This document shows, in pieces, positions 1 to 64,000 of a stretch of DNA of 64,000 bases. A model generated the notes under the pieces. It ran no database searches. It was not told the DNA's origin and was given only the letters and a program-made list of their open reading frames with translations. How positions within the stretch are numbered: position 1 is the first letter of the stretch; the number at the start of each line of letters is the position of its first letter. The translations under genes and the position numbers were made by a program. The DNA is from an uncultured bacterium (GTDB lineage Bacteria > Cyanobacteriota > Vampirovibrionia > Gastranaerophilales > Gastranaerophilaceae): assembly GCA_903868125.1 (NCBI GenBank), contig CAIPUE010000018.1, forward strand, positions 1-64,000, given 5' to 3'.

Positions 1-27
1 AGGGCGATAACAGAGATAGGAATAGAG

Positions 28-75
28 AAATTAATAGAGTCAATGGCATAGTCAAGCCATTGACTCTATTAATTT
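28..75. terminator. Perfect 20-bp hairpin, terminator-like
   Basis: Positions 28-47 are the exact reverse complement of 56-75, leaving an 8-nt loop. The arms are AT-rich apart from a central GTCAATGGC core. The stem is followed by TTTTAATG on the plus strand and preceded by A-rich sequence, so it could end transcription from either side. The gene to its left lies outside the window, so which transcript it serves is unknown. Confidence 0.6.
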
Positions 76-428
76 TAATGAGAGAGACCTTAAAGGATTT
101 GTTTTTAAAGTTTTTACACAGCCTCGAGGGGCGAGGGCTAGGGTGGGGGAAGGACTCCGTTTTGAATTGACTAAATGTCAAATCAAAATGGAGGGGCAAT
201 GTTTAGGGGCTTTTTACCCCTCCTCGAAATCAAAGATTTCCCCCTCTCTCAAAAATATGACATTTAGTCATATTTTTGTTCGGCAGAGTTCCCTCAAGGG
301 GAGGACAAAATACGACGCCGAATTGTAATTTTTTGTAAAAATAAAGTCAATATCCATGCCTATTTAGAAGATATCGCTTGCCTAAAGTGGCTTATTAACA
401 ATGCTTTTCAAGCTTTGCATGATTCCTG
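76..428. other. Gene-free stretch with inverted repeats
   Basis: I see no credible gene here; the short open frames have no ribosome site and no recognisable product. A 13-bp inverted repeat (168-180 and 258-270, core TGACTAAATGTCA) spans 77 nt. Its right copy sits inside a second hairpin, 251-261 paired with 267-277, which ends in a T-run and could be the terminator of deoB or of an upstream plus-strand transcript. G-rich (125-160) and C-rich (215-250) tracts flank it and resemble the degenerate intergenic repeat seen near 57390-57465. Confidence 0.5.
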
Positions 429-1604
429 TTATTCATTCAGCCATTCTCTTACGTATTTCGCCACGTTATCAAAACCGTTCAATAATTCTAAATTCTTCGG
501 CTCAATATTTTTATGATAAAAAATCACAGGAACATATTCGCGTGTGTGATCTGTACCTTCAACCGTCGGGTCACAACCGTGGTCGGCAGTGATTACAAGC
601 AAATCCTTATCTTTCAAATTTTCAATGATTTTGCCTAAATAAACATCAATTTCTTCAAGTGCCATGCCATAGCCTTTTGCATCGTTTCTGTGTCCATATA
701 GCATGTCTGTGTCCACCAAATTGGTGAAAATCAACGATTTATCAGGATTCTTAACCTCTGTTATTTTAATTTTTTCCAAATCGAGCTCATTTTGAATAGC
801 TTTTAGCGTTAATTCAAGCCCCTCTTTGTTATTTCCAATATGTACAGCGTGCGTTATCCCTGATTTTGAGAAAATATCTTCGATTTTACCTATTGCAATA
901 ACCTCTCCGCCTGATTGTTGAATTTCGTTGAGCAAAGTCGGTTTATGCGGGACAACCGAATAGTCCCGTCTGTCTTTAGAAATTCTTGTCGGCTTTCCGT
1001 CAATTACCCGATAAGGGCGGGCTATTACACGTGAAATATTATATCCGCCCTCATCTAAGATTTTTCTTGAAATTTCACACCATCGATAAAGTTTTTCTAA
1101 TGGAATTAAGTCAATATCGCAAGCGATTTGAAAAACACTGTCAGCGCTTGTGTAAACTATCGGATATTTTGTTTTTTGATGTTTTTCATTCAAATCTTCA
1201 ATGATTTTTGTTCCACTTGCGGGATAATTCCCTAAAATTGCTCCGCATTGAGTTTTTTCTATAAATTTGTGAATTAATTCATTATCAAACCCATGCGCAA
1301 AAGTAGCAAAAGGTTTATCCAAAACCAATCCTGCGATTTCCCAGTGACCTGTTGTTGTATCTTTACCCTTTGATTTTTCGGACATTATTGCATATTGGGC
1401 AAGAGGTTTTTCAACATGTTCAAGACCTTGAAATTCCCGAATATTCCCAAGTCCGAGTTTTGCTAAATTGGGTAACTTTAAGCCGCCGCAAAATTTAGCA
1501 ACATTACCAAGTGTGTTACATTCATAAACATCGTTATAGTCGGTGCAATCAGGCATTGCTCCAATACCCATGGAATCTATTACAATGATTACAGCTCTTT
1601 TCAT
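429..1604 (-). CDS. deoB: Phosphopentomutase DeoB
   Basis: DeoB interconverts ribose-1-phosphate (or deoxyribose-1-phosphate) and the 5-phosphate in nucleoside salvage. The protein is 391 aa, the usual length for the family. It shows the alkaline-phosphatase-superfamily metal-site motifs: VIDSMGIGAMPD at the N-terminus, YTSADSVFQIA in the middle, DTDMYGHRND-like DTDMLYGHRND, and ADHGCDPT followed by DHTREYVP near the C-terminus. The ATG at 1604 follows a GGGG ribosome site. It lies 16 nt after the stop of the small regulator-like gene, so the two are probably co-transcribed. The deoA-type phosphorylase at 23615 would feed it substrate. Confidence 0.96.
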   Translation of the reverse strand: MKRAVIIVIDSMGIGAMPDCTDYNDVYECNTLGNVAKFCGGLKLPNLAKLGLGNIREFQGLEHVEKPLAQYAIMSEKSKGKDTTTGHWEIAGLVLDKPFATFAHGFDNELIHKFIEKTQCGAILGNYPASGTKIIEDLNEKHQKTKYPIVYTSADSVFQIACDIDLIPLEKLYRWCEISRKILDEGGYNISRVIARPYRVIDGKPTRISKDRRDYSVVPHKPTLLNEIQQSGGEVIAIGKIEDIFSKSGITHAVHIGNNKEGLELTLKAIQNELDLEKIKITEVKNPDKSLIFTNLVDTDMLYGHRNDAKGYGMALEEIDVYLGKIIENLKDKDLLVITADHGCDPTVEGTDHTREYVPVIFYHKNIEPKNLELLNGFDNVAKYVREWLNE

Positions 1605-1620
1605 TTAAAAACCCCGACCG

Positions 1621-1809
1621 CTAGTCTAACAATTCATCCAGAATCTTAGCATTATCAACCGCCTTTTGTGGGTTTGCTATTCTGGAACGTTTGATGTAAT
1701 TTCTGAGGGCTTCTCTTACGAGTTCGCTTCTCGTACGTTGTTCGTCGTTTGCAATGCCGTCAACTTTATCTAAAAAATCATCGGGCATTGAAATTAATAT
1801 TCTAGCCAT
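1621..1809 (-). CDS. Ribbon-helix-helix (CopG/MetJ-type) small DNA-binding protein
   Basis: This 62-aa protein has the ribbon-helix-helix pattern: a short beta strand (ARILISMPDDF) followed by two helices with the typical RTRSELVREALRNYI turn. Such proteins bind DNA as dimers and act as repressors or as toxin-antitoxin antitoxins. A GGGGAG ribosome site precedes the ATG. The next gene downstream is deoB, 16 nt away, not a toxin, so an antitoxin role has no support here. A regulator of its own operon or of nucleoside salvage is a reasonable guess, but no target is visible. Confidence 0.85.
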   Translation of the reverse strand: MARILISMPDDFLDKVDGIANDEQRTRSELVREALRNYIKRSRIANPQKAVDNAKILDELLD

Positions 1810-1916
1810 TTATTTCTCCCCTGTTAGTTTCACAATCTCATTGTACATCAATTTAATATATTTTCTATATCTTTTTTTATGATTGTAACATTGTTTTAAT
1901 AATTCTTTTTTTGTAC

Positions 1917-1922
1917 TAAAAT
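1917..1922 (+). promoter_or_regulatory. Putative -10 box of the murC-ftsQ operon
   Basis: TAAAAT lies 33 nt before the murC start. The best -35 candidate, TTGTTT at 1891-1896, is 20 nt away, which is long, so this is a tentative call. Confidence 0.35.
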
Positions 1923-1955
1923 AGATTATGTAACGACATAAATAAGGGAAGTTGA

Positions 1956-3341
1956 GTGAAGGATACATATTATTTTATAGCAATAGGCGGAATAGGGATG
2001 AGCGGACTGGCAAAATATCTTGTAGAAGATGGTTGTAAGGTGCTTGGTTCTGACATTAAGCAAAATAGAAATACAGTTGAATTAGAAAAATTGGGCGCGA
2101 AAATTTTTATAGGACATGACGAGAATAATTTGCCCGAAGATTGCATAGTGGTTGCAAGTACCGCGATTAAAGAAGAAAATCCGGAATTGATGAAAGCAAA
2201 AAAAATGGGTTTGGAAATTTTACACCGTTCTGATTTGCTCGCGAGAATTTCAAAAGGACTGTGCAAAGAAAAGAAAAAGTATTTTATCGGCTATTCGGGC
2301 ACTCACGGCAAAACAACAACGAGCGGCTTGGCTTCTTATGTTTTAGAAAAAGCCGGCTTAAATCCGTCGTTCGTGGTCGGAGGGATTGTTCCTCATTTTG
2401 GAATCAATTCAAACGCAGGTTCGGGTGATTTTTTTATAGCGGAACTTGACGAAAGCGATGGGACTATTGTTAAATATCAACCTGAAATTAGTGTTATAAA
2501 TAATTTGGAAGTCGACCATGTCGATTTTTATACTGATGGTTTGCAGTCGATTTTAGACACTTTTAATGTTTATTTGAGTAATTTAAAAGAAACTGCAAAA
2601 GTTTTAATCAACAACGATAATTCAGGAAATATCAAGCTTATGGAGCAAAATCAAGGGATTAACTTCATAACTTTTGGCTTAAATAAAGCTGATTATCTGA
2701 TAAAAAATATTGAATTGGGAACTGAAACAACCTTTGATATTTACCATAAAGGTGAATATTTAATCAATTTAACAACGCAAATGTTGGGCGAACATAATGT
2801 TTATAACATAGCCGCAGTTGTGGCAAGCTTAAACGAAACGGGCGTTAATCTTGATTTGATTAAGGAACATTTTTATACATTTAGCGGTATGGGCAGACGT
2901 TTTCAGCTATCAGCTGAATTCGACGGGATTAAGGTTTATGATGATTACGCCCATCACCCGACAGAAATTAAAGCGACCCTTTCTTCCATGAAAGTATTGA
3001 AAGATAAAAATGTTATTGCCGTGTTTCAACCGCATAGATACAGCCGATTCCATGGGCTTTGGGAAGAGTTCTTAAATTCATTCGAGGGCGCGGACAAAGT
3101 CTTCATAACCGATGTTTATTCGGCTTCTGAGGCACCTATAGAGGGCGCAAGTTCAGAAAAATTTACACAGGGGTTGTCTGCTAAAATTCCTTGTGAACAT
3201 TTAAAAGGTTCCGTGAGTGAAGTTGCAGAACAACTGTTGCCAAAATTAAAATCTAATGATATTGTTATAGGGTTAGGCGCAGGAACGATTACAACTTTGG
3301 GCAAGGAACTTTTAAGCCTGAGTAACGGAGCAAAAGTATAG
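1956..3341 (+). CDS. murC: UDP-N-acetylmuramate--L-alanine ligase MurC
   Basis: MurC adds L-Ala to UDP-MurNAc with ATP in the cytoplasm, the first step of the peptidoglycan stem peptide. The 461-aa protein has the N-terminal nucleotide fold (IGGIGMSGLAKYL), the ATP loop SGTHGKTTTSG near residue 115, and the C-terminal Mur ligase part with DDYAHHPTE and FQPHRYSR. The start is GTG with AAGGGAA about 10 nt upstream; no in-frame ATG would preserve the Rossmann motif. It is the first gene of a four-gene run, and its stop shares one base with the murB start. Confidence 0.96.
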   Translation: MKDTYYFIAIGGIGMSGLAKYLVEDGCKVLGSDIKQNRNTVELEKLGAKIFIGHDENNLPEDCIVVASTAIKEENPELMKAKKMGLEILHRSDLLARISKGLCKEKKKYFIGYSGTHGKTTTSGLASYVLEKAGLNPSFVVGGIVPHFGINSNAGSGDFFIAELDESDGTIVKYQPEISVINNLEVDHVDFYTDGLQSILDTFNVYLSNLKETAKVLINNDNSGNIKLMEQNQGINFITFGLNKADYLIKNIELGTETTFDIYHKGEYLINLTTQMLGEHNVYNIAAVVASLNETGVNLDLIKEHFYTFSGMGRRFQLSAEFDGIKVYDDYAHHPTEIKATLSSMKVLKDKNVIAVFQPHRYSRFHGLWEEFLNSFEGADKVFITDVYSASEAPIEGASSEKFTQGLSAKIPCEHLKGSVSEVAEQLLPKLKSNDIVIGLGAGTITTLGKELLSLSNGAKV

Positions 3342-4249
3342 TGGATATTGAAGTTAAAAAAAATTATCCTGTTAAAAATCTGACCTCATTCAAAATAGGT
3401 GGGGCAGTCGATAAATTGTATTTTCCAAAAACACAACAGGAGTTTATTTATCTTCTAAAAACATTGCATAATCCCATTGTTGTCGGAAGTTGGTCAAATG
3501 TTTTAATTTCTTCTGATGGAATTAGGGGAAATGTTATAAGTACCGCCAATCTTGATAAAATTGAAGTCAAGGGCACCCGAATTTTCGCAGATTGTGGGGT
3601 TAAGGGTCCAAAATTGTCACAAATAGCTTTAGAAAAGGGACTTTCGGGATTTGAATTCATGATTGGATTTCCGGGTTCTATCGGAGGCAATATTTACATG
3701 AATGCCTCTGCGCACGCACAATCAATAAGTGATTTTTTGGTAAGCGTTTGCGTTTTTGATATTGATAAAAAAGAAGTTTTTAATCTTGAAAAGAAAGCTT
3801 TGGATTTTGCTTATAGAACTTCTATTTTACAAAAAATGCCTTATATTTTGCTTTCAGCTGAATTCGAGTTAAAAAAAGTTGATAAATTTCAAATAGAATC
3901 ACTTATAAAAAGGAATTTGGAATTTAGAAAAACACATCAACCAACTTTGTCCATGCCAAATGCGGGCAGTGTTTTTAAAAATCCCGAAAACGACTCTGCA
4001 GGAAGATTATTGGACAAAGTTGACGCAAAAACTTTTCATATCGGCGGAGCAAAAGTCTGGGAAAACCATGCCAATTTCGTTGTAAATGCGGGTGAAGCGA
4101 CATCAAGCGACGTAATTGAACTTATGTTTAAAATGTATAGTGCGGTAAAAGATAAGTATACAATAAAATTATGTCCGGAAATAAGATTTTTGGGAGAAAA
4201 AACTCAACGAGAGGAAGATATATGCAATATAATGTACAATCAAAAATAG
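3341..4249 (+). CDS. murB: UDP-N-acetylenolpyruvoylglucosamine reductase MurB
   Basis: MurB is the FAD enzyme that reduces UDP-GlcNAc-enolpyruvate to UDP-MurNAc with NADPH. At 302 aa it has the FAD-binding motifs GSWSNVLISSDG and GFPGSIGGNIYMNAS, the catalytic Ser in PNAGSVFKNP, and the late Glu in CPEIRFLG. The start is GTG, overlapping the last base of murC, with GGAG about 10 nt upstream. The 3' end overlaps ddl by 28 nt, so translation is probably coupled. Having murC before murB matches the arrangement in many Gram-positive and cyanobacterial-type dcw clusters. Confidence 0.95.
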   Translation: MDIEVKKNYPVKNLTSFKIGGAVDKLYFPKTQQEFIYLLKTLHNPIVVGSWSNVLISSDGIRGNVISTANLDKIEVKGTRIFADCGVKGPKLSQIALEKGLSGFEFMIGFPGSIGGNIYMNASAHAQSISDFLVSVCVFDIDKKEVFNLEKKALDFAYRTSILQKMPYILLSAEFELKKVDKFQIESLIKRNLEFRKTHQPTLSMPNAGSVFKNPENDSAGRLLDKVDAKTFHIGGAKVWENHANFVVNAGEATSSDVIELMFKMYSAVKDKYTIKLCPEIRFLGEKTQREEDICNIMYNQK

Positions 4250-5175
4250 ATAAAAACGCTAAAATAGCCGTTTTGTGCGGTGGAATGTCATCTGAAAAAG
4301 AAGTTTCAATGCGCTCGGGCAAAAATTGCCACGCCGCACTTTTAAGATTAGGCTTTAAAAATACCGTAATGATAGATGTTCAAGAAAATATAGCCGAAAA
4401 ATTAAAAAGTGAAAAAATTGAATACGCCTACAATGCGCTTCACGGTAAATACGGAGAAGACGGCTGCATACAGGGTCTTTTAGAGATATTAAAAATCCCT
4501 TATTCAGGATGTGGCGTAATGTCAAGTGCGGTTTGTATGAACAAAGAGTATACAAAAAAAATTCTGTCCACTGATAATGGTATTCAGTTGATAAAATCTG
4601 TTTTTGTCCGTAAAGGCGAGGATGTTTTGAAAGTGACAAGCGCTCTAAAATACCCGATGATGATAAAACCTGTTTCTGAGGGGTCTAGTTTTGGAATGAA
4701 CAAAGTTGTAGATGCTCAAGAGCTTATAAAAGCAGTGGAAGAAGCTCAAAAATTTAATCCTGATGTTTTAATTGAAGAATATTTGGTCGGAATTTGCGCA
4801 ACTGTAGGGGTTTTAGAAAATGACGGAGAGGTCTTTACTACAGAAATTTTGGAGCTTAGACCCAAAAATGAGTGGTATGATTATGAGGCAAAATATACAA
4901 AGGGTATGACGGAATTTATATTACCTGCGGAACTTTCAGCAGAAATGACTCAAAAAGTTAAACAACTTGCAATAAAAGCCCATAAATTAGCAAATTGTTC
5001 GGGGGTGTCAAGGGTTGATTTTCATATTGTCGAAAACATTCCATACATTCTTGAAATAAATACCAGCCCCGGAATGACGGATACGAGTGATTTACCTGCT
5101 CAAGCCGCTTGCATGGGGATTGATTATGATACATTGGTGTTACTAATATTAAACAGCGTAGGGTTGAATAAGTAA
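4222..5175 (+). CDS. ddl: D-alanine--D-alanine ligase Ddl
   Basis: Ddl joins two D-Ala with ATP for the end of the peptidoglycan stem. It is an ATP-grasp protein of 317 aa, with the N-terminal GGMSSEKEVSMRSG, the ATP-grasp core (MIKPVSEGSSFGM, LIEEYLVG) and the metal-binding end LEINTSPGMT. An upstream in-frame ATG at 4171 would lengthen the overlap with murB and add a non-conserved tail. The ATG at 4222 has GAGGAAG just upstream and matches the family start, so I chose it. The stop overlaps the ftsQ start as TAATG. Confidence 0.94.
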   Translation: MQYNVQSKIDKNAKIAVLCGGMSSEKEVSMRSGKNCHAALLRLGFKNTVMIDVQENIAEKLKSEKIEYAYNALHGKYGEDGCIQGLLEILKIPYSGCGVMSSAVCMNKEYTKKILSTDNGIQLIKSVFVRKGEDVLKVTSALKYPMMIKPVSEGSSFGMNKVVDAQELIKAVEEAQKFNPDVLIEEYLVGICATVGVLENDGEVFTTEILELRPKNEWYDYEAKYTKGMTEFILPAELSAEMTQKVKQLAIKAHKLANCSGVSRVDFHIVENIPYILEINTSPGMTDTSDLPAQAACMGIDYDTLVLLILNSVGLNK

Positions 5176-6068
5176 TGACGGAAAACGAAAACGAATTTGA
5201 CAATAAATATGATGACGATGATGAGCAAAATTTGAGCCGATACGCCACTCAACGCCGGTTGCAAAAAAACCAGATGGAACGTAAAGTTCGCCAAAGCCAA
5301 ATGTGGCTAAAACGTTTTCGGCATTTTACAAGATTTGCGATTATTATTTTGCTTGCCGTATTCGGATACGCGTTGTTGAAATTACCTCAATGGTATTTGA
5401 ATAAAAATATTTTCAATTCTTTTGACAATAAATCACTTGAAATTTTGAACAATAAAATTGTACCCTCATATAAAATATTGGCGGCACTAAGGCGGACAGA
5501 TGTGCCTAATATTCCAATCTACAGGCTTGAAACAGATGACATTAAACATAATATTATGCAACTCGACCCGATTGAGGATGTTTATATCCGAAGATTTTGG
5601 TTCCCTGCAAGATTGCAGATAATTGTTGAAGAAAGAGTTCCTATTTTGACAATTTCTCCTAGCGAAAAAGTTGCACCGGTCGGATTTTTTGCCCGTGGAG
5701 GAAAACTTATCGGCAGAGATTACATGCCATTACCAAAGGCTTTTAAGACAATTTTGGTTCTTTCTTACGGTGCGAGAGGAGATGACTACAGAAGCTGGGA
5801 TAATGAAAAAATTAAGCTTATAGAAAATGTTGCAAAGGCAGTAACGGTAAACTCCAATGAAGAAGTTGAGTATATAGATTTTAGAACTCCAAAAGATGTT
5901 TATGTAAAAGTTAAAACGGCGAACATAAGGCTTGGTGAATTGGACGATACGGTTTTTGAGAGAATCAACAGAATCCCGTCAATTTTACCTCAAGTTAAGA
6001 CATTAGATAAAAAAATTAAATATGTTGACCTGCGCTGGAAAGATGCAAATTATATCAAATTAGGCTAA
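5175..6068 (+). CDS. ftsQ: Cell division protein FtsQ/DivIB-like
   Basis: This bitopic membrane protein (297 aa) has an acidic, highly charged cytoplasmic tail (residues 1-50), one membrane segment (about 55-73, FAIIILLAVFGYALLKLP) and an outer POTRA-like plus beta domain containing LDPIEDVYIRRFWPARL-type FtsQ sequence (DPIEDVYIRRFWFPARLQII). FtsQ links the divisome FtsBL complex to FtsK/FtsA. It overlaps ddl by one base and is last in the murC-murB-ddl-ftsQ run. ftsA and ftsZ, which often follow, are absent; a strong hairpin comes next. The name rests on domain layout and position. Confidence 0.85.
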   Translation: MTENENEFDNKYDDDDEQNLSRYATQRRLQKNQMERKVRQSQMWLKRFRHFTRFAIIILLAVFGYALLKLPQWYLNKNIFNSFDNKSLEILNNKIVPSYKILAALRRTDVPNIPIYRLETDDIKHNIMQLDPIEDVYIRRFWFPARLQIIVEERVPILTISPSEKVAPVGFFARGGKLIGRDYMPLPKAFKTILVLSYGARGDDYRSWDNEKIKLIENVAKAVTVNSNEEVEYIDFRTPKDVYVKVKTANIRLGELDDTVFERINRIPSILPQVKTLDKKIKYVDLRWKDANYIKLG

Positions 6069-6072
6069 ATTA

Positions 6073-6120
6073 ATAATAAAGCGGGCGAAATTCGATATCG
6101 AATTTCGCCCGCTTTATTAT
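6073..6120. terminator. 48-nt perfect palindrome, bidirectional terminator
   Basis: Every base from 6073 pairs with its partner up to 6120, giving 24 bp centred on GATATC at 6094-6099. The GC-rich core GCGGGCG is flanked by AATAA/TTATT arms, giving T-rich ends on both strands. It lies between the convergent genes ftsQ and ctpA and should stop both transcripts. Confidence 0.9.
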
Positions 6121-6129
6121 AGCTTAAAA

Positions 6130-7353
6130 CTATTTATTATAACAACTGTTTTGGTTTATTAAATTCAACAAAACTTCATTTGCTTTTTTTAATTGCTTAT
6201 CATCTTTATTTTTAATATCTTCCTCACTCAATTCAACTAAAATATCAGGAGCAATTCCTTTTTTGTTAATATCAGTGCCATTAGGTGTCAAGTATTTTTG
6301 GATTGTAATATTTACGCCTGAATTATCAGGGAGTCTGTTAATTTCTTGAACCAGCCCTTTTCCGAAAGATTTTTCACCGACAAGAACCGCGCGCTTGTTG
6401 TCTTTAAGCGCACCGCTCAAAATCTCGCTTGCGCTCGCTGAACCTTTGTTAATCAGAACCACTAACGGTTTATTTGTAACCGGCATTCTGCTTGCCTTTT
6501 GGGTTTCTTTGTAGCCGTCTCTATCTACAGTACTTACGATTATTCCATTAGGTAAAAGTAGATTTGAAATATATATGGCGTTCGTCAAAAGTCCACCGGG
6601 ATTTGAACGAAGGTCGATAATAAATCCTTTTTTATTTCTAAATTTGATTAAAATATCTTCAAATTCTTTACCTGCATTTTTGCTGATAAAAGAACTTAAT
6701 CTTATATATCCAACATCATCTGAAAGCTTAACATTATTAGGGATTTTTGTTGATACCGCTTTCAATTCAATTTCTTTTCTGACAATTGTATACTTTTGAA
6801 CAGCATCTTTTCTTTTAACCAAAAGGGTTACTGTAGTACCTTCTTCACCACGAATTTTATCCGCAGCTTTATCAATTGTAATTCCTTTTGTACTTGTGCC
6901 ATTAATTTCAAGAATTTCATCCTCTGCCAAAAGTCCTGCTTTTTCCGCGGGAGAATCTTCTATCGGTGCAATTACCATCAACTTACCTTCTTTTGTAGCA
7001 ATTTGTATTCCTATTCCTTTTAAAGAACCTTTGATAGAGCTTGTTTCTTCAGCGAAATCCTTGGGGTCCAAAAATTTTGTATAAGGGTCATCTAAGCTTG
7101 CTATCATGGTACCTATAGCGACATAAGCATCGCCATCTGTTTTAATATAATTGTCATATTTATGTCTCCAAGAATTCCAATCCTGCATGTTGTTAGTTTG
7201 ATCAACATATTTCATGTTAATTAATCGCCAAACATTATCATACAATTCATTTGGCTGATACGCAAATGCTACACTGCTAAAAACAAAAGAAAGGACAATC
7301 CCTAACACAACAGCAAACGGCGTCTGCTTTTTCAAATTCAGTTTTAAATTCAT
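6130..7353 (-). CDS. ctpA: Carboxy-terminal processing protease CtpA (S41)
   Basis: S41 peptidases cut proteins near the C-terminus in the periplasm. The 407-aa protein has an N-terminal export signal or anchor (FAVVLGIVLSFVFSSVAFA), a PDZ domain (GIGIQIATKEGKLMVIAP and following), the substrate-core strand GFIIDLRSNPGG, the catalytic Ser in INKGSASASEIL and the catalytic Lys in GEKSFGKGLVQ. A GTG at 7362 is in frame, but the ribosome site GAGGAGT overlaps it and is well spaced for the ATG at 7353, so I start there. It is transcribed alone and converges on ftsQ. Confidence 0.95.
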   Translation of the reverse strand: MNLKLNLKKQTPFAVVLGIVLSFVFSSVAFAYQPNELYDNVWRLINMKYVDQTNNMQDWNSWRHKYDNYIKTDGDAYVAIGTMIASLDDPYTKFLDPKDFAEETSSIKGSLKGIGIQIATKEGKLMVIAPIEDSPAEKAGLLAEDEILEINGTSTKGITIDKAADKIRGEEGTTVTLLVKRKDAVQKYTIVRKEIELKAVSTKIPNNVKLSDDVGYIRLSSFISKNAGKEFEDILIKFRNKKGFIIDLRSNPGGLLTNAIYISNLLLPNGIIVSTVDRDGYKETQKASRMPVTNKPLVVLINKGSASASEILSGALKDNKRAVLVGEKSFGKGLVQEINRLPDNSGVNITIQKYLTPNGTDINKKGIAPDILVELSEEDIKNKDDKQLKKANEVLLNLINQNSCYNK

Positions 7354-7540
7354 CAAATACACTCCTCAATTCTTTTCAGATAGAATAAATCTCTACTCAT
7401 CCTAAACTTATCTTATAATATTATTACACACATAAATATTATGATGTAATTTCCCTCAAAATGTTTCAATGATTTGTAATATTTTTTTTTTGAGGTAATA
7501 TAGAAGTGTTAATAATAGCAAATAATAAGTGAGGAAAATT

Positions 7541-7663
7541 ATGCACGAATACGTATTTAAGATGAAAAAAGGTGACATTGAAATAGAACTTAAATCAGAC
7601 GATTTAGAATTTGTGGAACAACAACTTAACAAATGGCGTGAAGATATCATGCAAAAAGGTTAA
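7541..7663 (+). CDS. 40-aa protein, short paralogue of the next gene's N-terminal domain
   Basis: This short frame has a clear ribosome site (GAGGAAAATT) ending directly before the ATG. The product, beginning MHEYVFKMKKGDIEIELK, aligns along its length with the first 40 residues of the downstream protein (MSKYTFTFKKDDIIVEFV). Both have the pattern Y-x-F-x-x-K-K-x-D-I, then alternating hydrophobic strands, then a final Trp-containing helix. The stop is 15 nt before the next start, so they form an operon. Function is unknown; the pairing looks like a tandem duplication of a small beta-rich domain. Confidence 0.75.
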   Translation: MHEYVFKMKKGDIEIELKSDDLEFVEQQLNKWREDIMQKG

Positions 7664-7678
7664 GGATAGAAAAAAATT

Positions 7679-8392
7679 ATGTCTAAATATACTTTCACAT
7701 TCAAAAAAGACGATATAATCGTTGAGTTTGTCACAACTGACAAAATAGTAGTTGAAAACCAGTTTCAAATTTGGGTGGATTGTGCATCTGATTATACCTG
7801 CACTCATCCGTCAAAACCCAAAAAGGTAACTCTACCAACACCACCGCCATCACCATCACAACCGACGGTTTCTGAACCGATTAAAACAGAAGAACCACAG
7901 CAACAACACAAAGAAGAAGTTAAGCAAGAAGCAGAAGCGGAAAAAACTGAAGTTTTTGATAAGGCATCAAGCCTGCTAAAAACCATTAATTCTATTCAAA
8001 ATCCTTCGGAGGAAGAAAAAACAATTCCCGAGCCTGTTGGTTTTGAAGCGGTTTTAGAAAAATCTATTGAAAATCCGACTTTTGAGCCGACGAAAGTTAA
8101 AGATCAGGTATTTTTAAATTTAATACATTCTAAAAATACTACAGATAAATTTCATTATTTAGTCATGACGGCTTATTATTTGTCAGAATTTGAAAAGATG
8201 GAAAGATTTTCATTGAAACAAATTAATGCAAAATTAATGCAAAATCTATCAGAAGTAATAGACCATACAACATTGCAAGAAGCAATTAGTCAAAATCTAA
8301 TAGAGTTGGTACCTGATTTAACAGGCGCATCTGAAGTCGGTGAGTATCGATTAACTCACACCGGCGAAGATTTTTTTGCGAACAAAATATAA
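7679..8392 (+). CDS. Hypothetical three-part protein with Pro/Glu linker
   Basis: I do not recognise this 237-aa protein. It has three parts. Residues 1-42 are a small domain shared with the upstream 40-aa protein. Residues 43-150 are a low-complexity linker, first Pro-rich (TLPTPPPSPSQPT) then Gln/Glu-rich (EEPQQQHKEEVKQEAEAEK). Residues 155-237 are a helical C-terminal domain (FLNLIHSK... LVMTAYYLSEFEKMERFSLKQINAKL) ending in a strand pair, YRLTHTGEDFF, that looks like a winged-helix wing. There is no signal peptide or membrane segment. AAGGATAG precedes the ATG. Confidence 0.8.
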   Translation: MSKYTFTFKKDDIIVEFVTTDKIVVENQFQIWVDCASDYTCTHPSKPKKVTLPTPPPSPSQPTVSEPIKTEEPQQQHKEEVKQEAEAEKTEVFDKASSLLKTINSIQNPSEEEKTIPEPVGFEAVLEKSIENPTFEPTKVKDQVFLNLIHSKNTTDKFHYLVMTAYYLSEFEKMERFSLKQINAKLMQNLSEVIDHTTLQEAISQNLIELVPDLTGASEVGEYRLTHTGEDFFANKI

Positions 8393-8655
8393 AGTTCTTT
8401 TATTTTAAGTTACGCAGAAATTATTAATGCAACTTAGTCTGATTGAGTTAATCAAGCGCTTTTGCGTTAGATTAAGTTTCGCTGGGATAGCAATCCACGC
8501 CTACTTTTCTGTTTTTTGATGGGGCATCTTTCTGCTTAAAGTTCAGCGGTTCAAATATTTAGAGAAATTAATATTTGATGATTTTCGCTTGAAGTTTGAA
8601 TTATTAGTTGATATTATATAAGAGCTTACACGCTTTTATTGAAAGGAACATAAAA
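8393..8655 (+). promoter_or_regulatory. Intergenic region before prs: hairpins, degenerate repeat, possible leader RNA
   Basis: This 263-nt gap carries a nested hairpin at 8448-8475 (outer TTAATC/GATTAA, inner GCGC/GCGT with a TTTT loop). At 8479-8512 there is a degenerate copy of the intergenic repeat also found at 12251 and 48731 (GGGATAGCAATCCACGCCTAC). The prs start was moved to 8656, which leaves a long untranslated stretch; an in-frame ATG at 8608 has no ribosome site. I do not recognise a known riboswitch class. Confidence 0.35.
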
Positions 8656-9666
8656 ATGGTTTTAGAAATGACTTTCCCGCAGGCTGAAAGAGCTATTAAT
8701 CCGACTCATGACATAAAACTTTTTGCGGGGCGTTCAAATCCTGCTTTGGCTCGTGAAATAGCGAACTACCTTGGAACAACCGTTGGGCCGATGATTATAA
8801 AGAATTTTGCGGATGGCGAAATTTATGTTCAAGTAAAAGAAAGCGTTAGAGGTGATGACGTATTCATAATTCAACCGCTTTGTAATCCTGTGAATGAAAA
8901 CTTAATGGAATTATTAATTATTATTGATGCATTCAAACGTGCAAGCGCAAAAACAATTACTGCGGTCATACCTTATTACGGATACGCAAGACAAGATAGA
9001 AAAACATCAGGTCGTGAGGCGATTACTGCAAAACTTGTTGCTGATTTATTGACAACAGCAGGAACTGATAGGGTTTTGGCGATGGATTTACATACAGGGC
9101 AAATTCAGGGATTTTTCAACATTCTTGTTGACCATATTTTTGCAACCCCTATTTTAGTTGATTACATCAAAAGATTGGGACTTAATCCCGATGATATGGT
9201 TGCGGTAAGCCCTGATACAGGCGGTGTTCCGAGAACCAGATATTTTGCAAAGGAATTGTCATGCTCACTTGCCATTATTGACAAACGCCGTGATAAACAC
9301 AATGAGGCGATTGCTTCACATGTTATCGGGGAAGTTAAAGACAAAGTTTGTATAATGTTTGATGATATAATCGACACAGCAGGCACAATTTGTGAAGCGG
9401 CTAGGCTACTTGTAGAAAAAGGTGCAAAAGAAGTTTATGTTTGCGCTGCACACCCTGTTTTTTCAGGCCCTGCAATAGAACGACTCACAAATTCATACAT
9501 TAAAGAAGTAATTGTAACAAACACAATTCCTTTGGATACCTCAAAACTGCCTGAAAAAATTAAGCAACTTTCTGTTGCACCTCTTTTGGGTGAAGCTATT
9601 TCCAGAATTCATGATGATGAATCGGTAAGTTCTTTATTTGGATTTGAAAAAGAACTTAAAATGTAA
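8656..9666 (+). CDS. prs: Ribose-phosphate pyrophosphokinase (PRPP synthetase)
   Basis: Prs makes PRPP from ribose-5-phosphate and ATP for nucleotide, His and Trp synthesis. The 336-aa protein shows [10 protein letters not shown] at the N-terminus, the flexible-loop [14 protein letters not shown]-binding segment, the [11 protein letters not shown] region, and the PRPP-binding loop [21 protein letters not shown] lies 8 nt before the ATG at 8656; a longer in-frame version from 8608 adds 16 residues with no ribosome site and was rejected. Its neighbours are unrelated, so it is probably a single-gene transcript. Confidence 0.96.
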
Positions 9667-9697
9667 ATTCTTAGATAATTAATTTTTCGTTAATAAC

Positions 9698-9726
9698 TTG
9701 AGTTTTTTTTGATTTTTATATATGAT
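9698..9726 (+). promoter_or_regulatory. Sigma-70-type promoter of clpC
   Basis: TTGAGT at 9698-9703 and TATGAT at 9721-9726 are separated by exactly 17 nt and lie 29 nt before the clpC start. I see no inverted repeat typical of a heat-shock repressor operator around it. Confidence 0.65.
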
Positions 9727-9755
9727 ATTTATATATAAAAAGAATAGGAGCTGTC

Positions 9756-12233
9756 ATGTTTGAACGTTTTACCGAAAAAGCTATAAAAGTTATAATGTTA
9801 GCACAAGAAGAAGCTAGAAGATTGGGTCACAATTTTGTAGGGACTGAGCAAGTTTTACTTGGGCTTATAGGCGAAGGTACAGGAGTTGCAGCCAAAACCC
9901 TCAAGTCTATGGGGGTTAATCTCAAAGATGCAAGGATGGAAGTTGAAAAAATTATCGGCAGAGGTTCAGGATTCGTTGCCGTTGAAATCCCTTTTACCCC
10001 AAGAGCAAAAAGAGTTTTAGAACTGTCATGGGATGAAGCAAGGCAGCTCGGACACAATTATATTGGTACAGAACACCTCTTATTAGGTCTAATAAGGGAA
10101 GGCGAGGGAGTTGCCGCACGTGTTTTAGAAAATTTAGGCGTAGATTTAAATAAAGTCAGAAGCAATGTCGTTAAAATGCTTGGTGAAAGCAAACCTCAAG
10201 CTGTCTCTTCCGGAGGCGGAGCATCATCTTCAAGCAAAGCGAAAACTCCAAGTCTTGACGAATTCGGGACGGATTTGACGTTGGCGGCTCAAGAATTAAG
10301 ATTAGACCCTGTTATCGGCAGAGAAAAAGAAATAGAACGTGTTATTCAAATTCTTGCAAGAAGAACAAAAAATAACCCTGTGTTGTTGGGCGAACCCGGC
10401 GTTGGGAAAACAGCTGTTGCTGAAGGACTTGCAATAAGAATTGTCAATGCAGAAGTTCCCGACATTTTAGAGGGTAAAAAAGTAATCCAATTAGATATGG
10501 GGCTTTTGGTTGCGGGAACAAAGTATAGAGGGGAATTTGAAGAACGTCTCAAAAAAATAATGGATGAAATCAGGCAAGCGGGCAATGTCATTCTCGTAAT
10601 TGACGAAATGCACACACTTATCGGTGCGGGTGCCGCAGAAGGTGCAATTGATGCGGCGAATATATTAAAACCCGCATTATCTCGTGGCGAAATTCAGGTT
10701 ATCGGTGCAACAACACTTGATGAATACAGAAAATATGTCGAAAAAGATTCGGCTTTAGAAAGACGTTTTCAGCCTATTATTATTGAAGAACCATCAGTTG
10801 ATGAAACGATTGAAATTATTAAAGGGCTTCGTCCGAAATACGAAGAACATCATAAATTAAATATCTCTGATGAAGCAATTATCGCGGCTACAAAATTGTC
10901 TTACAAATATGTAACTGACAGATTTTTACCAGATAAAGCAATTGACGTAATTGATGAAGCAAGTTCAAAGGTAAGACTTCAAGTCAGTTCGCTTTCTCCT
11001 GAAGGTAAAGAGCTTGATAAAGAGCTTCGCGGATTAATTAAAGAGAAAGAAGAAGCGATTAGAAACCAAGAATTTGAAAGAGCCTCTCAACTTCGCGATG
11101 AAGAAGCTGAAATGAAAGACAAAATTCGTGAAATGTCTGCAAAATGGCGGGAAGAACATGAAGCAAACAAGCCAACCGTGGGCGAGGAGCATATTGCTGA
11201 AGTAATCTCAACCATGACAGGTGTTCCTGTTACAAAGCTTACTGAAGGTGAAAGTGAAAGATTGTTAAAACTTGAAGATACACTACACCAAAGAGTAATA
11301 GGTCAAAGTGATGCAGTTGTGTCAATTTCAAAAGCGATAAGACGTGCAAGAGTAGGCTTAAAAAGCCCTAATAGACCGATTGGAAGCTTTATTTTCTCTG
11401 GTCCGACAGGGGTGGGGAAGACGGAACTTGCAAAAGCGCTTGCTGAATCTATGTTTGGCTCGGAAGACAATATGATAAGAGTTGATATGTCTGAATTTAT
11501 GGAAAAACATTCAACGGCAAAACTTATCGGTTCGCCTCCGGGATACGTCGGATATGATGACGGCGGACATTTGTCAGAAATTGTTCGTAAAAAACCTTAT
11601 TCGGTTATTCTTTTCGATGAGATTGAAAAAGCTCACCCTGATGTGTTTAATGTCATGCTCCAAATCTTGGATGACGGAAGATTGACTGATTCTAAAGGGC
11701 GCCATGTTAATTTTAAAAATACAGTAATAATTATGACTTCAAACGTTGGTGCAAGTATGATTGCCTCTCAGTCTAAGCTTGGATTCTCCACAGCACAAGA
11801 CGAAAAGAAAGATAAGTACGAAAAACTAAAAGATACGGTTATGGAAGAACTGAAAAAAGCGTTCCGTCCTGAATTCTTAAACAGAATTGATGATATCATT
11901 GTATTTGCTCATCTTTCTAAAGACGAAATCAGACAAATTGTTGACTTGATGTTGAAAGATTTATTTAAGCGTTTGGCTGAAAGAGATTTATCGATTGAAG
12001 TTACCAATGAAGTTAAGGATTTCTTGGCAAAAGACGGATATTCCGATACTTATGGTGCAAGACCTTTGAGAAGATTAATCCAGAAGAAAATCGAAGATGT
12101 TCTTGCGGAAGAAATTCTCACGAACAAATATGCCGCGGGCGACACTATTATTTTAAAAATGGAAGATGACAAAATTGTATTCGCTAAAGACAATAATCCT
12201 CCAAAGAAAAAAGAAGAAGAAGTTGTTAAATAA
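9756..12233 (+). CDS. clpC: ATP-dependent Clp protease ATP-binding subunit ClpC
   Basis: ClpC is the AAA+ unfoldase that feeds proteins to ClpP. At 825 aa it has the full layout: two N-terminal Clp repeats ([20 protein letters not shown] and [20 protein letters not shown]), first AAA domain with [13 protein letters not shown] and [12 protein letters not shown], a UVR-type middle segment ([21 protein letters not shown]), second AAA domain with [14 protein letters not shown] and [13 protein letters not shown], and the C-terminal D2 small domain. The UVR segment and length separate ClpC from ClpA/ClpB. AGGAG precedes the ATG. It is preceded by its own promoter and is not in a ctsR/mcs operon. 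Confidence 0.97.
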
Positions 12234-12250
12234 AGCCTGACAATCCACAG

Positions 12251-12315
12251 TTACCTGTTGTTGGGTTAGAAAATCCAGTCTATTTTTCGATTTAAGCCAG
12301 CTTTAGCTACGTTCA
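12251..12315 (+). repeat. Dispersed intergenic repeat, family A copy
   Basis: The stretch beginning CTGTTGTTGGGTTAG matches 48735 onward over about 55 nt (CTGTTGTTGGGTT, then AAA-CCA, CTA, and TTTAAG-CAG-CTT blocks). It fills the gap between the convergent genes clpC and lysC, and may help end transcription. Confidence 0.55.
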
Positions 12316-12331
12316 GATTGATATTTTAACC

Positions 12332-13597
12332 CTATAGTTCCGGTAAATCACCTTTTACGTCAGCTATTTCATCTGAACCCAAATCGAAAACTTCATGTAA
12401 TATTTTTAATGACCGTGAAGCATCTTCTTTGTCAACAATACAACTTATTTTAATTTCGCTTGTTGAAATCATTTTTATGTTTACGCCTAAATCTGCGATT
12501 GTTTCAAACATTGTTGCAGCAATCCCCGGTCTATCAACCATGCCTGCACCAACAATCGAAATTTTTGCAATATTTTCATCAACTTGGATTGATTTTGCAT
12601 TTAAGTCGGTCTTTATTTTATCCAAAACATCCCGCGCGCGGGCAACATCCGCTTTATCAATCGTAAAAGCAATGTCGTTAGTATTGGAAACTGTTCTTGC
12701 GTAGGATTGGATAATCATATCTACTGAAATATTTTCTTTTGCAAGAGCTCCAAAAAGTCTCGCTGCATTACCCGGAACGTCAGGAACATCACAAATTACT
12801 ATTCTTACTTGGGATAAATCTGCCGCTACGCCAGTTACAGGTTTGTATATTTCCATGTTTTTTGCTCCTATTATTAAGGTTCCTAAATTATCTAAATTAA
12901 AAGTGCTTCGCACTCTCAACGGGACATTAAACTGTTTCGCCGTTTCTACCGAGCGCGGATGAAGAACATTCGCCCCAACCCTTGCAAGTTCAAGCATTTC
13001 TTCGTAAGAAATATTTTCCAATTTGGATGCATTCGGAACTATTCTTGGGTCTGTCGTGTAAACACCCTCCACATCAGTATATATGTCGCATCTTGAGGCT
13101 TTTAGTGCCGCTGCAAGTGCGACTGCAGAAGTATCAGAACCTCCACGCCCCAATGTCGTTATTTCTCCGTCTTCGGTTATGCCTTGAAAACCCGCTACGA
13201 CTATTATATTTCCCGCTTTTATATTTTTTTTCAATTTGTCTGTTTTTATATTTATAATTCTCGCTTTTTGGTGAACATCTTCCGTAATTATTCCTATCTG
13301 CATTGCGTTCAAGCTCACCGCGTTGTAGCCTTTTGCCTGAATTGCCATTGTCAAAAGTGCTATGGAAACGCCTTCTCCGGTAGAAAGAAGCATATCCATT
13401 TCTCTGGCTGAAGGATTTGGATTGATTTCTTTTGCCAGTTTAACCAAATAATCGGTAGTATGACCCATCGCAGAAACGGCAACTACTACATCATTTCCCA
13501 GTTCTTTTTCTTTTATTACGGCATCCGCTACTTTTTTTATCTTTTCAGTATCAGCTAATGAGGTGCCGCCGAATTTTTGTACAACTATTTCTTTCAT
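12332..13597 (-). CDS. lysC: Aspartate kinase
   Basis: Aspartokinase phosphorylates L-aspartate, opening the Lys/DAP, Thr and Met branch. The 421-aa protein has VQKFGGTSLAD at the start, the amino-acid kinase motif TTLGRGGSDTSAVALAAAL, the regulatory region VYTTDPRIVPNA, and two ACT domains in the last 160 residues (ISVDMIIQS, VNIKMISTSEIKISC). The length and ACT pair match the monofunctional allosteric type. The ribosome site is weak (AAGT). It is last in a probable fliO-kdsC-TPR-lysC transcript, 37 nt after the TPR gene. The DAP aminotransferase at 17477 acts later in the same pathway. Confidence 0.95.
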   Translation of the reverse strand: MKEIVVQKFGGTSLADTEKIKKVADAVIKEKELGNDVVVAVSAMGHTTDYLVKLAKEINPNPSAREMDMLLSTGEGVSIALLTMAIQAKGYNAVSLNAMQIGIITEDVHQKARIINIKTDKLKKNIKAGNIIVVAGFQGITEDGEITTLGRGGSDTSAVALAAALKASRCDIYTDVEGVYTTDPRIVPNASKLENISYEEMLELARVGANVLHPRSVETAKQFNVPLRVRSTFNLDNLGTLIIGAKNMEIYKPVTGVAADLSQVRIVICDVPDVPGNAARLFGALAKENISVDMIIQSYARTVSNTNDIAFTIDKADVARARDVLDKIKTDLNAKSIQVDENIAKISIVGAGMVDRPGIAATMFETIADLGVNIKMISTSEIKISCIVDKEDASRSLKILHEVFDLGSDEIADVKGDLPEL

Positions 13598-13634
13598 TTT
13601 TACTTAACTTTTAAAAAAAGTCTTATTACCTTTC

Positions 13635-15137
13635 TTAATTTTCACCATTCAATCTCGCCTCTAATTCTTTTTTTTCTTCAATATATTTAAAGGAGTCGGG
13701 ATAATCTTTTTCTATCTTTTCAGCAATTTCCATTGCTCTTTCCACATTATAGTCAGAAATATTTTTTTTGGCAAGTAGATAATTTACATAAAACAAAAGA
13801 TTTAAACACTCTAGGTTTTTATCATCTATCTTATATGCGGTTTGTAACTTTTTTAATGCCTGTTTATAATCATTAAATTCCAATAAAAATTTTGCATAAT
13901 CAATATAAACCTGCACTGTCTCCGGTTGATATTCTACAGCTTTTTGATAATAGTCTCTCGCTTTGGGAGTATTTCCGTCCAGAAAATAAGCATTAGCTAT
14001 TTTTTGGTAATTCCCCACCATTTTTGCCGAATATTTTAAGACAAGAGAGAAGTATTTTATCGCCTTTTTATAATCTTTTTGGTCAAAACTAATTTGTCCC
14101 AAGCAATCTAAAGCTGATGTATTTTGAGGGCTAAGTTCAAGTGTTTTTTGCATAAATATTGTTGCATTATCATAATCTTTTAGTTTATAATATGAAATTC
14201 CCAGATATGCAAATCCAAGTTCATTTTCACCATCAAGCTCAATGGCTTTTTGAAATTTCTCTTTTGATGCTTCATAATGCCCGAAGGTCTGCAACGAAAT
14301 CCCCCATGAGATGAGCAAATAATAGGTTGTATTACATTCTTGTTGCCCCAATTCATAGTACTTAAAACATTCTGATTCATTGTTCAAATTCATATAATTT
14401 TCGGCAATAAGCATGTATGTTTCAATTTTTTTAGGATAGATTTTAATTGATTTTAATGCGTAAGAAAGACTTTCTGTGTGGTCATTTTCGCGAAAATAAA
14501 TATACGCAAGATAATAAAAAGACTCATAATGATTAGTGGCGATAGATGTTATTGTTTTAAATTTTTCTTTTGCCTTTTCAATATCTTCAAGCTCAATATC
14601 CACGAGTCCTAAAAAATAAAGCGCCGTAAAATTTGAACTGTTAGATTTACAAGCTCGCTGAAATTTTTCTTTTGCCTGTGAAAATTTCTTTTGTCGCATC
14701 AACGATATACCCCAATTCAAGACGACATCCGAATTATTGGGTTCTATTTTTAAAGCCTGAATAAAATTTTTTTCTGCCGCATTATAGTCTTTCATTTCTA
14801 TCAATACATTCCCCAAAAAACAATATGCCTTTGCACTGTTACTATCAAGTCTTAGCGCTTTTATATAAAATTCTTTCGCTTCTTCATATTTTCGCTCTAT
14901 CAGTTTCAATACCCCCAGATTTATATAGGCTTCTGGCGTTTGATGCGCCATAAGAGTTGAGGAGACCAATTTGCGTTCAGCCTCCTCAAGATTCCCACAT
15001 TCAGCAAAATATATTCCCCAATTAACGTAAGCAATAGCGGGCATATATGGATTTTGAACAACCTTTTTGTAGTCGTTAACATCAAAATCAAATTTTTTAA
15101 TCCGTTCAATAATTTTTTTTAGGAATTCAAAAGACAA
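13635..15137 (-). CDS. TPR-repeat protein
   Basis: This 500-aa protein consists almost entirely of tetratricopeptide repeats, with about a dozen 34-residue units from residue 35 to 475 (for example EAYINLGVLKLIERKYEEA and AKAYCFLGNVLIEMKDYNAA). There is no signal peptide or membrane segment, so it is probably a cytoplasmic scaffold. Its start overlaps the 3' end of the KdsC-like gene by 19 nt, which points to coupled translation. A partner is not evident; upstream fliO would allow a link to flagellar assembly, but that is speculation. Confidence 0.9.
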   Translation of the reverse strand: MSFEFLKKIIERIKKFDFDVNDYKKVVQNPYMPAIAYVNWGIYFAECGNLEEAERKLVSSTLMAHQTPEAYINLGVLKLIERKYEEAKEFYIKALRLDSNSAKAYCFLGNVLIEMKDYNAAEKNFIQALKIEPNNSDVVLNWGISLMRQKKFSQAKEKFQRACKSNSSNFTALYFLGLVDIELEDIEKAKEKFKTITSIATNHYESFYYLAYIYFRENDHTESLSYALKSIKIYPKKIETYMLIAENYMNLNNESECFKYYELGQQECNTTYYLLISWGISLQTFGHYEASKEKFQKAIELDGENELGFAYLGISYYKLKDYDNATIFMQKTLELSPQNTSALDCLGQISFDQKDYKKAIKYFSLVLKYSAKMVGNYQKIANAYFLDGNTPKARDYYQKAVEYQPETVQVYIDYAKFLLEFNDYKQALKKLQTAYKIDDKNLECLNLLFYVNYLLAKKNISDYNVERAMEIAEKIEKDYPDSFKYIEEKKELEARLNGEN

Positions 15138-15604
15138 TCCACAACCTCTCTAAATGCCCCGTTGCCTCCAAATTCATTCGTAATTTGGATACCCTCGACT
15201 TTTTTAACTGAGTGTGTTGAATTTGGAACTGTTATTTTTGTTGATGCAAAATTTAAACAATCGATATCATTAATATCATCACCTATATACAAAAATTCAG
15301 ATTGTTTTAAGCCGTGTTTTTGTACCATTGCCCTTAAAACATCTATTTTTATGCGAATATTTTGGTGAGTTTCTTTTAAATCAAATCGTTCTGCCAATAG
15401 GTCTATCAGCGGATTTTTTTCACCTGAAATAAAAGCCAAGTCAAATCCGGCTTTTTTTAATATTGAAACGCCCATAAGATCTTTGAAATTAATCTTTCTT
15501 GATATTTTTAAATCCTCATCTACGTAAATGCAATTGTCGGTCATTATACCGTCAAAATCGGATATAATCATTTTAATTGTCTTAGGAATCTTTAACGTCG
15601 ACAT
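15119..15604 (-). CDS. KdsC-like HAD-family phosphatase
   Basis: The 161-aa protein is a HAD phosphatase of the YrbI/KdsC type. The catalytic first motif is SDFDGIMTDN (nucleophile and acid Asp), followed by FISGEKN (motif II) and GDDINDIDCL (motif IV), ending in GGNGAFREVVDCLL like KdsC. That family removes phosphate from KDO-8-phosphate or related 9-carbon sugar acids for LPS or surface glycans. The substrate cannot be fixed from sequence; the usual KdsC VTDGRV segment is diverged (NCIYVDEDLK). GAAGGAAAC precedes the ATG. Confidence 0.85.
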   Translation of the reverse strand: MSTLKIPKTIKMIISDFDGIMTDNCIYVDEDLKISRKINFKDLMGVSILKKAGFDLAFISGEKNPLIDLLAERFDLKETHQNIRIKIDVLRAMVQKHGLKQSEFLYIGDDINDIDCLNFASTKITVPNSTHSVKKVEGIQITNEFGGNGAFREVVDCLLNS

Positions 15605-15626
15605 TGTTTCCTTCTTGGTGTCTTAA

Positions 15627-16109
15627 TTATAAATATTTTTTATGTACATCAAACTTTTCAGTTTGCTCTTGTTCAGGCTCTGGCTCTGGCTCTTCACTTT
15701 TAATTTCATCTTGAGGTTCTGCAATATACTCAAATTCTTTTATTAAGTTAATTGAATCTTGTCCCACCCCTATTAGAAAACGTTTATTATTAAGTTCAAT
15801 AACATGTAAGTTTTTCCCCTGCCCTAATTGAGTAGTGGAGAGCACGACAGCTTTATTTAAGTCATAATTTTTTAATTGTTCTTGCACTGTCCTTGCACCT
15901 ACGATATTTAATTTTGAATAAATTAATCCGGTTATATAAATCAAAAATATTACGAAAAGTAATGCGAAAACTATAGACATAATCCCAGGTTCATTTGCGT
16001 GTGTTTTTAAAGATTTTTCCAATTCCGGACTTACCGCGTCTGTTATACAAAGGGCTTTTTGTGCCGTAAGGATAAATATACTCGTTATTAAAAATAAATA
16101 TTTTTTCAT
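15627..16109 (-). CDS. fliO: FliO-like flagellar export protein
   Basis: The 160-aa protein has a signal-like N-terminus (residues 1-21), one strong membrane segment (about 43-65, IMSIVFALLFVIFLIYITGLIY) and a small soluble domain matching FliO: KAVVLSTTQLGQGKNLHVIELNNKRFLIGVG followed by INLIKEF. FliO helps assemble the FliPQR export gate. The C-terminus is a Glu/Pro-rich tail. AAGGGG precedes the ATG. It is not next to fliP/Q/R here but heads a probable operon with a KdsC-like phosphatase, a TPR protein and lysC. FliO is weakly conserved, so the call rests on topology and this domain. Confidence 0.7.
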   Translation of the reverse strand: MKKYLFLITSIFILTAQKALCITDAVSPELEKSLKTHANEPGIMSIVFALLFVIFLIYITGLIYSKLNIVGARTVQEQLKNYDLNKAVVLSTTQLGQGKNLHVIELNNKRFLIGVGQDSINLIKEFEYIAEPQDEIKSEEPEPEPEQEQTEKFDVHKKYL

Positions 16110-16197
16110 TTAGAACCCCTTAATTCTGATAAATATTACACAATATAATAAATGTTTGCTATAATTATTTTAGCATAAAAAAGTAAGGAAGTCTCAC

Positions 16198-17472
16198 ATG
16201 CTATGGTATGCAGTTAATCTTTTCATAATTTTAATATTTATTTTATTACTGTTAGTTTTTAAAAAAGCAGATAAAAAATGGTCCAAAATAAATGATTACT
16301 TGGGCATGGTCACTAATACAGTTAATTCTGTAAGATACGGAAATCTGGCAACTAAAATAGAAAAACTTGAGAATCCGAGTTATAAAAACCTGTCAGAGAG
16401 CATAAATCGAATGGTTGAAACGCTTAATGACAGGGAAAAAATGATTGTTGAATATCAAAATGAACTCACTCGTCAGAATAAATTTTTAGAAGCCGTCATA
16501 AACTCACTTTCTGATGGGATTTTAATTATAGATGATGATTATAATATTCTCAGAGTAACTCCGCAAATTGTCAATTGGTTTGGCGAAGACGGTAAAAAAA
16601 TAATGGATAAAAATATTCTTGATTACATCCGTCCGAAGAAAAATATAAAATGTGAAAAATTTAAAGATGATGAGATTTTTATAAAAAATAATTCAGCCGC
16701 CTATTTTGAAGCAACCGCAATGAAATTAGTTCTTGAGGATAAAAAAAAGAGATACGTTATTATCATCAAAAATACAACAAACCAACAAGAATTAGAAAAA
16801 CTTAGAGAAGACTTTGTTGCAACGCTAACACATGACCTTAAAGTGCCGATTGTCGCAGAATCTAACATTTTAGATTTTCTTATCAACGGCAAATTCGGTG
16901 GGATTAATGAAAAGCAGCACGAAGCAATTTCCAATATGAAAGATTGTAATCAAGAGCTTTTGGAGCTTGTTCAAATTCTGCTTGAAACTTACAAAATTAA
17001 CGAGGCTGGCATAGATTTAGATAAAGAAAATATAGATTTGGGTTCTTTCATAAGAACAATTGTTGATGAAATGCAATCAATAGCCGAAAAATCGGGTTTG
17101 AAAATAGTTTTTAATCCACAAAATAATTTGACAGTTTTTGCGGATAACATTCAACTTAAAAGGGTTGTAAAAAATCTTATCCAAAATGCTATTTCACACA
17201 GTGATTCAAGCAATGATGTTAACATTGTAATCAGCCAAATTCCCAATTTTATTACCATAAGTATTATTGATTATGGGAAGGGAATTACCAAAGAAAATAT
17301 AGACAAAATTTTTAATAAATATTATTCTACAGCCAAAAAATTTCGTAAAATCGGTACCGGCTTGGGACTTTATCTTTCACAACAAATCATTAAATCCCAC
17401 AATGGCGAGATTGTTGTAACGAGTGAAGAAAATGTCAACACCGAGTTTTGTATAAAATTGCCGAATAATTGA
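16198..17472 (+). CDS. Membrane-anchored PAS sensor histidine kinase (orphan)
   Basis: The 424-aa protein has one N-terminal membrane segment (residues 3-21), a coiled linker, a PAS domain (about 88-195, LEAVINSLSDGILIIDDDYNIL), a HisKA dimerisation helix with the phospho-acceptor His near residue 212 (FVATLTHDLKVPIVA), and a HATPase domain with the N box (NLIQNAISHS), G1 (DYGKGI) and G2 (GTGLGLYLSQQI). With no periplasmic domain it probably senses a cytoplasmic or membrane cue. No response regulator is adjacent. AAGGAAG precedes the ATG. It converges with the aminotransferase gene 4 nt away. Confidence 0.93.
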   Translation: MLWYAVNLFIILIFILLLLVFKKADKKWSKINDYLGMVTNTVNSVRYGNLATKIEKLENPSYKNLSESINRMVETLNDREKMIVEYQNELTRQNKFLEAVINSLSDGILIIDDDYNILRVTPQIVNWFGEDGKKIMDKNILDYIRPKKNIKCEKFKDDEIFIKNNSAAYFEATAMKLVLEDKKKRYVIIIKNTTNQQELEKLREDFVATLTHDLKVPIVAESNILDFLINGKFGGINEKQHEAISNMKDCNQELLELVQILLETYKINEAGIDLDKENIDLGSFIRTIVDEMQSIAEKSGLKIVFNPQNNLTVFADNIQLKRVVKNLIQNAISHSDSSNDVNIVISQIPNFITISIIDYGKGITKENIDKIFNKYYSTAKKFRKIGTGLGLYLSQQIIKSHNGEIVVTSEENVNTEFCIKLPNN

Positions 17473-17476
17473 AGTT

Positions 17477-18724
17477 CTATTGCTTAAAGTAAAATTTGTC
17501 CTGTTTCATTCTGTCAATTACGGCTTGTAGGTTTTCGTCACTGCAAACGATTGAAATCCTAAAAAATCCTTCGCCGTATTTTCCGAACGCATGCCCCGGA
17601 ACAACCACAATCCCCGATTTTTGCATCAAATCGTCGGTAAATTCTTTTGAAGTTTTATATCTTGCAGGAATCGGCAACCATAAATAGAACGTTGCGTCAG
17701 GGATATTCAAATTGTCCATGTCCCAACCCAATTCTTTTAGACCTTTTACCAAAATATCACGTTTTTTCTTGAACCCTAAGTTCGCTTCTTTAATATATTC
17801 TTCACCTTCTTGTGAGTTGATAACTTCAGATGCTGCCTTTTGCAAAACTTTGAAAAGCCCTGTGTCAATAGTTGATTTAAGCTTTCCAAACATAGAAACA
17901 GCTTCTGCGTTTCCACAAATCCAACCCAATCGCCATCCGGTCATCGCATAAGGTTTTGAAAAACTAAAAAATTCAACCGCAATATCTTTTGCACCATCAA
18001 CTTGTAAAATACTCGGAGGGCGATTATTTTCATCAAAATACATATCGGCATATGCCGCATCAGAGATTAAAAGAATTTTACGTGTTTTGCAAAATTCAAC
18101 AACTTTTTCTAAATATTCAAAAGTAGCTGTGGCTCCAAGCGGGTTGTTGGGATAATTTATAACTAACGCCTTAATTTTGTTTTCGTCGTAGCCGTCTTTT
18201 TTCAAGTTTTTGTAAATTTCTTCCATATCAGGCATGAAATTATTCTCAAACGTGAGCGGTACTGAATACGCTACTCCACCCGACACTTTGACCATCTCTT
18301 TGTAAGAAGCGTAGCCGGGATCAGGGATTAAAATAATATCTTTGTCAGAATCGTTTTTTGTCGGATTAATCAATCCACGAATAAGGTTTGCAATCCCTTC
18401 TTTTGAGCCGATTAGGGAAAAAATCTCTTTTTTAGGATCTAGTTCGACGCCAAAACGTGCTCTCATACGTTTTGCGATTGCCTCAAGATAAAAAGCTTCC
18501 CCCTTTGGGCAGGAATATGAATGAATTCCTTTAATCTCCAAAGCTTCTTTCAATTTATCAATAACAAATTGAGGAGGATTTTTGACAGGCGCGCCCATTG
18601 ACAAAGAAATCGGGCTTCTGTTTTTTGCCTCAAGCTCAGGTTTTAATCTTGCGGCTTCTTCTGTTATCTGAAACATAATATAAGTTTCAAGCGATTGTAC
18701 ATATTGATTAAACAATTCTTTCAT
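17477..18724 (-). CDS. PLP aminotransferase, LL-diaminopimelate aminotransferase-like
   Basis: This class I/II aminotransferase is 415 aa. It shows HSYSCPKGEAFYLEAIA, the cofactor region VINYPNNPLGA, and the PLP lysine in FFSFSKPYAMTGWRLGW. The length and motifs fit the LL-DAP aminotransferase (DapL) and aspartate/tyrosine aminotransferase group. DapL converts tetrahydrodipicolinate to LL-DAP in one step, as in Cyanobacteria and Chlamydia, and lysC in the window is consistent with that, but substrate choice is inference. AAGGAGG precedes the ATG. Confidence 0.85.
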   Translation of the reverse strand: MKELFNQYVQSLETYIMFQITEEAARLKPELEAKNRSPISLSMGAPVKNPPQFVIDKLKEALEIKGIHSYSCPKGEAFYLEAIAKRMRARFGVELDPKKEIFSLIGSKEGIANLIRGLINPTKNDSDKDIILIPDPGYASYKEMVKVSGGVAYSVPLTFENNFMPDMEEIYKNLKKDGYDENKIKALVINYPNNPLGATATFEYLEKVVEFCKTRKILLISDAAYADMYFDENNRPPSILQVDGAKDIAVEFFSFSKPYAMTGWRLGWICGNAEAVSMFGKLKSTIDTGLFKVLQKAASEVINSQEGEEYIKEANLGFKKKRDILVKGLKELGWDMDNLNIPDATFYLWLPIPARYKTSKEFTDDLMQKSGIVVVPGHAFGKYGEGFFRISIVCSDENLQAVIDRMKQDKFYFKQ

Positions 18725-18743
18725 ACTTTCTTCCTCCTTATAA

Positions 18744-18763
18744 GTAGGGCATACCCGCCCATA
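18744..18763. repeat. Weak copy of repeat family B
   Basis: GTAGGGCATACCCGCCCATA resembles a shortened version of the hairpin repeat at 23576-23600 and lies upstream of the aminotransferase gene. The match is partial. Confidence 0.3.
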
Positions 18764-18802
18764 AACATCTTTTTTAAATTATACAATAAATAAACTTTAT
18801 AG

Positions 18803-18808
18803 TACAAT
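18803..18808 (+). promoter_or_regulatory. Putative -10 box of dgt
   Basis: TACAAT directly abuts an in-frame ATG at 18809. A transcript begun from it would start near 18815, downstream of that ATG, which supports the later start at 18851. Confidence 0.5.
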
Positions 18809-18850
18809 ATGGTTAAGGGTTTTACGACCATAGGCGACAGAGAGGGTAAT

Positions 18851-19885
18851 ATGACAACAAATGTAGAAAAAAACACAATCAAATATAAACTGGAACAAAG
18901 AGAACTCGATTACTTGAGCGAATTCGCCACCAAAAGCAGGTTTTCCATCGGCAGAAAAAAGCAAGAAGATGAATGCCCTCTTCGGACGAACTTTCAACGT
19001 GACAGAGATAGAATTTTACATTCAAAAGCGTTTAGAAGATTAAAACATAAAACGCAGGTGTTTTTATCGCCATTTGACGACCATTTCAGAACCCGCCTTA
19101 CTCACACGCTGGAAGTTTCTCAAATCGGAAGAACAATCGCGCGGGCACTTGATTTGAATGAAGATTTAGTTGAAGCGATCGCATTAGGACATGATTTAGG
19201 ACATACTCCTTTTGGACACTGTGGTGAAGGCGTATTAAACGAGCTTATGGAAGGTGGATTTCATCATAACCTGCAAAGTGTTAGGGTCGTGGAAGTTTTA
19301 GAAAATCTTAATCTTTGCCAAGAGACTATTGATGGGATTTTAACTCATACATGGGGATTTCAGCCAAAAACACCAGAAGGACAAGTTGTGCAGCTTGCGG
19401 ATAAAATTGCCTATATAAATCACGATATAGAAGATTCAATTCGTGCGGGAATAATTGCAGAAAATGACTTGCCGAAAGAATGTATAAACTATTTTTCGTC
19501 TATTCAGAAAAAAAGATTAAATAAAATGATAGAGGAAATTATTGTTAATTCTGAAGGGAAATCGCAAATTTCTATGAGCGAAGAAGGTTGGCATCACACA
19601 ACAAAACTCAGAGAGTGGATGTTCCAGAACGTTTATGTCGATTCGCCCGCAAAAAATGAAGAGGTCAAAGCAAAAGAAATAATTAGATGGCTTTTCGGGT
19701 ATTATGCAGAGCTTTTATCAAAGAATTGTGAGGAAACCAAGGCAAAACGAATAGTTTGCGATTACATTTCAGGCATGACTGACCGTTACGCTATAGAAAA
19801 ATTTAGAAACCATTTTATTCCAATCCCTATGATTACAAAGACAGGTGATGATTATTTATTTAGGTTGGCAAAAATAATTGATTAA
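18851..19885 (+). CDS. dgt: Deoxyguanosinetriphosphate triphosphohydrolase-like protein
   Basis: Dgt-type HD hydrolases cut dNTPs to nucleoside and triphosphate, trimming dNTP pools. The 344-aa protein has the family signature: RDRILHSKAFRRLKHKTQVF, LTHTLEVSQIGRTIARAL with the metal-binding His, ALGHDLGHTPFGHCGE with the HD pair, and LADKIAYINHDIEDSI with the second Asp. An ATG at 18809 is in frame but sits on the -10 box. The ATG at 18851 has GAGAGGG 6 nt upstream and matches the family start, so I used it. The 3' end overlaps the opposing small frame by 4 nt. Confidence 0.93.
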   Translation: MTTNVEKNTIKYKLEQRELDYLSEFATKSRFSIGRKKQEDECPLRTNFQRDRDRILHSKAFRRLKHKTQVFLSPFDDHFRTRLTHTLEVSQIGRTIARALDLNEDLVEAIALGHDLGHTPFGHCGEGVLNELMEGGFHHNLQSVRVVEVLENLNLCQETIDGILTHTWGFQPKTPEGQVVQLADKIAYINHDIEDSIRAGIIAENDLPKECINYFSSIQKKRLNKMIEEIIVNSEGKSQISMSEEGWHHTTKLREWMFQNVYVDSPAKNEEVKAKEIIRWLFGYYAELLSKNCEETKAKRIVCDYISGMTDRYAIEKFRNHFIPIPMITKTGDDYLFRLAKIID

Positions 19886-20031
19886 TCATATCTTTCGTAG
19901 AAATTCTTTTCAGGTTGATTAGATTGTGATAAAACGATTTCTTTGTACTCGTTTTTGTCAATATCAACTCCCATGTTTTTTATATCAATTTTTTTAACTT
20001 TTTTGTTTTGTGTGATATTAAAGTCATCCAT
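19882..20031 (-). CDS. Small charged protein, 49 aa
   Basis: A short frame reads MDDFNITQNKKVKKIDIKN and ends QPEKNFYERYD. It has a reasonable ribosome site (TTAGGATT, 8 nt before ATG), balanced charged composition and no signal. It fills the gap behind dgt on the opposite strand, and its upstream side carries a 15-bp palindrome (20047-20081). I recognise no family; it could be spurious, but the start context and the tight fit support a gene. Confidence 0.5.
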   Translation of the reverse strand: MDDFNITQNKKVKKIDIKNMGVDIDKNEYKEIVLSQSNQPEKNFYERYD

Positions 20032-20046
20032 AGAATAATCCTAATT

Positions 20047-20081
20047 TAGTATTTATGATAAAGATATTATCATAAATACTA
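20047..20081. promoter_or_regulatory. Perfect 15-bp inverted repeat between divergent genes
   Basis: Positions 20047-20061 pair exactly with 20067-20081 around a 5-nt AT loop. It sits 15 nt from the 49-aa ORF start and 16 nt before the -35 box of the pilin promoter. It lacks the GC core of a terminator, so an operator for both genes is a fair guess. Confidence 0.5.
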
Positions 20082-20096
20082 TAAAAAGAAAAATTA

Positions 20097-20125
20097 TTGA
20101 CGAAAAAGAGAAATAATGCTACACT
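20097..20125 (+). promoter_or_regulatory. Promoter of the pilin-like gene
   Basis: TTGACG (20097-20102), a 17-nt spacer and TACACT (20120-20125) preceded by TGC form a good extended sigma-70 promoter. It lies 70 nt before the start codon. Confidence 0.7.
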
Positions 20126-20194
20126 TAAAAATAAGTAAATGAGTGGATTTTACGCTTTGCCGGTTAATTTTTAAAAAGGAAATGAGATGCTAAT

Positions 20195-20977
20195 ATGAAA
20201 ATAGATTGTACTGTCAAATATACTCTTTCTCAAAATGCTAAAAAAGCATTTACGTTGGTGGAAATTCTTCTTGCAATGGGTATTCTGGGAGTAGTTGCCG
20301 TGGTAACAATTCCTCCTCTTGTTATAAATTATCAAAAGAGTCAATATGTTACTGCTTTGGAAAAAGCTTATACTGCATTTAATCAAGTTCTTAATCAAAT
20401 GGCTGCGGATGCAGGATGTGTAGATGATTTAAAATGTTCGGAATTGTTTGCAAACGGCACAACCAATCAAACATTTGGGGATGAATTTATTAAATATATT
20501 AAGGTAATAAAAAATTGTGGCACAAGTACCGGGCAGGGATGTTGGTCTGTATCGACCAATGTTAATTATGACGGTACATCAATAACCGACTATCATTTTG
20601 ACAATTCTTCAGAATATAAATTTATAACAGCAGATGGAATGTCTGTTCGAATTGCCAACTATTCTAATAATTGTACTCAGGGAGGAATTAACTCAAGTAC
20701 CGGTGCATTAGGGTATATGTCTCAAGTATGTGGATTTATAGTATTTGATGTAAATGGTCATAAAGAGCCTAATGACCGTGGAAGAGATGTATTTCACTTT
20801 TTTATTACGAATGGGAATGGTGCTTTTTTATATCCATTTGGCGGGAAAGATGATAATTTTACAGGCTCAAACCAATGGTGGAATGATGCTGGCAGAAATG
20901 GCTGCTCTGATTCAGAGAAGATGGGTTATTATTGCCCGGGTCGTATCATTGAAAACAATTGGCAAATGGATTATTAA
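20195..20977 (+). CDS. Type IV pilin-like/type II secretion pseudopilin, Cys-rich
   Basis: The 260-aa protein has a class III signal: a short charged leader, then A-FTLVEILLAMGILGVVAVVTIPPLV with the Glu at +5, cleaved by prepilin peptidase. The helix continues into VINYQKSQYVTALEKAYTAFNQVLNQMAADAGC. The C-terminal globular part is rich in Gly, Asn, Tyr and Cys (about 10 Cys), with NGHKEPNDRGRDVFHFFI. Such Cys-rich long pseudopilins are numerous in gut Melainabacteria. A monocistronic location without other pilus genes suggests a minor pilin or adhesin. AAGGAAATG precedes the ATG. Confidence 0.88.
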   Translation: MKIDCTVKYTLSQNAKKAFTLVEILLAMGILGVVAVVTIPPLVINYQKSQYVTALEKAYTAFNQVLNQMAADAGCVDDLKCSELFANGTTNQTFGDEFIKYIKVIKNCGTSTGQGCWSVSTNVNYDGTSITDYHFDNSSEYKFITADGMSVRIANYSNNCTQGGINSSTGALGYMSQVCGFIVFDVNGHKEPNDRGRDVFHFFITNGNGAFLYPFGGKDDNFTGSNQWWNDAGRNGCSDSEKMGYYCPGRIIENNWQMDY

Positions 20978-21097
20978 TTAACCGTTCTTATCTTTTGTAA
21001 ACATTCTATTAATATTTAGACATAACTTTTATTTAAAACTATTTTGAAGTATAATGTTCTTGGAAATACTTTATATCGGGAGAATGAGAGAGAGAAA

Positions 21098-21134
21098 AAG
21101 TAAATAAGAAAAGAACGTTTTTTATTATTTACTT
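21098..21134 (+). promoter_or_regulatory. 5' leader hairpin before bamA
   Basis: Positions 21098-21107 pair perfectly with 21125-21134 around a 17-nt loop, just ahead of the AGGGGGG ribosome site at 21141. A -10-like TATAAT at 21051-21056 would give a leader near 90 nt. The hairpin could modulate translation or protect the 5' end. Confidence 0.45.
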
Positions 21135-21149
21135 ATTTTCAGGGGGGAA

Positions 21150-23081
21150 ATGAGAGTTTTACACTCACGTTATATAACAACAAAAATATTAATATTTTTG
21201 TCTATAATTTTAACTACAACTTCGCCCATTTTTGCGCAAGAGGTGCAATCTTCTGATGCAGGTTCACAGCCCAATATTGAAGTAAAAATGCCCAAAGAAA
21301 TCAAAAAAACGAAGCAAAATAATGTTGAAGATGCGGTGTACATCAAAGATATCGAAATTGTCGGAACAAATATTATTAAGCCTGAATATGTTTTGAATAG
21401 GTTGCAGCTTCAGCGTGGAGAAGAATTTAGCAGGAATATAATTCAAAACGATTTAAAAAATATTTATCAAATGGGATTTTTTACGGAGAAAATGAAAGCA
21501 ATTCCAATATCAAACCCCGATGGTTCTATTACTTTAAAGATAGTATTGGAGGAAAATACTCCAATAACAGATTTTACGATTGATGCAAATACGGTTGTTT
21601 CAAACGAGGAAATCCTCCAATTTTTAATGCCGTTAAAAGGCGAACCTCAAAATATAGCAGATATAAATTCGGCTATCCAAAAAATTCAGGATTATTACGT
21701 TTCAAAAGGTTACATTTTGGCTCGAGTAGATTCGCTCTACGACGATCCGGACGGCACAATCAATATCCATATAAATGAGGGGGAAATTAATAAAATTTTG
21801 ATTTCAGGGAATGAAAAAACAAAAGATTATGTTGTCGCCAGAAATATTTTAACCGAAGCCGGAACAGTTTATAACGAAAATTTAATAAGAGAAGATTTAG
21901 TCAGATTATATGCTACACAGGCATTTAAGGATGTTAAAAGGGATATTGAACCTTCTGCTGAAGCACCTACAAAATATGATGTAACAATACAGATTGAAGA
22001 ACAGAGAACGGCGTCTGTTTCATTAGGTGGCGGGCTTGATTCTGCGACAGGGATTTTTGGCTCGGCGGGGATTGCGGATAATAACTTTAGAGGACTTAAT
22101 CAAAGGGTCGGTTTGAATGTATTGGCTGGCTCCGGGATTGTTTTAAACGATTCTTCAATAATAAATCACATGAACATTCAGGCTGAACTAAGTTTCTTTG
22201 AACCGCATTTTTTAAATGCGGATAATTCGTTAATGAATAAAATTTTCTTCAGAGATTTCGGAAGTTATCAGATACCACTTGCAATCGAACGCAGAATTGG
22301 TGCAGAGGCAACAATCGCGCACAAAGTTAAAAGTAACAAGCATTTAACAAGCACTCTTTCGCTCGGATTGGAAAATGTTAATGTTAGAGAGGGTGATTAT
22401 GATGCAATCGCGGGTCTTTATTCAGCACATAATATTGATATTTCAGAGCGTGCCAGACAATTGCAAGGTGGAACTTTCTTGTCTTTAAGCCCCGGCTTAA
22501 TTTATGACACAAGAGATACGGCGATAAATCCGAGAAACGGTCTTCTTGCTAATGTAAGATTTGATGAAGCGGTTGATTTGGCAGGATTTGCGAACAGTTA
22601 TGGGAAATTGACAGGGTCGGTTAAAAAATATATGCCTGTCGGAAAAAAATCGTCTTTATCTTTCTTAGCTCGGGGAGGCGGAAAGGCTTGGGGCGATATG
22701 CCTGAGGTTATGGCGTATCGATTGGGCGGCCCTTATTCTATAAGGGGTTACAGAATGAGCGGAGTTGGGACAGGGGATGCTTTTATAATGGGATCTGCTG
22801 AACTCGCGACTCCTATTCCATTTTTGGATAAGCTTAAAGTCCAATTCCTAGACAATGTACGAATGACATTCTTCTTGGATGCGGGTAAAATATTTAGTCC
22901 GACTGTAACTGATGTTATCTATGATAGACCGATGCAGGCAATTACGGCAGGGATGGGCTTAAAGGTTTATATTCCGGGAATGGGGCCGTTGTCGGTTGAT
23001 TATGGTATCCCTCTCACAAATTCAGGAGCGACAGGTTCAAGAGGTTATTTCACATTTGGTGTTGGCGATATGATGTATTAA
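21150..23081 (+). CDS. bamA: BamA/Omp85-family outer membrane assembly protein
   Basis: Omp85 proteins fold and insert outer-membrane beta barrels. The 643-aa protein has a signal peptide (residues 1-29, ending SPIFA), three POTRA-like domains (about 50-275, each with a VLNRLQLQRGE-type or ILTEAGTVYNE-type helix-strand end) and a C-terminal 16-strand barrel (about 290-643). The barrel shows the conserved RGYRMSGVGTGDAF loop motif and ends in FTFGVGDMMY. Three POTRAs, not five, resembles cyanobacterial Omp85. The skp-like gene follows directly, the usual BamA-Skp pairing. Confidence 0.93.
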   Translation: MRVLHSRYITTKILIFLSIILTTTSPIFAQEVQSSDAGSQPNIEVKMPKEIKKTKQNNVEDAVYIKDIEIVGTNIIKPEYVLNRLQLQRGEEFSRNIIQNDLKNIYQMGFFTEKMKAIPISNPDGSITLKIVLEENTPITDFTIDANTVVSNEEILQFLMPLKGEPQNIADINSAIQKIQDYYVSKGYILARVDSLYDDPDGTINIHINEGEINKILISGNEKTKDYVVARNILTEAGTVYNENLIREDLVRLYATQAFKDVKRDIEPSAEAPTKYDVTIQIEEQRTASVSLGGGLDSATGIFGSAGIADNNFRGLNQRVGLNVLAGSGIVLNDSSIINHMNIQAELSFFEPHFLNADNSLMNKIFFRDFGSYQIPLAIERRIGAEATIAHKVKSNKHLTSTLSLGLENVNVREGDYDAIAGLYSAHNIDISERARQLQGGTFLSLSPGLIYDTRDTAINPRNGLLANVRFDEAVDLAGFANSYGKLTGSVKKYMPVGKKSSLSFLARGGGKAWGDMPEVMAYRLGGPYSIRGYRMSGVGTGDAFIMGSAELATPIPFLDKLKVQFLDNVRMTFFLDAGKIFSPTVTDVIYDRPMQAITAGMGLKVYIPGMGPLSVDYGIPLTNSGATGSRGYFTFGVGDMMY

Positions 23082-23122
23082 ATGAATAAAGAGTAAAAAA
23101 AGTAATTACAGAAGGAGGCATT

Positions 23123-23575
23123 ATGAACAAATTTAAATTTATGATTTCAGCGGTTTTGGTATTGGGGTTAGCATCTTTGCACAGTGCTGCACAAGCAAGC
23201 GGAATTGGGTTTATTAATTACAAAAAAGTTCAGGAAAATTATTCCTACGCTCAAGATGCGATTAAGCAGGTTGATGCAAAAGCGCTTGAATTACAACAAT
23301 ATTTAGTTGATAAGGAAAAAGAATTTAAGGCACTTGATACACCTGTAAAGAAGAAAAATTTTGAAGAAAAAACGGCAAAAGATTTTAAAGATAAACAGGA
23401 TGTTTATTTGAAGTTAAAAACTGAAAAAGAAGAAATAGTTTACGGCAAAATCCAAGACGTTGCCAAGCAAATTCTTATTGACCAACAGCTTGATGCGATA
23501 GTCGATTTCAGAATAATTTTTGTCGGTGGGGTTGATATTACCGACTTGGTTATTCAGAAACTAAACAGTAAATAG
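23123..23575 (+). CDS. OmpH/Skp-like periplasmic chaperone
   Basis: The 150-aa protein has a signal peptide (residues 1-25, ending AAQAS), then GIGFINYKKVQENYSYA, the start common to OmpH/Skp, and a long charged coiled-coil region (about 45-120, QQYLVDKEKEFKALDTPVKKK). It ends in a small strand segment (LDAIVDFRIIFVGGVDITDLVIQKL). Skp holds unfolded outer-membrane proteins for the Bam machine. It follows bamA by 41 nt with a strong AAGGAGG ribosome site. Confidence 0.9.
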   Translation: MNKFKFMISAVLVLGLASLHSAAQASGIGFINYKKVQENYSYAQDAIKQVDAKALELQQYLVDKEKEFKALDTPVKKKNFEEKTAKDFKDKQDVYLKLKTEKEEIVYGKIQDVAKQILIDQQLDAIVDFRIIFVGGVDITDLVIQKLNSK

Positions 23576-23600
23576 TAGGTCGGGCATTCCTGCCCGACAA
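23576..23600. repeat. Hairpin repeat, family B copy
   Basis: The core hairpin GTCGGGCA-TTCC-TGCCCGAC (23579-23598) is perfect and lies between skp and pdp. Copies occur at 45273-45295 (inverted) and 51482-51505. Here it is 5 nt before the GAGGTGAG ribosome site of the next gene, so it may attenuate read-through. Confidence 0.65.
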
Positions 23601-23614
23601 CATGAGGTGAGTAA

Positions 23615-24919
23615 TTGCGAATAGTAGATTTGATCGACAAAAAGAAAAAAAATGGAATCCATTCAAAGGCAGAGATTGATTTTTTGATTAATTCACTGAT
23701 GGATGGCTCCGTTTTGGATTATCAAATTTCAGCTTGGCTTATGGCTGTTTACTTTAACGGAATGAACGAAGACGAAACAACTTTTTTGACAGAGGCTTTG
23801 ATTAATTCAGGCGAAAAAATTGATTTAAAGGAACTTGCAAAAAATGTTGTGGACAAACATTCAACAGGTGGCGTTGGCGATAAGATTACATTAACGCTTA
23901 TTCCGTTATTGGCGGCTTGCGGGATTCCTGTCGCGAAATTATCAGGTAAGGGATTGGGGCATACAGGCGGAACAATAGATAAACTTGAAGCAATTCCTAA
24001 TTTCAGAACAAATTTGTCGATTGAACAGATAATAGTTCAGGTGAACAAAATCGGCGTGGCGATAGCGTCTCAAACCCAAAGATTAACCCCTGCCGATGGG
24101 AAACTTTATGCACTCAGAGATGTTACAGCGACGGTTGACAGTATGCCGTTGATAGCATCTTCGGTTGTGTCAAAAAAAATCGCATCCGGTGCGGACAATA
24201 TTATTCTTGATGTAAAGTATGGCTCGGGCGCCTTTGTCAAAACTCCCGAAGAAGCCGTTATACTGTCAAATTTGATGACAAAGATAGGTAAAAAACTTAA
24301 TAAATCAATAATTGCAGTGGTTACTTCAATGGAAGAACCTTTAGGTAGAGCTGTGGGAAATTCGCTTGAAGTTATTGAATCGATTGAATTTCTCAAAGGT
24401 AAAACGCAGGGTGATTTGACTGATTTGACCTATGAATTTGCGGCAATTGCGCTTCTTCAAGTCGATAAGTTTAAAGACATTGATGAGGCGAAAGAATATC
24501 TGAAATCAATTGTTAAATCAGGCAAAGCCATTGATAAGTTTAGAGAATTAATTATAGCACAGGGCGGAACCCCTGAAATTATAGAGGATTATAAAAAATT
24601 TAAGCAGGCAAAATATATAATTGAAATTAAATCCCCAAAGGAGGGCTTTGTTCAAAAAATTGATGCTTACAAAATCGCTTATGGTTGTAAGCTTTTAGGT
24701 GCAGGGCGTGAGAAAAAAACTGATGATATAGATTACAGCGTAGGGATTTATTTAAACAAAAAGCATGGTGAGTTTTGTAAACTAGAGGAAACACTTTACA
24801 CGATTTATTCAAACGACGAGGGCAAAACAAGACTTGTGCAACAAATTTGTGAAGATGCATTCGAATTCTCAACCCAAATACCTCTTCAAACCGATTTAAT
24901 ATACCAAATCATAAAATAA
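23615..24919 (+). CDS. deoA: Pyrimidine-nucleoside/thymidine phosphorylase
   Basis: This enzyme cleaves thymidine, deoxyuridine or uridine with phosphate to base and sugar-1-phosphate. The 434-aa protein has the family signatures DKHSTGGVGDKITLTLIPLLAACG, SGKGLGHTGGTIDKLEAIP and LRDVTATVDSMPLIASSVVSKKIASG, and the C-terminal YKIAYGCKLLGAGREKKTDDIDYSVG region. The start is TTG with GAGGTGAG 6 nt upstream; no ATG nearby fits. The product would go to deoB. The same family includes both thymidine (DeoA) and broad pyrimidine (Pdp) enzymes; I cannot tell them apart here. Confidence 0.93.
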   Translation: MRIVDLIDKKKKNGIHSKAEIDFLINSLMDGSVLDYQISAWLMAVYFNGMNEDETTFLTEALINSGEKIDLKELAKNVVDKHSTGGVGDKITLTLIPLLAACGIPVAKLSGKGLGHTGGTIDKLEAIPNFRTNLSIEQIIVQVNKIGVAIASQTQRLTPADGKLYALRDVTATVDSMPLIASSVVSKKIASGADNIILDVKYGSGAFVKTPEEAVILSNLMTKIGKKLNKSIIAVVTSMEEPLGRAVGNSLEVIESIEFLKGKTQGDLTDLTYEFAAIALLQVDKFKDIDEAKEYLKSIVKSGKAIDKFRELIIAQGGTPEIIEDYKKFKQAKYIIEIKSPKEGFVQKIDAYKIAYGCKLLGAGREKKTDDIDYSVGIYLNKKHGEFCKLEETLYTIYSNDEGKTRLVQQICEDAFEFSTQIPLQTDLIYQIIK

Positions 24920-24931
24920 AAAGGAAAAAAT

Positions 24932-26410
24932 ATGTATAAAGGACTAAGAATGCAATATGTTATCAAATCAGTTCAAAGTGATAATCCCAAATTACTTGAG
25001 GATTTGCTGAACGAGATGTCGCAGGCAGGCTGGGATTTGTACAGTATGCATGAAGTTGAAACAGATGAAGGGTTTCAGTTTAATTGCATTTTTGCAACGG
25101 AGGATTCCATCAAAAGTGACACTGAGGACGAGGATGTTGTAAATATTACAACTTTCAAGAGTCAAATGGAAAAAATGCTTTCCTCGACTCTCTCACCTTA
25201 CGAATCATGCAAGGAAATTCAGGCAAAAATAAAGGAGCAAAGAAAAAAAATTGCTAAAATAAAAACTCAGCTTGAAGCTCAATCCGAAGAGCCAATTTCT
25301 AAAAATCGAAACCAATTGAATAATGAAATATCTCAAGGGTTGAAAGAGCTTGACGAATTAAGACAAAAATTAATCAGAACAATTTCACCCGAATCAATGT
25401 ACTCAAAAATTCGTCAGGAAAAATTGTCGATTAATTTGAGCGAGGAGGCAATGGAGCTTGTTAATCCTGATTCAGGCGGGGCTTTGATAGCTGAAACCGT
25501 AAAAATTCGACAAAAACTTGCCGAGGAATTGGGCTATGTGATGCCTAAGATTATTTTTGAAGACGATGAAAAACTTAACACTTGCGAATTCAGCATAAAA
25601 ATAAGAGGAATTGAAACCATTAACTCGTTTGTTTATCCCGATTATTTAATGTTCTTTGAAGATGATTTAAAATTGGATAAAAAGCAAAAGGGCGTTATTT
25701 ATTCGATTGATGAAATTACAGGTAAAAAAATTGTTTGGGTTGAAGAAAAAAAGACAAAAGATTTTTGGCAAAATGGGCTAAAATCCGCTGAATTTGTAGC
25801 AAGACTATTGGAACATGTCGTTATCAAAAATATTGACGAATTATTTGATTATTCTGATGTAAATCAGTATATGGAAATTGTCGGTGAAAAAAATATGTTT
25901 TTAATCGAAAACATTATTCCTGATTTTGTTTCTGTTGCTGAATTAAGATACCTTTTGGCGAATTTATTAAAGGAAGATATTTCAATAAAAGATATTGTTT
26001 ACATTTTTGAGAAAATAAATGATTTTTCTAACGAAGATTCAAAAGAAGATTTATTTGCAAAATTGAGATTGTCGCTTTCGAGATATATAAGTAAAAAAGT
26101 TTCAAACGAAGACGGGGTGATTCAAGTTTTGGAATTGTCTGAAAAGACTTATCATAATTTATTTTCCAAGATAAATTCAAACAACGATATAATAAGAATT
26201 GATACTGTCAAAATCGAAAAAATAGCGGGGTCTGTTTTTAAGAAAATCAAAAAAAACAACATAGATTTAGCTAATTTGATAATATTGGCACCGATTGAAA
26301 TTCGCCACATGTTTTTTATGATTATGTCACAGTTTATCAATAATATTAAGGTTATTTCAAGAGAAGAAATCTCAAATGGTTATACGATAGAAATATTGGA
26401 TGAGATATAG
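24932..26410 (+). CDS. Soluble FlhA cytoplasmic-domain-like protein with DUF4177-like N-terminus
   Basis: This 492-aa protein has no membrane segment. Residues 7-57 (YVIKSVQSDNPKLLEDLLNE...GWDLYSMHEVET) look like a DUF4177-type small domain. Residues 95-155 are a charged coiled coil. Residues 170-492 follow the cytoplasmic part of FlhA (FHIPEP): SGGALIAETVKIRQKLAEELGYVMPKI, then FVARLLEHVVIKNIDELFDYSDV, IPDFVSVAELRYLLANLLKEDISIKDIVYIFEKI, FAKLRLSLSRYI, and the closing APIEIRHMFFMIMSQF...IKVISREEI. In flagellar and other type III export, this part of FlhA forms the nonameric substrate-docking ring. The usual eight-helix membrane half (about 330 aa) is missing. It follows the phosphorylase by 12 nt. 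Role is unknown. Confidence 0.75.
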   Translation: MYKGLRMQYVIKSVQSDNPKLLEDLLNEMSQAGWDLYSMHEVETDEGFQFNCIFATEDSIKSDTEDEDVVNITTFKSQMEKMLSSTLSPYESCKEIQAKIKEQRKKIAKIKTQLEAQSEEPISKNRNQLNNEISQGLKELDELRQKLIRTISPESMYSKIRQEKLSINLSEEAMELVNPDSGGALIAETVKIRQKLAEELGYVMPKIIFEDDEKLNTCEFSIKIRGIETINSFVYPDYLMFFEDDLKLDKKQKGVIYSIDEITGKKIVWVEEKKTKDFWQNGLKSAEFVARLLEHVVIKNIDELFDYSDVNQYMEIVGEKNMFLIENIIPDFVSVAELRYLLANLLKEDISIKDIVYIFEKINDFSNEDSKEDLFAKLRLSLSRYISKKVSNEDGVIQVLELSEKTYHNLFSKINSNNDIIRIDTVKIEKIAGSVFKKIKKNNIDLANLIILAPIEIRHMFFMIMSQFINNIKVISREEISNGYTIEILDEI

Positions 26411-26501
26411 TTAAAGCAAAGATTATCAGCGCTCCTTTCTCTTGCTTTTAGAGGGAGAGTTGGGTGAGGGATAGAAAACAATACAATACAAAGGAGAGAA
26501 A

Positions 26502-27461
26502 ATGCGTGCAGTTGTGTTCGACGAGGAATTAAAATTAGTAAACGATTACCAAAAACCAACGCCTAAAAAGGGTGAAGCGTTGATTAAAATAAATCTGGCA
26601 GGAATTTGCAATACGGACTACGAAATTACCAAAGGGTATATGGGCTACAAAGGAATTTTGGGGCATGAATTTGTCGGGATAGTTGAAGAAATTAACGCCG
26701 ATGACAAATCGCTTTTAGGCAAGCGTGTTGTTGGCGAAATCAACTGTGCTTGCGGGAATTGCGAATTATGTCACCAAGGGCTTGAAAGACATTGTTTTAA
26801 TCGCCAAACACTTGGGATTTGGCAAAAAGACGGATGTTTTGCCGAATATCTGACAATGCCTTTGGATACGCTTTTAGAAGTTCCTGAAAATGTAACAGAT
26901 GAGCAGGCTGTTTTTGTCGAACCTTTGGCGGCAGGGCTTGAAATCCTTGAACAGCTTCATATTCAACCGATTCAAAAAGTTATTATTTTGGGAGACGGCA
27001 AACTTGGGCTTACGACAGCATTGGCGTTAAATGCTAGTAATATAAACGTTCTTTTAGTCGGAAAACACCAAAATAAACTCGATATCGCTAAAAATCAAGG
27101 AGTACGGACTAAATTGTTGTCTGATTTTGAAATCAAGAAAGAATACGATTTTGTTGTCGAGGCAACCGGTTCAATTTCGGGATTTGAAACAGCTTTGAAT
27201 TTAACAAAACCGCGCGGAACGCTGGTCTTAAAAAGCACGGTTGCAGCATCAAAAGAGTTCAATTTAGCACCGATTGTAATTGACGAGATAAGAGTTCAGG
27301 GTTCGCGTTGTGGACGATTTGCGCCTGCATTAAGACTTTTGGCGTCGGAAAAAATAGACTTTGGTCCTTTGGTATCGGCAGTTTATCCAATTGATAAGGC
27401 TATTGAAGCTTTTGAGGCAAATAGGAAAAAAGATACACTTAAGGTATTAATAAAATTTTAA
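26502..27461 (+). CDS. Zinc-dependent MDR alcohol/sugar dehydrogenase
   Basis: The 319-aa protein is a medium-chain zinc dehydrogenase. It has the catalytic zinc ligands (Cys in GICNTD, His-Glu in LGHEFVG, Glu in FVEPLAAGLE), the structural-zinc four-Cys pattern CACGNCELCHQGLERHC, and an NAD(P)-binding Rossmann segment (VIILGDGKLGLTTALAL). The protein is slightly short for the family, with a compact C-terminal end. The substrate, an alcohol, polyol or threonine-like compound, cannot be inferred. AAAGGAGAG precedes the ATG; a strong terminator follows. Confidence 0.92.
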   Translation: MRAVVFDEELKLVNDYQKPTPKKGEALIKINLAGICNTDYEITKGYMGYKGILGHEFVGIVEEINADDKSLLGKRVVGEINCACGNCELCHQGLERHCFNRQTLGIWQKDGCFAEYLTMPLDTLLEVPENVTDEQAVFVEPLAAGLEILEQLHIQPIQKVIILGDGKLGLTTALALNASNINVLLVGKHQNKLDIAKNQGVRTKLLSDFEIKKEYDFVVEATGSISGFETALNLTKPRGTLVLKSTVAASKEFNLAPIVIDEIRVQGSRCGRFAPALRLLASEKIDFGPLVSAVYPIDKAIEAFEANRKKDTLKVLIKF

Positions 27462-27470
27462 GAAAAAAGT

Positions 27471-27515
27471 AATGGAAATGGGCGAAAAATCTTTGATTTT
27501 TCGCCCATTTCCATT
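27471..27515 (+). terminator. Intrinsic terminator after the dehydrogenase
   Basis: Positions 27471-27491 pair perfectly with 27495-27515 (21 bp) around a TTT loop; the core is GGGCGAAAAATC. A T-rich tail follows. It separates the dehydrogenase from the lptF/G-type gene. Confidence 0.88.
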
Positions 27516-27553
27516 TAATTAAAATAATTCTTGGCTTTGAGTTATTTTTCATA

Positions 27554-27559
27554 TAGAAT
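27554..27559 (+). promoter_or_regulatory. -10 box 6 nt before the ATG of lptF/G
   Basis: TAGAAT ends 6 nt before the ATG at 27566 with no Shine-Dalgarno between. A leaderless transcript is implied. Confidence 0.5.
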
Positions 27560-27565
27560 AGTCTT

Positions 27566-28672
27566 ATGCTTAAGAAAATGACGATATTAGACAGATATAT
27601 TTTAAGGCAGGTCATTGAAATGTTTATTATGGGTGTTTTTGTTTTCACTTCCATAATTTTCGCTTCGGATACCTTTATTACCTTGATAAGACAGATTGCA
27701 CTTTACGGAATCCCTTTTAAAGTGGCATTAATGATAATTATTTTGAATTTACCATCCGTTTTTGTAATGACAATACCAATGGGGGTTTTATTGGCAACGG
27801 TAATGACATTGAATAGATTAAGCTTGGCGTCTGAAATTACAGTCATGCGCTCTTGCGGAATCGGTTTAAACAGAATTGCAAAACCAATATTTATCTTTGC
27901 GTTGATAATGTCTATCGCCAGTTTTTTTATTAATGAAACAATTGTTCCGATTACCACAAAACAGTCTAAAGATTTAGCATTATGGGCATTGGGGCAGAAA
28001 AATATTCCTGAAGGAAAACAAAATTTTATTTTCAAGGAGTTGCAAAACAACGGAACTCTGAAGCGGTTGTTTTATGTTGGACACTGCAAAAACAAGGTTT
28101 TGCATAATATTACTGTTTTGGATTTGTCAAAGCCCGATACAATTCAGGTACTTCAAGCTCAAGACGGTTCAACGTCGCCTGCAGGTTGGCAATTTAACAG
28201 AGGTGCCATTTATACAGTTGCCCAAGAGGGAGAAATTCTTAATACAACTTTCTTTGAAAATTCTGTTGCCCAGTTCGGAATTGATTTGTCAAATGAACTA
28301 AAACAAAATGTCGCTAAGGAACATAATTTTGTTTCACTGTTAAATTATATAAGGCAACATCCCGATAAAATTTCGGAACAAAGAAATCTTTATCTGGTTT
28401 CGTTGTACGATAAAATAGCTTTGCCGCTGACTACAATTGTTTTGGTTTTGGTTGGGGTTCCACTGGCAATCACTCCACCAAGAGTCAGATATAACAGGGG
28501 GTTCTTGTTTAGTATATTAATAATATTCACTTATTATTTAATAAGGGCACTGTCTATTTCCTTTGGAGAAGCAGGTTCCTTGTCGCCTTTTCTTGCGGCT
28601 TGGATGGCTAATATTTTACTTTTGATAACGGGTACTGTTTTATATTATAGAAAAGTTTACACAATTAATTAA
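27566..28672 (+). CDS. LptF/LptG-family LPS export permease
   Basis: LptF and LptG form the inner-membrane part of the LptB2FG transporter that extracts LPS and hands it to LptC. The 368-aa protein has the YjgP/YjgQ layout: three N-terminal membrane segments (about 12-120, with TIPMGVLLATVMTLNRLSLASEITVMRSCG), a beta-jellyroll periplasmic domain (about 130-265) and three more C-terminal segments (about 290-360, with LVGVPLAITPPR). Only one copy is visible, so F and G cannot be distinguished. It has no ribosome site: the -10 box TAGAAT ends 6 nt before the ATG. Confidence 0.9.
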   Translation: MLKKMTILDRYILRQVIEMFIMGVFVFTSIIFASDTFITLIRQIALYGIPFKVALMIIILNLPSVFVMTIPMGVLLATVMTLNRLSLASEITVMRSCGIGLNRIAKPIFIFALIMSIASFFINETIVPITTKQSKDLALWALGQKNIPEGKQNFIFKELQNNGTLKRLFYVGHCKNKVLHNITVLDLSKPDTIQVLQAQDGSTSPAGWQFNRGAIYTVAQEGEILNTTFFENSVAQFGIDLSNELKQNVAKEHNFVSLLNYIRQHPDKISEQRNLYLVSLYDKIALPLTTIVLVLVGVPLAITPPRVRYNRGFLFSILIIFTYYLIRALSISFGEAGSLSPFLAAWMANILLLITGTVLYYRKVYTIN

Positions 28673-28686
28673 TTACATCTGATTTT

Positions 28687-29118
28687 CTAGTCTTTTTGCA
28701 AGTCTTTAGCAATTTGATAAAATATATTGTGTATAACCGCAGCTCCAACTGTTAACCCAACTCCGACAGATACAAATGTCTTTGTAGGTCTAATACTTTT
28801 TGTAAATGCCTCAAGAAATTTTTCAGCAACTTTTTTTGTTATTTTAACACTATTTTTGATTTCTGATAGCAAAATTTTGTTTATTTCTTTAATTTTTGAG
28901 CTCGATAATTTATTATCCTGTAAACGGACAAAAACATCTACCTCGTCGAGATTGATGTTTTTGATTTTAATTAAAGTTGCATTGTATCTTTTGTCTTTTT
29001 CTTGGGTAGTAAGAGGGATTGCCCATTTTAAAGCATATCCTCCAATGGCACCAATTGCGGCAGCTTTGGTATAGCTTATTCTTCCCGAATTATTATTTTG
29101 TACTACTTCTACTGCCAT
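28687..29118 (-). CDS. Small membrane protein of unknown function
   Basis: I do not recognise this 143-aa protein. Residues 15-32 (SYTKAAAIGAIGGYALKW) form a Gly/Ala-rich possible membrane segment. Residues 45-105 are a charged helical region rich in Lys. Residues 113-133 (FVSVGVGLTVGAAVIHNIFY) form a second hydrophobic segment. There is no clear signal-peptidase site. It faces the lptF/G gene tail to tail and sits behind the sugar-phosphate transferase on the same strand, 92 nt away from its stop. Confidence 0.7.
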   Translation of the reverse strand: MAVEVVQNNNSGRISYTKAAAIGAIGGYALKWAIPLTTQEKDKRYNATLIKIKNINLDEVDVFVRLQDNKLSSSKIKEINKILLSEIKNSVKITKKVAEKFLEAFTKSIRPTKTFVSVGVGLTVGAAVIHNIFYQIAKDLQKD

Positions 29119-29210
29119 AGCTAATAAACCTCTACTTAACTAAGTTGCAATTAATTATTCAATTTTAACCCTCAAAATTTTTATTAAATTTTTACCAGTT
29201 TATCACATGT

Positions 29211-30245
29211 CTATTTTTTTGTCAAGTGATTTATCAAGCTGAGAATAAACATGATAACAACAAGCGCAATTATATATATAACATAATGTTTAATAGAGCC
29301 GACAAAGTAAGAGGCAATGGCTCCTGCAACAATTGCAATGGAAGTTAAAATGGCAACGGTCATGTTTTGGCTAAAACCGGCTTTTAGTAATTTATGGTGA
29401 ATATGCTCAGAATCGGCAACAAAAGGCGATTTCCCCTTGGAAATTCTTCTTAAAGATGCATAAGTAATATCAATAATAGGTACTGCAAGAACAACGAAAG
29501 GAAGCATAATGGCCAAAGTAGCCACTTTCATAACTCCTGTAATAGAGAGAGTGGCAAGTAAAAATCCCGCAAATAACGCCCCTGAGTCACCCATAAATAT
29601 TTTTGCAGGGTTAAAATTGTAGGTTAAAAATGCCAACATTGAGCCTGCTAAAATAAATGCTATTAACGCACTCATCGGATTTGGCGGCACCATCGCAACA
29701 GCAATTATTCCCAAGGTTATTGAATTTACAGTTATTACAGAGCCAGCCAGCCCGTCTATCCCGTCAATAAAATTCACGGCGTTACTTATTCCGACTATCC
29801 ATAAAAGCGTTATCAAATAGGAAAAATGTCCTAATTGAATAACTCCGCCAAAAGGATTTATAATAGAATCGATTTTTACCCCAAGCAAATAAACCAGCGT
29901 AGCAATCGCGATTTGTATAAATAATTTGAATTTTGCGTTTAAAGTATAAACATCGTCAACCAACCCAAGGAAAAACATCAATGAGCTTCCGAGAAGTATA
30001 CCTGAAAGCAAACTCCCGTAAGGGTAGTAGCTTAAAAAAACCAGAAACAAAAAAGTCAACATGGTGCTTGAAAAAATAGCTACCCCACCTAGTCTTGAAA
30101 TTGGTTTTTTATGAATTTTTCGTTCGTTTGGTTCATCAATCAACCCCTGCTTCTTTGAATAAGCAATGACTAACGGCACAATAAAAACTCCTAACAGGTA
30201 GGATATTACTGCTCCGATTATATGTGCTTCCGATAATTTAATCAT
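29211..30245 (-). CDS. Undecaprenyl-phosphate sugar-phosphate transferase (WecA/TagO/MraY family)
   Basis: The family moves a sugar-1-phosphate, usually GlcNAc-1-P, from UDP onto undecaprenyl phosphate at the inner membrane, starting O-antigen or other glycans. The 344-aa protein has about ten membrane segments and the family motifs GLVDDVYTLNAKFK, NFIDGIDGLAGSV, FMGDSGALFAGFLLA and HIHHKLLKAGFSQ. The HIHH motif is typical of WecA/TagO, not MraY. It is followed by glyA upstream on the same strand, 12 nt apart, so the two likely share a transcript. AAGGGA precedes the ATG. Confidence 0.92.
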   Translation of the reverse strand: MIKLSEAHIIGAVISYLLGVFIVPLVIAYSKKQGLIDEPNERKIHKKPISRLGGVAIFSSTMLTFLFLVFLSYYPYGSLLSGILLGSSLMFFLGLVDDVYTLNAKFKLFIQIAIATLVYLLGVKIDSIINPFGGVIQLGHFSYLITLLWIVGISNAVNFIDGIDGLAGSVITVNSITLGIIAVAMVPPNPMSALIAFILAGSMLAFLTYNFNPAKIFMGDSGALFAGFLLATLSITGVMKVATLAIMLPFVVLAVPIIDITYASLRRISKGKSPFVADSEHIHHKLLKAGFSQNMTVAILTSIAIVAGAIASYFVGSIKHYVIYIIALVVIMFILSLINHLTKK

Positions 30246-30257
30246 TGTTTTTCCCTT

Positions 30258-31493
30258 TTAATAAAGCGGGTATTTCAGGCAAAGTTTCAAAGAACGTTCT
30301 TTCAAATTCTTTAATCCCAGTTCATTATCCGACGAAAATACTGCAGATGCAATAATTTTTGCAACTTCGTTCATATCTTCTTCTTTAAACCCTCTTGTTG
30401 TTACGGCAGGTGTCCCAAGCCTTATTCCACTTGTTACGAAAGGACTTTGAGGATCATTTGGGACTGTATTTTTGTTTGCGGTAATCCCAACTTTTTCTAA
30501 AATATTCGCTATATCTTTACCTGTTTTATTATATTTTCTTAAATCAAGTGTCATTAGATGATTCTCAGTGCATCCGCCCACAATCTCCATTGCTTCGTCT
30601 ATAAGTCCTGTTGCAAGAGCCTTTGCATTTTTGACAATTTGCTCAGCGTAAGTTTTAAATTCCGGCTTTGAAGCTTCCAAAAGCGCGATAGCCTTTCCGG
30701 CAATAATGTGTTCAAGCGGTCCGCCCTGAACACCCGGAAAAACTGCTTTGTCAATTCCTGCGGCATGCTCGTCTTCGCACATGATAATTCCGCCTCTCGG
30801 GCCTCTGAGCGACTTATGAGTTGTTGTTGTTATAAAATGTGCATAGCCTGCTGGTGATGGGTGAACTCCGCCGATTACAAGCCCTGCAATATGAGCAATA
30901 TCTGCCATTAGATAGGCTCCAATACTGTCTGCAATCTCTCTAAATCTTTTAAAATCAATTATTTTCGAATAATTACTTGCCCCGCAAATTATCATTTTAG
31001 GTTTGTGTTGTTGAGCCAGTTTTGCGACTTCATCGTAATTTATGCACCCATTCTCATCAACTCCGTAACTTACCACATTGAAATACATTCCTGAAAAATT
31101 AACAGGAGAACCATGTGTTAAGTGCCCGCCGTTCGACAAGTCCATGCCCATAATTGTATCACCGGCTTTAAGTGCATATAAAAACACAGCCATGTTTGCC
31201 TGCGCGCCGCTATGTGGCTGAACATTAGCATGCCCGACATTAAAAAGTTTTTTTGCCCGTTCTTGAGCCAATTCTTCTATAACATCAACATTATCGCAAC
31301 CGTTATAAAATCTTTTATAAGGTTTTCCCTCTGCGTACTTATTTGTCAATACACTTCCGCATGCCGCCATAACGGCTTTTGACGTAAAGTTTTCACTCGC
31401 AATGAGTTCAATTGTTGTCTGCTGTCTTTTAAGTTCTTTTTCAATATATTCCGCAACCTGCGGGTCGACTTGTTTTATAACGTCTAACTCCAT
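30258..31493 (-). CDS. glyA: Serine hydroxymethyltransferase
   Basis: GlyA converts serine plus tetrahydrofolate to glycine and methylene-THF, the main one-carbon source; folP in this window makes the folate precursor. The 411-aa protein has the start [18 protein letters not shown], the THF site region [15 protein letters not shown], and the PLP lysine in [23 protein letters not shown] precedes the ATG. The next gene downstream is the WecA-like transferase, and a terminator-like hairpin (31576-31609) separates it from the LysM gene upstream. Confidence 0.97.
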
Positions 31494-31575
31494 TTATCCC
31501 CCTTTTTACACTCTATAATATATTATAGAATAAAAATAATATTTAACAATTTCGGCAATATTTCTCAATATTAAA

Positions 31576-31609
31576 AAGGGACATCTTTCATAAACAAAAG
31601 ATGTCCCTT
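31576..31609 (-). terminator. Terminator downstream of the LysM gene
   Basis: Positions 31576-31588 pair perfectly with 31597-31609 (core GGGACATC/GATGTCCC) around an 8-nt loop. On the minus strand it lies after the LysM gene stop and before glyA, with T-rich sequence following. Confidence 0.8.
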
Positions 31610-31633
31610 AAATTTGATTTTTACAATAGAACC

Positions 31634-32179
31634 TTACTCCAATGGAATGGTTAAAACTTGCCCAATTTGAAGGTTATTTGGATTAGACATCTTATTTGCT
31701 ACCTTAATTTTCTCAATCTTAGAATGGTCATATTTGCCATAAAATCTAATAATTATACTTTCTAAAGTATCACCGTTTTTAATTGTATAAGATTCTGTCC
31801 CCTTGGCAACTATTGTTTCGTCATTAGTTGTTTTATCAGCAGGGATAAAAGTTAATCTTGCTTTTTCTTTGACTTTTGCAGTTGGAATAATATCTCGTGA
31901 GCCTGTGCCTTGAACCGAAAAACTTAACAAAGTTGTCATAATCAACATTGCAATAGCACCTGCGATAAAACCTGTAGCAAGATAAATCCCCGGAGATTTT
32001 TCTTCTTTTTGGTTAACCTTAAAATTTTGCCATAACACATCCAGTTCTTTTTCTTTATTCGCACGAACATAAACGCCCGGAGATGCATCATAAGGCTGCT
32101 TCCTGTTTTTTGATAATTCCTCAAGAACCATCATTCTTTCTTTTGATAAATTTGATCTTCTTAACGTTGAACTTTTCAT
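31634..32179 (-). CDS. LysM-domain membrane protein
   Basis: The 181-aa protein has a cytoplasmic basic N-terminus (residues 1-60), one membrane segment (about 66-90, GIYLATGFIAGAIAMLIMTTLL), and one LysM domain at the C-terminus (about 129-180, SYTIKNGDTLESIIIRFYGKYDHSKIEKI...LQIGQVLTIPL). LysM binds peptidoglycan GlcNAc units, so it probably tethers the inner membrane to the wall. No catalytic domain is present. It may help cell-wall placement, but that is inference. Confidence 0.9.
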   Translation of the reverse strand: MKSSTLRRSNLSKERMMVLEELSKNRKQPYDASPGVYVRANKEKELDVLWQNFKVNQKEEKSPGIYLATGFIAGAIAMLIMTTLLSFSVQGTGSRDIIPTAKVKEKARLTFIPADKTTNDETIVAKGTESYTIKNGDTLESIIIRFYGKYDHSKIEKIKVANKMSNPNNLQIGQVLTIPLE

Positions 32180-32329
32180 AGAACCTCACCACTACTATTT
32201 CATTATAATTAACATGATATTCGCAAAATATACTTTTTGTCAAGAAATACACATTTTGTATTACATTTCTCAACATTTGAAACGTAAAAAAGTTTAAATT
32301 TAGTACTAAGCTTTTCTTTTTCGTTAATA

Positions 32330-32560
32330 AAAAAATTCCTTCTCACCTATAATGAGAAGGAACTTAAGTCCATAATATATTTATTGCATAGAAAGATTTT
32401 TTTAAAAGTGTAAGCTAGCAACATTTTAAACCAAACCCGCTAAAAGAAAAATCTTATCGCAACCCCGAAAAAGTGCTTGGATGAAACCAACTTACACCTT
32501 AATAATACACTTTTTTAAAGGGTTTTTCACCATCCTAAAGAGTAACATTCTATGCATGTA
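32330..32560 (-). ncRNA. Candidate structured ncRNA (6S-like rod) with terminator
   Basis: No protein gene fits this 535-nt gap (32180-32714). On the minus strand a terminal stem pairs TTCTATGCA at 32381-32390 with its complement at 32549-32558, enclosing about 160 nt. Inside, GTGTAAG near 32408 pairs with CTTACAC near 32491, with further local hairpins. The RNA would end at the perfect 10-bp hairpin 32336-32362 followed by a 7-T run (minus strand), a classic terminator. Length and rod-with-bubble shape fit 6S RNA, but I cannot confirm the family. No promoter is clear; a TATTAC near 32560 is weak. Confidence 0.45.
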
Positions 32561-32714
32561 ATAGTTAATAAGAATTAGGACAAAGGAGTTATAAAATTCT
32601 TATGCTTTGATTGTACCTCGTTATAAGTAAAACTTATAACATACTGTAGGCAATTTCGCTTGGTTAAATGTTTTTATATTGATATAGGATATTATTGACT
32701 GGGAGAATTTATAC

Positions 32715-33998
32715 ATGGGGGATTTGCAAATTGAAGCACCTAAAACACTTCAACCGCCTATACTATTAAATAAGACAAATACCATCAAAAATAGCGGACA
32801 TCATGCTCTTGTTTTCAACTATAAAGGTGGTGCTACACAAGATTCAATTCCCAAGCCGCTAATAGGTGAGTTTAAACAAGGGTTTTTAAGTGACTGTTGG
32901 CTTTGTGCAATTGCAAAATCCCTAAGCCTCGATCCTGAAGGCAATAAACAACTTTCCAAAATGATAAAAAAAGAAGGGAATAGTTATACCGTTACTTTTA
33001 CTAATGATGTTCAGTTTAAAGTTTCAGATAAAGAAATTAGTGATGAGAAAGTTCGCTTTCGAGACGGAACTCCAGCTCAAAAACCCAGTATGATTTATTT
33101 TATAACTGAATTCCCATTTGTCAAATTAAAACATAATCCTTATGTCACTTATTCTACTGGAGATAAAAATCTTCGTATTTTGGAAATTGCAGCAAATAAA
33201 TATATACATAAATTAGCAACAGAAAACGAAAAAAAAGGGCTTCTAAATAAAGAGTATGCATCAAAAACTTGCTTGGAAAATTATACTATATCTGAAAATT
33301 TATTATTTGGTGACTTGAGCCAATATACATCCAACTGTATAGACCTAAAAAAAATAAAAGCATCCGACATAGCAATGGTTGGTACAAATTCAGATTCAGC
33401 ATTTAATAATTTGATGAATAATGGAATTTCTCATCATGCGTATTCTGTAAAAGCAATAGATAAACATAATAATATTATCACACTGATAAATCCGCATAAC
33501 ACAAAAGATGAACCTTTATGTCTTTCCTTCGACGATTTTTATAAAAGATTTTCAATGGTAACATTAAAAGGGAAATATAAAGATACAATTACGCTTACTA
33601 ATATAAGACAAAATATAGATAATTCTGCTTTTATAAAAAAAACAATTCAGATTGCTGAAAAACAAGAACCTAAAGAACTTTCACAGGCCTATGCTTCAGC
33701 AGGTCCTAAGTTGCTTGGAGAGGCAGGAGAAAAAAAATTGAAGGCGAAATTCATAGCGAACTTGATTGAATACTCGTCAAAGGGGGCTGGGACATATGAT
33801 AATAGCTTTAAAGGAGCAATTTATAGTATTGATAGTAAGGAAATGTATTATTTGGTTGATAAATATCTTAAAAGCATCCCAAATCGGGAATATACGAGCA
33901 AAGACAAAAAAGAATCTATGATTGATAAATATATAGAAGAAGAATTTTCATTTACTGATAATGCATCTTTGTTAAAATATACAGCTAAATTTAAGTAA
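32715..33998 (+). CDS. Calpain-like (C2) cysteine protease
   Basis: The 427-aa protein has the calpain catalytic layout: Gln55 and Cys61 in KQGFLSDCWLCAIAKSL, His241 in ISHHAYSVKAI, and Asn259 in TLINPHNT. These match the Q-G-x-x-x-D-C-W, G-H-A-Y and N-P-W/H motifs of C2 peptidases. The N-terminal 40 residues are an unrelated extension. Residues 285-427 are helical and unknown. There is no signal peptide. GGGAG precedes the ATG. It appears alone, downstream of the candidate ncRNA and ahead of tRNA-Gly. A substrate is not evident; regulated cytoplasmic cleavage or secretion by another route is possible. Confidence 0.8.
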   Translation: MGDLQIEAPKTLQPPILLNKTNTIKNSGHHALVFNYKGGATQDSIPKPLIGEFKQGFLSDCWLCAIAKSLSLDPEGNKQLSKMIKKEGNSYTVTFTNDVQFKVSDKEISDEKVRFRDGTPAQKPSMIYFITEFPFVKLKHNPYVTYSTGDKNLRILEIAANKYIHKLATENEKKGLLNKEYASKTCLENYTISENLLFGDLSQYTSNCIDLKKIKASDIAMVGTNSDSAFNNLMNNGISHHAYSVKAIDKHNNIITLINPHNTKDEPLCLSFDDFYKRFSMVTLKGKYKDTITLTNIRQNIDNSAFIKKTIQIAEKQEPKELSQAYASAGPKLLGEAGEKKLKAKFIANLIEYSSKGAGTYDNSFKGAIYSIDSKEMYYLVDKYLKSIPNREYTSKDKKESMIDKYIEEEFSFTDNASLLKYTAKFK

Positions 33999-34057
33999 TA
34001 TTCAATTATATTACAATTTCATGGATTTTTTGCAAGAACCCCGTTAGAAAATTCTTA

Positions 34058-34085
34058 TTGAATTTTTTTTTGTTTGTATTAAAAT
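34058..34085 (+). promoter_or_regulatory. Promoter of tRNA-Gly
   Basis: TTGAAT (34058-34063) and TAAAAT (34080-34085) are 16 nt apart and lie 21 nt before the tRNA. A T-run separates them. Confidence 0.6.
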
Positions 34086-34105
34086 TAATTCAGTGATATT
34101 AATAC

Positions 34106-34177
34106 GCGGAAGTAACTCAATGGTAGAGTACCTGCCTTCCAAGCAGGTTGTTGCGAGTTCGAGTCTCGTCTTCCGCT
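34106..34177 (+). tRNA. tRNA-Gly (anticodon TCC)
   Basis: The cloverleaf is complete: acceptor GCGGAAG pairs with CTTCCGC at 34170-34176, with discriminator T at 34177. The anticodon arm ACCTGC/GCAGGT encloses the loop CTTCCAA (anticodon TCC, Gly), and the T arm carries GAGTTCGAGTCTC. CCA is not encoded. A T-run follows. Confidence 0.93.
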
Positions 34178-34260
34178 TTTTTAGCAATATTGGCTCTTCC
34201 GCTGAAGAAAAACAGACTAACGTTTTAAGTGATTTGTAAAAAAAGTAAGGGGGAAATATT

Positions 34261-34803
34261 ATTTTAGACTTTTTCTCAAAATATAATAATGAAACAATCG
34301 AGTTTGTCTTCGCTATTGTCGTAGTCTTTGTTTTATTCAAATTAATTGATGTTTTTGAGGAAAATATTAAAACCAAAATTCTTTTAAAACAATCCGACAC
34401 AACCATTTTAGGCTTTATGCCTCTGATTGATAAATTGCTCAAAATAACAGTTATTTTTCTTGCCGTTGCAACTATATTACAAAACCATGGTTACTCTATA
34501 ACTTCATTTATTGCAGGTTTTGGAATTACAGGTTTGGCTGTTGGTTTTGGTGCCAAAGAAACCATTTCAAATGTTTTTGGCTCGTTTTCGCTTTTGGCAG
34601 ATAAGGCATATAAAATTGGGGATTATATTGTGATTAATCAAGCAATACAAGATAAATCAGTTGAGGGTATTGTAGAAGATATAAACCTTCGTTCCACAAA
34701 AATCAGGTGTTCTGACGGGGGACTTTTAATAGTTCCTAATAATATTGTCGCAAATGGGGTTGTTAAAAATACAAGCCAAAAAACAAGTAGCCATGAATAT
34801 TAA
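34261..34803 (+). CDS. Small MscS-type mechanosensitive channel, non-canonical start
   Basis: The frame codes for an MscS core: an upstream membrane pair, the pore-lining TM3 GFGITGLAVGFGAKETISNVFGS, and the beta domain with GDYIVINQ, VEDINLRSTKIRCSDGGLLIVPNNIV. MscS channels open under membrane tension to release solutes. No ATG, GTG or TTG exists between the in-frame stop at 34246 and Met at 34417, which would delete the first membrane helices. Translation probably begins at ATT 34261 (or 34258), where AAGGGGG is well placed. The protein (about 180 aa) lacks the usual MscS C-terminal vestibule. It overlaps rlmH by 11 nt. A recent start-codon mutation is an alternative. Confidence 0.75.
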   Translation: MLDFFSKYNNETIEFVFAIVVVFVLFKLIDVFEENIKTKILLKQSDTTILGFMPLIDKLLKITVIFLAVATILQNHGYSITSFIAGFGITGLAVGFGAKETISNVFGSFSLLADKAYKIGDYIVINQAIQDKSVEGIVEDINLRSTKIRCSDGGLLIVPNNIVANGVVKNTSQKTSSHEY

Positions 34804-35263
34804 AATCATTGCCTTGGGCAAAATTAAAGAAAAGTTTTTGAAAGAAGGTATTTCTGAATTCTTAAAAAGGCTTACCCCGTATGCGAATATGGAAATTGTT
34901 GAAATTAATCCGCTTGAAATAAAAGATGCAAATTTAACCGCAAAAGTTTTGGAACAAGAAGCTGAAAAAATCTTGGCACAAATTAAGCCAAATTCTTATG
35001 TTATAACTCTTGAAATAAATGGGGCGAATTTTTCCTCAGAAAAATTCGCCCAAAAACTTGAAGAAATAGGCAATCAAGGCTACAACGAAATTGTTTTTGT
35101 AATCGGGTCTTCTTGCGGGTTGGCAAAAATTGTTTCAGAACGGGCTGATTTAAAACTAAGCCTTTCGAGCATGACTTTTTTACATCAATTTGCAAGGCTT
35201 TTGCTGCTTGAACAAATTTACCGTGCGTTTAAAATCCAAAAAGGTGAAACTTATCATAAATGA
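34793..35263 (+). CDS. rlmH: 23S rRNA (pseudouridine1915-N3)-methyltransferase RlmH
   Basis: RlmH methylates pseudouridine 1915 in helix 69 of 23S rRNA on the assembled 70S ribosome. At 156 aa it has the full SPOUT-fold sequence: MNIKIIALGKIKEKFLKEGI at the start, VITLEINGANFSSEKFA, the SAM-binding knot FVIGSSCGLA and the end SSMTFLHQFARLLLLEQIYRAFKIQKGETYHK. A longer version from 34745 adds 16 residues without a ribosome site; the ATG at 34793 matches the family start. It overlaps the MscS gene, so translation is probably coupled. Confidence 0.95.
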   Translation: MNIKIIALGKIKEKFLKEGISEFLKRLTPYANMEIVEINPLEIKDANLTAKVLEQEAEKILAQIKPNSYVITLEINGANFSSEKFAQKLEEIGNQGYNEIVFVIGSSCGLAKIVSERADLKLSLSSMTFLHQFARLLLLEQIYRAFKIQKGETYHK

Positions 35264-35279
35264 TTAAATTTATCCGAAC

Positions 35280-35765
35280 TTAGTCTTTTAATCCTTCTAA
35301 TCTATCTTCGGGTTCTGTTATGCTTGTTATTCTCAGTCCGAAATTATCCTCAATTACAACGACTTCACCGTGTGCCACTAATTTCCCGTTCGCATAAAGT
35401 TCTACAGGTTCGCCTGCGACTTTTTCAAGCTCAATAATCGAACCACGGGTAAGTTCTAAAACTTTCTTAATAGGAAGTTCAGTTCTGCCTAATTCAACCG
35501 TAAGTTGTAGTTTTATATCCATTAAGATTGCAAGATTTTTATTAGCTTCTCCTTGCATTTGTCCCAGCTCGCCAAAAGATGCAAATTTAACAGGCTGGAT
35601 TGTAACCGGTTTATCTGTCTCAATTTGCTGTGTTGGTTCCACTTCCTCATTCATATTCTCTGTTACAACTTCATCAAGCTCAACCTTTTCATCGGTTGGT
35701 TCTTGAGCCTGAGTAATTTCTTCAGGTTCTTCTTGTTTTAATTTTTCGTCCTTTTCCTTTGGCAT
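35280..35765 (-). CDS. fliN: Flagellar motor switch protein FliN
   Basis: FliN forms the bottom of the C-ring that binds CheY-P and sorts export substrates. The 161-aa protein has an acidic Glu/Pro/Gln-rich N-terminal half and the C-terminal SpoA domain (about 80-150, VELGRTELPIKKVLELTRGSIIELEKVAGEPVELYANGKLVAHGEVVVIEDNFGLRI). It is the last gene of the motA-motB-fliL-fliM-fliN operon, 26 nt after fliM. The two-domain FliY form is absent. Confidence 0.93.
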   Translation of the reverse strand: MPKEKDEKLKQEEPEEITQAQEPTDEKVELDEVVTENMNEEVEPTQQIETDKPVTIQPVKFASFGELGQMQGEANKNLAILMDIKLQLTVELGRTELPIKKVLELTRGSIIELEKVAGEPVELYANGKLVAHGEVVVIEDNFGLRITSITEPEDRLEGLKD

Positions 35766-35791
35766 TTAAAAACCCTTTCTATACTTAATCA

Positions 35792-36823
35792 TTAAATATA
35801 TCCTTTTAATGAATCAATTGTTGCATCATATCTATCAGTTATTTTTATACATATTTTATTTTTCAATGTCCCAGGTCTTGCAAAAAATTTCTTTTCATCA
35901 TTAACTTTTACTATCAAGTCTTCATTAGTTTTATTCTCAAGTTTGATAATATCGCCTTCTTTAATGTCTAAAAAATCTGCAAGTGCGATATCACACGAAC
36001 CAAATAAAACACTTAGATCCACTTTGGAAGTATTTAATTTTTGAATCATTTTTTGACGTTCTTCAGTTGTCGCAACAATCCCTTTGGTTTGGAATATATG
36101 TTGAGTACTTAAATGTACTAAAATATTTTCTAAGACAGGATAGGGGAAACATAAACTTACTAAGCCGAAGTATTTGCCAGCTATTTGCACTTCAAATGTT
36201 ATTAAAGCGACTATCTCACCTGAAGTTGCGACTTGTATCATTTGATAACTATTATCCAGTCCAACAACAGTTGATTGAACAGGCAGGATGCTGCTCCAAG
36301 CGATTTCAAGAGTTTTAACGGTTCTTTCAATAACTTTTTTGGCTAGGGCTTCCTCTATATCAGTCAATTCTCTTTGCCTGTTTTCACTTAAACCTACTCC
36401 ACCGAGCATTCTATCTACAATACACGAGAGAACTTCAAAACTAATGCCTAAGAGTATTTGCCCCGGTAACGGGTTGAGTTCAAAAATACCAATAGTAATT
36501 GGAGAAGGCATTGAGCGCATAAATTCATCATAAGTTAATTGGTCCGTCGATACAACGTTTATTTCTATATGCATTCTTAAATAAGCTGTTAAAACAAGTG
36601 ATATTTGTCTGGAAAATTCCCTGTGAACATCTTGTAAGGCTCTTAGGTGGTCTTTTGAGAATTTATCCGGGCGTCTGAAATTATATAACTTATACCCCTT
36701 TTTGTAATCTTCTTCAGAGTTATCTTCAGAGTAAGGATTATAGACATCTTCGCCTGATGTATCCATATCAAGCGTATAAGCTAAATTTGTATTAAAATTT
36801 TCATTTGACTGTGGATTTGTCAT
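35792..36823 (-). CDS. fliM: Flagellar motor switch protein FliM
   Basis: FliM links the rotor ring FliG to FliN and holds the CheY-P site. The 343-aa protein has an unusual N-terminus, an extended CheC-like middle domain (KDHLRALQDVHREFSRQISLVLTAYLRMHI, PGQILLGISFEVLSCIVDRMLGG) and a C-terminal SpoA domain (VDLSVLFGSCDIALADFLDIKEGDIIKL). The N-terminal CheY-binding peptide (LSQxEIDALL in many FliM) is not obvious; residues 1-45 are acidic and polar instead. It is 20 nt after fliL. Confidence 0.92.
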   Translation of the reverse strand: MTNPQSNENFNTNLAYTLDMDTSGEDVYNPYSEDNSEEDYKKGYKLYNFRRPDKFSKDHLRALQDVHREFSRQISLVLTAYLRMHIEINVVSTDQLTYDEFMRSMPSPITIGIFELNPLPGQILLGISFEVLSCIVDRMLGGVGLSENRQRELTDIEEALAKKVIERTVKTLEIAWSSILPVQSTVVGLDNSYQMIQVATSGEIVALITFEVQIAGKYFGLVSLCFPYPVLENILVHLSTQHIFQTKGIVATTEERQKMIQKLNTSKVDLSVLFGSCDIALADFLDIKEGDIIKLENKTNEDLIVKVNDEKKFFARPGTLKNKICIKITDRYDATIDSLKGYI

Positions 36824-36843
36824 TTTTCCTCATTTTTATCCGA

Positions 36844-37509
36844 TTATTGAATTATAAATTGTCCGAAACTAACTCTGAGAACCTCTCTCTCACCTGCAAA
36901 AATACCATTTACAGCTTCTGTTATTTGTTCTTTTGCCAACTCTTTTCCTGCAATAGTTGAAAGTTCTGCTGAAGTTTTGCTTGATAAAGTAGTAATAACT
37001 GAATCTCTTATCGCCGGTTTAAATTGAGCCATTTCAGTTTCTAAAGGATTTACAGCTGGTGCTGCGCCCTCGCCCTCGCCACCGCCATGACCACCACCAT
37101 GACCACCACCACCAGCAGGGGCTTCTGCAGCTGCATCTTCAGGTTTATTTGACATTTCTAATGCTACATTGACTTTTAGATATTTCCTTGGGGCAGTATC
37201 ACTTAAATTTAAAATAAAATCTCCCAAATCTACAATAAATCCTCTTTGAACTTTATCCGTATCCTCGCTTGTATCCGTTTCAGCAGCAGGAGCATTTTCA
37301 TCGGCCGGCGCTATTTTGGATAGCTTTGAGCTCAGTAAATTTGATTGCAAAATATAATTGACACTAAGAAACAGAATACAAATCAAAATAGTTGTTACCA
37401 GATTTGTTATTATTCCTTTCATATTATCATCAATTGCAATTTTTGCTTTCGGTTTATCATTCCCCTCGGTTTTGGGTTTAATATCTTTTGGTTGGTTTGG
37501 TTTTGCCAT
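36844..37509 (-). CDS. fliL: Flagellar basal-body protein FliL with Gly/His-rich insert
   Basis: FliL surrounds the MotAB stator and helps motor output. The 221-aa protein has a cytoplasmic basic tail, one membrane segment (about 33-53) and a periplasmic domain with DLGDFILNLSDTAPRKYLKVNVALEM and the end LRVSFGQFII. Between the halves of that domain, about residues 122-153, lies a low-complexity insert (PAGGGGHGGGHGGGEGEGA) that most FliL proteins lack. TGGAGAT precedes the ATG. It sits between motB and fliM. Confidence 0.88.
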   Translation of the reverse strand: MAKPNQPKDIKPKTEGNDKPKAKIAIDDNMKGIITNLVTTILICILFLSVNYILQSNLLSSKLSKIAPADENAPAAETDTSEDTDKVQRGFIVDLGDFILNLSDTAPRKYLKVNVALEMSNKPEDAAAEAPAGGGGHGGGHGGGEGEGAAPAVNPLETEMAQFKPAIRDSVITTLSSKTSAELSTIAGKELAKEQITEAVNGIFAGEREVLRVSFGQFIIQ

Positions 37510-37529
37510 TTTTTATCTCCAGTTTTTTC

Positions 37530-38195
37530 TTACTTATCTAATACTATTATATCAACTCTTCTATTTAACATTCTACCACTAATTGTTGTATTGTCAGCTA
37601 CAGGCATGTATTCTCCGTAACCAACCGCACACAATCTTTTTGGTGATATCTTTCGGTTTTTAACCATATAATCTATGATATTAGTTGCCCTCGCTGTTGA
37701 TAACTCCCAGTTTGATTGATATTTTACATTTTTTATCGGAGTGGAATCCGTATGTCCCTCTATTATAACAGGATTATCTATTTTTGTTAATACTTTAGTT
37801 ATTTCATTGATGGGCTTTTGCGCATTTTCTTTTATTTTTGCAGAACCTTCATCAAATAAAAGAGTGTTATTTAGCCTTATAATTAGCCCTTTATCACCTT
37901 TTAAAAGTTTTATGGATTTAGATTGAGATATATTATCTCTTAATATTTTCTCAATATTAGCATTTTGGGTCGAATTTATTTTAGAATTTGCTTGATATTT
38001 CGTAACATTTTCGATTGGTTGCTCCGAAAATGTTTTGTGCATTTTATTTTGGAATTCGGTTAATTTTTGATTATCTATACGCAAAACAGCATACATAACC
38101 ATAAACAACGCCAAAAGCATTGTAACAAAATCAGCATAAGATACGACCCAGCGGTTTATATAATCTTTGGAGTTTGTATAGTAATCATTACGCAT
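37530..38195 (-). CDS. motB: Flagellar motor stator MotB
   Basis: MotB carries the stator ion path and anchors it to peptidoglycan. The 221-aa protein has one membrane segment with the proton-binding Asp22 in SYADFVTMLLALFMVMYAV, a plug and linker, and an OmpA-like peptidoglycan-binding domain (about 125-215, IEGHTDSTPIKN and GRMLNRRVDIIV). It follows motA by 5 nt, as usual, and the two must be expressed together. It is compact compared with E. coli MotB (308 aa). Confidence 0.93.
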   Translation of the reverse strand: MRNDYYTNSKDYINRWVVSYADFVTMLLALFMVMYAVLRIDNQKLTEFQNKMHKTFSEQPIENVTKYQANSKINSTQNANIEKILRDNISQSKSIKLLKGDKGLIIRLNNTLLFDEGSAKIKENAQKPINEITKVLTKIDNPVIIEGHTDSTPIKNVKYQSNWELSTARATNIIDYMVKNRKISPKRLCAVGYGEYMPVADNTTISGRMLNRRVDIIVLDK

Positions 38196-38200
38196 GTTAC

Positions 38201-38968
38201 TTATGTCCTACTATTATTTTTGTGGTGAAATTTTAGATATGCGACAAGTTTTTCTTCAATTATCGCCGGATTTTCTTGCATTAATATTGACATAATTCCT
38301 TGGAGCATAACTTCTTTTAGTAATATTTTTTCTCTTGTTTTTTGCTTAAGATTTCCTGCTATCGGAAGTAAAATAAGGTTGGCTAAACCAACTCCGTACA
38401 AAGTTGCAACAAATGCCGTCGCAATACCTGTTCCAAGTATTCGTATGTCTTGAATATTTGACATAACTTGAATTAATCCCATAACTGCACCAATAACTCC
38501 AAATGTAGGAGCATAGCCGCCCAGTGCTTCAAAAACTCTTGAGCTGATTAATTCTTCTTCTTCCTCATAAGAAATCTCTGCGGATAAAACATCATACAGT
38601 AGTTGCGGATTATTCAAATCTATCGCCAGTTGCAAGCCTCTTGATAAAAAGTTATCCCTGACGCCACTGAGAACATTTTGCAGGGCAAAAATACCGTTTT
38701 TTCGTGCATAGTAAGACAATTGAATTATGTCATCAATAACTTTTATAGTTTTGTTTTCTTCTTTATAGAAAATTGCCCTTGCATTGTTAAACGCATTTTT
38801 TATTGTTGCGTAGTTAAAGTTTAAGAGAGCCGCACAAAAAGTTCCGCCAACTACTATGAAAAACGCCGTAGGTTGGATTAAGACCAAAATCGAACCGCCT
38901 TCAAATGCTTGTGTGGCAAAAACCATAACTAAACCCGTCAAGAGTGCAAAAACAGCCGTTAAATTCAA
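38201..38968 (-). CDS. motA: Flagellar motor stator MotA
   Basis: MotA forms the ring around MotB and pushes on FliG. The 255-aa protein has four membrane segments and the conserved regions QPTAFFIVVGGTFCAAL, EALGGYAPTFGVIGAVMGLIQVM and GTGIATAFVATLYGVGLANLILLPIAGNLK. The start is TTG at 38968 with GGGGAGGA 5 nt upstream; an ATG at 38973 is out of frame. It is the first gene of the five-gene motor operon. Confidence 0.94.
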   Translation of the reverse strand: MNLTAVFALLTGLVMVFATQAFEGGSILVLIQPTAFFIVVGGTFCAALLNFNYATIKNAFNNARAIFYKEENKTIKVIDDIIQLSYYARKNGIFALQNVLSGVRDNFLSRGLQLAIDLNNPQLLYDVLSAEISYEEEEELISSRVFEALGGYAPTFGVIGAVMGLIQVMSNIQDIRILGTGIATAFVATLYGVGLANLILLPIAGNLKQKTREKILLKEVMLQGIMSILMQENPAIIEEKLVAYLKFHHKNNSRT

Positions 38969-39080
38969 CTCATCCTCCCCAACTTTTTATATATTTTAAT
39001 CCCTATTTCCAACTGCAATCATCTCATATTCGGGGGGTCTTGACCATCATCCAATAATACGAAATTTTAAATGTTTTTTG

Positions 39081-39239
39081 TCACTTAATCACTTTTTTAT
39101 CAGGCGCAAGGATATAATTTTTTATAATATTACCACTGCTCGGATAATAGAATTCAACAAAAGGAATGGAAAGATTTTTGTATTCTTCCGCTTGAAAAAA
39201 TCCGTTTTTATTTTGTTTTTTAAAAATACGTTCTATCAT
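39081..39239 (-). CDS. Possible small protein, 52 aa
   Basis: A short frame in the 373-nt gap between motA and slt reads MIERIFKKQNKNGFFQAEEY and ends PDKKVIK. The composition is plausible for a protein (Phe/Tyr-containing, Lys-rich, with IPFVEFYYPSSGN). There is no ribosome site, and an in-frame stop lies 9 nt before the ATG, so it could be a decayed fragment. The rest of the gap holds the slt promoter and AT-rich sequence only. Confidence 0.3.
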   Translation of the reverse strand: MIERIFKKQNKNGFFQAEEYKNLSIPFVEFYYPSSGNIIKNYILAPDKKVIK

Positions 39240-39308
39240 GTAATTAAGTTAAATCATTTTTATTAAAAAAGCGTTGGACAAATTATTTATTATTAGAATA
39301 TTTTTTGC

Positions 39309-39314
39309 TATAAT
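39309..39314 (+). promoter_or_regulatory. Extended -10 box of slt
   Basis: TATAAT preceded by TGC lies 27 nt before the slt ATG. No good -35 is seen, consistent with an extended -10 promoter. Confidence 0.55.
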
Positions 39315-39341
39315 AAAATTTGATTTGTGGAAGGAATTAAG

Positions 39342-41363
39342 ATGTCAAAACAAAAAATATTGTCGATAGTAATAGTTGTACTAATTTTATTTACGTTGTT
39401 TCCAAATATTTCAAGATTTACGCCGGAAACTAAAAATTATCAAGTTTATACTCAAGCTCTAAATGAATATAATAACAATGATTTTCTTGAGGCTTATCAT
39501 TTGTTTGGGGATGTTTCAAAGTTTTCTAAAATAAAATCCGCTGCAATCTACAGGCAAGCACTTTGTGCCGATAAATTCGGCAATAAAAAAACCGAACTGA
39601 AAAAATATAACGAAGTGATTAGGACCTATCCTAATTCAATGTTAAGCCTAAGAGCAAAATATCTTAGGGCTCAACTGTTTTACCAATCCAAGAATTTTAG
39701 GAAAGCAAAAAAAGAGTTCAAAGCAATTACCAGCAAATCTCCCAAAACAGATTATGCCCTAGCCTCGCAATATTATCTTGGGTCAATTGAGTTAGAAAAA
39801 GCACAAACGACTAAAAACGATAAAAAGAAATTAAAAATCCAAAATAAGGCAATATCACACTTTAAGGCCTATTTAAAAGATGCTCCTACAGGTAAATTTG
39901 CAATTAATTGTGTAGAAAAATGGACCTCCTTAAATAGAAAATTAAATAATGAAGATAACATGCTTATCGCAAAAGTTTATCAAAAAAATAATGATTATAA
40001 AAATGCTCAAAAATATTTAAAATTCACCAACCTTAGTATTTCTTGGCCATATTTTGTAAAAAATGCTTATGAAATGAAGAACTATTCACAAGTTAGGTAT
40101 TATACAGAGCAAGGTCTGAAAGGCAAAGGTGCGGAGGAAGTATTAATTAATGAAACAGAAAATGATGTTTCCCAAAATGAGAATATTTATGACGCCATTG
40201 ATCTTTATTTGAAAGTTAGTGATTCACCTAAAACAGCAATTTCATATCTCTTGAGTCTTTCTGACTATTCAAATGGTCGTGACTATCTTCTTTATAAAAA
40301 TTGTAATAACCTTCCTGCAATCAGCCAGAGCGCATGTTTTAATACTTTATTTTATAAATATCCTGATGGGCAATTTGCAGCTGAAGCTCTCGCAAATATT
40401 TTTTATGACAAGGTTAAATCTCAAAAATATTTTATGGCGAAAAAGCTTGGTAAAACTCATTTAGCTAAGTTTGCAAATTCAAAATCTGCCCCTAAGGTTA
40501 TGTTTTGGATGGCAAAAGTTTCTGAAAGGACAAAAAATTATGAGCAAGCAAGAGCTTATTACAGAAAATTGATACGTCAGTATCCGGATGATTATTATGC
40601 CTACCATGCTTTTTTAAGTTTAAACAGATTTAGATATTTTAATGTCATAGGCCTAAAACAAAAAAATATCGAATTTCCTTATAAAAACTCCGGCTACGGA
40701 TTTATAATCGAATTGGCAAACGTCAAGGATTATGGGCTTATAAACCAACTTTGCAAAGATGATGATTTCATCCAAAGTTGGTTGGCGTATTTACAAGGGA
40801 ATTTTTCACAATCAGCAGTAATGGCAAGAGATGCCATGGGTAAACTGCCAAATAAACCCGATAGATTAGATTTAAGATGGCGATTGGTTTATCCTGTTCA
40901 CTATTATAATGAAATCAAGCAAAATGCAGACTATTGGGGCAATGATTCGATTTTAATTCTTTCCATAATTAGAGAAGAAAGTTATTTCAATCCAAATTCC
41001 CAAAGTGCTGTTGGGGCAAAAGGGCTCATGCAACTAATGCCTGCTACGGCAAGGGAAGCCGGAAATATTGTGGGACTAAATATTCCGAATGAAAAACTTC
41101 TTTTTGCTCCTGATGTAAATATTCAATTGGGTAATGTTTACTATTCTCGGTTAAAAAGAGCTTTATTAAACAAAGATATTTTGGCTGTATTGGCTTATAA
41201 CGGAGGGTTGGGTTCTGTTTCAAAATGGAAATCGGATTTAAACTACTATGATGTAGATGATTTTGTGGAGCAAATCCCTTATTCTGAAACCCAAAATTAT
41301 CTAAAAAAAGTTTATAAAAGCTATTGGAACTACCTTAGAATTTATGACGGAGTTAACTTTTAA
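39342..41363 (+). CDS. slt: Soluble-lytic-type murein transglycosylase (Slt) with TPR-like region
   Basis: The enzyme cleaves peptidoglycan glycan strands with 1,6-anhydro product. The 673-aa protein has an N-terminal signal or anchor (residues 8-20), a long helical TPR-like superhelix (about 25-510, for example AAIYRQALCADKFGNKKTELK and APKVMFWMAKVSERTKNYEQA) and a C-terminal SLT domain (about 520-650). The catalytic Glu is in IIREESYFNP, followed by GLMQLMPATA and VLAYNGGLGSV. I start at the ATG at 39342 after AAGGAATTAAG; a GTG at 39327 has no site. It overlaps the methyltransferase by 11 nt. Confidence 0.94.
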   Translation: MSKQKILSIVIVVLILFTLFPNISRFTPETKNYQVYTQALNEYNNNDFLEAYHLFGDVSKFSKIKSAAIYRQALCADKFGNKKTELKKYNEVIRTYPNSMLSLRAKYLRAQLFYQSKNFRKAKKEFKAITSKSPKTDYALASQYYLGSIELEKAQTTKNDKKKLKIQNKAISHFKAYLKDAPTGKFAINCVEKWTSLNRKLNNEDNMLIAKVYQKNNDYKNAQKYLKFTNLSISWPYFVKNAYEMKNYSQVRYYTEQGLKGKGAEEVLINETENDVSQNENIYDAIDLYLKVSDSPKTAISYLLSLSDYSNGRDYLLYKNCNNLPAISQSACFNTLFYKYPDGQFAAEALANIFYDKVKSQKYFMAKKLGKTHLAKFANSKSAPKVMFWMAKVSERTKNYEQARAYYRKLIRQYPDDYYAYHAFLSLNRFRYFNVIGLKQKNIEFPYKNSGYGFIIELANVKDYGLINQLCKDDDFIQSWLAYLQGNFSQSAVMARDAMGKLPNKPDRLDLRWRLVYPVHYYNEIKQNADYWGNDSILILSIIREESYFNPNSQSAVGAKGLMQLMPATAREAGNIVGLNIPNEKLLFAPDVNIQLGNVYYSRLKRALLNKDILAVLAYNGGLGSVSKWKSDLNYYDVDDFVEQIPYSETQNYLKKVYKSYWNYLRIYDGVNF

Positions 41364-41907
41364 GTCCAATCAACATGCCTGCGGGCAAATCAAGGATTTC
41401 TACTTGATAATTCGGGTCGTTTTTGATTTTTTCAACAAACGATGCAACTTTTTGGGGGTGGGAGGTAATATTATCAGCCGCAATTAGTCCGCCTTTTTTA
41501 AGTTTTGGATTAATTATGTCAAAGTATTTTATATATTCACCCTTATTCGCATCAATAAAAGCAAAATCTATTTCAAAATCAATCGTCTCCAAAACCTCAC
41601 ACGCAGAACCCTGTTTTATCGTGATAATATCGTCCACGCCACATTTTTGAAAGTTTTCTTGGGCTAAAATAATTCTTTTTTCATAATATTCGATGGTCGT
41701 CAAATGTCCTCCCGTGTTTTGGAGTGCTTTAGCAAGCCAAATACCGGAGTACCCGTTTGAAGTCCCTACTTCAACAACATTTTTTGCACACGAAATTTTT
41801 ATAAGCATGTTTAAAAAATTAGCACTTGAGCGCGAAATATTCCAAAAATCTTCTTGGGTTTGTTCAAGTTTTTGTAAAAGTTCTTGTTCTAGAATCGTAA
41901 AATTCAA
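41353..41907 (-). CDS. O-methyltransferase, caffeoyl-CoA/catechol family
   Basis: The 184-aa protein has the SAM-binding motif VVEVGTSNGYSGIWLAKAL, the metal-binding FAFIDANKGEYIKYFD, and GGLIAADNI, all typical of class I divalent-metal O-methyltransferases. It is short, near the usual 210-220. The substrate is unknown. It is 5 nt upstream of the beta-propeller gene's stop, so the two are likely co-transcribed with that gene first, and its 3' end meets slt tail to tail. Confidence 0.9.
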   Translation of the reverse strand: MNFTILEQELLQKLEQTQEDFWNISRSSANFLNMLIKISCAKNVVEVGTSNGYSGIWLAKALQNTGGHLTTIEYYEKRIILAQENFQKCGVDDIITIKQGSACEVLETIDFEIDFAFIDANKGEYIKYFDIINPKLKKGGLIAADNITSHPQKVASFVEKIKNDPNYQVEILDLPAGMLIGLKS

Positions 41908-41912
41908 TTTGT

Positions 41913-43361
41913 TTAACCCTTTAACTTTCTAGCTACAACAACAATTTCACTTACAGGGATTTCTATAGTATTTGTTTTAATCACCTGCTTTTTGTCAAGA
42001 TCCAACACCGAGTATTTATCGGCCTTTGTGTCAGTTATTAGTGCGATATTTGTGTTTTTAATCCGATATATTTTTGTTGAAAATCCTGCGGTATTTAAAT
42101 TTATTATATCCGTAATCTCGTCAGTTTCCGTATCCAAAACCTGAACGATATTATTTTGCGCAGATAAGATGTATAAATTATTTTTATATACGAGCATGTC
42201 TATCGGTTTTGTCTGGACATCAACCTCTTTTATCAGCCCTAGAGTTACATAATCAATAATCGCAAGTCTGTTTTTTGTACGACTGGTTAAATAAATTTTT
42301 CCTTGAGCATATTTGATTTTAGAAATGCTTGGGAAGCTTCCGATGTTTTTTATAATAAATTCATTATCAAGTTCAATCGCCCATACGCTATTGGTCTTTT
42401 TGTCAACATAAAACAATTTTGTAGCGTCATCACTCAGCGAAAGCCTTTCACACATTCCTTTAACTTTGATTTTTTGTTTAAGTGTCATTGTGTTCAAATC
42501 AATAATATAAATACTTGATGCGCTCGCACTCGACACATAAGCTTTATTGTTGATTTTGTCAATAACAATTTCTTCGGCGGGTGTTGTCAAATCAATCTGC
42601 TTAATAATTCGTTCATCAGTAAGTGCAATTACATCGACAAAGGTTTTTGAATAAGTCGTCACAAGCAAAAATTTGTCATCAGGGGTCGCTTTCATATCGA
42701 TAGGAATTGCCTTTTGAGCAAGAGCATACTCCGGTTTAGCTGATTCATTTTGGACTACTTGAATATTTTTGGAATAACACGTTGCTATATAAAGTGTTTT
42801 ATTTTGCAATTGAGGAACTTTGGTAACAAGATTTTTGGTTGTTTTAGATGTTTTTACAGTTTTGTATTCCAAAAAAGGCTCAGCTTTAACTCTTATTCCT
42901 GCATCTTGAGCTGTGGGAATTTTAAGATTGCCAATTATTCCTTTTATATTGTCCGGAATAATAAGTCCCGTCGGAACAAGCATGTCTTGAGGTAGAAGCC
43001 CTGTTCGAACTTCAATCGGAGGCTCTTTTATATTTAAAACAGTTTTTCTGCCCTTTTGGTCAATTAAGACTTTTAAAAGCACGAAATCGTTGTTTAAAAT
43101 TACAACATCAGGTTTATCCGTGAAATTTTTATTAATCGGCAAGGTGCTTTTGATTTCTAACTTTTCGGGTTTTTTGACTAATGACGGATAAAGCGGTAAA
43201 TAAAGAGTTCCGTCCGGTAGGGTTATAAGTCCGTCAAAGCGAAAATCGGCTTTCTCAAAATCTTTTTTTACAAGGCTTTTTATGTTATCAGGAACTTTCG
43301 CTGCAAAAACATTCGTCGCGGTTGTCAGTAGTAAAATTAAGATTAGAATTACTTTTTTCAT
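41913..43361 (-). CDS. Secreted YncE-like beta-propeller protein
   Basis: The protein (482 aa) starts with a signal peptide (MKKVILILILLLTTATNVFA) and contains a beta-propeller of YVTN-type repeats in the C-terminal 300 residues (KAIPIDMKATPDDKFLLVTTYSKTFVDVI, NKAYVSSASASSIYIIDLNT, KIYLTSRTKNRLAIIDY). Residues 30-180 are a proline-containing N-terminal region. YncE-like propellers often bind DNA or cell-envelope ligands. I chose ATG 43361 after GAGGAAATT; the longer frame to 43406 has no ribosome site. The methyltransferase follows it directly. Confidence 0.85.
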   Translation of the reverse strand: MKKVILILILLLTTATNVFAAKVPDNIKSLVKKDFEKADFRFDGLITLPDGTLYLPLYPSLVKKPEKLEIKSTLPINKNFTDKPDVVILNNDFVLLKVLIDQKGRKTVLNIKEPPIEVRTGLLPQDMLVPTGLIIPDNIKGIIGNLKIPTAQDAGIRVKAEPFLEYKTVKTSKTTKNLVTKVPQLQNKTLYIATCYSKNIQVVQNESAKPEYALAQKAIPIDMKATPDDKFLLVTTYSKTFVDVIALTDERIIKQIDLTTPAEEIVIDKINNKAYVSSASASSIYIIDLNTMTLKQKIKVKGMCERLSLSDDATKLFYVDKKTNSVWAIELDNEFIIKNIGSFPSISKIKYAQGKIYLTSRTKNRLAIIDYVTLGLIKEVDVQTKPIDMLVYKNNLYILSAQNNIVQVLDTETDEITDIINLNTAGFSTKIYRIKNTNIALITDTKADKYSVLDLDKKQVIKTNTIEIPVSEIVVVARKLKG

Positions 43362-43447
43362 AATTTCCTCAATTGTGTTTAGTGAATACATAGGGCGTCT
43401 CCCCATTTCTTATTAAAGTATACCAAGAAAACGCTAAAAAGCTTTGA

Positions 43448-45220
43448 TTAATCTATTGTCCATTTTTCAAGCATTGTTTTTGCTTCTTCCATTTCAGGGA
43501 AAATAGTTAATACTTTTTCCAATTGTTCTTTTGCCATGTCAATTGCTTCTAATTTTTCATAACATTTTGCACTGTTCAAAAGTAAATTTACGTTCATTGG
43601 GTTTTTATTTGATAAATCTCTAAAAATTGTATTAGCTTTGTCATATTCACCGAGTTCAAAATAATTTAATCCTAAAAGATTTTCAACATCAATTGTAGGT
43701 AGCTTTTCCCAAGACTTAATTAAATATAACTGAGCTTTTTCAAAATTTTTCAAGGCATGGTTTATTTTACCGGCAACAAGCAGCACGAAAGCATCGTGTG
43801 GAACAAGCTTAAGCGCAAGTTCAATATATTTAAGCGCTTCATCCTGATGATTCAAAGACAATGCATTTAAGGCTGAAAAAATCAATATATTTGGATTTGT
43901 AGGGTCTTGTTTAAATGCTTTTTCATAAAGTGCGTGGGCTTTTGAAAAATCTGATGTGGCATGAAGAAAGTTTGCATATTCAAAAATTATCTCATTATTT
44001 TCAGGTTCGAGTTCATACGCTTTTTCAAATTCGTCTTTTGCATAATCAAAAAGCCTCTTGCTTAAATAGATAACACCCAAATCTTTTCTTGCATTAGCCG
44101 CAGTTGGATTTAGTTCTATCACTTTTTTTAGAACTTTTTCTGCTATATCTACATCGCCGGTCTTGACACAAATCAGTGCATATTCGTAGTAAATTTCTGC
44201 TGAAACTATCCCCTGTTGAATAATTCTTTCATAAATTTCTTTAGTGTTTTGCGGTTGATTAATTTTTAGATATAAATTTGCTAATTTTTGCAACATCATT
44301 TTGGATTTCGGGTTTAAAAGAACAAGTTGGTTTAAAATGCCTATGGCAAAAATGTATTCGCCGATTGCCTCGTAACAACATGCCAAATTATATTGAAAAT
44401 TATGTTTTTCAGGGTGTTTTGAAATCAAAAGCTTGTAATGCTTGATGGCTGCCTCATATTGGTTTGATTTGAACTCGCAAAGTGCCAAAGAAATCAAATA
44501 ATGTTCTGAATTTTCAATTTCATAAGCTCTTTGAAAATATCCACAAGCCTCTTGTAATTTATTTTGAATTTGCAAAATTGACGCTATGTTATACAGTGTA
44601 AGCGGGTTTTTAGGCTCCAGAATACTTGCTTTTATACAATTTTCAAAAGCCTCATTATAATTGCCTATTGTTAAATATGCCGTTCCTAAATTGTTATAAA
44701 GTTGAGCGTGTGTTGAATTAAGTTCAATAGCTTTTTCAAAATAAGGGATGCTGTTTTTTGATTTTTTTAGTGCCAGATACGCTGTACCAATCAAATAATG
44801 AATGAGATAGTCATCTTTAACAAAAGCTAATGCCATATATGCCAATTTTAAAGCTTTTTCAGGTTCTTCATTTTTAATATAAATTATGCCGAGATTTTTA
44901 TAAGCATCCAAATAATTGTCTCTAAGTTCAATTACTTTGAGGTAGGCAGTTTTCGCGTGCAGAAAATCGTTTAAGTTGTCATAACAATTAGCAAGATAAA
45001 ACCAACTCGTTGCATCATCATTTTTATATTTGACTACGGTTTCAAAATTATTTTTACCTTCGTTGAAAAACCCTAAATTAACATTGCACAATCCCAATGT
45101 TTTCAAAGCTTCAACGTTATTGGCATCATTTTTAAGCAGGTTTTCTAATTCAGTCTTTGCTTCTTCAAATTCATTTAAAGAAATCAATTCATTTATTTTA
45201 TCTAAACTTATCGTACTCAT
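43448..45220 (-). CDS. TPR-repeat protein, large
   Basis: The 590-aa protein is a solenoid of about 16 tetratricopeptide repeats from residue 5 onward (EAKTELENLLKNDANNVEAL, DATSWFYLANCYDNLNDFLHA, YLDAYKNLGIIYIKNEEPEKA). No signal or membrane segment is visible, so it probably scaffolds proteins in the cytoplasm. The start is likely ATG 45220; the -10 box TATAAT (45227-45232, minus) ends 6 nt before it and no Shine-Dalgarno exists, giving a leaderless mRNA. The upstream extension to 45238 would lie in the promoter. Confidence 0.88.
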   Translation of the reverse strand: MSTISLDKINELISLNEFEEAKTELENLLKNDANNVEALKTLGLCNVNLGFFNEGKNNFETVVKYKNDDATSWFYLANCYDNLNDFLHAKTAYLKVIELRDNYLDAYKNLGIIYIKNEEPEKALKLAYMALAFVKDDYLIHYLIGTAYLALKKSKNSIPYFEKAIELNSTHAQLYNNLGTAYLTIGNYNEAFENCIKASILEPKNPLTLYNIASILQIQNKLQEACGYFQRAYEIENSEHYLISLALCEFKSNQYEAAIKHYKLLISKHPEKHNFQYNLACCYEAIGEYIFAIGILNQLVLLNPKSKMMLQKLANLYLKINQPQNTKEIYERIIQQGIVSAEIYYEYALICVKTGDVDIAEKVLKKVIELNPTAANARKDLGVIYLSKRLFDYAKDEFEKAYELEPENNEIIFEYANFLHATSDFSKAHALYEKAFKQDPTNPNILIFSALNALSLNHQDEALKYIELALKLVPHDAFVLLVAGKINHALKNFEKAQLYLIKSWEKLPTIDVENLLGLNYFELGEYDKANTIFRDLSNKNPMNVNLLLNSAKCYEKLEAIDMAKEQLEKVLTIFPEMEEAKTMLEKWTID

Positions 45221-45226
45221 AATTAA

Positions 45227-45232
45227 ATTATA
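45227..45232 (-). promoter_or_regulatory. -10 box 6 nt before the large TPR gene ATG
   Basis: TATAAT on the minus strand lies immediately upstream of a start codon that has no ribosome site. Confidence 0.6.
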
Positions 45233-45272
45233 GTACAAAAAAAAATTTCGGGAGGGTTGGCTTTTATTCTGA

Positions 45273-45295
45273 TGTTGTCCGGCAAAATGCCCGAC
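45273..45295. repeat. Hairpin repeat, family B inverted copy
   Basis: On the minus strand it reads GTCGGGCATTTTGCCGGACA, matching 23579-23598 in stem and flanks. Confidence 0.6.
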
Positions 45296-45314
45296 TATCT
45301 TTACTGTTGCTTCA

Positions 45315-45551
45315 TTACGCTTCTACAAATAGCCTTTGCCCTACTATATTCGATTTTCCGTTGTAATACCCTGCAAAATACCCACCTTGAACCGGATTGT
45401 TTTTTGCATAGGAATAATTATTATTTCGATCGTTCGAAGTGACAAAAGGGTTCGCAAACGGATTATTTGACATGGGCTTAATTGCCGTACTTTTCTGCAC
45501 ATTATTCGGCATAAAAGCTTTTGATAATAAATTAACAATATTAATTGCCAT
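45315..45551 (-). CDS. Small Asn-rich hypothetical protein, 78 aa
   Basis: The product begins MAINIVNLLSKAFMPNNVQ and is rich in Asn, Ser, Tyr and Gly, with NPFANPFVTSNDRNNNYSYAK. AAAGGA stands 5 nt before ATG 45551; a longer frame to 45614 has no site. There is no signal or membrane segment. I recognise no family. It sits alone in front of the large TPR gene, 83 nt away, same strand. Confidence 0.6.
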   Translation of the reverse strand: MAINIVNLLSKAFMPNNVQKSTAIKPMSNNPFANPFVTSNDRNNNYSYAKNNPVQGGYFAGYYNGKSNIVGQRLFVEA

Positions 45552-45810
45552 AAAAATCCTTTCACCACACTTTTCTTCACATCTCTTTTTTAATAATTTT
45601 TTCGGATAAGTCAATTATATAATTAAACTCTAATAATGTTAATACTTTCAAATAAAAATCATCTTTTTTATGTAGAGCGGATAAAATGATGTTAATGCAC
45701 TTGCCCGCTTTTCTTTGAGCTTATCTTTACAATGAATTTTGTTTAAATTACAATTGTTTTGCGCAAAAAACAGGCAATAATTTAATAATTTCGTGTAAAG
45801 GTAGAACATA

Positions 45811-47832
45811 ATGAGCAAATATCTCTTAGAAATAGGAACGGAAGAACTTCCTTATAAATTTATCCCGCAAGCAATTGAGCAACTTAAAGCAGGGTTTGAA
45901 AACTTTTTTAAAAATAATAAAATAGGATTTAGTTCAATAGAAATTTTGGCAACACCTCGCAGGCTAGCACTTATAGTCGATGATTTAGCCGATAAACAAT
46001 CCGATGAGGAAAAAATTGTCAAAGGTCCGATAAAAAATGTTGCCTATGATGAAAATGGGAAATTGACTAAGGCAGGCTTGGGCTTTGGGAATAAATGCGG
46101 AGCGGATGAAAGCGGATTGTTTTTGAAAGATGATTACTTGCATGCAAGAATATTCTCCAAAGGCAAATTCACTGCTGAACTGATTCAGGAAAATGTTTCT
46201 CAAATCATTTTAAAGCTCCAAGGTCCCCACTTTATGCGTTGGGCTGGATTTGATGAGAAATTTTCACGCCCGATTCGTTGGATTGTTTCGATTTTGGATG
46301 ATAAAGAAATCCCCGTTCAAATTATTGATGTTAAATCCTCAAAATTCACCCGTGGGCACCGTTTTTCAGAACAAAATGTCGTTGAAATAAATAACGTTGA
46401 TGAATATGTTGAGAAATTAAGAAAGGCGTACGTCATCGTTAATCAGGACGAAAGAAAAGCTTTAATTGTAAAATCCGCCAAAAGCGAAGCAGATAAATTG
46501 GGTGCAAAAGCCCATTACAACGAAGATTTGTTGGATGAAGTTACCTATCTATGCGAATATCCTGTACCTGTCGTTTGCGATTTTGATAAAAGATATCTTG
46601 ATATTCCGCAAAAGGTTACAGTGACGGTTATGTCAAGTCATCAACGCTATTTTGCATTGTTTAAAGACGGAAAACTAATCAATAAATTTATTACTATAAC
46701 AAATTATCTTGGCAACGATTTTTCTAATATAAAGGCAGGAAACGAAAGAGTTATTGTTGCGAGATTAGATGATGCGATTTTCTTCTTTAAAGAAGACACC
46801 AAAAAACCTTTTGCAGAATATGTTGAAGATTTAAAAGGGGTTACTTTCCAAAAAGGTATGGGCACTATTTACGATAAAACTCAAAGAATTGTGGATTTGT
46901 CAGATTTTATAGCCACAAAACTCAATGCGCCACCGGAAACAATAAAGAGAGCGGCGCTTTTATGCAAAGCCGATTTAACAACAAGCTTGGTGTTTGAATT
47001 TACTGAACTTCAAGGATTTATCGGAGCTGATTACGCAAAATTATCGGGCGAGGATGCCAAAGTTGTGAAAGGAATTAATGAGCATTATTTCCCATTGAGT
47101 TCTGACAGTGAATTAGCAGAAGGCATTGAAGGTCAAGTTGTTGGCATTGCGGATAAGCTTGATACTATTTGTGCGGTTTTTGTTGACGGGAAAAAGCCGA
47201 CAGGCTCATCTGACCCTCTTGGCGTAAGGCGTGCTGCTTTAGGAATCATAAAAACGCTTATCGATAAAGGTTTAAAACTGGATTTAATCGAGTTGATTAA
47301 TTTAGTGGAATCTAAACTCCCAAAACGCTCTGAAAATAAAAAAGAATTTTTGGCTCAAATTGAAGATTTCTTCGTTCAAAGAACGATTATTTTCTTGGCA
47401 GATAGTTATAGAAAGGATATTCTTGAGGCATGCTCAAAAAATAAAAACCCGCTTGAAAATTTGTGCGATTTTGTTGAGAGAGTTAAACTTCTTTCAAATA
47501 TCATTGAAAGTCCTGATTTTACTTCTATGGTAGAAAGCGCAAACAGAGTTAGCAGAATATTGAAAGAAAATGTTGAAACTACTGTAAATCCAACCCTTTT
47601 CGTCATTGAAGAAGAAAAAAATCTCTTTGAAAAAATAAAAGAAATCGATGAAGAAAGTTACGAAAAATTGTTTGAGGGGTTAGAAAAAGCAAATCCTTCA
47701 ATCGAAAAATTCTTTGAAAAGGTTTTGGTCATGGATAAAAATGAGGATATTAAAGCCAATAGACTTGCCATGCTCGGCATGCTAAAGAGAAAATATGACT
47801 TAATTGCGAATTTCGGCGCTTTACAAATATAA
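45811..47832 (+). CDS. glyS: Glycyl-tRNA synthetase beta subunit
   Basis: GlyS is the tRNA-recognising chain of the alpha2-beta2 bacterial GlyRS. The 673-aa protein shows the beta-chain motifs: LLEIGTEELPYKFIPQA at the start, ATPRRLALIV, GPHFMRWAG...FSRPIRWIV, VMSSHQRYFAL, LDDAIFFFKEDT, and GSSDPLGVRRAALGI before the anticodon-binding helical end. The alpha chain glyQ is not in this window, so the subunits are unlinked. The tRNA-Gly at 34106 is its substrate. AAAGGTAG is a modest ribosome site. Confidence 0.96.
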   Translation: MSKYLLEIGTEELPYKFIPQAIEQLKAGFENFFKNNKIGFSSIEILATPRRLALIVDDLADKQSDEEKIVKGPIKNVAYDENGKLTKAGLGFGNKCGADESGLFLKDDYLHARIFSKGKFTAELIQENVSQIILKLQGPHFMRWAGFDEKFSRPIRWIVSILDDKEIPVQIIDVKSSKFTRGHRFSEQNVVEINNVDEYVEKLRKAYVIVNQDERKALIVKSAKSEADKLGAKAHYNEDLLDEVTYLCEYPVPVVCDFDKRYLDIPQKVTVTVMSSHQRYFALFKDGKLINKFITITNYLGNDFSNIKAGNERVIVARLDDAIFFFKEDTKKPFAEYVEDLKGVTFQKGMGTIYDKTQRIVDLSDFIATKLNAPPETIKRAALLCKADLTTSLVFEFTELQGFIGADYAKLSGEDAKVVKGINEHYFPLSSDSELAEGIEGQVVGIADKLDTICAVFVDGKKPTGSSDPLGVRRAALGIIKTLIDKGLKLDLIELINLVESKLPKRSENKKEFLAQIEDFFVQRTIIFLADSYRKDILEACSKNKNPLENLCDFVERVKLLSNIIESPDFTSMVESANRVSRILKENVETTVNPTLFVIEEEKNLFEKIKEIDEESYEKLFEGLEKANPSIEKFFEKVLVMDKNEDIKANRLAMLGMLKRKYDLIANFGALQI

Positions 47833-47989
47833 AAATACATGCTAAAATGCTTATAATTCAAGCTTTTTGGCTAAATTTAAGATTTGTAAACATTATGAGT
47901 AAATAAGGAATTTTTTTTTTTCAGAGGACTTTAAATTATTGAAACCATTTACACATCATCTTACTAACATTCACATAAGAGGTAATCCC

Positions 47990-48307
47990 ATGTTAAATCG
48001 ATTAAAAAACCTAAAAATTGTCAAAAAAATGAACAAAGTCAGCCCAAAATTAAAATTGCTGATGTTCAATCAAATGCAAGATTACAAAATTAACTCAGAA
48101 TATATCGATATGATATGTTCTGACATTACAAAAGAAATGAATTCTGACAACGATAGGCTTGAAGCAATGGTCAGAGAATCACTCGTAAAAGAGTTTTCGC
48201 CTAACATCGAAACTATGAAATCTTACGAGTTCTTAGTTGATGCAGTAGTGCACAATTTAAAGAAAAAACAGCTTCAGGCTACTAATAGTCAAAGCGAAAT
48301 CGAGTAA
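47990..48307 (+). CDS. Small helical hypothetical protein, 105 aa
   Basis: The product is Lys/Met-rich and helical, from MLNRLKNLKIVKKMNKVS to KKKQLQATNSQSEIE. No signal peptide, membrane segment or known domain is visible. AAGAGGT precedes ATG 47990; the longer frame to 47939 uses TTG without a site. A clear terminator follows at 48367-48408, so this is a single-gene unit downstream of glyS. Confidence 0.7.
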   Translation: MLNRLKNLKIVKKMNKVSPKLKLLMFNQMQDYKINSEYIDMICSDITKEMNSDNDRLEAMVRESLVKEFSPNIETMKSYEFLVDAVVHNLKKKQLQATNSQSEIE

Positions 48308-48366
48308 TAAGGTTTCGGACTATTTCGTTTTAAGCGTGCTATGGTGCGTTTAAAACAAGATTTGAA

Positions 48367-48408
48367 AAAAGAGGTATCCAAAAGATTAATGGACACCTCT
48401 TTTTTTTA
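48367..48408 (+). terminator. Intrinsic terminator after the 105-aa gene
   Basis: AAAAGAGGTATCC (48367-48379) pairs with GGACACCTCTTTT (48391-48403), one mismatch, 11-nt loop, then a T-run. It ends the plus-strand transcript. Confidence 0.85.
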
Positions 48409-48448
48409 TGTTAAATTAGTATAATTGATACAGAGTGGAGGATTGGAC

Positions 48449-48694
48449 ATGACAATAATTATGGGAATAAGGCTTGGTAACAGAGTTAACACTGCTATGG
48501 AATTTCAGAAAACTTTAACTGATTTTGGTTGCATAATCAAAACACGTCTTGGGTTGCACGATGTATCGGAAAATAAATGTGCTCCAAACGGAATAATTTT
48601 ACTTGAAGTCATTGATAATGAAGAAGCTATAAAATTTGAGAAAGAGTTATGCAAAATTGAAGGAATTGAAATTCAATTAATGAAATTTAATTAA
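48449..48694 (+). CDS. Small ferredoxin-fold ACT/TM1266-like protein, 81 aa
   Basis: The sequence from IMGIRLGNRVNTAMEFQKTL through FGCIIKTRLGLHD to IQLMKF has the strand-helix-strand order of the ACT-like family used by TM1266, the regulator of iron-only hydrogenase systems. The GLHD/GI motif after the first half fits that family. TGGAGG lies before ATG 48449 and TATAAT at 48420-48425; a longer frame from 48425 overlaps the -10 box. No hydrogenase gene is nearby, so the role is open. Confidence 0.6.
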   Translation: MTIIMGIRLGNRVNTAMEFQKTLTDFGCIIKTRLGLHDVSENKCAPNGIILLEVIDNEEAIKFEKELCKIEGIEIQLMKFN

Positions 48695-48712
48695 ATCTAA
48701 TTATACTAAGTC

Positions 48713-48792
48713 GCATTCAAAGCATAACCGATTTCTGTTGTTGGGTTGGGAAACCCAACCTACTGCCCAAATTTAAGTCAGACTTTGAATGC
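48713..48792. repeat. Dispersed intergenic repeat, family A copy, palindromic
   Basis: The ends GCATTCAAAG (48713-48722) and CTTTGAATGC (48783-48792) are a perfect 10-bp inverted repeat. The centre holds a hairpin TTGGGTT/AACCCAA (48741-48758). The middle matches 12251-12315 over about 55 nt. It is between convergent genes and could act as a two-way terminator. Confidence 0.65.
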
Positions 48793-48802
48793 AACTCAAT
48801 TA

Positions 48803-49582
48803 TTAATAAAGCAAATCTTTATTTTTTGCTTTAAATTCCTTTTCATAAAGTTTTGCCCATTGGATAAATTTATAATATCCTTGCATTTTTGCAAAAATAT
48901 AGCCATGGACTCCATCAAAAATTCCACCTTTTAAGATGTAAAATTTAAAAAATTCAAAACAGGGTCTTGTGAAAAGTTTGAAAAGCGAAAACTTTTTGCC
49001 TTTGTCTACAAATCTTTTTAACTCAAAATCTGTGTATCTGTCTATTTTTTCGTTGAAACAGCTGATAGAGGGCATATGGTAGTGAATTATATGTAAATTT
49101 TTGCCCTTAATCCACAAATCTTCACCTTCATGCGTAATAGGCATTTGGTGAATCGCGTCAGTGTAAGTACAAACCCCTTTTTTCCAAAAACGTTTACAAC
49201 CTGATTGATACCATGAGCGAAGGATTTTCCCGTCCATAGCTGTCTCTCTCGCCAGATTACACGCAAAATAATTTGGTTTTGGGTTATTTGCATAATTCTT
49301 CAAATATTGCCAAAGCTCAGGGGTGACAATTTCATCTGCATCCAAGACTAAAATCCAATCTCCGCAAGCTTGTTCCATCGCCCAGTTTCTTGCAGGTTCA
49401 ACAATTCCTGTTCGTTCATGATAAACAATTTTACAACCAAATTTTTGGGCTATTTCAATTGTTTTATCTTCCGAATACATATCACAAATCAAAATTTCAT
49501 CTGCTTGCGCAACGCTTTCAAGACATTCTTTAAGAAGTCTTTCTGCGTTTAAAGTGTTTATTACTACCGAAATCGTTGACAT
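48803..49582 (-). CDS. Family 2 glycosyltransferase (LPS-core type)
   Basis: The 259-aa GT-A protein begins ISVVINTLNAERLLKECLESVAQADEILICDMYSEDKTIEIA and carries the metal-binding LVLDADEIVTPELW. It resembles the WaaE/KdtX group of LPS-core glucosyltransferases (APARNWAMEQACGDW-like EPARNWAMEQACGDWI). It is probably cytoplasmic at the membrane. AGGAGG precedes the ATG. The next gene upstream on the same strand is the fucosyltransferase-like gene, 36 nt away, so both may decorate a surface glycan. Confidence 0.9.
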   Translation of the reverse strand: MSTISVVINTLNAERLLKECLESVAQADEILICDMYSEDKTIEIAQKFGCKIVYHERTGIVEPARNWAMEQACGDWILVLDADEIVTPELWQYLKNYANNPKPNYFACNLARETAMDGKILRSWYQSGCKRFWKKGVCTYTDAIHQMPITHEGEDLWIKGKNLHIIHYHMPSISCFNEKIDRYTDFELKRFVDKGKKFSLFKLFTRPCFEFFKFYILKGGIFDGVHGYIFAKMQGYYKFIQWAKLYEKEFKAKNKDLLY

Positions 49583-49618
49583 GATTGCCTCCTATTTGAA
49601 ATATAGTGTAACATTTTT

Positions 49619-50497
49619 TTAATTTTCCAGTTGAATCCAAGTTTTTGGGATTACATCCGTTTGTATAATTTCATCGTCATTGAACCATTTTTTAGGCGCA
49701 ACAACAATCTTGTTGGGGTTCTGATTAAGCCAAGCTCCCCACCATGAAAAAGAACTGTTTGCGATAATATTATGAGTACACAAACTCATTAAACGCATAT
49801 CTTCATAACTTTTTGTTCCTGTATTATGAGAAACAAAAACGCATGGATGGTTCAATTTTAGATTTTTTTTAACCCATTCAATATCATCGGAAAAAACAAG
49901 CAAAATAGGTTCAGAGCAGTGCTTGGTAATATAATCAACGGCCCTTTTGTAATAATCTAAACTGCAATTTGCATAAACATTTTTGTAACGTTCTTTTTGA
50001 ATATAATCGCCCCTTCTTATATGTAAGGCAATGGATTCTGTTGAATAAAGTTTATTAATAATTTTTTGGTTTTCTTCATCAGGAGGTGCTTCAAATCTAA
50101 AATCTTCTCTTAATTTTTGTTCAATGCATTTAAAATATAATTCACTTTGGAAAAACCCCTCAATATAGGTATTTGCTTTTATTTTCCTTATGCGTGGCTC
50201 AAAATTAAATTGTTTTTCCGAATACAAAGTGTATCCCAAAAGTTTTTGCTCATTTAACATTTTTCTTAAATTCCAAATTACATTCAGTTTAAATTTAGTA
50301 ATCGAGTTTTTAACAAATTCAGGTTTTATTTGGAAAACATTAAGTTGGTAATCCCTTGCATAATGCTTGCTAAAATATGACATGTCCAAACTAACATCCA
50401 TATCAGTTGTTTCTTGTATCATTTTTGCGAGAGCCCATTGGAACATTTGGTTGCCAAGTCCACCATTAAACTTCATAATAACACTGTTTCTTGCCAC
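49619..50497 (-). CDS. Family 11 glycosyltransferase (alpha-1,2-fucosyltransferase-like)
   Basis: GT11 enzymes add fucose or galactose-like sugars to glycans. The protein (292 aa from GTG 50497) has the N-terminal GGLGNQMFQWALA and the signature HIRRGDYIQKE, then SSFSWWGAWLNQNP near the end. I rejected an ATG at 50572 because it would overlap rsfS by 65 nt; AAGGAT lies 6 nt before the GTG, which comes 10 nt after the rsfS stop. GDP-sugar use is inferred from the family. Confidence 0.88.
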   Translation of the reverse strand: MARNSVIMKFNGGLGNQMFQWALAKMIQETTDMDVSLDMSYFSKHYARDYQLNVFQIKPEFVKNSITKFKLNVIWNLRKMLNEQKLLGYTLYSEKQFNFEPRIRKIKANTYIEGFFQSELYFKCIEQKLREDFRFEAPPDEENQKIINKLYSTESIALHIRRGDYIQKERYKNVYANCSLDYYKRAVDYITKHCSEPILLVFSDDIEWVKKNLKLNHPCVFVSHNTGTKSYEDMRLMSLCTHNIIANSSFSWWGAWLNQNPNKIVVAPKKWFNDDEIIQTDVIPKTWIQLEN

Positions 50498-50507
50498 TAT
50501 CTTATCC

Positions 50508-50900
50508 TTAACTGTAATCTGAATATTCTTGTGAGTCTTTTTTCCATTTTTCTTCTGAAACTTTAAATGCATGGTTCCAGAATTTTTCTATCGCATAGGT
50601 TTCGCGCTCTTCTTTGTGCAAAATATGAACAACAACATCACCATAATCCAACAAATTCCAGCGATTTTTTAAATCATGTTCCTGACCGTTTGGCAATTTT
50701 TCAAACAGTTTTTTTACGTTTTCTTTTACATAAGATGTCAACGCTCTTACTTGAGTTGACGTATCAGCAGAGCAGATTACAAAATAATCAGCGAGAACAG
50801 AAACATTGCTGATATTTAAAATGGTAATATCCTTTCCCAGCTTATCATCCAGTATTCGAGCCGCTACGCTTGCCAGTTTATCCGAAGTTATATCTTTCAT
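50508..50900 (-). CDS. rsfS: Ribosomal silencing factor RsfS
   Basis: RsfS binds ribosomal protein uL14 and blocks subunit joining during starvation. The 130-aa protein matches the family: ITILNISNVSVLADYFVICSADTSTQVRALTSYV, then RWNLLDYGDVVVHILHKEERETYAIEKFW. The tail is a little longer than in most members. It is likely co-transcribed with rpiB upstream, 23 nt away, and the GT11 gene downstream. Confidence 0.95.
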   Translation of the reverse strand: MKDITSDKLASVAARILDDKLGKDITILNISNVSVLADYFVICSADTSTQVRALTSYVKENVKKLFEKLPNGQEHDLKNRWNLLDYGDVVVHILHKEERETYAIEKFWNHAFKVSEEKWKKDSQEYSDYS

Positions 50901-50923
50901 TTAACCCTTTCTTAGGAGTGCTT

Positions 50924-51361
50924 TCAGCACTCAATCATGTCCACCCTTGTTTTATGTCTTCCGCTTTCAAAGCTTGAGTTGAGCCAAATATCAAGTATTT
51001 CAAGCGCCAAACCCTCGCCCGTAACTCTTTGCCCGAGGCAAAGAATATTTGCATTGTTATGTGCCCGAGACGCCTTTGCGGAGAATGTATCAGCGCATAA
51101 AGCGGCTCTAATTCCTTTGGTTTTATTGGCTACAATAGACATCCCGATGCCGGTTCCGCAGATTAAAATTCCTTTGTTAAAGTTGCCTGTTGCAACTTCC
51201 AGCGAAACCTTTTTTGCTATATCGGGATAGTTGCAGGATTCTTCATCAAAAGTCCCAAAATCTTTAAATTCAACATTTTTTTCTCTCAAATATTCAATTA
51301 TTTTCTTTTTCAGTCTAAACCCGCCGTGGTCTGCCCCGATTGCAATTTTTAAAGTATCCAT
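50924..51361 (-). CDS. rpiB: Ribose-5-phosphate isomerase B
   Basis: RpiB interconverts ribulose-5-phosphate and ribose-5-phosphate; the product feeds prs. The 145-aa protein has IGADHGGFRLKKKIIEYL, the active-site Cys in LICGTGIGMSIVANK, and AHNNANILCLGQRVTG. The length matches the family. Downstream genes are rsfS and the GT11 gene. Its start lies about 145 nt from a terminator-like hairpin. Confidence 0.96.
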   Translation of the reverse strand: MDTLKIAIGADHGGFRLKKKIIEYLREKNVEFKDFGTFDEESCNYPDIAKKVSLEVATGNFNKGILICGTGIGMSIVANKTKGIRAALCADTFSAKASRAHNNANILCLGQRVTGEGLALEILDIWLNSSFESGRHKTRVDMIEC

Positions 51362-51481
51362 TTAAACCTTTCATTAAAAATCCGATTAACTCTATTATAC
51401 GATTTACAGCACAATAATGCACGTAATTGAATATTTTGTTACAAAAAAGTTAAGGGTGAAGGGGGGCAATCAACAATCCGG

Positions 51482-51505
51482 TAGGTCGGACATACTCACC
51501 CGACA
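51482..51505. repeat. Hairpin repeat, family B copy
   Basis: TAGGTCGGACATACTCACCC and following bases match the 23576-23600 element in arms but are more diverged in the loop. Confidence 0.5.
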
Positions 51506-51546
51506 ACAAAACAAAGGTACAATTAAAATTGCACCTTTGTTTTGTT
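51505..51546 (-). terminator. Terminator of the 250-aa gene
   Basis: Positions 51505-51520 and 51531-51546 pair with one mismatch (A51519/C51532) around a short loop; the core is CAAAACAAAGGT. It lies after the minus-strand gene at 51561-52313. Confidence 0.8.
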
Positions 51547-51560
51547 ATGATATTTAATTT

Positions 51561-52313
51561 TTAATATTTAAAGCGGGATTGATGAGCTGTGTTTATAAGC
51601 TTGCCGAGTTCTTGCCAAGTATATTGTTCTCTATTTTCTTCAGGTATTTCCAGAATATCCAATAATCTACTCCGTGTTTCTTCATAGGCTGCTTTTAACT
51701 TTGGAGCTAAAATTTTTCCTCTAACATCCCTTTTCGCTGCATAATACTGTTTTATTGTCTCTGGGTTTTCTAATTGTTCAACCTGAGCATTTGTCAAAAT
51801 ACTTAACTTTTTCTTTTTTAAATTAGGATTAGCATCTATTCTGGATTGCAAAATTTTGTTTTCTGCCTGCTTTAGGCTTAATTTATTGGCGTCAGAGCCT
51901 GCTACTAATACAAAATACTTATCGCTGACCTTTTCATACATCGCGTCTAATATAGCAACATAGCTATTTCTGGTATTAGGCGGAACGCTCAATCCCAAGT
52001 AATGCAAAGCATCATCACATTGTTCTGATGTAGGTCTTTTAAATTGACTGATTTCTGATTCAGATGGGCGTGTTGCAATTGAATTATAGAAAAATTTAGG
52101 CTTATCACGAAATTCTGTCCATTTTAACTCTTTAGACAAGTATGTTATTGCTTCTTTTAATTCAGATTCGAAAACCAATGGATGATAGCTGGTGAAAGCT
52201 AATTGTGTAATTTGTTTTTGAGGTGGTGTGGTGTTGATATTTGTATTTACCGAAGTCTGATTTGAAACCCTTTTATAAGGAACTTGTGAAACAAAAATTT
52301 TTGAAACTTGCAT
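51561..52313 (-). CDS. Hypothetical protein, 250 aa
   Basis: I recognise no family. The first 40 residues are polar, with Asn/Thr/Gln and QLAFTSYH, a pattern seen at the start of many proteins of this group. Residues 45-250 are charged and helical (ELKEAITYLSKELKWTEF, LKAAYEETRSRLLDILEIPEENREQYTWQELGKLI). There is no signal peptide. It is a single-gene unit with its own terminator. Confidence 0.7.
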   Translation of the reverse strand: MQVSKIFVSQVPYKRVSNQTSVNTNINTTPPQKQITQLAFTSYHPLVFESELKEAITYLSKELKWTEFRDKPKFFYNSIATRPSESEISQFKRPTSEQCDDALHYLGLSVPPNTRNSYVAILDAMYEKVSDKYFVLVAGSDANKLSLKQAENKILQSRIDANPNLKKKKLSILTNAQVEQLENPETIKQYYAAKRDVRGKILAPKLKAAYEETRSRLLDILEIPEENREQYTWQELGKLINTAHQSRFKY

Positions 52314-52347
52314 GATTTAATTCCTTTCATTATATGACACATGTTTT

Positions 52348-52377
52348 AAAACCCGTAATTTTTTTTTTGCGGGTTTT
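52348..52377. terminator. Hairpin with a T-rich loop
   Basis: AAAACCCG (52348-52355) pairs with CGGGTTTT (52370-52377) around a 14-nt loop containing a run of ten T. It lies between divergent genes, so it ends neither; its role is unclear. Confidence 0.4.
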
Positions 52378-52480
52378 CATTCAAATCTTTACATTTATTA
52401 ATAAAAAATATTAAAATTACAAAGTTTTTTCCCTTAATGTTATTTGGCAGTTATGTCCGTCTACTTTTCACTTTTTATGC

Positions 52481-52486
52481 TATAAT
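52481..52486 (+). promoter_or_regulatory. Extended -10 box, 6 nt before lepA
   Basis: TGC-TATAAT ends 6 nt before the ATG at 52493, and no Shine-Dalgarno fits in between; a leaderless mRNA is implied. Confidence 0.65.
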
Positions 52487-52492
52487 GGCTTT

Positions 52493-54295
52493 ATGAAATA
52501 TAGAGAAAATGTACGGAACTTTTGTATAATAGCACATATCGACCACGGGAAATCAACACTGGCAGACCGATTATTGGAATTTACAGGCACAATCGCCAAG
52601 CGTGATATGCAAAATCAATTGCTTGACACCATGGATATCGAGCGTGAGCGCGGAATTACAATCAAGCTGAACGCGGCGAGAATGAATTACAAAGCCAAAA
52701 ACGGGAAAGAATTTGTACTTAACCTTATTGACACTCCGGGGCATGTGGATTTTTCTTACGAGGTTTCACGTTCACTTGCAGCGTGTGAGGGTGCTTTGCT
52801 TATTGTTGACGCTACTCAAGGAGTTGAAGCGCAGACCCTAGCCAATGTTTACTTGGCTATTGAACAAAATTTGGAAATAATTCCGATAATTAATAAAATC
52901 GACCTACCGTCAGCTGATGTTGAGCGCGTACGAAAAGAAATCGAAGAAGTTCTCGGCATAGATGCAAGCTTGGCAATTCCTGTAAGTGCGAAAGCGGGAA
53001 TCGGAATTGAAGAAGTTCTTGAAGCCGTTGTGGAATTTGTTCCCCCACCTGTTGATACTACGGATAAACCCTTAAGGGCTTTGGTTTTTGATAGTGCTTA
53101 CGACCAATACTTAGGAACTTTATGCTTTTTTAAGATTATCGACGGAAAAATTAAAATGGGTGATAATATCAAATTTATGGCATCAGGAAAAAGTTATGAA
53201 GTAGTAGAATTGGGCTATTCAACCCCGACAAGAGTTCAGGTTGAAGAACTTGTTTGTGGAGATGTCGGATATTTCGCCGGCTCTATAAAGGAATTGACAA
53301 GATTTGTCGGTGATACTATTACCCATGTTGATAGACCTGCAAAAGAAGCTTTAGAAGGCTACAAAGAGGCTTTGCCAATGGTTTTTTCAGGGCTTTATCC
53401 CGTTGATAACGAAGATTATCAGGATTTAAAAGAGGCGTTAGAAAAGCTTAAACTTAATGACAGCAGTATTACCTTTGAACCTGAAACGTCAAGCGCACTC
53501 GGCTTCGGCTTTAGATGCGGTTTTTTGGGCATGTTGCACATGGAAATAGCTCAGGAAAGGCTTGAAAGGGAATATAATCTTTCGCTTGTTATGACAGCAC
53601 CGTCGGTTGTTTATCGCGTCCATAAAACGAATGGCGAAATGATTGAAATTGATAATCCCGCAAATCTTCCCGAGCCTCAATATCTGGATTACATCGAAGA
53701 ACCTTATGTAAAGGTACAAATTATTACTCCGAATGAGTATGTCGGGACTTTAATGGATTTATCACAATCGAAACGCGGAATTTTTATTAATATGACTTAT
53801 TTAGATAAAATTCGTGCCGATTTAGAATATCATATTCCGTTAAGTGAAGTTATCACCGATTTTTACGACCAGTTGAAATCGCGGACAAAAGGCTATGCGA
53901 GCATGGATTATGAGCTTAAAGATTACAAGCGCTCGGATTTGGTTAAATTAGACGTTTTGCTTGCAAACGAGATAGTGGATGCGCTTTCGGTAATTTGTCA
54001 TAAGGATAACTCTTTTTATATCGGACAAAAATTAACCACAAGATTGAAAGATATTATCCCCAGACAAATGTTTGAGGTACCGATTCAGGCGGCAGTTGGC
54101 GGAAGAATTCTTGCCAGAACAAATATTAAAGCAATGCGCAAAAATGTTTTGGATAAATGCTACGGTGGTGATATTTCAAGAAAAAGAAAATTGCTTGAAA
54201 AACAGAAAAAAGGGAAAAAACGTATGAAGTCAATTGGGCGTGTTGAAGTCCCTCAAGAGGCATTCATGGCAGTTTTGAGCCTCGAAGATGAATAA
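52493..54295 (+). CDS. lepA: Elongation factor 4 (LepA)
   Basis: LepA/EF4 is a ribosome-binding GTPase with a proposed role in translation fidelity and biogenesis. The 600-aa protein has the full domain order: G domain with [30 protein letters not shown] and [14 protein letters not shown] and NKIDLP, then domain II, domain III ([23 protein letters not shown]), domain V and the LepA C-terminal domain ([26 protein letters not shown]...[10 protein letters not shown]). It has no ribosome site; the -10 box is 6 nt before the ATG. Confidence 0.97.
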
Positions 54296-54310
54296 AGATT
54301 GCACATCGGC

Positions 54311-55324
54311 TTAAAACAGGAAAGAAAACCGCCTTTTTCTTGCAATTTCTAAATCTATTTCTGACACTTTAGCAAAATCCCCATCTTTGGAATATAAGTC
54401 TTTTAAAATCATTAAATAACTATTTATATTCTGTCTCTGATAATTTGTTTTGGGTAATTTTTTAATAATTCGAATAGCTTCTTCATAGCATTTTATGGCA
54501 TCTTTTGTCGCTTCATCATTTAGGCTATATACATTGCCTAATGATATAAGCATATTCGCAATCAAATTAGGTTGTTGATTTTTTGATTTCTTTAAGATAG
54601 CTATTGATTTTATATAAATATCTATAGCTTTGTCAGTATTATTATTTTTAATTTCATTTTCGCATATTCTATCGGTAATTTTTACAAAAACATCATAATC
54701 CAAGTCTTGAATATCGGATATTGAATTATAAGCTTTTTCATAATAAATCATAGCCTCATCATATTCTTTTTGTTGATAATACAAATCTCCGTGTAAACTA
54801 ATCATCTCAAATATTATAGCATTATCAAATCCAATTGTTTTGTAAATAGTCAACAAGTTATGAAATTCTTTTCTGGCAAGTGCGATATTATTATTTATAA
54901 GATAATATTCGATTAAATATTTTTTTATAAAATAAGCTGTTTCTTCAGAAACAAGTCCGTATTGTTTTTGGATTGCAATTATGGCATTGAGCATGCTTTC
55001 TATGGATTTTTGTTTATTGTTCTCTTGAAGATAACATATTGAAATGTTATAAGGAATGCCCAAATAGATTTTTTTATTGGTTTGTGAAAAATGATTAATT
55101 TTATAATATTCGTATGCAACATTATAAAAGGCTATTGCAGAGGAATAGTTTTTATTTATTTGATTAGAGCTTGCTTTAGCAAGAATAAATCTTTCAAAAA
55201 AAACTGAATTAAAAAACAAATACAAAAAAGTTGTAATCATTATTACTAGAACTATTCTATTTAAGAATTTTCTTGTCGAATATAAAAATAATCTTATTTT
55301 AAGATATAATTTTCTCAAAAACAT
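54311..55324 (-). CDS. TPR protein with N-terminal membrane anchor
   Basis: The 337-aa protein has a basic N-terminus, one membrane segment (about 22-45, LNRIVLVIMITTFLYLFFNSVFF) and helical tetratricopeptide repeats in the rest (YSSAIAFYNVAYEYYKI, YYQQKEYDEAMIYYEKAYNSI, DEATKDAIKCYEEAIRII). The TPR part is probably periplasmic by the positive-inside rule, with the basic end inside. AAGGTT precedes the ATG. The stop is 16 nt from lepA's stop, tail to tail. Confidence 0.85.
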   Translation of the reverse strand: MFLRKLYLKIRLFLYSTRKFLNRIVLVIMITTFLYLFFNSVFFERFILAKASSNQINKNYSSAIAFYNVAYEYYKINHFSQTNKKIYLGIPYNISICYLQENNKQKSIESMLNAIIAIQKQYGLVSEETAYFIKKYLIEYYLINNNIALARKEFHNLLTIYKTIGFDNAIIFEMISLHGDLYYQQKEYDEAMIYYEKAYNSISDIQDLDYDVFVKITDRICENEIKNNNTDKAIDIYIKSIAILKKSKNQQPNLIANMLISLGNVYSLNDEATKDAIKCYEEAIRIIKKLPKTNYQRQNINSYLMILKDLYSKDGDFAKVSEIDLEIARKRRFSFLF

Positions 55325-55407
55325 TAATAACCTTAATTCTCTCTAATATTTAGAAATTATAGTATTTTTTTACAATATTGTCAATGCATTGTACTTACTG
55401 CATTTTT

Positions 55408-56046
55408 CTACTTGGCTTCTTTTAAAACTACCAAAGTTTCTTTGATATCTGCAAGCAGATAATCTAATTGAACCTCAATACTATTTTGTGAAAAAGTATT
55501 TCCGCTTTGAAGAGCAGTTACATAAGGACTGTAAATTTCACGTTCAAGTCTGAGTTGCGATATAGCCTGTATATGAACGCTTAGCTGCATTACTTTTTTA
55601 AAAGAACTATAGCTTTCTTCTGATTTATTTTGATATTTATCTCTAAAATATTCAACATTTGCTTTAAGAAAATAAGATTGGGCATTAAATTTTTGGACAT
55701 TCTCTTTTTCCTCAATGATTGTTTGTAATTTTTCAATGATTGTAATAATTTCATTTAAATCATTAATGTAATGAGAAGTTTTATCTTTTTTCATTATAAT
55801 ATTAACAAACGCCGGATTGTTTGTTGGAGCAGGTTTTATTTCATCCTGATGGTTAAATCCGTCTTGATATTCAAAAGTCGGCTTCGCCTCTTTTGTTTCT
55901 GACGGTTGAAATCTTTGAGTAATATTCGGTAATGTTCCTAAATAGCCGCTTGTTTCGGGAACAATAACGGATTCTTTCTTTTTGGCAAACACAATTTGTG
56001 TACCAAATAAAAATAAAAACAAAAATAGTATTAAAACCTTTTTCAT
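55408..56046 (-). CDS. Secreted helical protein of unknown function
   Basis: The 212-aa protein starts with a signal peptide (MKKVLILFLFLFLFGTQIVFA). Residues 22-85 are a Pro/Thr-rich polar linker. Residues 90-212 are helical and charged (INDLNEIITIIEKLQTIIEEKENVQ). I recognise no family. The -10 box TAAAAT (56054-56059, minus) ends 7 nt before the ATG and no ribosome site is visible. The TPR gene follows, 84 nt away, and may be linked. Confidence 0.75.
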   Translation of the reverse strand: MKKVLILFLFLFLFGTQIVFAKKKESVIVPETSGYLGTLPNITQRFQPSETKEAKPTFEYQDGFNHQDEIKPAPTNNPAFVNIIMKKDKTSHYINDLNEIITIIEKLQTIIEEKENVQKFNAQSYFLKANVEYFRDKYQNKSEESYSSFKKVMQLSVHIQAISQLRLEREIYSPYVTALQSGNTFSQNSIEVQLDYLLADIKETLVVLKEAK

Positions 56047-56053
56047 ATCTTAT

Positions 56054-56059
56054 ATTTTA
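56054..56059 (-). promoter_or_regulatory. -10 box 7 nt before the secreted helical protein ATG
   Basis: TAAAAT on the minus strand, with no Shine-Dalgarno between it and ATG 56046. Confidence 0.45.
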
Positions 56060-56113
56060 ATACATTTAATTCAAAAGTAAAGATTTAGGTCATACTTGTC
56101 TAATTTTCGGTAA

Positions 56114-56383
56114 TGAGTTATTTCCACCGCTTAGTAACAACTCAGGTATAATCCCCCTTTAAGTCATTGCGAGGCGAAGATTTTTTAGTCAGAAAACCAA
56201 TGAGGGAACGAAGCAATCTCATTCGCCTCTTGCAGTAATACAGGGGGATTGCATCGGTGGACACTTTTTGTCTCATTCGGCACTTGACGTCTCGCAATGA
56301 CGCAAAACCACTGTATAAGTGTAGATTTTTCTTGCGCACTTTATGATTGATTAAAAGCTACCTGAGTTATTTCCACCGCTTAG
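56114..56383. repeat. 21-bp direct repeats around a palindromic REP-like element
   Basis: A 21-bp sequence beginning TGAGTTATTTCCACC occurs identically at 56114-56134 and 56363-56383. Between them lies a REP/MITE-like element with terminal inverted repeats GTCATTGCGAG (56162-56172) and CTCGCAATGAC (56292-56302) and internal GAAGCAATCTC. A further 10-bp inverted pair, 56139-56148 and 56359-56368, sits inside the direct repeats. This fills most of the gap 56047-56491; the short frames across it are not genes. The -10-like TATAAT at 56147-56152 could start transcription rightward. Confidence 0.7.
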
Positions 56384-56491
56384 CATTTATATATTTTTGT
56401 AACAAAATCTATATTTATTGAAATCGGAGTCTTTTATTTTTGTTTATATATATGTACGCAAGTGATACGAAGATATATAAGGAGAATTCCC

Positions 56492-56845
56492 ATGGACTTC
56501 ACTACTTTTATGTTCTCAGCTAACAATTCATCAGCAGGTCTTCTTTCAAATCCAGAGTCTGAAACAAGTCTTCTTTCAAATGGTGGCATAGAAACTGTCA
56601 ATAGTATATTGTCAACAGTCAATAATAATGGTGGGTTCGATTTTTTTGGAGGACATGATATTTTCGGGTCTCCTGATTTTTCCAATTTAAATGACGGAAC
56701 TTTCTTTGCATGTGCTTCACAAACTGAAACTGTGGGGTCAATTGCTTTTGGTTCAGCAGAAACAGCTGGTTCAGTCGCTTCTGCCGGCATGGGCGGATGT
56801 TCAATCGGTGACGGTGGCGGCGGTTCTTTTAGCTCTGTTTGCTGA
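56492..56845 (+). CDS. Small Gly/Ser-rich protein with Cys-containing tail
   Basis: The 117-aa product has Asn/Ser-rich sequence with an internal near-duplicate LLSNPESETSLLSNG, a Phe/Gly middle (NNGGFDFFGGHDIFGSPDF), and a tail GMGGCSIGDGGGGSFSSVC. No signal peptide or membrane segment is visible. AAGGAG precedes ATG 56492; the longer frame to 56462 has no site. Gly/Ser/Cys-rich C-termini occur in precursors of ribosomally made modified peptides, but no modifying enzyme is nearby, so that is only a possibility. Confidence 0.7.
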   Translation: MDFTTFMFSANNSSAGLLSNPESETSLLSNGGIETVNSILSTVNNNGGFDFFGGHDIFGSPDFSNLNDGTFFACASQTETVGSIAFGSAETAGSVASAGMGGCSIGDGGGGSFSSVC

Positions 56846-56883
56846 TACTTTCAGGATTTAATTTTTATGCTAAAATGTAACAT

Positions 56884-57226
56884 GAAGCAGTCGGATAATC
56901 GCGCTTGATTTATCAGGTGAGGAAAGTCCGGGCATTCAAGGACAGATCGCCGGAGAAACTCCGGAATGCGTGAGCATGTGGATAGTGCCACAGAAAAGTA
57001 GACTGCCGATAGCCGCGAAAGCGGAGTAGGCGATGGTGCAACGGTGAGTTAAGAGCTTCACCGGCAAAGTTGAGAGACTTTGGCCAGGTAAACCCCGATT
57101 GGATGCAAGATTGAATGGGAAATTAAGGTTGTCCGCCGCTTCCCGAAAAATCGCTAGTGGTAATAAGTAATTATTATCCCAGACAGATGATTATCTAAAA
57201 ACAGAACCCGGCTTATGAGCTGCTTC
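56884..57226 (+). ncRNA. rnpB: RNase P RNA, bacterial type A
   Basis: RNase P RNA is the catalytic part that matures tRNA 5' ends. The outer stem GAAGCAG (56884-56890) pairs with CTGCTTC (57220-57226). The conserved GAGGAAAGTCCGGGC lies at 56919-56933 and ACAGAACCCGGCTTAT at 57201-57216, the P4-forming ends. An A/T-rich T-run terminator follows. The sequence is a standard A-type length of about 343 nt. TAAAAT at 56871-56876 is a likely -10 box, 7 nt before the RNA. Confidence 0.95.
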
Positions 57227-57388
57227 ATTTTTTTTGAGACTAATGTACAAAATATTTATTTTTAGTAATTTTGCCGTACTTGTGTCAGGTATAATTGAAA
57301 GGTTCTTGCGAAAAGTCCATGAAATTGTAATTTAATTGGATAAACGACATTATAAAAGGCTAAAAGCTAGTAAAATAGATGCTTCAGC

Positions 57389-57719
57389 ACCCCTCACCCG
57401 ACTTTCTAACACTCGCGGGCTTCCGCTCGTGTTGAAAGTCGACCTCTCCCGCAAGTTGAGAGGTGGAAACGCTTGTTGTATCTGGGTTTCAGCTTTGTGT
57501 ATAGGCTGATGTTCAAGCATGTTAACATTTCACGCATTTTTCGGAAGAACCTAATTGAAATACACTGTGAGCTTGCGGAAAAATTAGGAATTTTTCTCGC
57601 AAGCTCCCTTGTCCGGCTCGCACCCATACCACCGGCTATCCCGCAGCTAGTATGGGTGCGAGCACTTCCAAGGTCGGACTTGAAAAATCTCAAAAAACTG
57701 TCATTTTTTGGATTTTTCC
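57389..57719. repeat. Cluster of four palindromic elements
   Basis: The 539 nt between rnpB and the GH13-like gene hold no gene. Four hairpins follow each other: 57400-57440 (GACTTTC/GAAAGTC outer with CGCGGG/CCGCTCG core) plus 57443-57463 (CCTCTC/GAGAGG); 57569-57606 (GAGCTTGCG/CGCAAGCTC); 57616-57663, a perfect 14-bp stem; and 57682-57719, imperfect, A/T-rich. The first resembles repeats often seen between genes in this group. The open frames on both strands across this region are artefacts of the palindromes. Confidence 0.7.
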
Positions 57720-57752
57720 GCATCCTCTGTGGTAACTTTAATTTTTTTCTGC

Positions 57753-57758
57753 TAAAAT
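57753..57758 (+). promoter_or_regulatory. -10 box 7 nt before the GH13-like ATG
   Basis: TGC-TAAAAT with no Shine-Dalgarno downstream; leaderless start at ATG 57766 is likely. Confidence 0.6.
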
Positions 57759-57765
57759 AAAAGCT

Positions 57766-59313
57766 ATGAGAAAGCTTAGAAATATATTTTTAATACTTTT
57801 TGCGTTGTTATTTTTTACGCCGAAGACATTTTCGGCTAATGTTTGGATTAATGACCTAAAAACATTATTCGCCTCTAATAATGCCATTATTTATGCTATT
57901 AATATAAGAACATTTAATGCCAAAGATACGAATGGTGATGGGATTATCGATGAATCTGCAGGCGAGGAAAGAGGCAATTTTTCAAACGCGATTGATAGGT
58001 TAGATGAGTTGGTCACTTATCGAATTAATACAGTCAATCTATTGCCAGTCACAACAACGGGCAAAGTAAAAGCACTAGGGACAGCAGGCTCTCTCTATTC
58101 AACGCTGAATTTTAACGAAATTAATCCTCAATTGAAGAGTTCAAATATTAAATCAACTGCTTATAATGAGATGAAAAAATTTGTTAGCGAATGCCATAGA
58201 CGAAATATTAGGGTAATTGTTGATTTGCCATGTTGTGGTTCTTATGATTTTTATTTAAAAAATCCTGAATTGTTTAAAACTGATAAAAATAATGACCCTA
58301 TAATCCCTGCCGATTGGACAGATGTCCGATTGCTTGACGCCGGTAGCGAGTCTCAGATTAACTTGGATGTTTACAATCTATATGCAGAATTTATGGATTT
58401 AATGATAAGTTTGGATGTGGATGGAATTAGAGCAAGTGTGCCGACGATAAAGCCTTATTCTTTTTGGAAAAAATTGATTGATGAAACAAGGGGGCGAAAT
58501 CCAGAATTTCTTTTCTTGGCAGAAACCTCGCCACTTTGGGATAAACCAATTTCTGAATATGCCGTATTTACCCCCTATAATAAGCTTTTGGATGCAGGGT
58601 TTGACGGATACTACGGTAGTTACTTCGATTTGACAAATTGGAAAACTTCAAAAGATTTAATTTCCCACGTTAAATTTGATATTGATTTATCCAAACAATA
58701 TCCGACACCTAAAAATGTAATCGGAAGTTTTGCAACACACGACCAAGTCAGCCCGATATTGATAAACGGTTCTCAATACAGTAAAATGATAGTTTGGTTA
58801 AATGCCACTTTACCTTTAAATCCCTATTATGTCGATGGTTTTCCAACGGGGGATAATTACATTTATTTTTGGGGAAATAAAAAAGCTCCCAAAACGTTTA
58901 CGGACGATGATTATTATTTCGTCCATCGTGGGCAATTAGATATTTTCAACTTTTCAAGAAAACCGGCAGGTAACCATTATGATATTTTGCAAGATTTTAT
59001 GATTGCGAATAAATTTAAACTGATGGCACAAAATCCACTGAGCAAAGGTAAATTTATACCGTTAAAAACATCTTCTCCGGATATATTTGCATACGCACGA
59101 AGCTATGACAAAGAATCCGTAATTGTTATCGGGAATTTAAATTTCAAAAAATCACAAAATACCACAGTTAATGTTCCTAAGATGAATAACACGCTACAGT
59201 CTATACCGATAAAAATAGTAAGTATTCCTCGTATACAAAAAGGTAAAATTCAGACAGACTTACAACCGGGCGAAATTCAGGTTCTTTATTTTGACTCACT
59301 TGAGCTTAAGTAA
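57766..59313 (+). CDS. Secreted GH13-like protein lacking the catalytic nucleophile
   Basis: The 515-aa protein has a signal peptide (residues 1-24, ending TFSA), a Ca-binding-like DTNGDGIIDES, and a GH13 alpha-amylase barrel. The family's four regions are seen, but region I lacks the NH pair (IVDLPCCGSYD), region II has DGIRAS with Ser224 where the nucleophile Asp should be (Arg222 is kept), region III keeps the acid Glu253 in FLFLAETSP, and region IV keeps His-Asp in GSFATHDQV. This predicts loss of ordinary hydrolysis; it may bind glycans. The -10 box is 7 nt before the ATG, with no ribosome site. Confidence 0.85.
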   Translation: MRKLRNIFLILFALLFFTPKTFSANVWINDLKTLFASNNAIIYAINIRTFNAKDTNGDGIIDESAGEERGNFSNAIDRLDELVTYRINTVNLLPVTTTGKVKALGTAGSLYSTLNFNEINPQLKSSNIKSTAYNEMKKFVSECHRRNIRVIVDLPCCGSYDFYLKNPELFKTDKNNDPIIPADWTDVRLLDAGSESQINLDVYNLYAEFMDLMISLDVDGIRASVPTIKPYSFWKKLIDETRGRNPEFLFLAETSPLWDKPISEYAVFTPYNKLLDAGFDGYYGSYFDLTNWKTSKDLISHVKFDIDLSKQYPTPKNVIGSFATHDQVSPILINGSQYSKMIVWLNATLPLNPYYVDGFPTGDNYIYFWGNKKAPKTFTDDDYYFVHRGQLDIFNFSRKPAGNHYDILQDFMIANKFKLMAQNPLSKGKFIPLKTSSPDIFAYARSYDKESVIVIGNLNFKKSQNTTVNVPKMNNTLQSIPIKIVSIPRIQKGKIQTDLQPGEIQVLYFDSLELK

Positions 59314-60459
59314 ATGCTTGTGTAATTTTACGTTATGAACCCGAATAAAATTAACTTTTTTATCAATGATAGTTGAATTTAGAGCTAAGGTAAAAATGTC
59401 TTTCGCTTCATTAGATTGGTCCGTTATACCCAACAAATTTTTTCTGGAAATCCCAAGCATAACAGGGAAATTAAGTGCAAATAATTCTTCAACACGGCTT
59501 ATAATTTCAAAATTCTGCTCTTTTGTTTTCCCAAATCCAATCCCTGCATCTATGATAATATTTTCGGACTTTATACCGTTTTTAATAGCAAAATCAGTTG
59601 TATTTTTTAATTTTATAAAAATTTCATCCATCAGGTTTGTATAAGTCGGATTAATTTGCATATTTTCGGGGGTACCTTTGGAGTGCTGAATAATAATCGG
59701 AACATTCAATCTTGCAACTGTTTCAGCCATTAGTTCATCATATTCAAGCCCCGAAACATCATTAATTATATCAGCACCTGCTTCAACACATTTTTGTGCA
59801 ACCTCAGCACTTCTCGTATCAACGCTGATTGGGATTTTAATCTCTTTTTCTTTTATTAATTTTAAAATAGGCAATAATTTTTCAAGTTGAAGTTCAGCCG
59901 AAACGGGTGAAGAAAAAGGCTTTGTTGATTCTGCGCCGAGTTCAATTATATCTGCGCCGTCTGCAATCATTTCAAACAAATGTTTTACTGCGTTGTCAAA
60001 TTCAAAAAAATCTCCGCCGTCAGAAAAAGAATTTTGGGTTAAATTCAAGACTCCTACAATATAAGGTCTTGTAAAATCAAATACCGTAGCATTTATGGTC
60101 AGGGGTTTAAGTTTAAAATCCAAATTTTTGTCTATTAAATCCGCCAATTTTGACAATTTAAAAGGTTGCTTGCGAAGTTTTTGGGATATTTTTTTTAGCT
60201 GAGAAAAACTTCCTCCCAAAATACAATCAGTTTTTTCGATTTTTGAAGTGATTGTTTCTCTATGTACCGCACAATCAGCCCCGACAGAAATCGCAGTTTG
60301 CTTTAGGACAGTTGCTTGCGGAATAGTTAAATCGAATATTTTTATATTTTTATAGCGAAATTTATCGACGGCTTTGTGCAGATAAGATTTATCAAATCCG
60401 ATTTGCTCAAGCTCGTTCTCCAAATTGCTATTAACATTTTTTAGAATAAAATCGTTCAT
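59296..60459 (-). CDS. folP: Dihydropteroate synthase with N-terminal extension
   Basis: FolP joins para-aminobenzoate to dihydropterin pyrophosphate in folate synthesis. The C-terminal 255 residues are the DHPS barrel: YIVGVLNLTQNSFSDGGDF, ELGAESTKPFS, ISVDTRSAEVA, NDVSGLEYDE and FPVMLGISRKNLLG. The first 130 residues are an extra domain (FDLTIPQATVLKQTAISVG), as in some Clostridia, Cyanobacteria-type and archaeal proteins. I start at ATG 60459; an ATG at 60468 overlaps the -10 box TATAAT (60467-60472), which ends 7 nt before 60459 with no Shine-Dalgarno. It meets the GH13-like gene tail to tail with an 18-nt overlap. Confidence 0.92.
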   Translation of the reverse strand: MNDFILKNVNSNLENELEQIGFDKSYLHKAVDKFRYKNIKIFDLTIPQATVLKQTAISVGADCAVHRETITSKIEKTDCILGGSFSQLKKISQKLRKQPFKLSKLADLIDKNLDFKLKPLTINATVFDFTRPYIVGVLNLTQNSFSDGGDFFEFDNAVKHLFEMIADGADIIELGAESTKPFSSPVSAELQLEKLLPILKLIKEKEIKIPISVDTRSAEVAQKCVEAGADIINDVSGLEYDELMAETVARLNVPIIIQHSKGTPENMQINPTYTNLMDEIFIKLKNTTDFAIKNGIKSENIIIDAGIGFGKTKEQNFEIISRVEELFALNFPVMLGISRKNLLGITDQSNEAKDIFTLALNSTIIDKKVNFIRVHNVKLHKHLLKLK

Positions 60460-60466
60460 TGAGTGC

Positions 60467-60472
60467 ATTATA
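60467..60472 (-). promoter_or_regulatory. Extended -10 box 7 nt before folP ATG
   Basis: TGT-TATAAT on the minus strand overlaps the first in-frame ATG and so favours the second. Confidence 0.65.
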
Positions 60473-60564
60473 ACATAAAGAAGCGTACGCGGGTTATCTT
60501 CTCACAATAATCGAATTTATCGCCTGCGTTTTCCTTTTTCATTGAATTAGGCTTTTAACCTCAT

Positions 60565-61242
60565 TTATTTTTTGTCTTTTGGCGGGCAAAGCATTGATGG
60601 ATGTTCTTGAGACCCATCTGGCTCCATATTTTCAGGTGGCGGTCCCATATGCTCAGCTTTATGATGTTCTGCGCACTTGCATTTTGGTCCATGGTGTTTA
60701 TGACTTTTTTTAAACTCACCCATTTCTCTCTTTTTTTCTTCTTTTATTGAACTGAATTTCACTTTTTGTTCTTTTGTTAAAATAGATTCAAAGGCGTTTC
60801 TTGAAGCTTCCATGTGCTTCTTAAGATTATTTTTGGCTGCTTTTAATTGTTTTTCTTGTTTCCAAATTTCTAACGCTGAAGCCTTTTTAATTTTTAAGTC
60901 TTTCAGTTTTTTAGCTTCTACTTGAACTTTTTTGAACAAAGGTACTGCTTCCTCTTTTGATTTAATATCTGCCGCTTCAGCTTTTGCCTTTTGCTCAGGG
61001 GAAAGCCCTAGTTTGTTATACATACGCTCTCTTTGTTTCGTCCTTTTTTCTTCAAAACATTTTTTTGCTTCGTCTCTTGAAACTAAAGATGCATCACCGC
61101 TTGTCTTAATATTAGACTTAGTGGCCGATTTGATTTCCTGATTAACTCTTGCTTTTGGCGTTAAATCGTTTGTTGCGACAGCTAAAGCTGTTGGCGCTGT
61201 TAGAACCAAACACATTGTCAGCATAAAAATTTGTTTTTTCAT
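60565..61242 (-). CDS. Spy/CpxP-like periplasmic protein with metal-binding tail
   Basis: The 225-aa protein starts with a signal peptide (residues 1-22, ending ALA). The middle is a charged helical region with two LTxxQ-type motifs (LGLSPEQKAKAEA and LTKEQKVKFSSI), as in Spy/CpxP chaperones and metal-stress sensors. The tail is unusual: SHKHHGPKCKCAEHHKAEH then proline-rich GPPPENMEPDG. The His/Cys cluster suggests metal binding. The envelope-stress link is inference from the family. Confidence 0.8.
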   Translation of the reverse strand: MKKQIFMLTMCLVLTAPTALAVATNDLTPKARVNQEIKSATKSNIKTSGDASLVSRDEAKKCFEEKRTKQRERMYNKLGLSPEQKAKAEAADIKSKEEAVPLFKKVQVEAKKLKDLKIKKASALEIWKQEKQLKAAKNNLKKHMEASRNAFESILTKEQKVKFSSIKEEKKREMGEFKKSHKHHGPKCKCAEHHKAEHMGPPPENMEPDGSQEHPSMLCPPKDKK

Positions 61243-61336
61243 AAAGCACTCCTATTTAATTACTAAACTATCTGTTGAATACTATGATTTTACTTCTAAA
61301 AAAATAAATATCAATATTAAAAAAGTACTTTTATGA

Positions 61337-61342
61337 TAAAAT
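61337..61342 (+). promoter_or_regulatory. Extended -10 box 6 nt before mrnC
   Basis: TGA-TAAAAT ends 6 nt before ATG 61349, with no Shine-Dalgarno. Confidence 0.6.
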
Positions 61343-61348
61343 TACACT

Positions 61349-61705
61349 ATGGATGAGATAAATTTGAGAAATTATGCATATTTAGGAGATGCCGTTTGGG
61401 AACTTTTCATAAGGGAAATAACAATATTTAAGACCCAAAATGCAAAGGAATTACATAAAATGACAACCGATAAGGTTAATGCAAAAATTCAGCATGAACT
61501 TTTATTAACAATGCAGAGTTATTTATCAGCAGAAGAACTTGATTTATTGAGAAGAGGCAGAAATTTGCCAGTTCCTATCGCCAGAAAATCAAATCAATTA
61601 GATTATAGAATGGCAACAGCATTTGAAGTATTAATAGGCTGGTGGTATCAAAACGATAAAATTCGATTAAACGAGGTGGAAAAAATATTACGAGAACTTT
61701 TATAA
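61349..61705 (+). CDS. mrnC: Mini-ribonuclease III MrnC
   Basis: Mini-III has only the RNase III catalytic domain and matures 23S rRNA ends. The 118-aa protein has LRNYAYLGDAVWELFIRE (catalytic Asp) and ATAFEVLIGWWYQNDK (second Glu), the two core metal motifs, and lacks the dsRNA-binding domain. The -10 box is 6 nt before the ATG, with no ribosome site. The tRNA-Ala operon promoter follows. Confidence 0.94.
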   Translation: MDEINLRNYAYLGDAVWELFIREITIFKTQNAKELHKMTTDKVNAKIQHELLLTMQSYLSAEELDLLRRGRNLPVPIARKSNQLDYRMATAFEVLIGWWYQNDKIRLNEVEKILRELL

Positions 61706-61710
61706 AAGTA

Positions 61711-61738
61711 TTTACAAAAAAAAATCAGCAAGTATAAT
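61711..61738 (+). promoter_or_regulatory. Promoter of the tRNA-Ala transcript
   Basis: TTTACA (61711-61716), a 16-nt spacer and TATAAT (61733-61738) match the consensus well. Transcription would start near 61745 and run through the tRNA-like segment into tRNA-Ala. Confidence 0.75.
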
Positions 61739-61789
61739 TAATATTGTGCCTGTGATATTGAGTTAGGATGAAATTTACAGACATAAACG

Positions 61790-61850
61790 TGTGGGATTGG
61801 CTCGGTCGGTGAGACTATGCGAAACGAAGTTAGATGCTACCAGCTGAGCC
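61790..61850 (+). other. Degenerate tRNA-like inverted segment before tRNA-Ala
   Basis: GTGGGATTGGCTCGGTCGGT near 61790 matches the 5' end of tRNA-Ala (GTGGGGGATTGGCTCAGCTG), while GCTACCAGCTGAGCCC near 61837 is the reverse complement of its D arm. The two can pair into an imperfect hairpin. No anticodon or T arm is present, so it is not a tRNA. Confidence 0.6.
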
Positions 61851-61882
61851 CAAACAATGAAAATTTAATAGAACCTAAATGT

Positions 61883-61958
61883 GGGGGATTGGCTCAGCTG
61901 GTAGAGCACCTGCTTTGCACGCAGGGGGTCAGGAGTTCGAATCTCCTATCCTCCACCA
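61883..61958 (+). tRNA. tRNA-Ala (anticodon TGC), CCA encoded
   Basis: The acceptor GGGGGAT pairs with ATCCTCC (one G-U), then ACCA is encoded. The anticodon stem CCTGC/GCAGG holds the loop TTTGCAC (anticodon TGC, Ala), and the T arm is GGAGTTCGAATCTCC. The structure is complete. A terminator follows at 61963-61993. Confidence 0.96.
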
Positions 61959-61962
61959 TTTA

Positions 61963-61993
61963 AAAAAGGGACTACGATGTAGCCCCTTTTTTT
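61963..61993 (+). terminator. Terminator after tRNA-Ala
   Basis: AAAAAGGG (61963-61970) pairs with CCCTTTTT (61984-61991), an inner CTAC/GTAG continues the stem past one mismatch, and a T-run follows. Confidence 0.85.
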
Positions 61994-62082
61994 ATGCAAA
62001 CTTTCCAGCACGCAGTGGGTCTTTCGGCTTGTTTTTTAAAAGGAGAATGTATTTTATCATGTAAATTGATTTTACCAGATAC

Positions 62083-62502
62083 TTTAATCTCAAACGGACT
62101 TTTAAGCTATAAGCGAGTTTGAGGCTTGCTTTTTTGCTGTTTTTAGTCGGAAGTTAATTTAATCTGCTTGCATCCTTTTGCATGATTTTGCATGTTTCTT
62201 GCATGGTTTGATTTGAATTTACGTTGGCTAAATTCGGCTTTTGGTTTAGACACATAAGGGTTTTACGCCAATGCAAGAATTGTGCAAGTAGATTGATTTC
62301 AAACGGACGTGAATTGTTACAATTACTATAAAAAACACTAAAAATCCTGTCAACAAATTGACAAGATTTATTCTTATAACATTTCACCCCTAAAACCTTA
62401 TATCTACAGCTCCTCCGACTGCCATTTTTACTTTGATTCAGAACAGACACAAAACTCGGAAGTGGAGTTCCAATTTCCCACCTCAAGAGTTATCGTGTTG
62501 GT
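62083..62502 (+). mobile_element. Probable left end of a Mu-type transposable element
   Basis: The 420 nt before the transposase hold several repeated motifs. TCAAACGGAC occurs at 62090-62099 and 62299-62308, with a partial inverted copy at 62117-62123. TTGCAT occurs four times at 62168, 62178, 62188 and 62199, spacing 10, 10 and 11 nt, with an inverted ATGCAA at 62271. A palindrome AATTGT-T-ACAATT lies at 62312-62324 and a near-perfect hairpin at 62343-62368. These are candidate transposase and repressor binding sites. The exact outer end and target duplication are not identified. Confidence 0.55.
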
Positions 62503-64000
62503 ATGGACGAATATATAGATATAAAAAAGGTGGCAGAAGTCAAACATATAAGCTCTCGGGCGGTTAGACTATCCATCCAAAATGATAAATATATCGCTCG
62601 TGAGGTTAAAACTCGAGGTGGAACAACCTATGAAATCCTTATTTCATCTCTTGAACCTGATATACAAGGGTTCTTTAAACCTCAGCAGGAAGTCTTTTAT
62701 TACCCTGCACTTCCGTCTTCAGTATTCATTCCCGATACGGCGAAGACGATTGCTCTTGCAAGAATCGATTTAATAAAGCAATGGCTGAAATTTCGAATCC
62801 AACATTCACCAATATATCAAGGTGATAAATTATTTATTGAAATGTACAACAGCGGCGAATTTTTAAAAAGATTATATAAAATAATAGGAGCAACATCTAG
62901 GGGCTCACTTCAAAGATGGAAACAAATATATGATGAATTCGGAACTTGGGAAGCCCTTACTCCTCAATATCGATATTCTTGTATGAATAGTTATAAGACA
63001 ATATTGACCGATGAAATGTTGAAAATATTTTTAAAAATACTTCTGCATCCGAATCAATTTAATATAGGGAAATCGATTAATTTAACCATTCAAATATTGA
63101 AAACAAATGGGATTGAAGATATTCCATCAATTCCGACATTCAGAAGATATGCTGAAAATTTTAAAAAATATAATTATGATAAATGGGTTCTTATGCGAGA
63201 AGGCGAAAAAGCACTCAAAGATAAAGTGGAACCATATATCGAGCGAGATATTTCAAAATTAGAAGTAGGCGACGTCTTAATCGCTGACGGTCATAAGTTA
63301 AACTTCCAAGTAATAAATCCTTTCACAGGCAAGCCTACTAGAGCAACTCTAGTAGGCTTTTTAGATTGGAAATCGGGAGCATTAGTCGGGTATGAAATTA
63401 TGCTTGAAGAAAATACTCAATGTATCGCTTCAGCACTTAGAATGGCTATTTTGAACTTAGGTTTAATTCCTAAAATTGTTTATCAAGATAACGGCAGAGC
63501 ATTCAGGGCTAAATACTTCCAAGGCGTTGATTTTAATGAGGCAGGATTTAACGGAGTATATGAAAACCTCGGAATCAAATCAGTATTTGCAAAACCATAC
63601 AACGCTCGTGCAAAAGTCATTGAGCGTTTCTTTTTAGAATTCCAAGAAGAATTTGAAAAACTTCTGCCAAGTTACACAGGAACTTCAATCCAAACAAAAC
63701 CCGCAAGATTAAAAAGAAACGAAAAACTGCATACTCAAATGCATAATGATTTTATTCCTACGATAGAACAAGCCATAGGGTTCATTGATTATTGGTTAGG
63801 TTATAAACATTCAAAAGGTTGCCCCAATGATAAAAGCAAATCTATACAGGAAGTTTTGGATAATGCACAAAAACAAAACATTGATAAAAATAAGCTTGAT
63901 GACTTGATGCTAAAAACAGATTTAAAAACCATCCAGAGAAACGGAATCAGATTCTTACAGACAAATTACAATCACGATAAATTATATGGATTAAAAGAGC
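62503..64000 (+). CDS. Mu-type (DDE) transposase A, truncated by window end
   Basis: The frame is open to the window edge and codes for at least 499 residues. Residues 1-55 are a winged-helix DNA-binding part (DEYIDIKKVAEVKHISSRAVR, GGTTYEILISSL). The integrase core shows the acid triad of Mu MuA and related transposases: Asp in LIADGHKLNF, Asp in VYQDNGRAFR, and Glu in AKVIERFFLEFQEEF, with KPYNARAKV before the last. The Mu-type C-terminal domain follows. The ribosome site is weak (AAGAGT, 15 nt before ATG). A strand-transfer partner (MuB-like ATPase) would lie to the right. Confidence 0.88.
   Translation, partial: MDEYIDIKKVAEVKHISSRAVRLSIQNDKYIAREVKTRGGTTYEILISSLEPDIQGFFKPQQEVFYYPALPSSVFIPDTAKTIALARIDLIKQWLKFRIQHSPIYQGDKLFIEMYNSGEFLKRLYKIIGATSRGSLQRWKQIYDEFGTWEALTPQYRYSCMNSYKTILTDEMLKIFLKILLHPNQFNIGKSINLTIQILKTNGIEDIPSIPTFRRYAENFKKYNYDKWVLMREGEKALKDKVEPYIERDISKLEVGDVLIADGHKLNFQVINPFTGKPTRATLVGFLDWKSGALVGYEIMLEENTQCIASALRMAILNLGLIPKIVYQDNGRAFRAKYFQGVDFNEAGFNGVYENLGIKSVFAKPYNARAKVIERFFLEFQEEFEKLLPSYTGTSIQTKPARLKRNEKLHTQMHNDFIPTIEQAIGFIDYWLGYKHSKGCPNDKSKSIQEVLDNAQKQNIDKNKLDDLMLKTDLKTIQRNGIRFLQTNYNHDKLYGLKE

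Follow-up and report, generated by a model that had tools for sequence, protein, structure and literature searches.

A soluble paralogue of FlhA-2 fused to a DUF4177-like domain in the Gastranaerophilales

Introduction

FlhA and its injectisome relative SctV are regarded as homo-nonameric membrane proteins. The transmembrane half of FlhA conducts ions and anchors the ring, and injectisome SctV similarly carries a membrane half. In Salmonella, chaperone-substrate complexes dock at a dimple in the cytoplasmic part of FlhA (FlhA-C) that is marked by Asp-456, Phe-459 and Thr-490 (PMC8166844), while the glycine of the GYXLI motif (Salmonella 368) serves as a structural switch for the open-close motion (PMC9431611).

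A short FlhA-like protein is encoded in a 64,000-nucleotide stretch of DNA from an uncultured bacterium of the order Gastranaerophilales, which is allied to the cyanobacteria (assembly GCA_903868125.1, contig CAIPUE010000018.1), referred to here as the window. The open-access literature on type III secretion systems in Gastranaerophilales/Vampirovibrionia, soluble FlhA paralogues and FHIPEP architectures yielded nothing on point, which is a weak negative confined to that literature.

A FlhA cytoplasmic domain without its membrane half

The open reading frame at 24932-26410 (+ strand) translates into a protein of 492 residues, and its product is a genuine FlhA cytoplasmic domain minus the membrane half. 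Residues 143-482 match positions 321-654 of the 657 in the Pfam FHIPEP profile (PF00771) with E 5e-52 and 177.7 bits, the curated cut-off being 29.1 bits, and phmmer finds FlhA-C crystal structures, with 3mix at the top (9e-23). There is no membrane half within the open reading frame, since the FHIPEP match begins only at profile position 321. Hydropathy in 19-residue windows found no membrane segment in the 492 residues; the peak window scores 1.61, starts at residue 446 and lies inside domain D4.

Loss of the membrane half through a frameshift, which an earlier note on this DNA had named as a possible refutation, or through an assembly error is ruled out on three grounds. The preceding gene, deoA, is an intact open reading frame for 434 residues with its stop at 24919, 12 bases upstream; orthologues of about 490 residues occur in dozens of genera; and comparison with a same-genus orthologue gives pN 0.006 and pS 0.088, a pN/pS of about 0.07. 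The gene is thus under purifying selection. The spacer after the deoA stop (24920-24931, + strand), as read from the sequence, holds an AAAGGA ribosome-binding-like site and no remnant of a membrane half.

An AlphaFold2 model built from 49 orthologues has a mean pLDDT of 79 and a pTM of 0.65, with the FlhA part mostly at 80-95 pLDDT. It predicts a beta-alpha-beta-beta domain at residues 7-57 (24950-25102, + strand), a poorly ordered stretch at 58-88, a two-helix hairpin at 89-151 that stands where FlhA has its membrane half (25196-25384, + strand; pLDDT in this block mostly 60-83), and then a four-domain FlhA-C body, residues 163-492 (25418-26407, + strand). Foldseek aligns about 335 residues of the model to FlhA-C of Salmonella, Bacillus, Helicobacter and Vibrio and to SctV-C, with E values down to 6.5e-23 and best TM scores by target of 0.80-0.85; the FlhA-C fold with domains D1-D4 is present in the model (matches to 3a5i, 6ch2 and 7amy among others). 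The FHIPEP score and this fold bear out the earlier proposal that residues 170-492 follow the cytoplasmic part of FlhA, and the predicted domain and coiled-coil-like hairpin agree with the small domain and coiled coil that were said to replace the membrane half.

The same note had called the N-terminal domain DUF4177-like. The DUF4177 profile (PF13783) is matched at E <= 1 by half of the diverse orthologues tested (12/24), while the window protein itself gives no match. The scores are weak, the best being 3.2e-4, so that the assignment is plausible but weak. The domain is here fused to FlhA-C. We know of no function for the DUF4177 family.

Two export systems in one genome

A search of the window's own genome for a normal, full-length flhA, suggested in the earlier note, found two. 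These full-length FHIPEP proteins, FlhA-1 and FlhA-2, are encoded in separate clusters. The FlhA-1 gene comes after FliP-FliQ-FliR-FlhB, and the FlhA-2 gene after FliE-FliF-(a 323-residue protein)-FliH; in one relative (G041), FliI adjoins.

FliP and FliF of 58 relatives each fall into two score classes. The higher class largely goes with flagellin, which is found in 37 of the 58 genomes, and FliM occurs in the same 37; this is the true flagellum, or system A, to which FlhA-1 belongs. The lower class is found in practically all of the 58, and every one of them has a FliP. Flagellin-less genomes keep FliOPQR, an SctQ/FliN-like protein of about 400 residues, FlhB (exactly one in each of those tested), FliE, FliF, FliH and rod proteins, and also hold a FliJ/YscO-like protein, a weak FliK and a short hook-like protein. 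The name system B is used here for FliEF, FliHI, FliOPQR, FlhB, FlhA-2, the SctQ/FliN-like protein, the rod proteins, the short hook-like protein and the FliK-like protein. System B is a second flagellar-type type III exporter that lacks both flagellin and FliM, and essentially all examined genomes of the order carry it. It was seen at loci L034, L054, L055, L201 and L202 (genomes G000 and G007). The system B protein between FliF and FliH (L039:7871-8830, - strand; L055:7232-8248, + strand) occupies the slot expected for FliG and has no significant Pfam match; it may be a FliG that has diverged strongly, or else a new component.

Such gene sets have been called incomplete flagella in genome papers on Melainabacteria (PMC3787301, PMC4040986), and two flhA genes appear among the shared genes in the methods of the former (PMC3787301), which is consistent with two systems. 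This suggests that the 'incomplete flagella' of Melainabacteria include a second exporter that coexists with a true flagellum and is separate from it. System B may secrete something in this gut-associated lineage.

Gene neighbourhood

The short gene lies downstream of bamA-skp-deoA, a run that is shared by some genomes of family f1 and was not seen beyond it. In family f7 the orthologue is directly upstream of the system A genes fliJ-fliK-flgD-flgE, and infC-rplT are also among the neighbours. No gene neighbourhood is conserved across families, and none of the genomes whose contexts were read has the short gene next to the flhA-2 cluster.

The window also carries fliO (15627-16109, - strand), 9 kb upstream of the short gene, and, 9-13 kb downstream, fliN-fliM (35280-36823, - strand) followed by an apparent fliL-motB-motA (36844-38968), identified by reading the sequence rather than by profiles. 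All of these count as parts of the true flagellum, FliM included. The earlier statement that the gene does not sit with flagellar genes is therefore correct for its immediate neighbours in the window, but not for the window as a whole or for family f7. At 32715-33998 (+ strand) the window encodes a 427-residue protein with a weak match to the calpain family (Peptidase_C2; E 1.2e-4, just below the cut-off).

Distribution and ancestry

Orthologues of about 490 residues with the same architecture were found in 54 of the 58 genomes examined closely, and in a sample of the phylum 172 of the 173 genomes of the order that gave any match had full-family scores. The short protein is thus almost always present in the order Gastranaerophilales. 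Elsewhere in the class, the genomes sampled from other orders (f8-f11) contained no full-length family member but full-length FlhA, small fragments or no match at all, and the sample from other classes likewise lacked a full-length match. Close orthologues at three loci titled Fusobacterium sp. CAG:439 and Heliobacteriaceae (L150, L146 and L160) probably come from mislabelled Gastranaerophilales genomes.

In a tree of 45 FlhA rows, with no SctV rows, the short family forms one clade (100/100) within the FlhA-2 side (100/100) and apart from FlhA-1, and close kinship with FlhA-1 is ruled out. It is probably sister to the FlhA-2 of the order; support for this particular placement is only 88/58, as against 100/100 for the larger group. 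The stem branch is long, at 1.45 changes per site. Phylogenetically, the short protein is a paralogue of the second exporter's gate, FlhA-2.

Of the 37 genomes with flagellin, 36 have the short protein, and so do 18 of the 21 that lack flagellin. The latter figure rules out tracking of flagellin and FliM, the flagellar association that the earlier note had proposed to look for. Together with branching on the FlhA-2 side, it indicates instead that the short protein follows the second exporter and not the flagellum: both ancestry and co-occurrence (54/58 genomes, with FliP in 58/58) go with system B. System B is retained without the short protein in two genomes, G003 and G004 (98 and 93% complete); the protein is thus dispensable and not essential to system B. 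In one draft (G264) the short protein is present and no FlhA-2 was found.

Domains retained and domains lost

The domains of the FlhA-C body have diverged to different extents. With limits that are approximate, being taken from the model and the alignment, identity to FlhA-2 is 35% in D1a and 37% in D3, but only 19% in D2 and 20% in D4. As D4 is 82% conserved within the FlhA-2 of the order, its divergence is a feature of the short family alone. Within the family itself, the DUF4177-like domain (51% mean pairwise identity) and D3 (50%) are the best conserved and D4 (29%) is among the least. D3, the retained ring-core domain, comprises residues 305-382 (25844-26077, + strand; SIKDIVYIFEKINDF). 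The diverged D2, the chaperone-dock domain, comprises residues 237-284 (25640-25783, + strand) and has a conserved motif of its own, W..KTKDFW..G.

The same pattern is seen at individual residues. Arg-391 is invariant in the 14 short-family rows compared, whereas Gly-368 of GYXLI, a glycine in all FlhA-1 and FlhA-2 rows compared, is Ser or Thr in 14/14. Of the chaperone dimple, Asp-456 is kept in 13/14, while Phe-459 (Thr-263 in the window protein) and Thr-490 are lost. Selection thus appears to maintain the ring core together with the added N-terminal domain, and not the old cargo dock.

Proposed role and alternatives

The retention of ring core and N-terminal domain, rather than cargo dock, suggests an accessory subunit that is attached to the FlhA-2 ring or built into it. 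The reading tentatively preferred here, at a little short of an even chance, is that the short protein is a soluble accessory paralogue that docks on the FlhA-2 ring or inserts into it, with the DUF4177-like domain as an adaptor. It would have arisen by duplication of FlhA-2, with the membrane half being lost and the DUF4177-like domain and the helical hairpin being gained. The retained D1 and D3 surfaces would most likely mediate docking on the cytoplasmic ring, or insertion into it, and the adaptor might bring in or hold back a substrate, a chaperone or the ATPase complex, its target being something that the standard dimple does not bind. A larger claim, that the export gate is heteromeric or double-decked across the order, with the soluble, adaptor-bearing paralogue joining the FlhA-2 ring and changing the cargo that is accepted, is rather unlikely as matters stand. 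If true, it would to our knowledge be the first natural export-gate ring with a dedicated soluble subunit. A soluble paralogue that has FlhA-C only and is retained nearly throughout the order, with its ring core kept and its cargo dock rebuilt, makes hetero-oligomeric export gates testable.

A different reading places the protein outside the ring altogether, as a free cytosolic regulator in which the FlhA-C fold senses a ligand or a protein and the DUF4177-like domain is the output, reporting export state to the cell. The loss of the GYXLI switch glycine and of the chaperone dock would suit such a role, as would a gene location independent of the system B clusters and the occurrence in the phylum of other free FlhA-C modules with unrelated N-termini, one of them an HTH_17 domain in a protein encoded next to fliP. 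A pure ligand sensor would not, however, need to retain D1 and D3 selectively over D2 and D4, and a Pfam profile search of the window protein found no recognisable DNA-binding or enzymatic output domain; this regulator is judged unlikely. The improbability is considerably greater for a decoy or inhibitor, an idea raised in the earlier note as an assembly decoy, in which the free module would bind chaperone-substrate complexes or FlhA subunits and slow export. A soluble fragment can in principle compete with the ring-forming protein from which it derives, and D1 and D3 are indeed retained. Yet the Phe-459/Thr-490 site and the D2/D4 cleft are not kept, and near-universal retention with a highly conserved N-terminal domain suggests more than competition. 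As the whole D2/D4 surface has diverged along with that site, the chaperone or substrate hub of the same note is likewise weakened.

Slightly less probable again is service to the true flagellum, such as that of an export factor acting at the hook stage or linked to FliJ/FliK. The position of the f7 gene immediately upstream of fliJ-fliK-flgD-flgE, and the fliO, fliN-fliM and apparent fliL-motB-motA genes 9-13 kb away in the window, would fit this, but 18 of the 21 relatives that lack flagellin and FliM have the protein, and the tree places it on the FlhA-2 side and not with FlhA-1. The least probable of these readings is an exapted fold with no link left to type III export. Such a history would account for the long stem branch, the scattered gene neighbourhoods and the loss of several FlhA landmarks; against it, the protein is found only in an order where practically every genome has the system B exporter, and D1 and D3 are preferentially kept.

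Comparison with known systems

The short protein shares with FlhA (FHIPEP, PF00771) the D1-D4 fold of FlhA-C, profile positions 321-654, Arg-391, Asp-456 and the D1 and D3 core. It differs in having no transmembrane half, in the replacement of the GYXLI glycine by Ser or Thr, in the loss of the Phe-459/Thr-490 dock, in its diverged D2 and D4, and in the extra DUF4177-like domain and hairpin. Members of the injectisome SctV family (MxiA, YscV, CdsV, SsaV and InvA) have the same fold, with TM scores by target of 0.71-0.84. Unlike them, the short protein has no membrane half, and the nearest relative found, in a tree without SctV rows, is the FlhA-2 of its own order.

Other free or re-fused FlhA-C modules occur in the phylum. 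In another class, a 413-residue protein (L194:1486-2727, - strand) joins an excisionase-type HTH_17 DNA-binding domain to FlhA-C and adjoins fliP; it may be a transcription factor responsive to export state. Other classes also have FlhA-C modules that lack the membrane half of FlhA, at L193 (helical region plus FlhA-C), L195 and L198. A 593-residue protein (L047:4041-5822, - strand) resembles, in its first 200 or so residues, the system B protein that lies between FliF and FliH; next come a hydrophobic stretch and FlhA-C. Five small FlhA-C-like proteins of 212-335 residues, with partial D1-D3 and no D4, are scattered among genomes of the order (L048:4481-5119, L050:4423-5061, L051:5036-5683, L049:4566-5423 and L052:3971-4978). 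The repeated appearance of free FlhA-C fusions, one of them to an HTH domain, suggests that this module also has uses away from the ring. The proteins at L194, L193, L047 and L048-L052 resemble the window protein as free or re-fused FlhA-C modules, but they have other N-terminal partners and are sporadic, and those included in the tree fall outside its clade.
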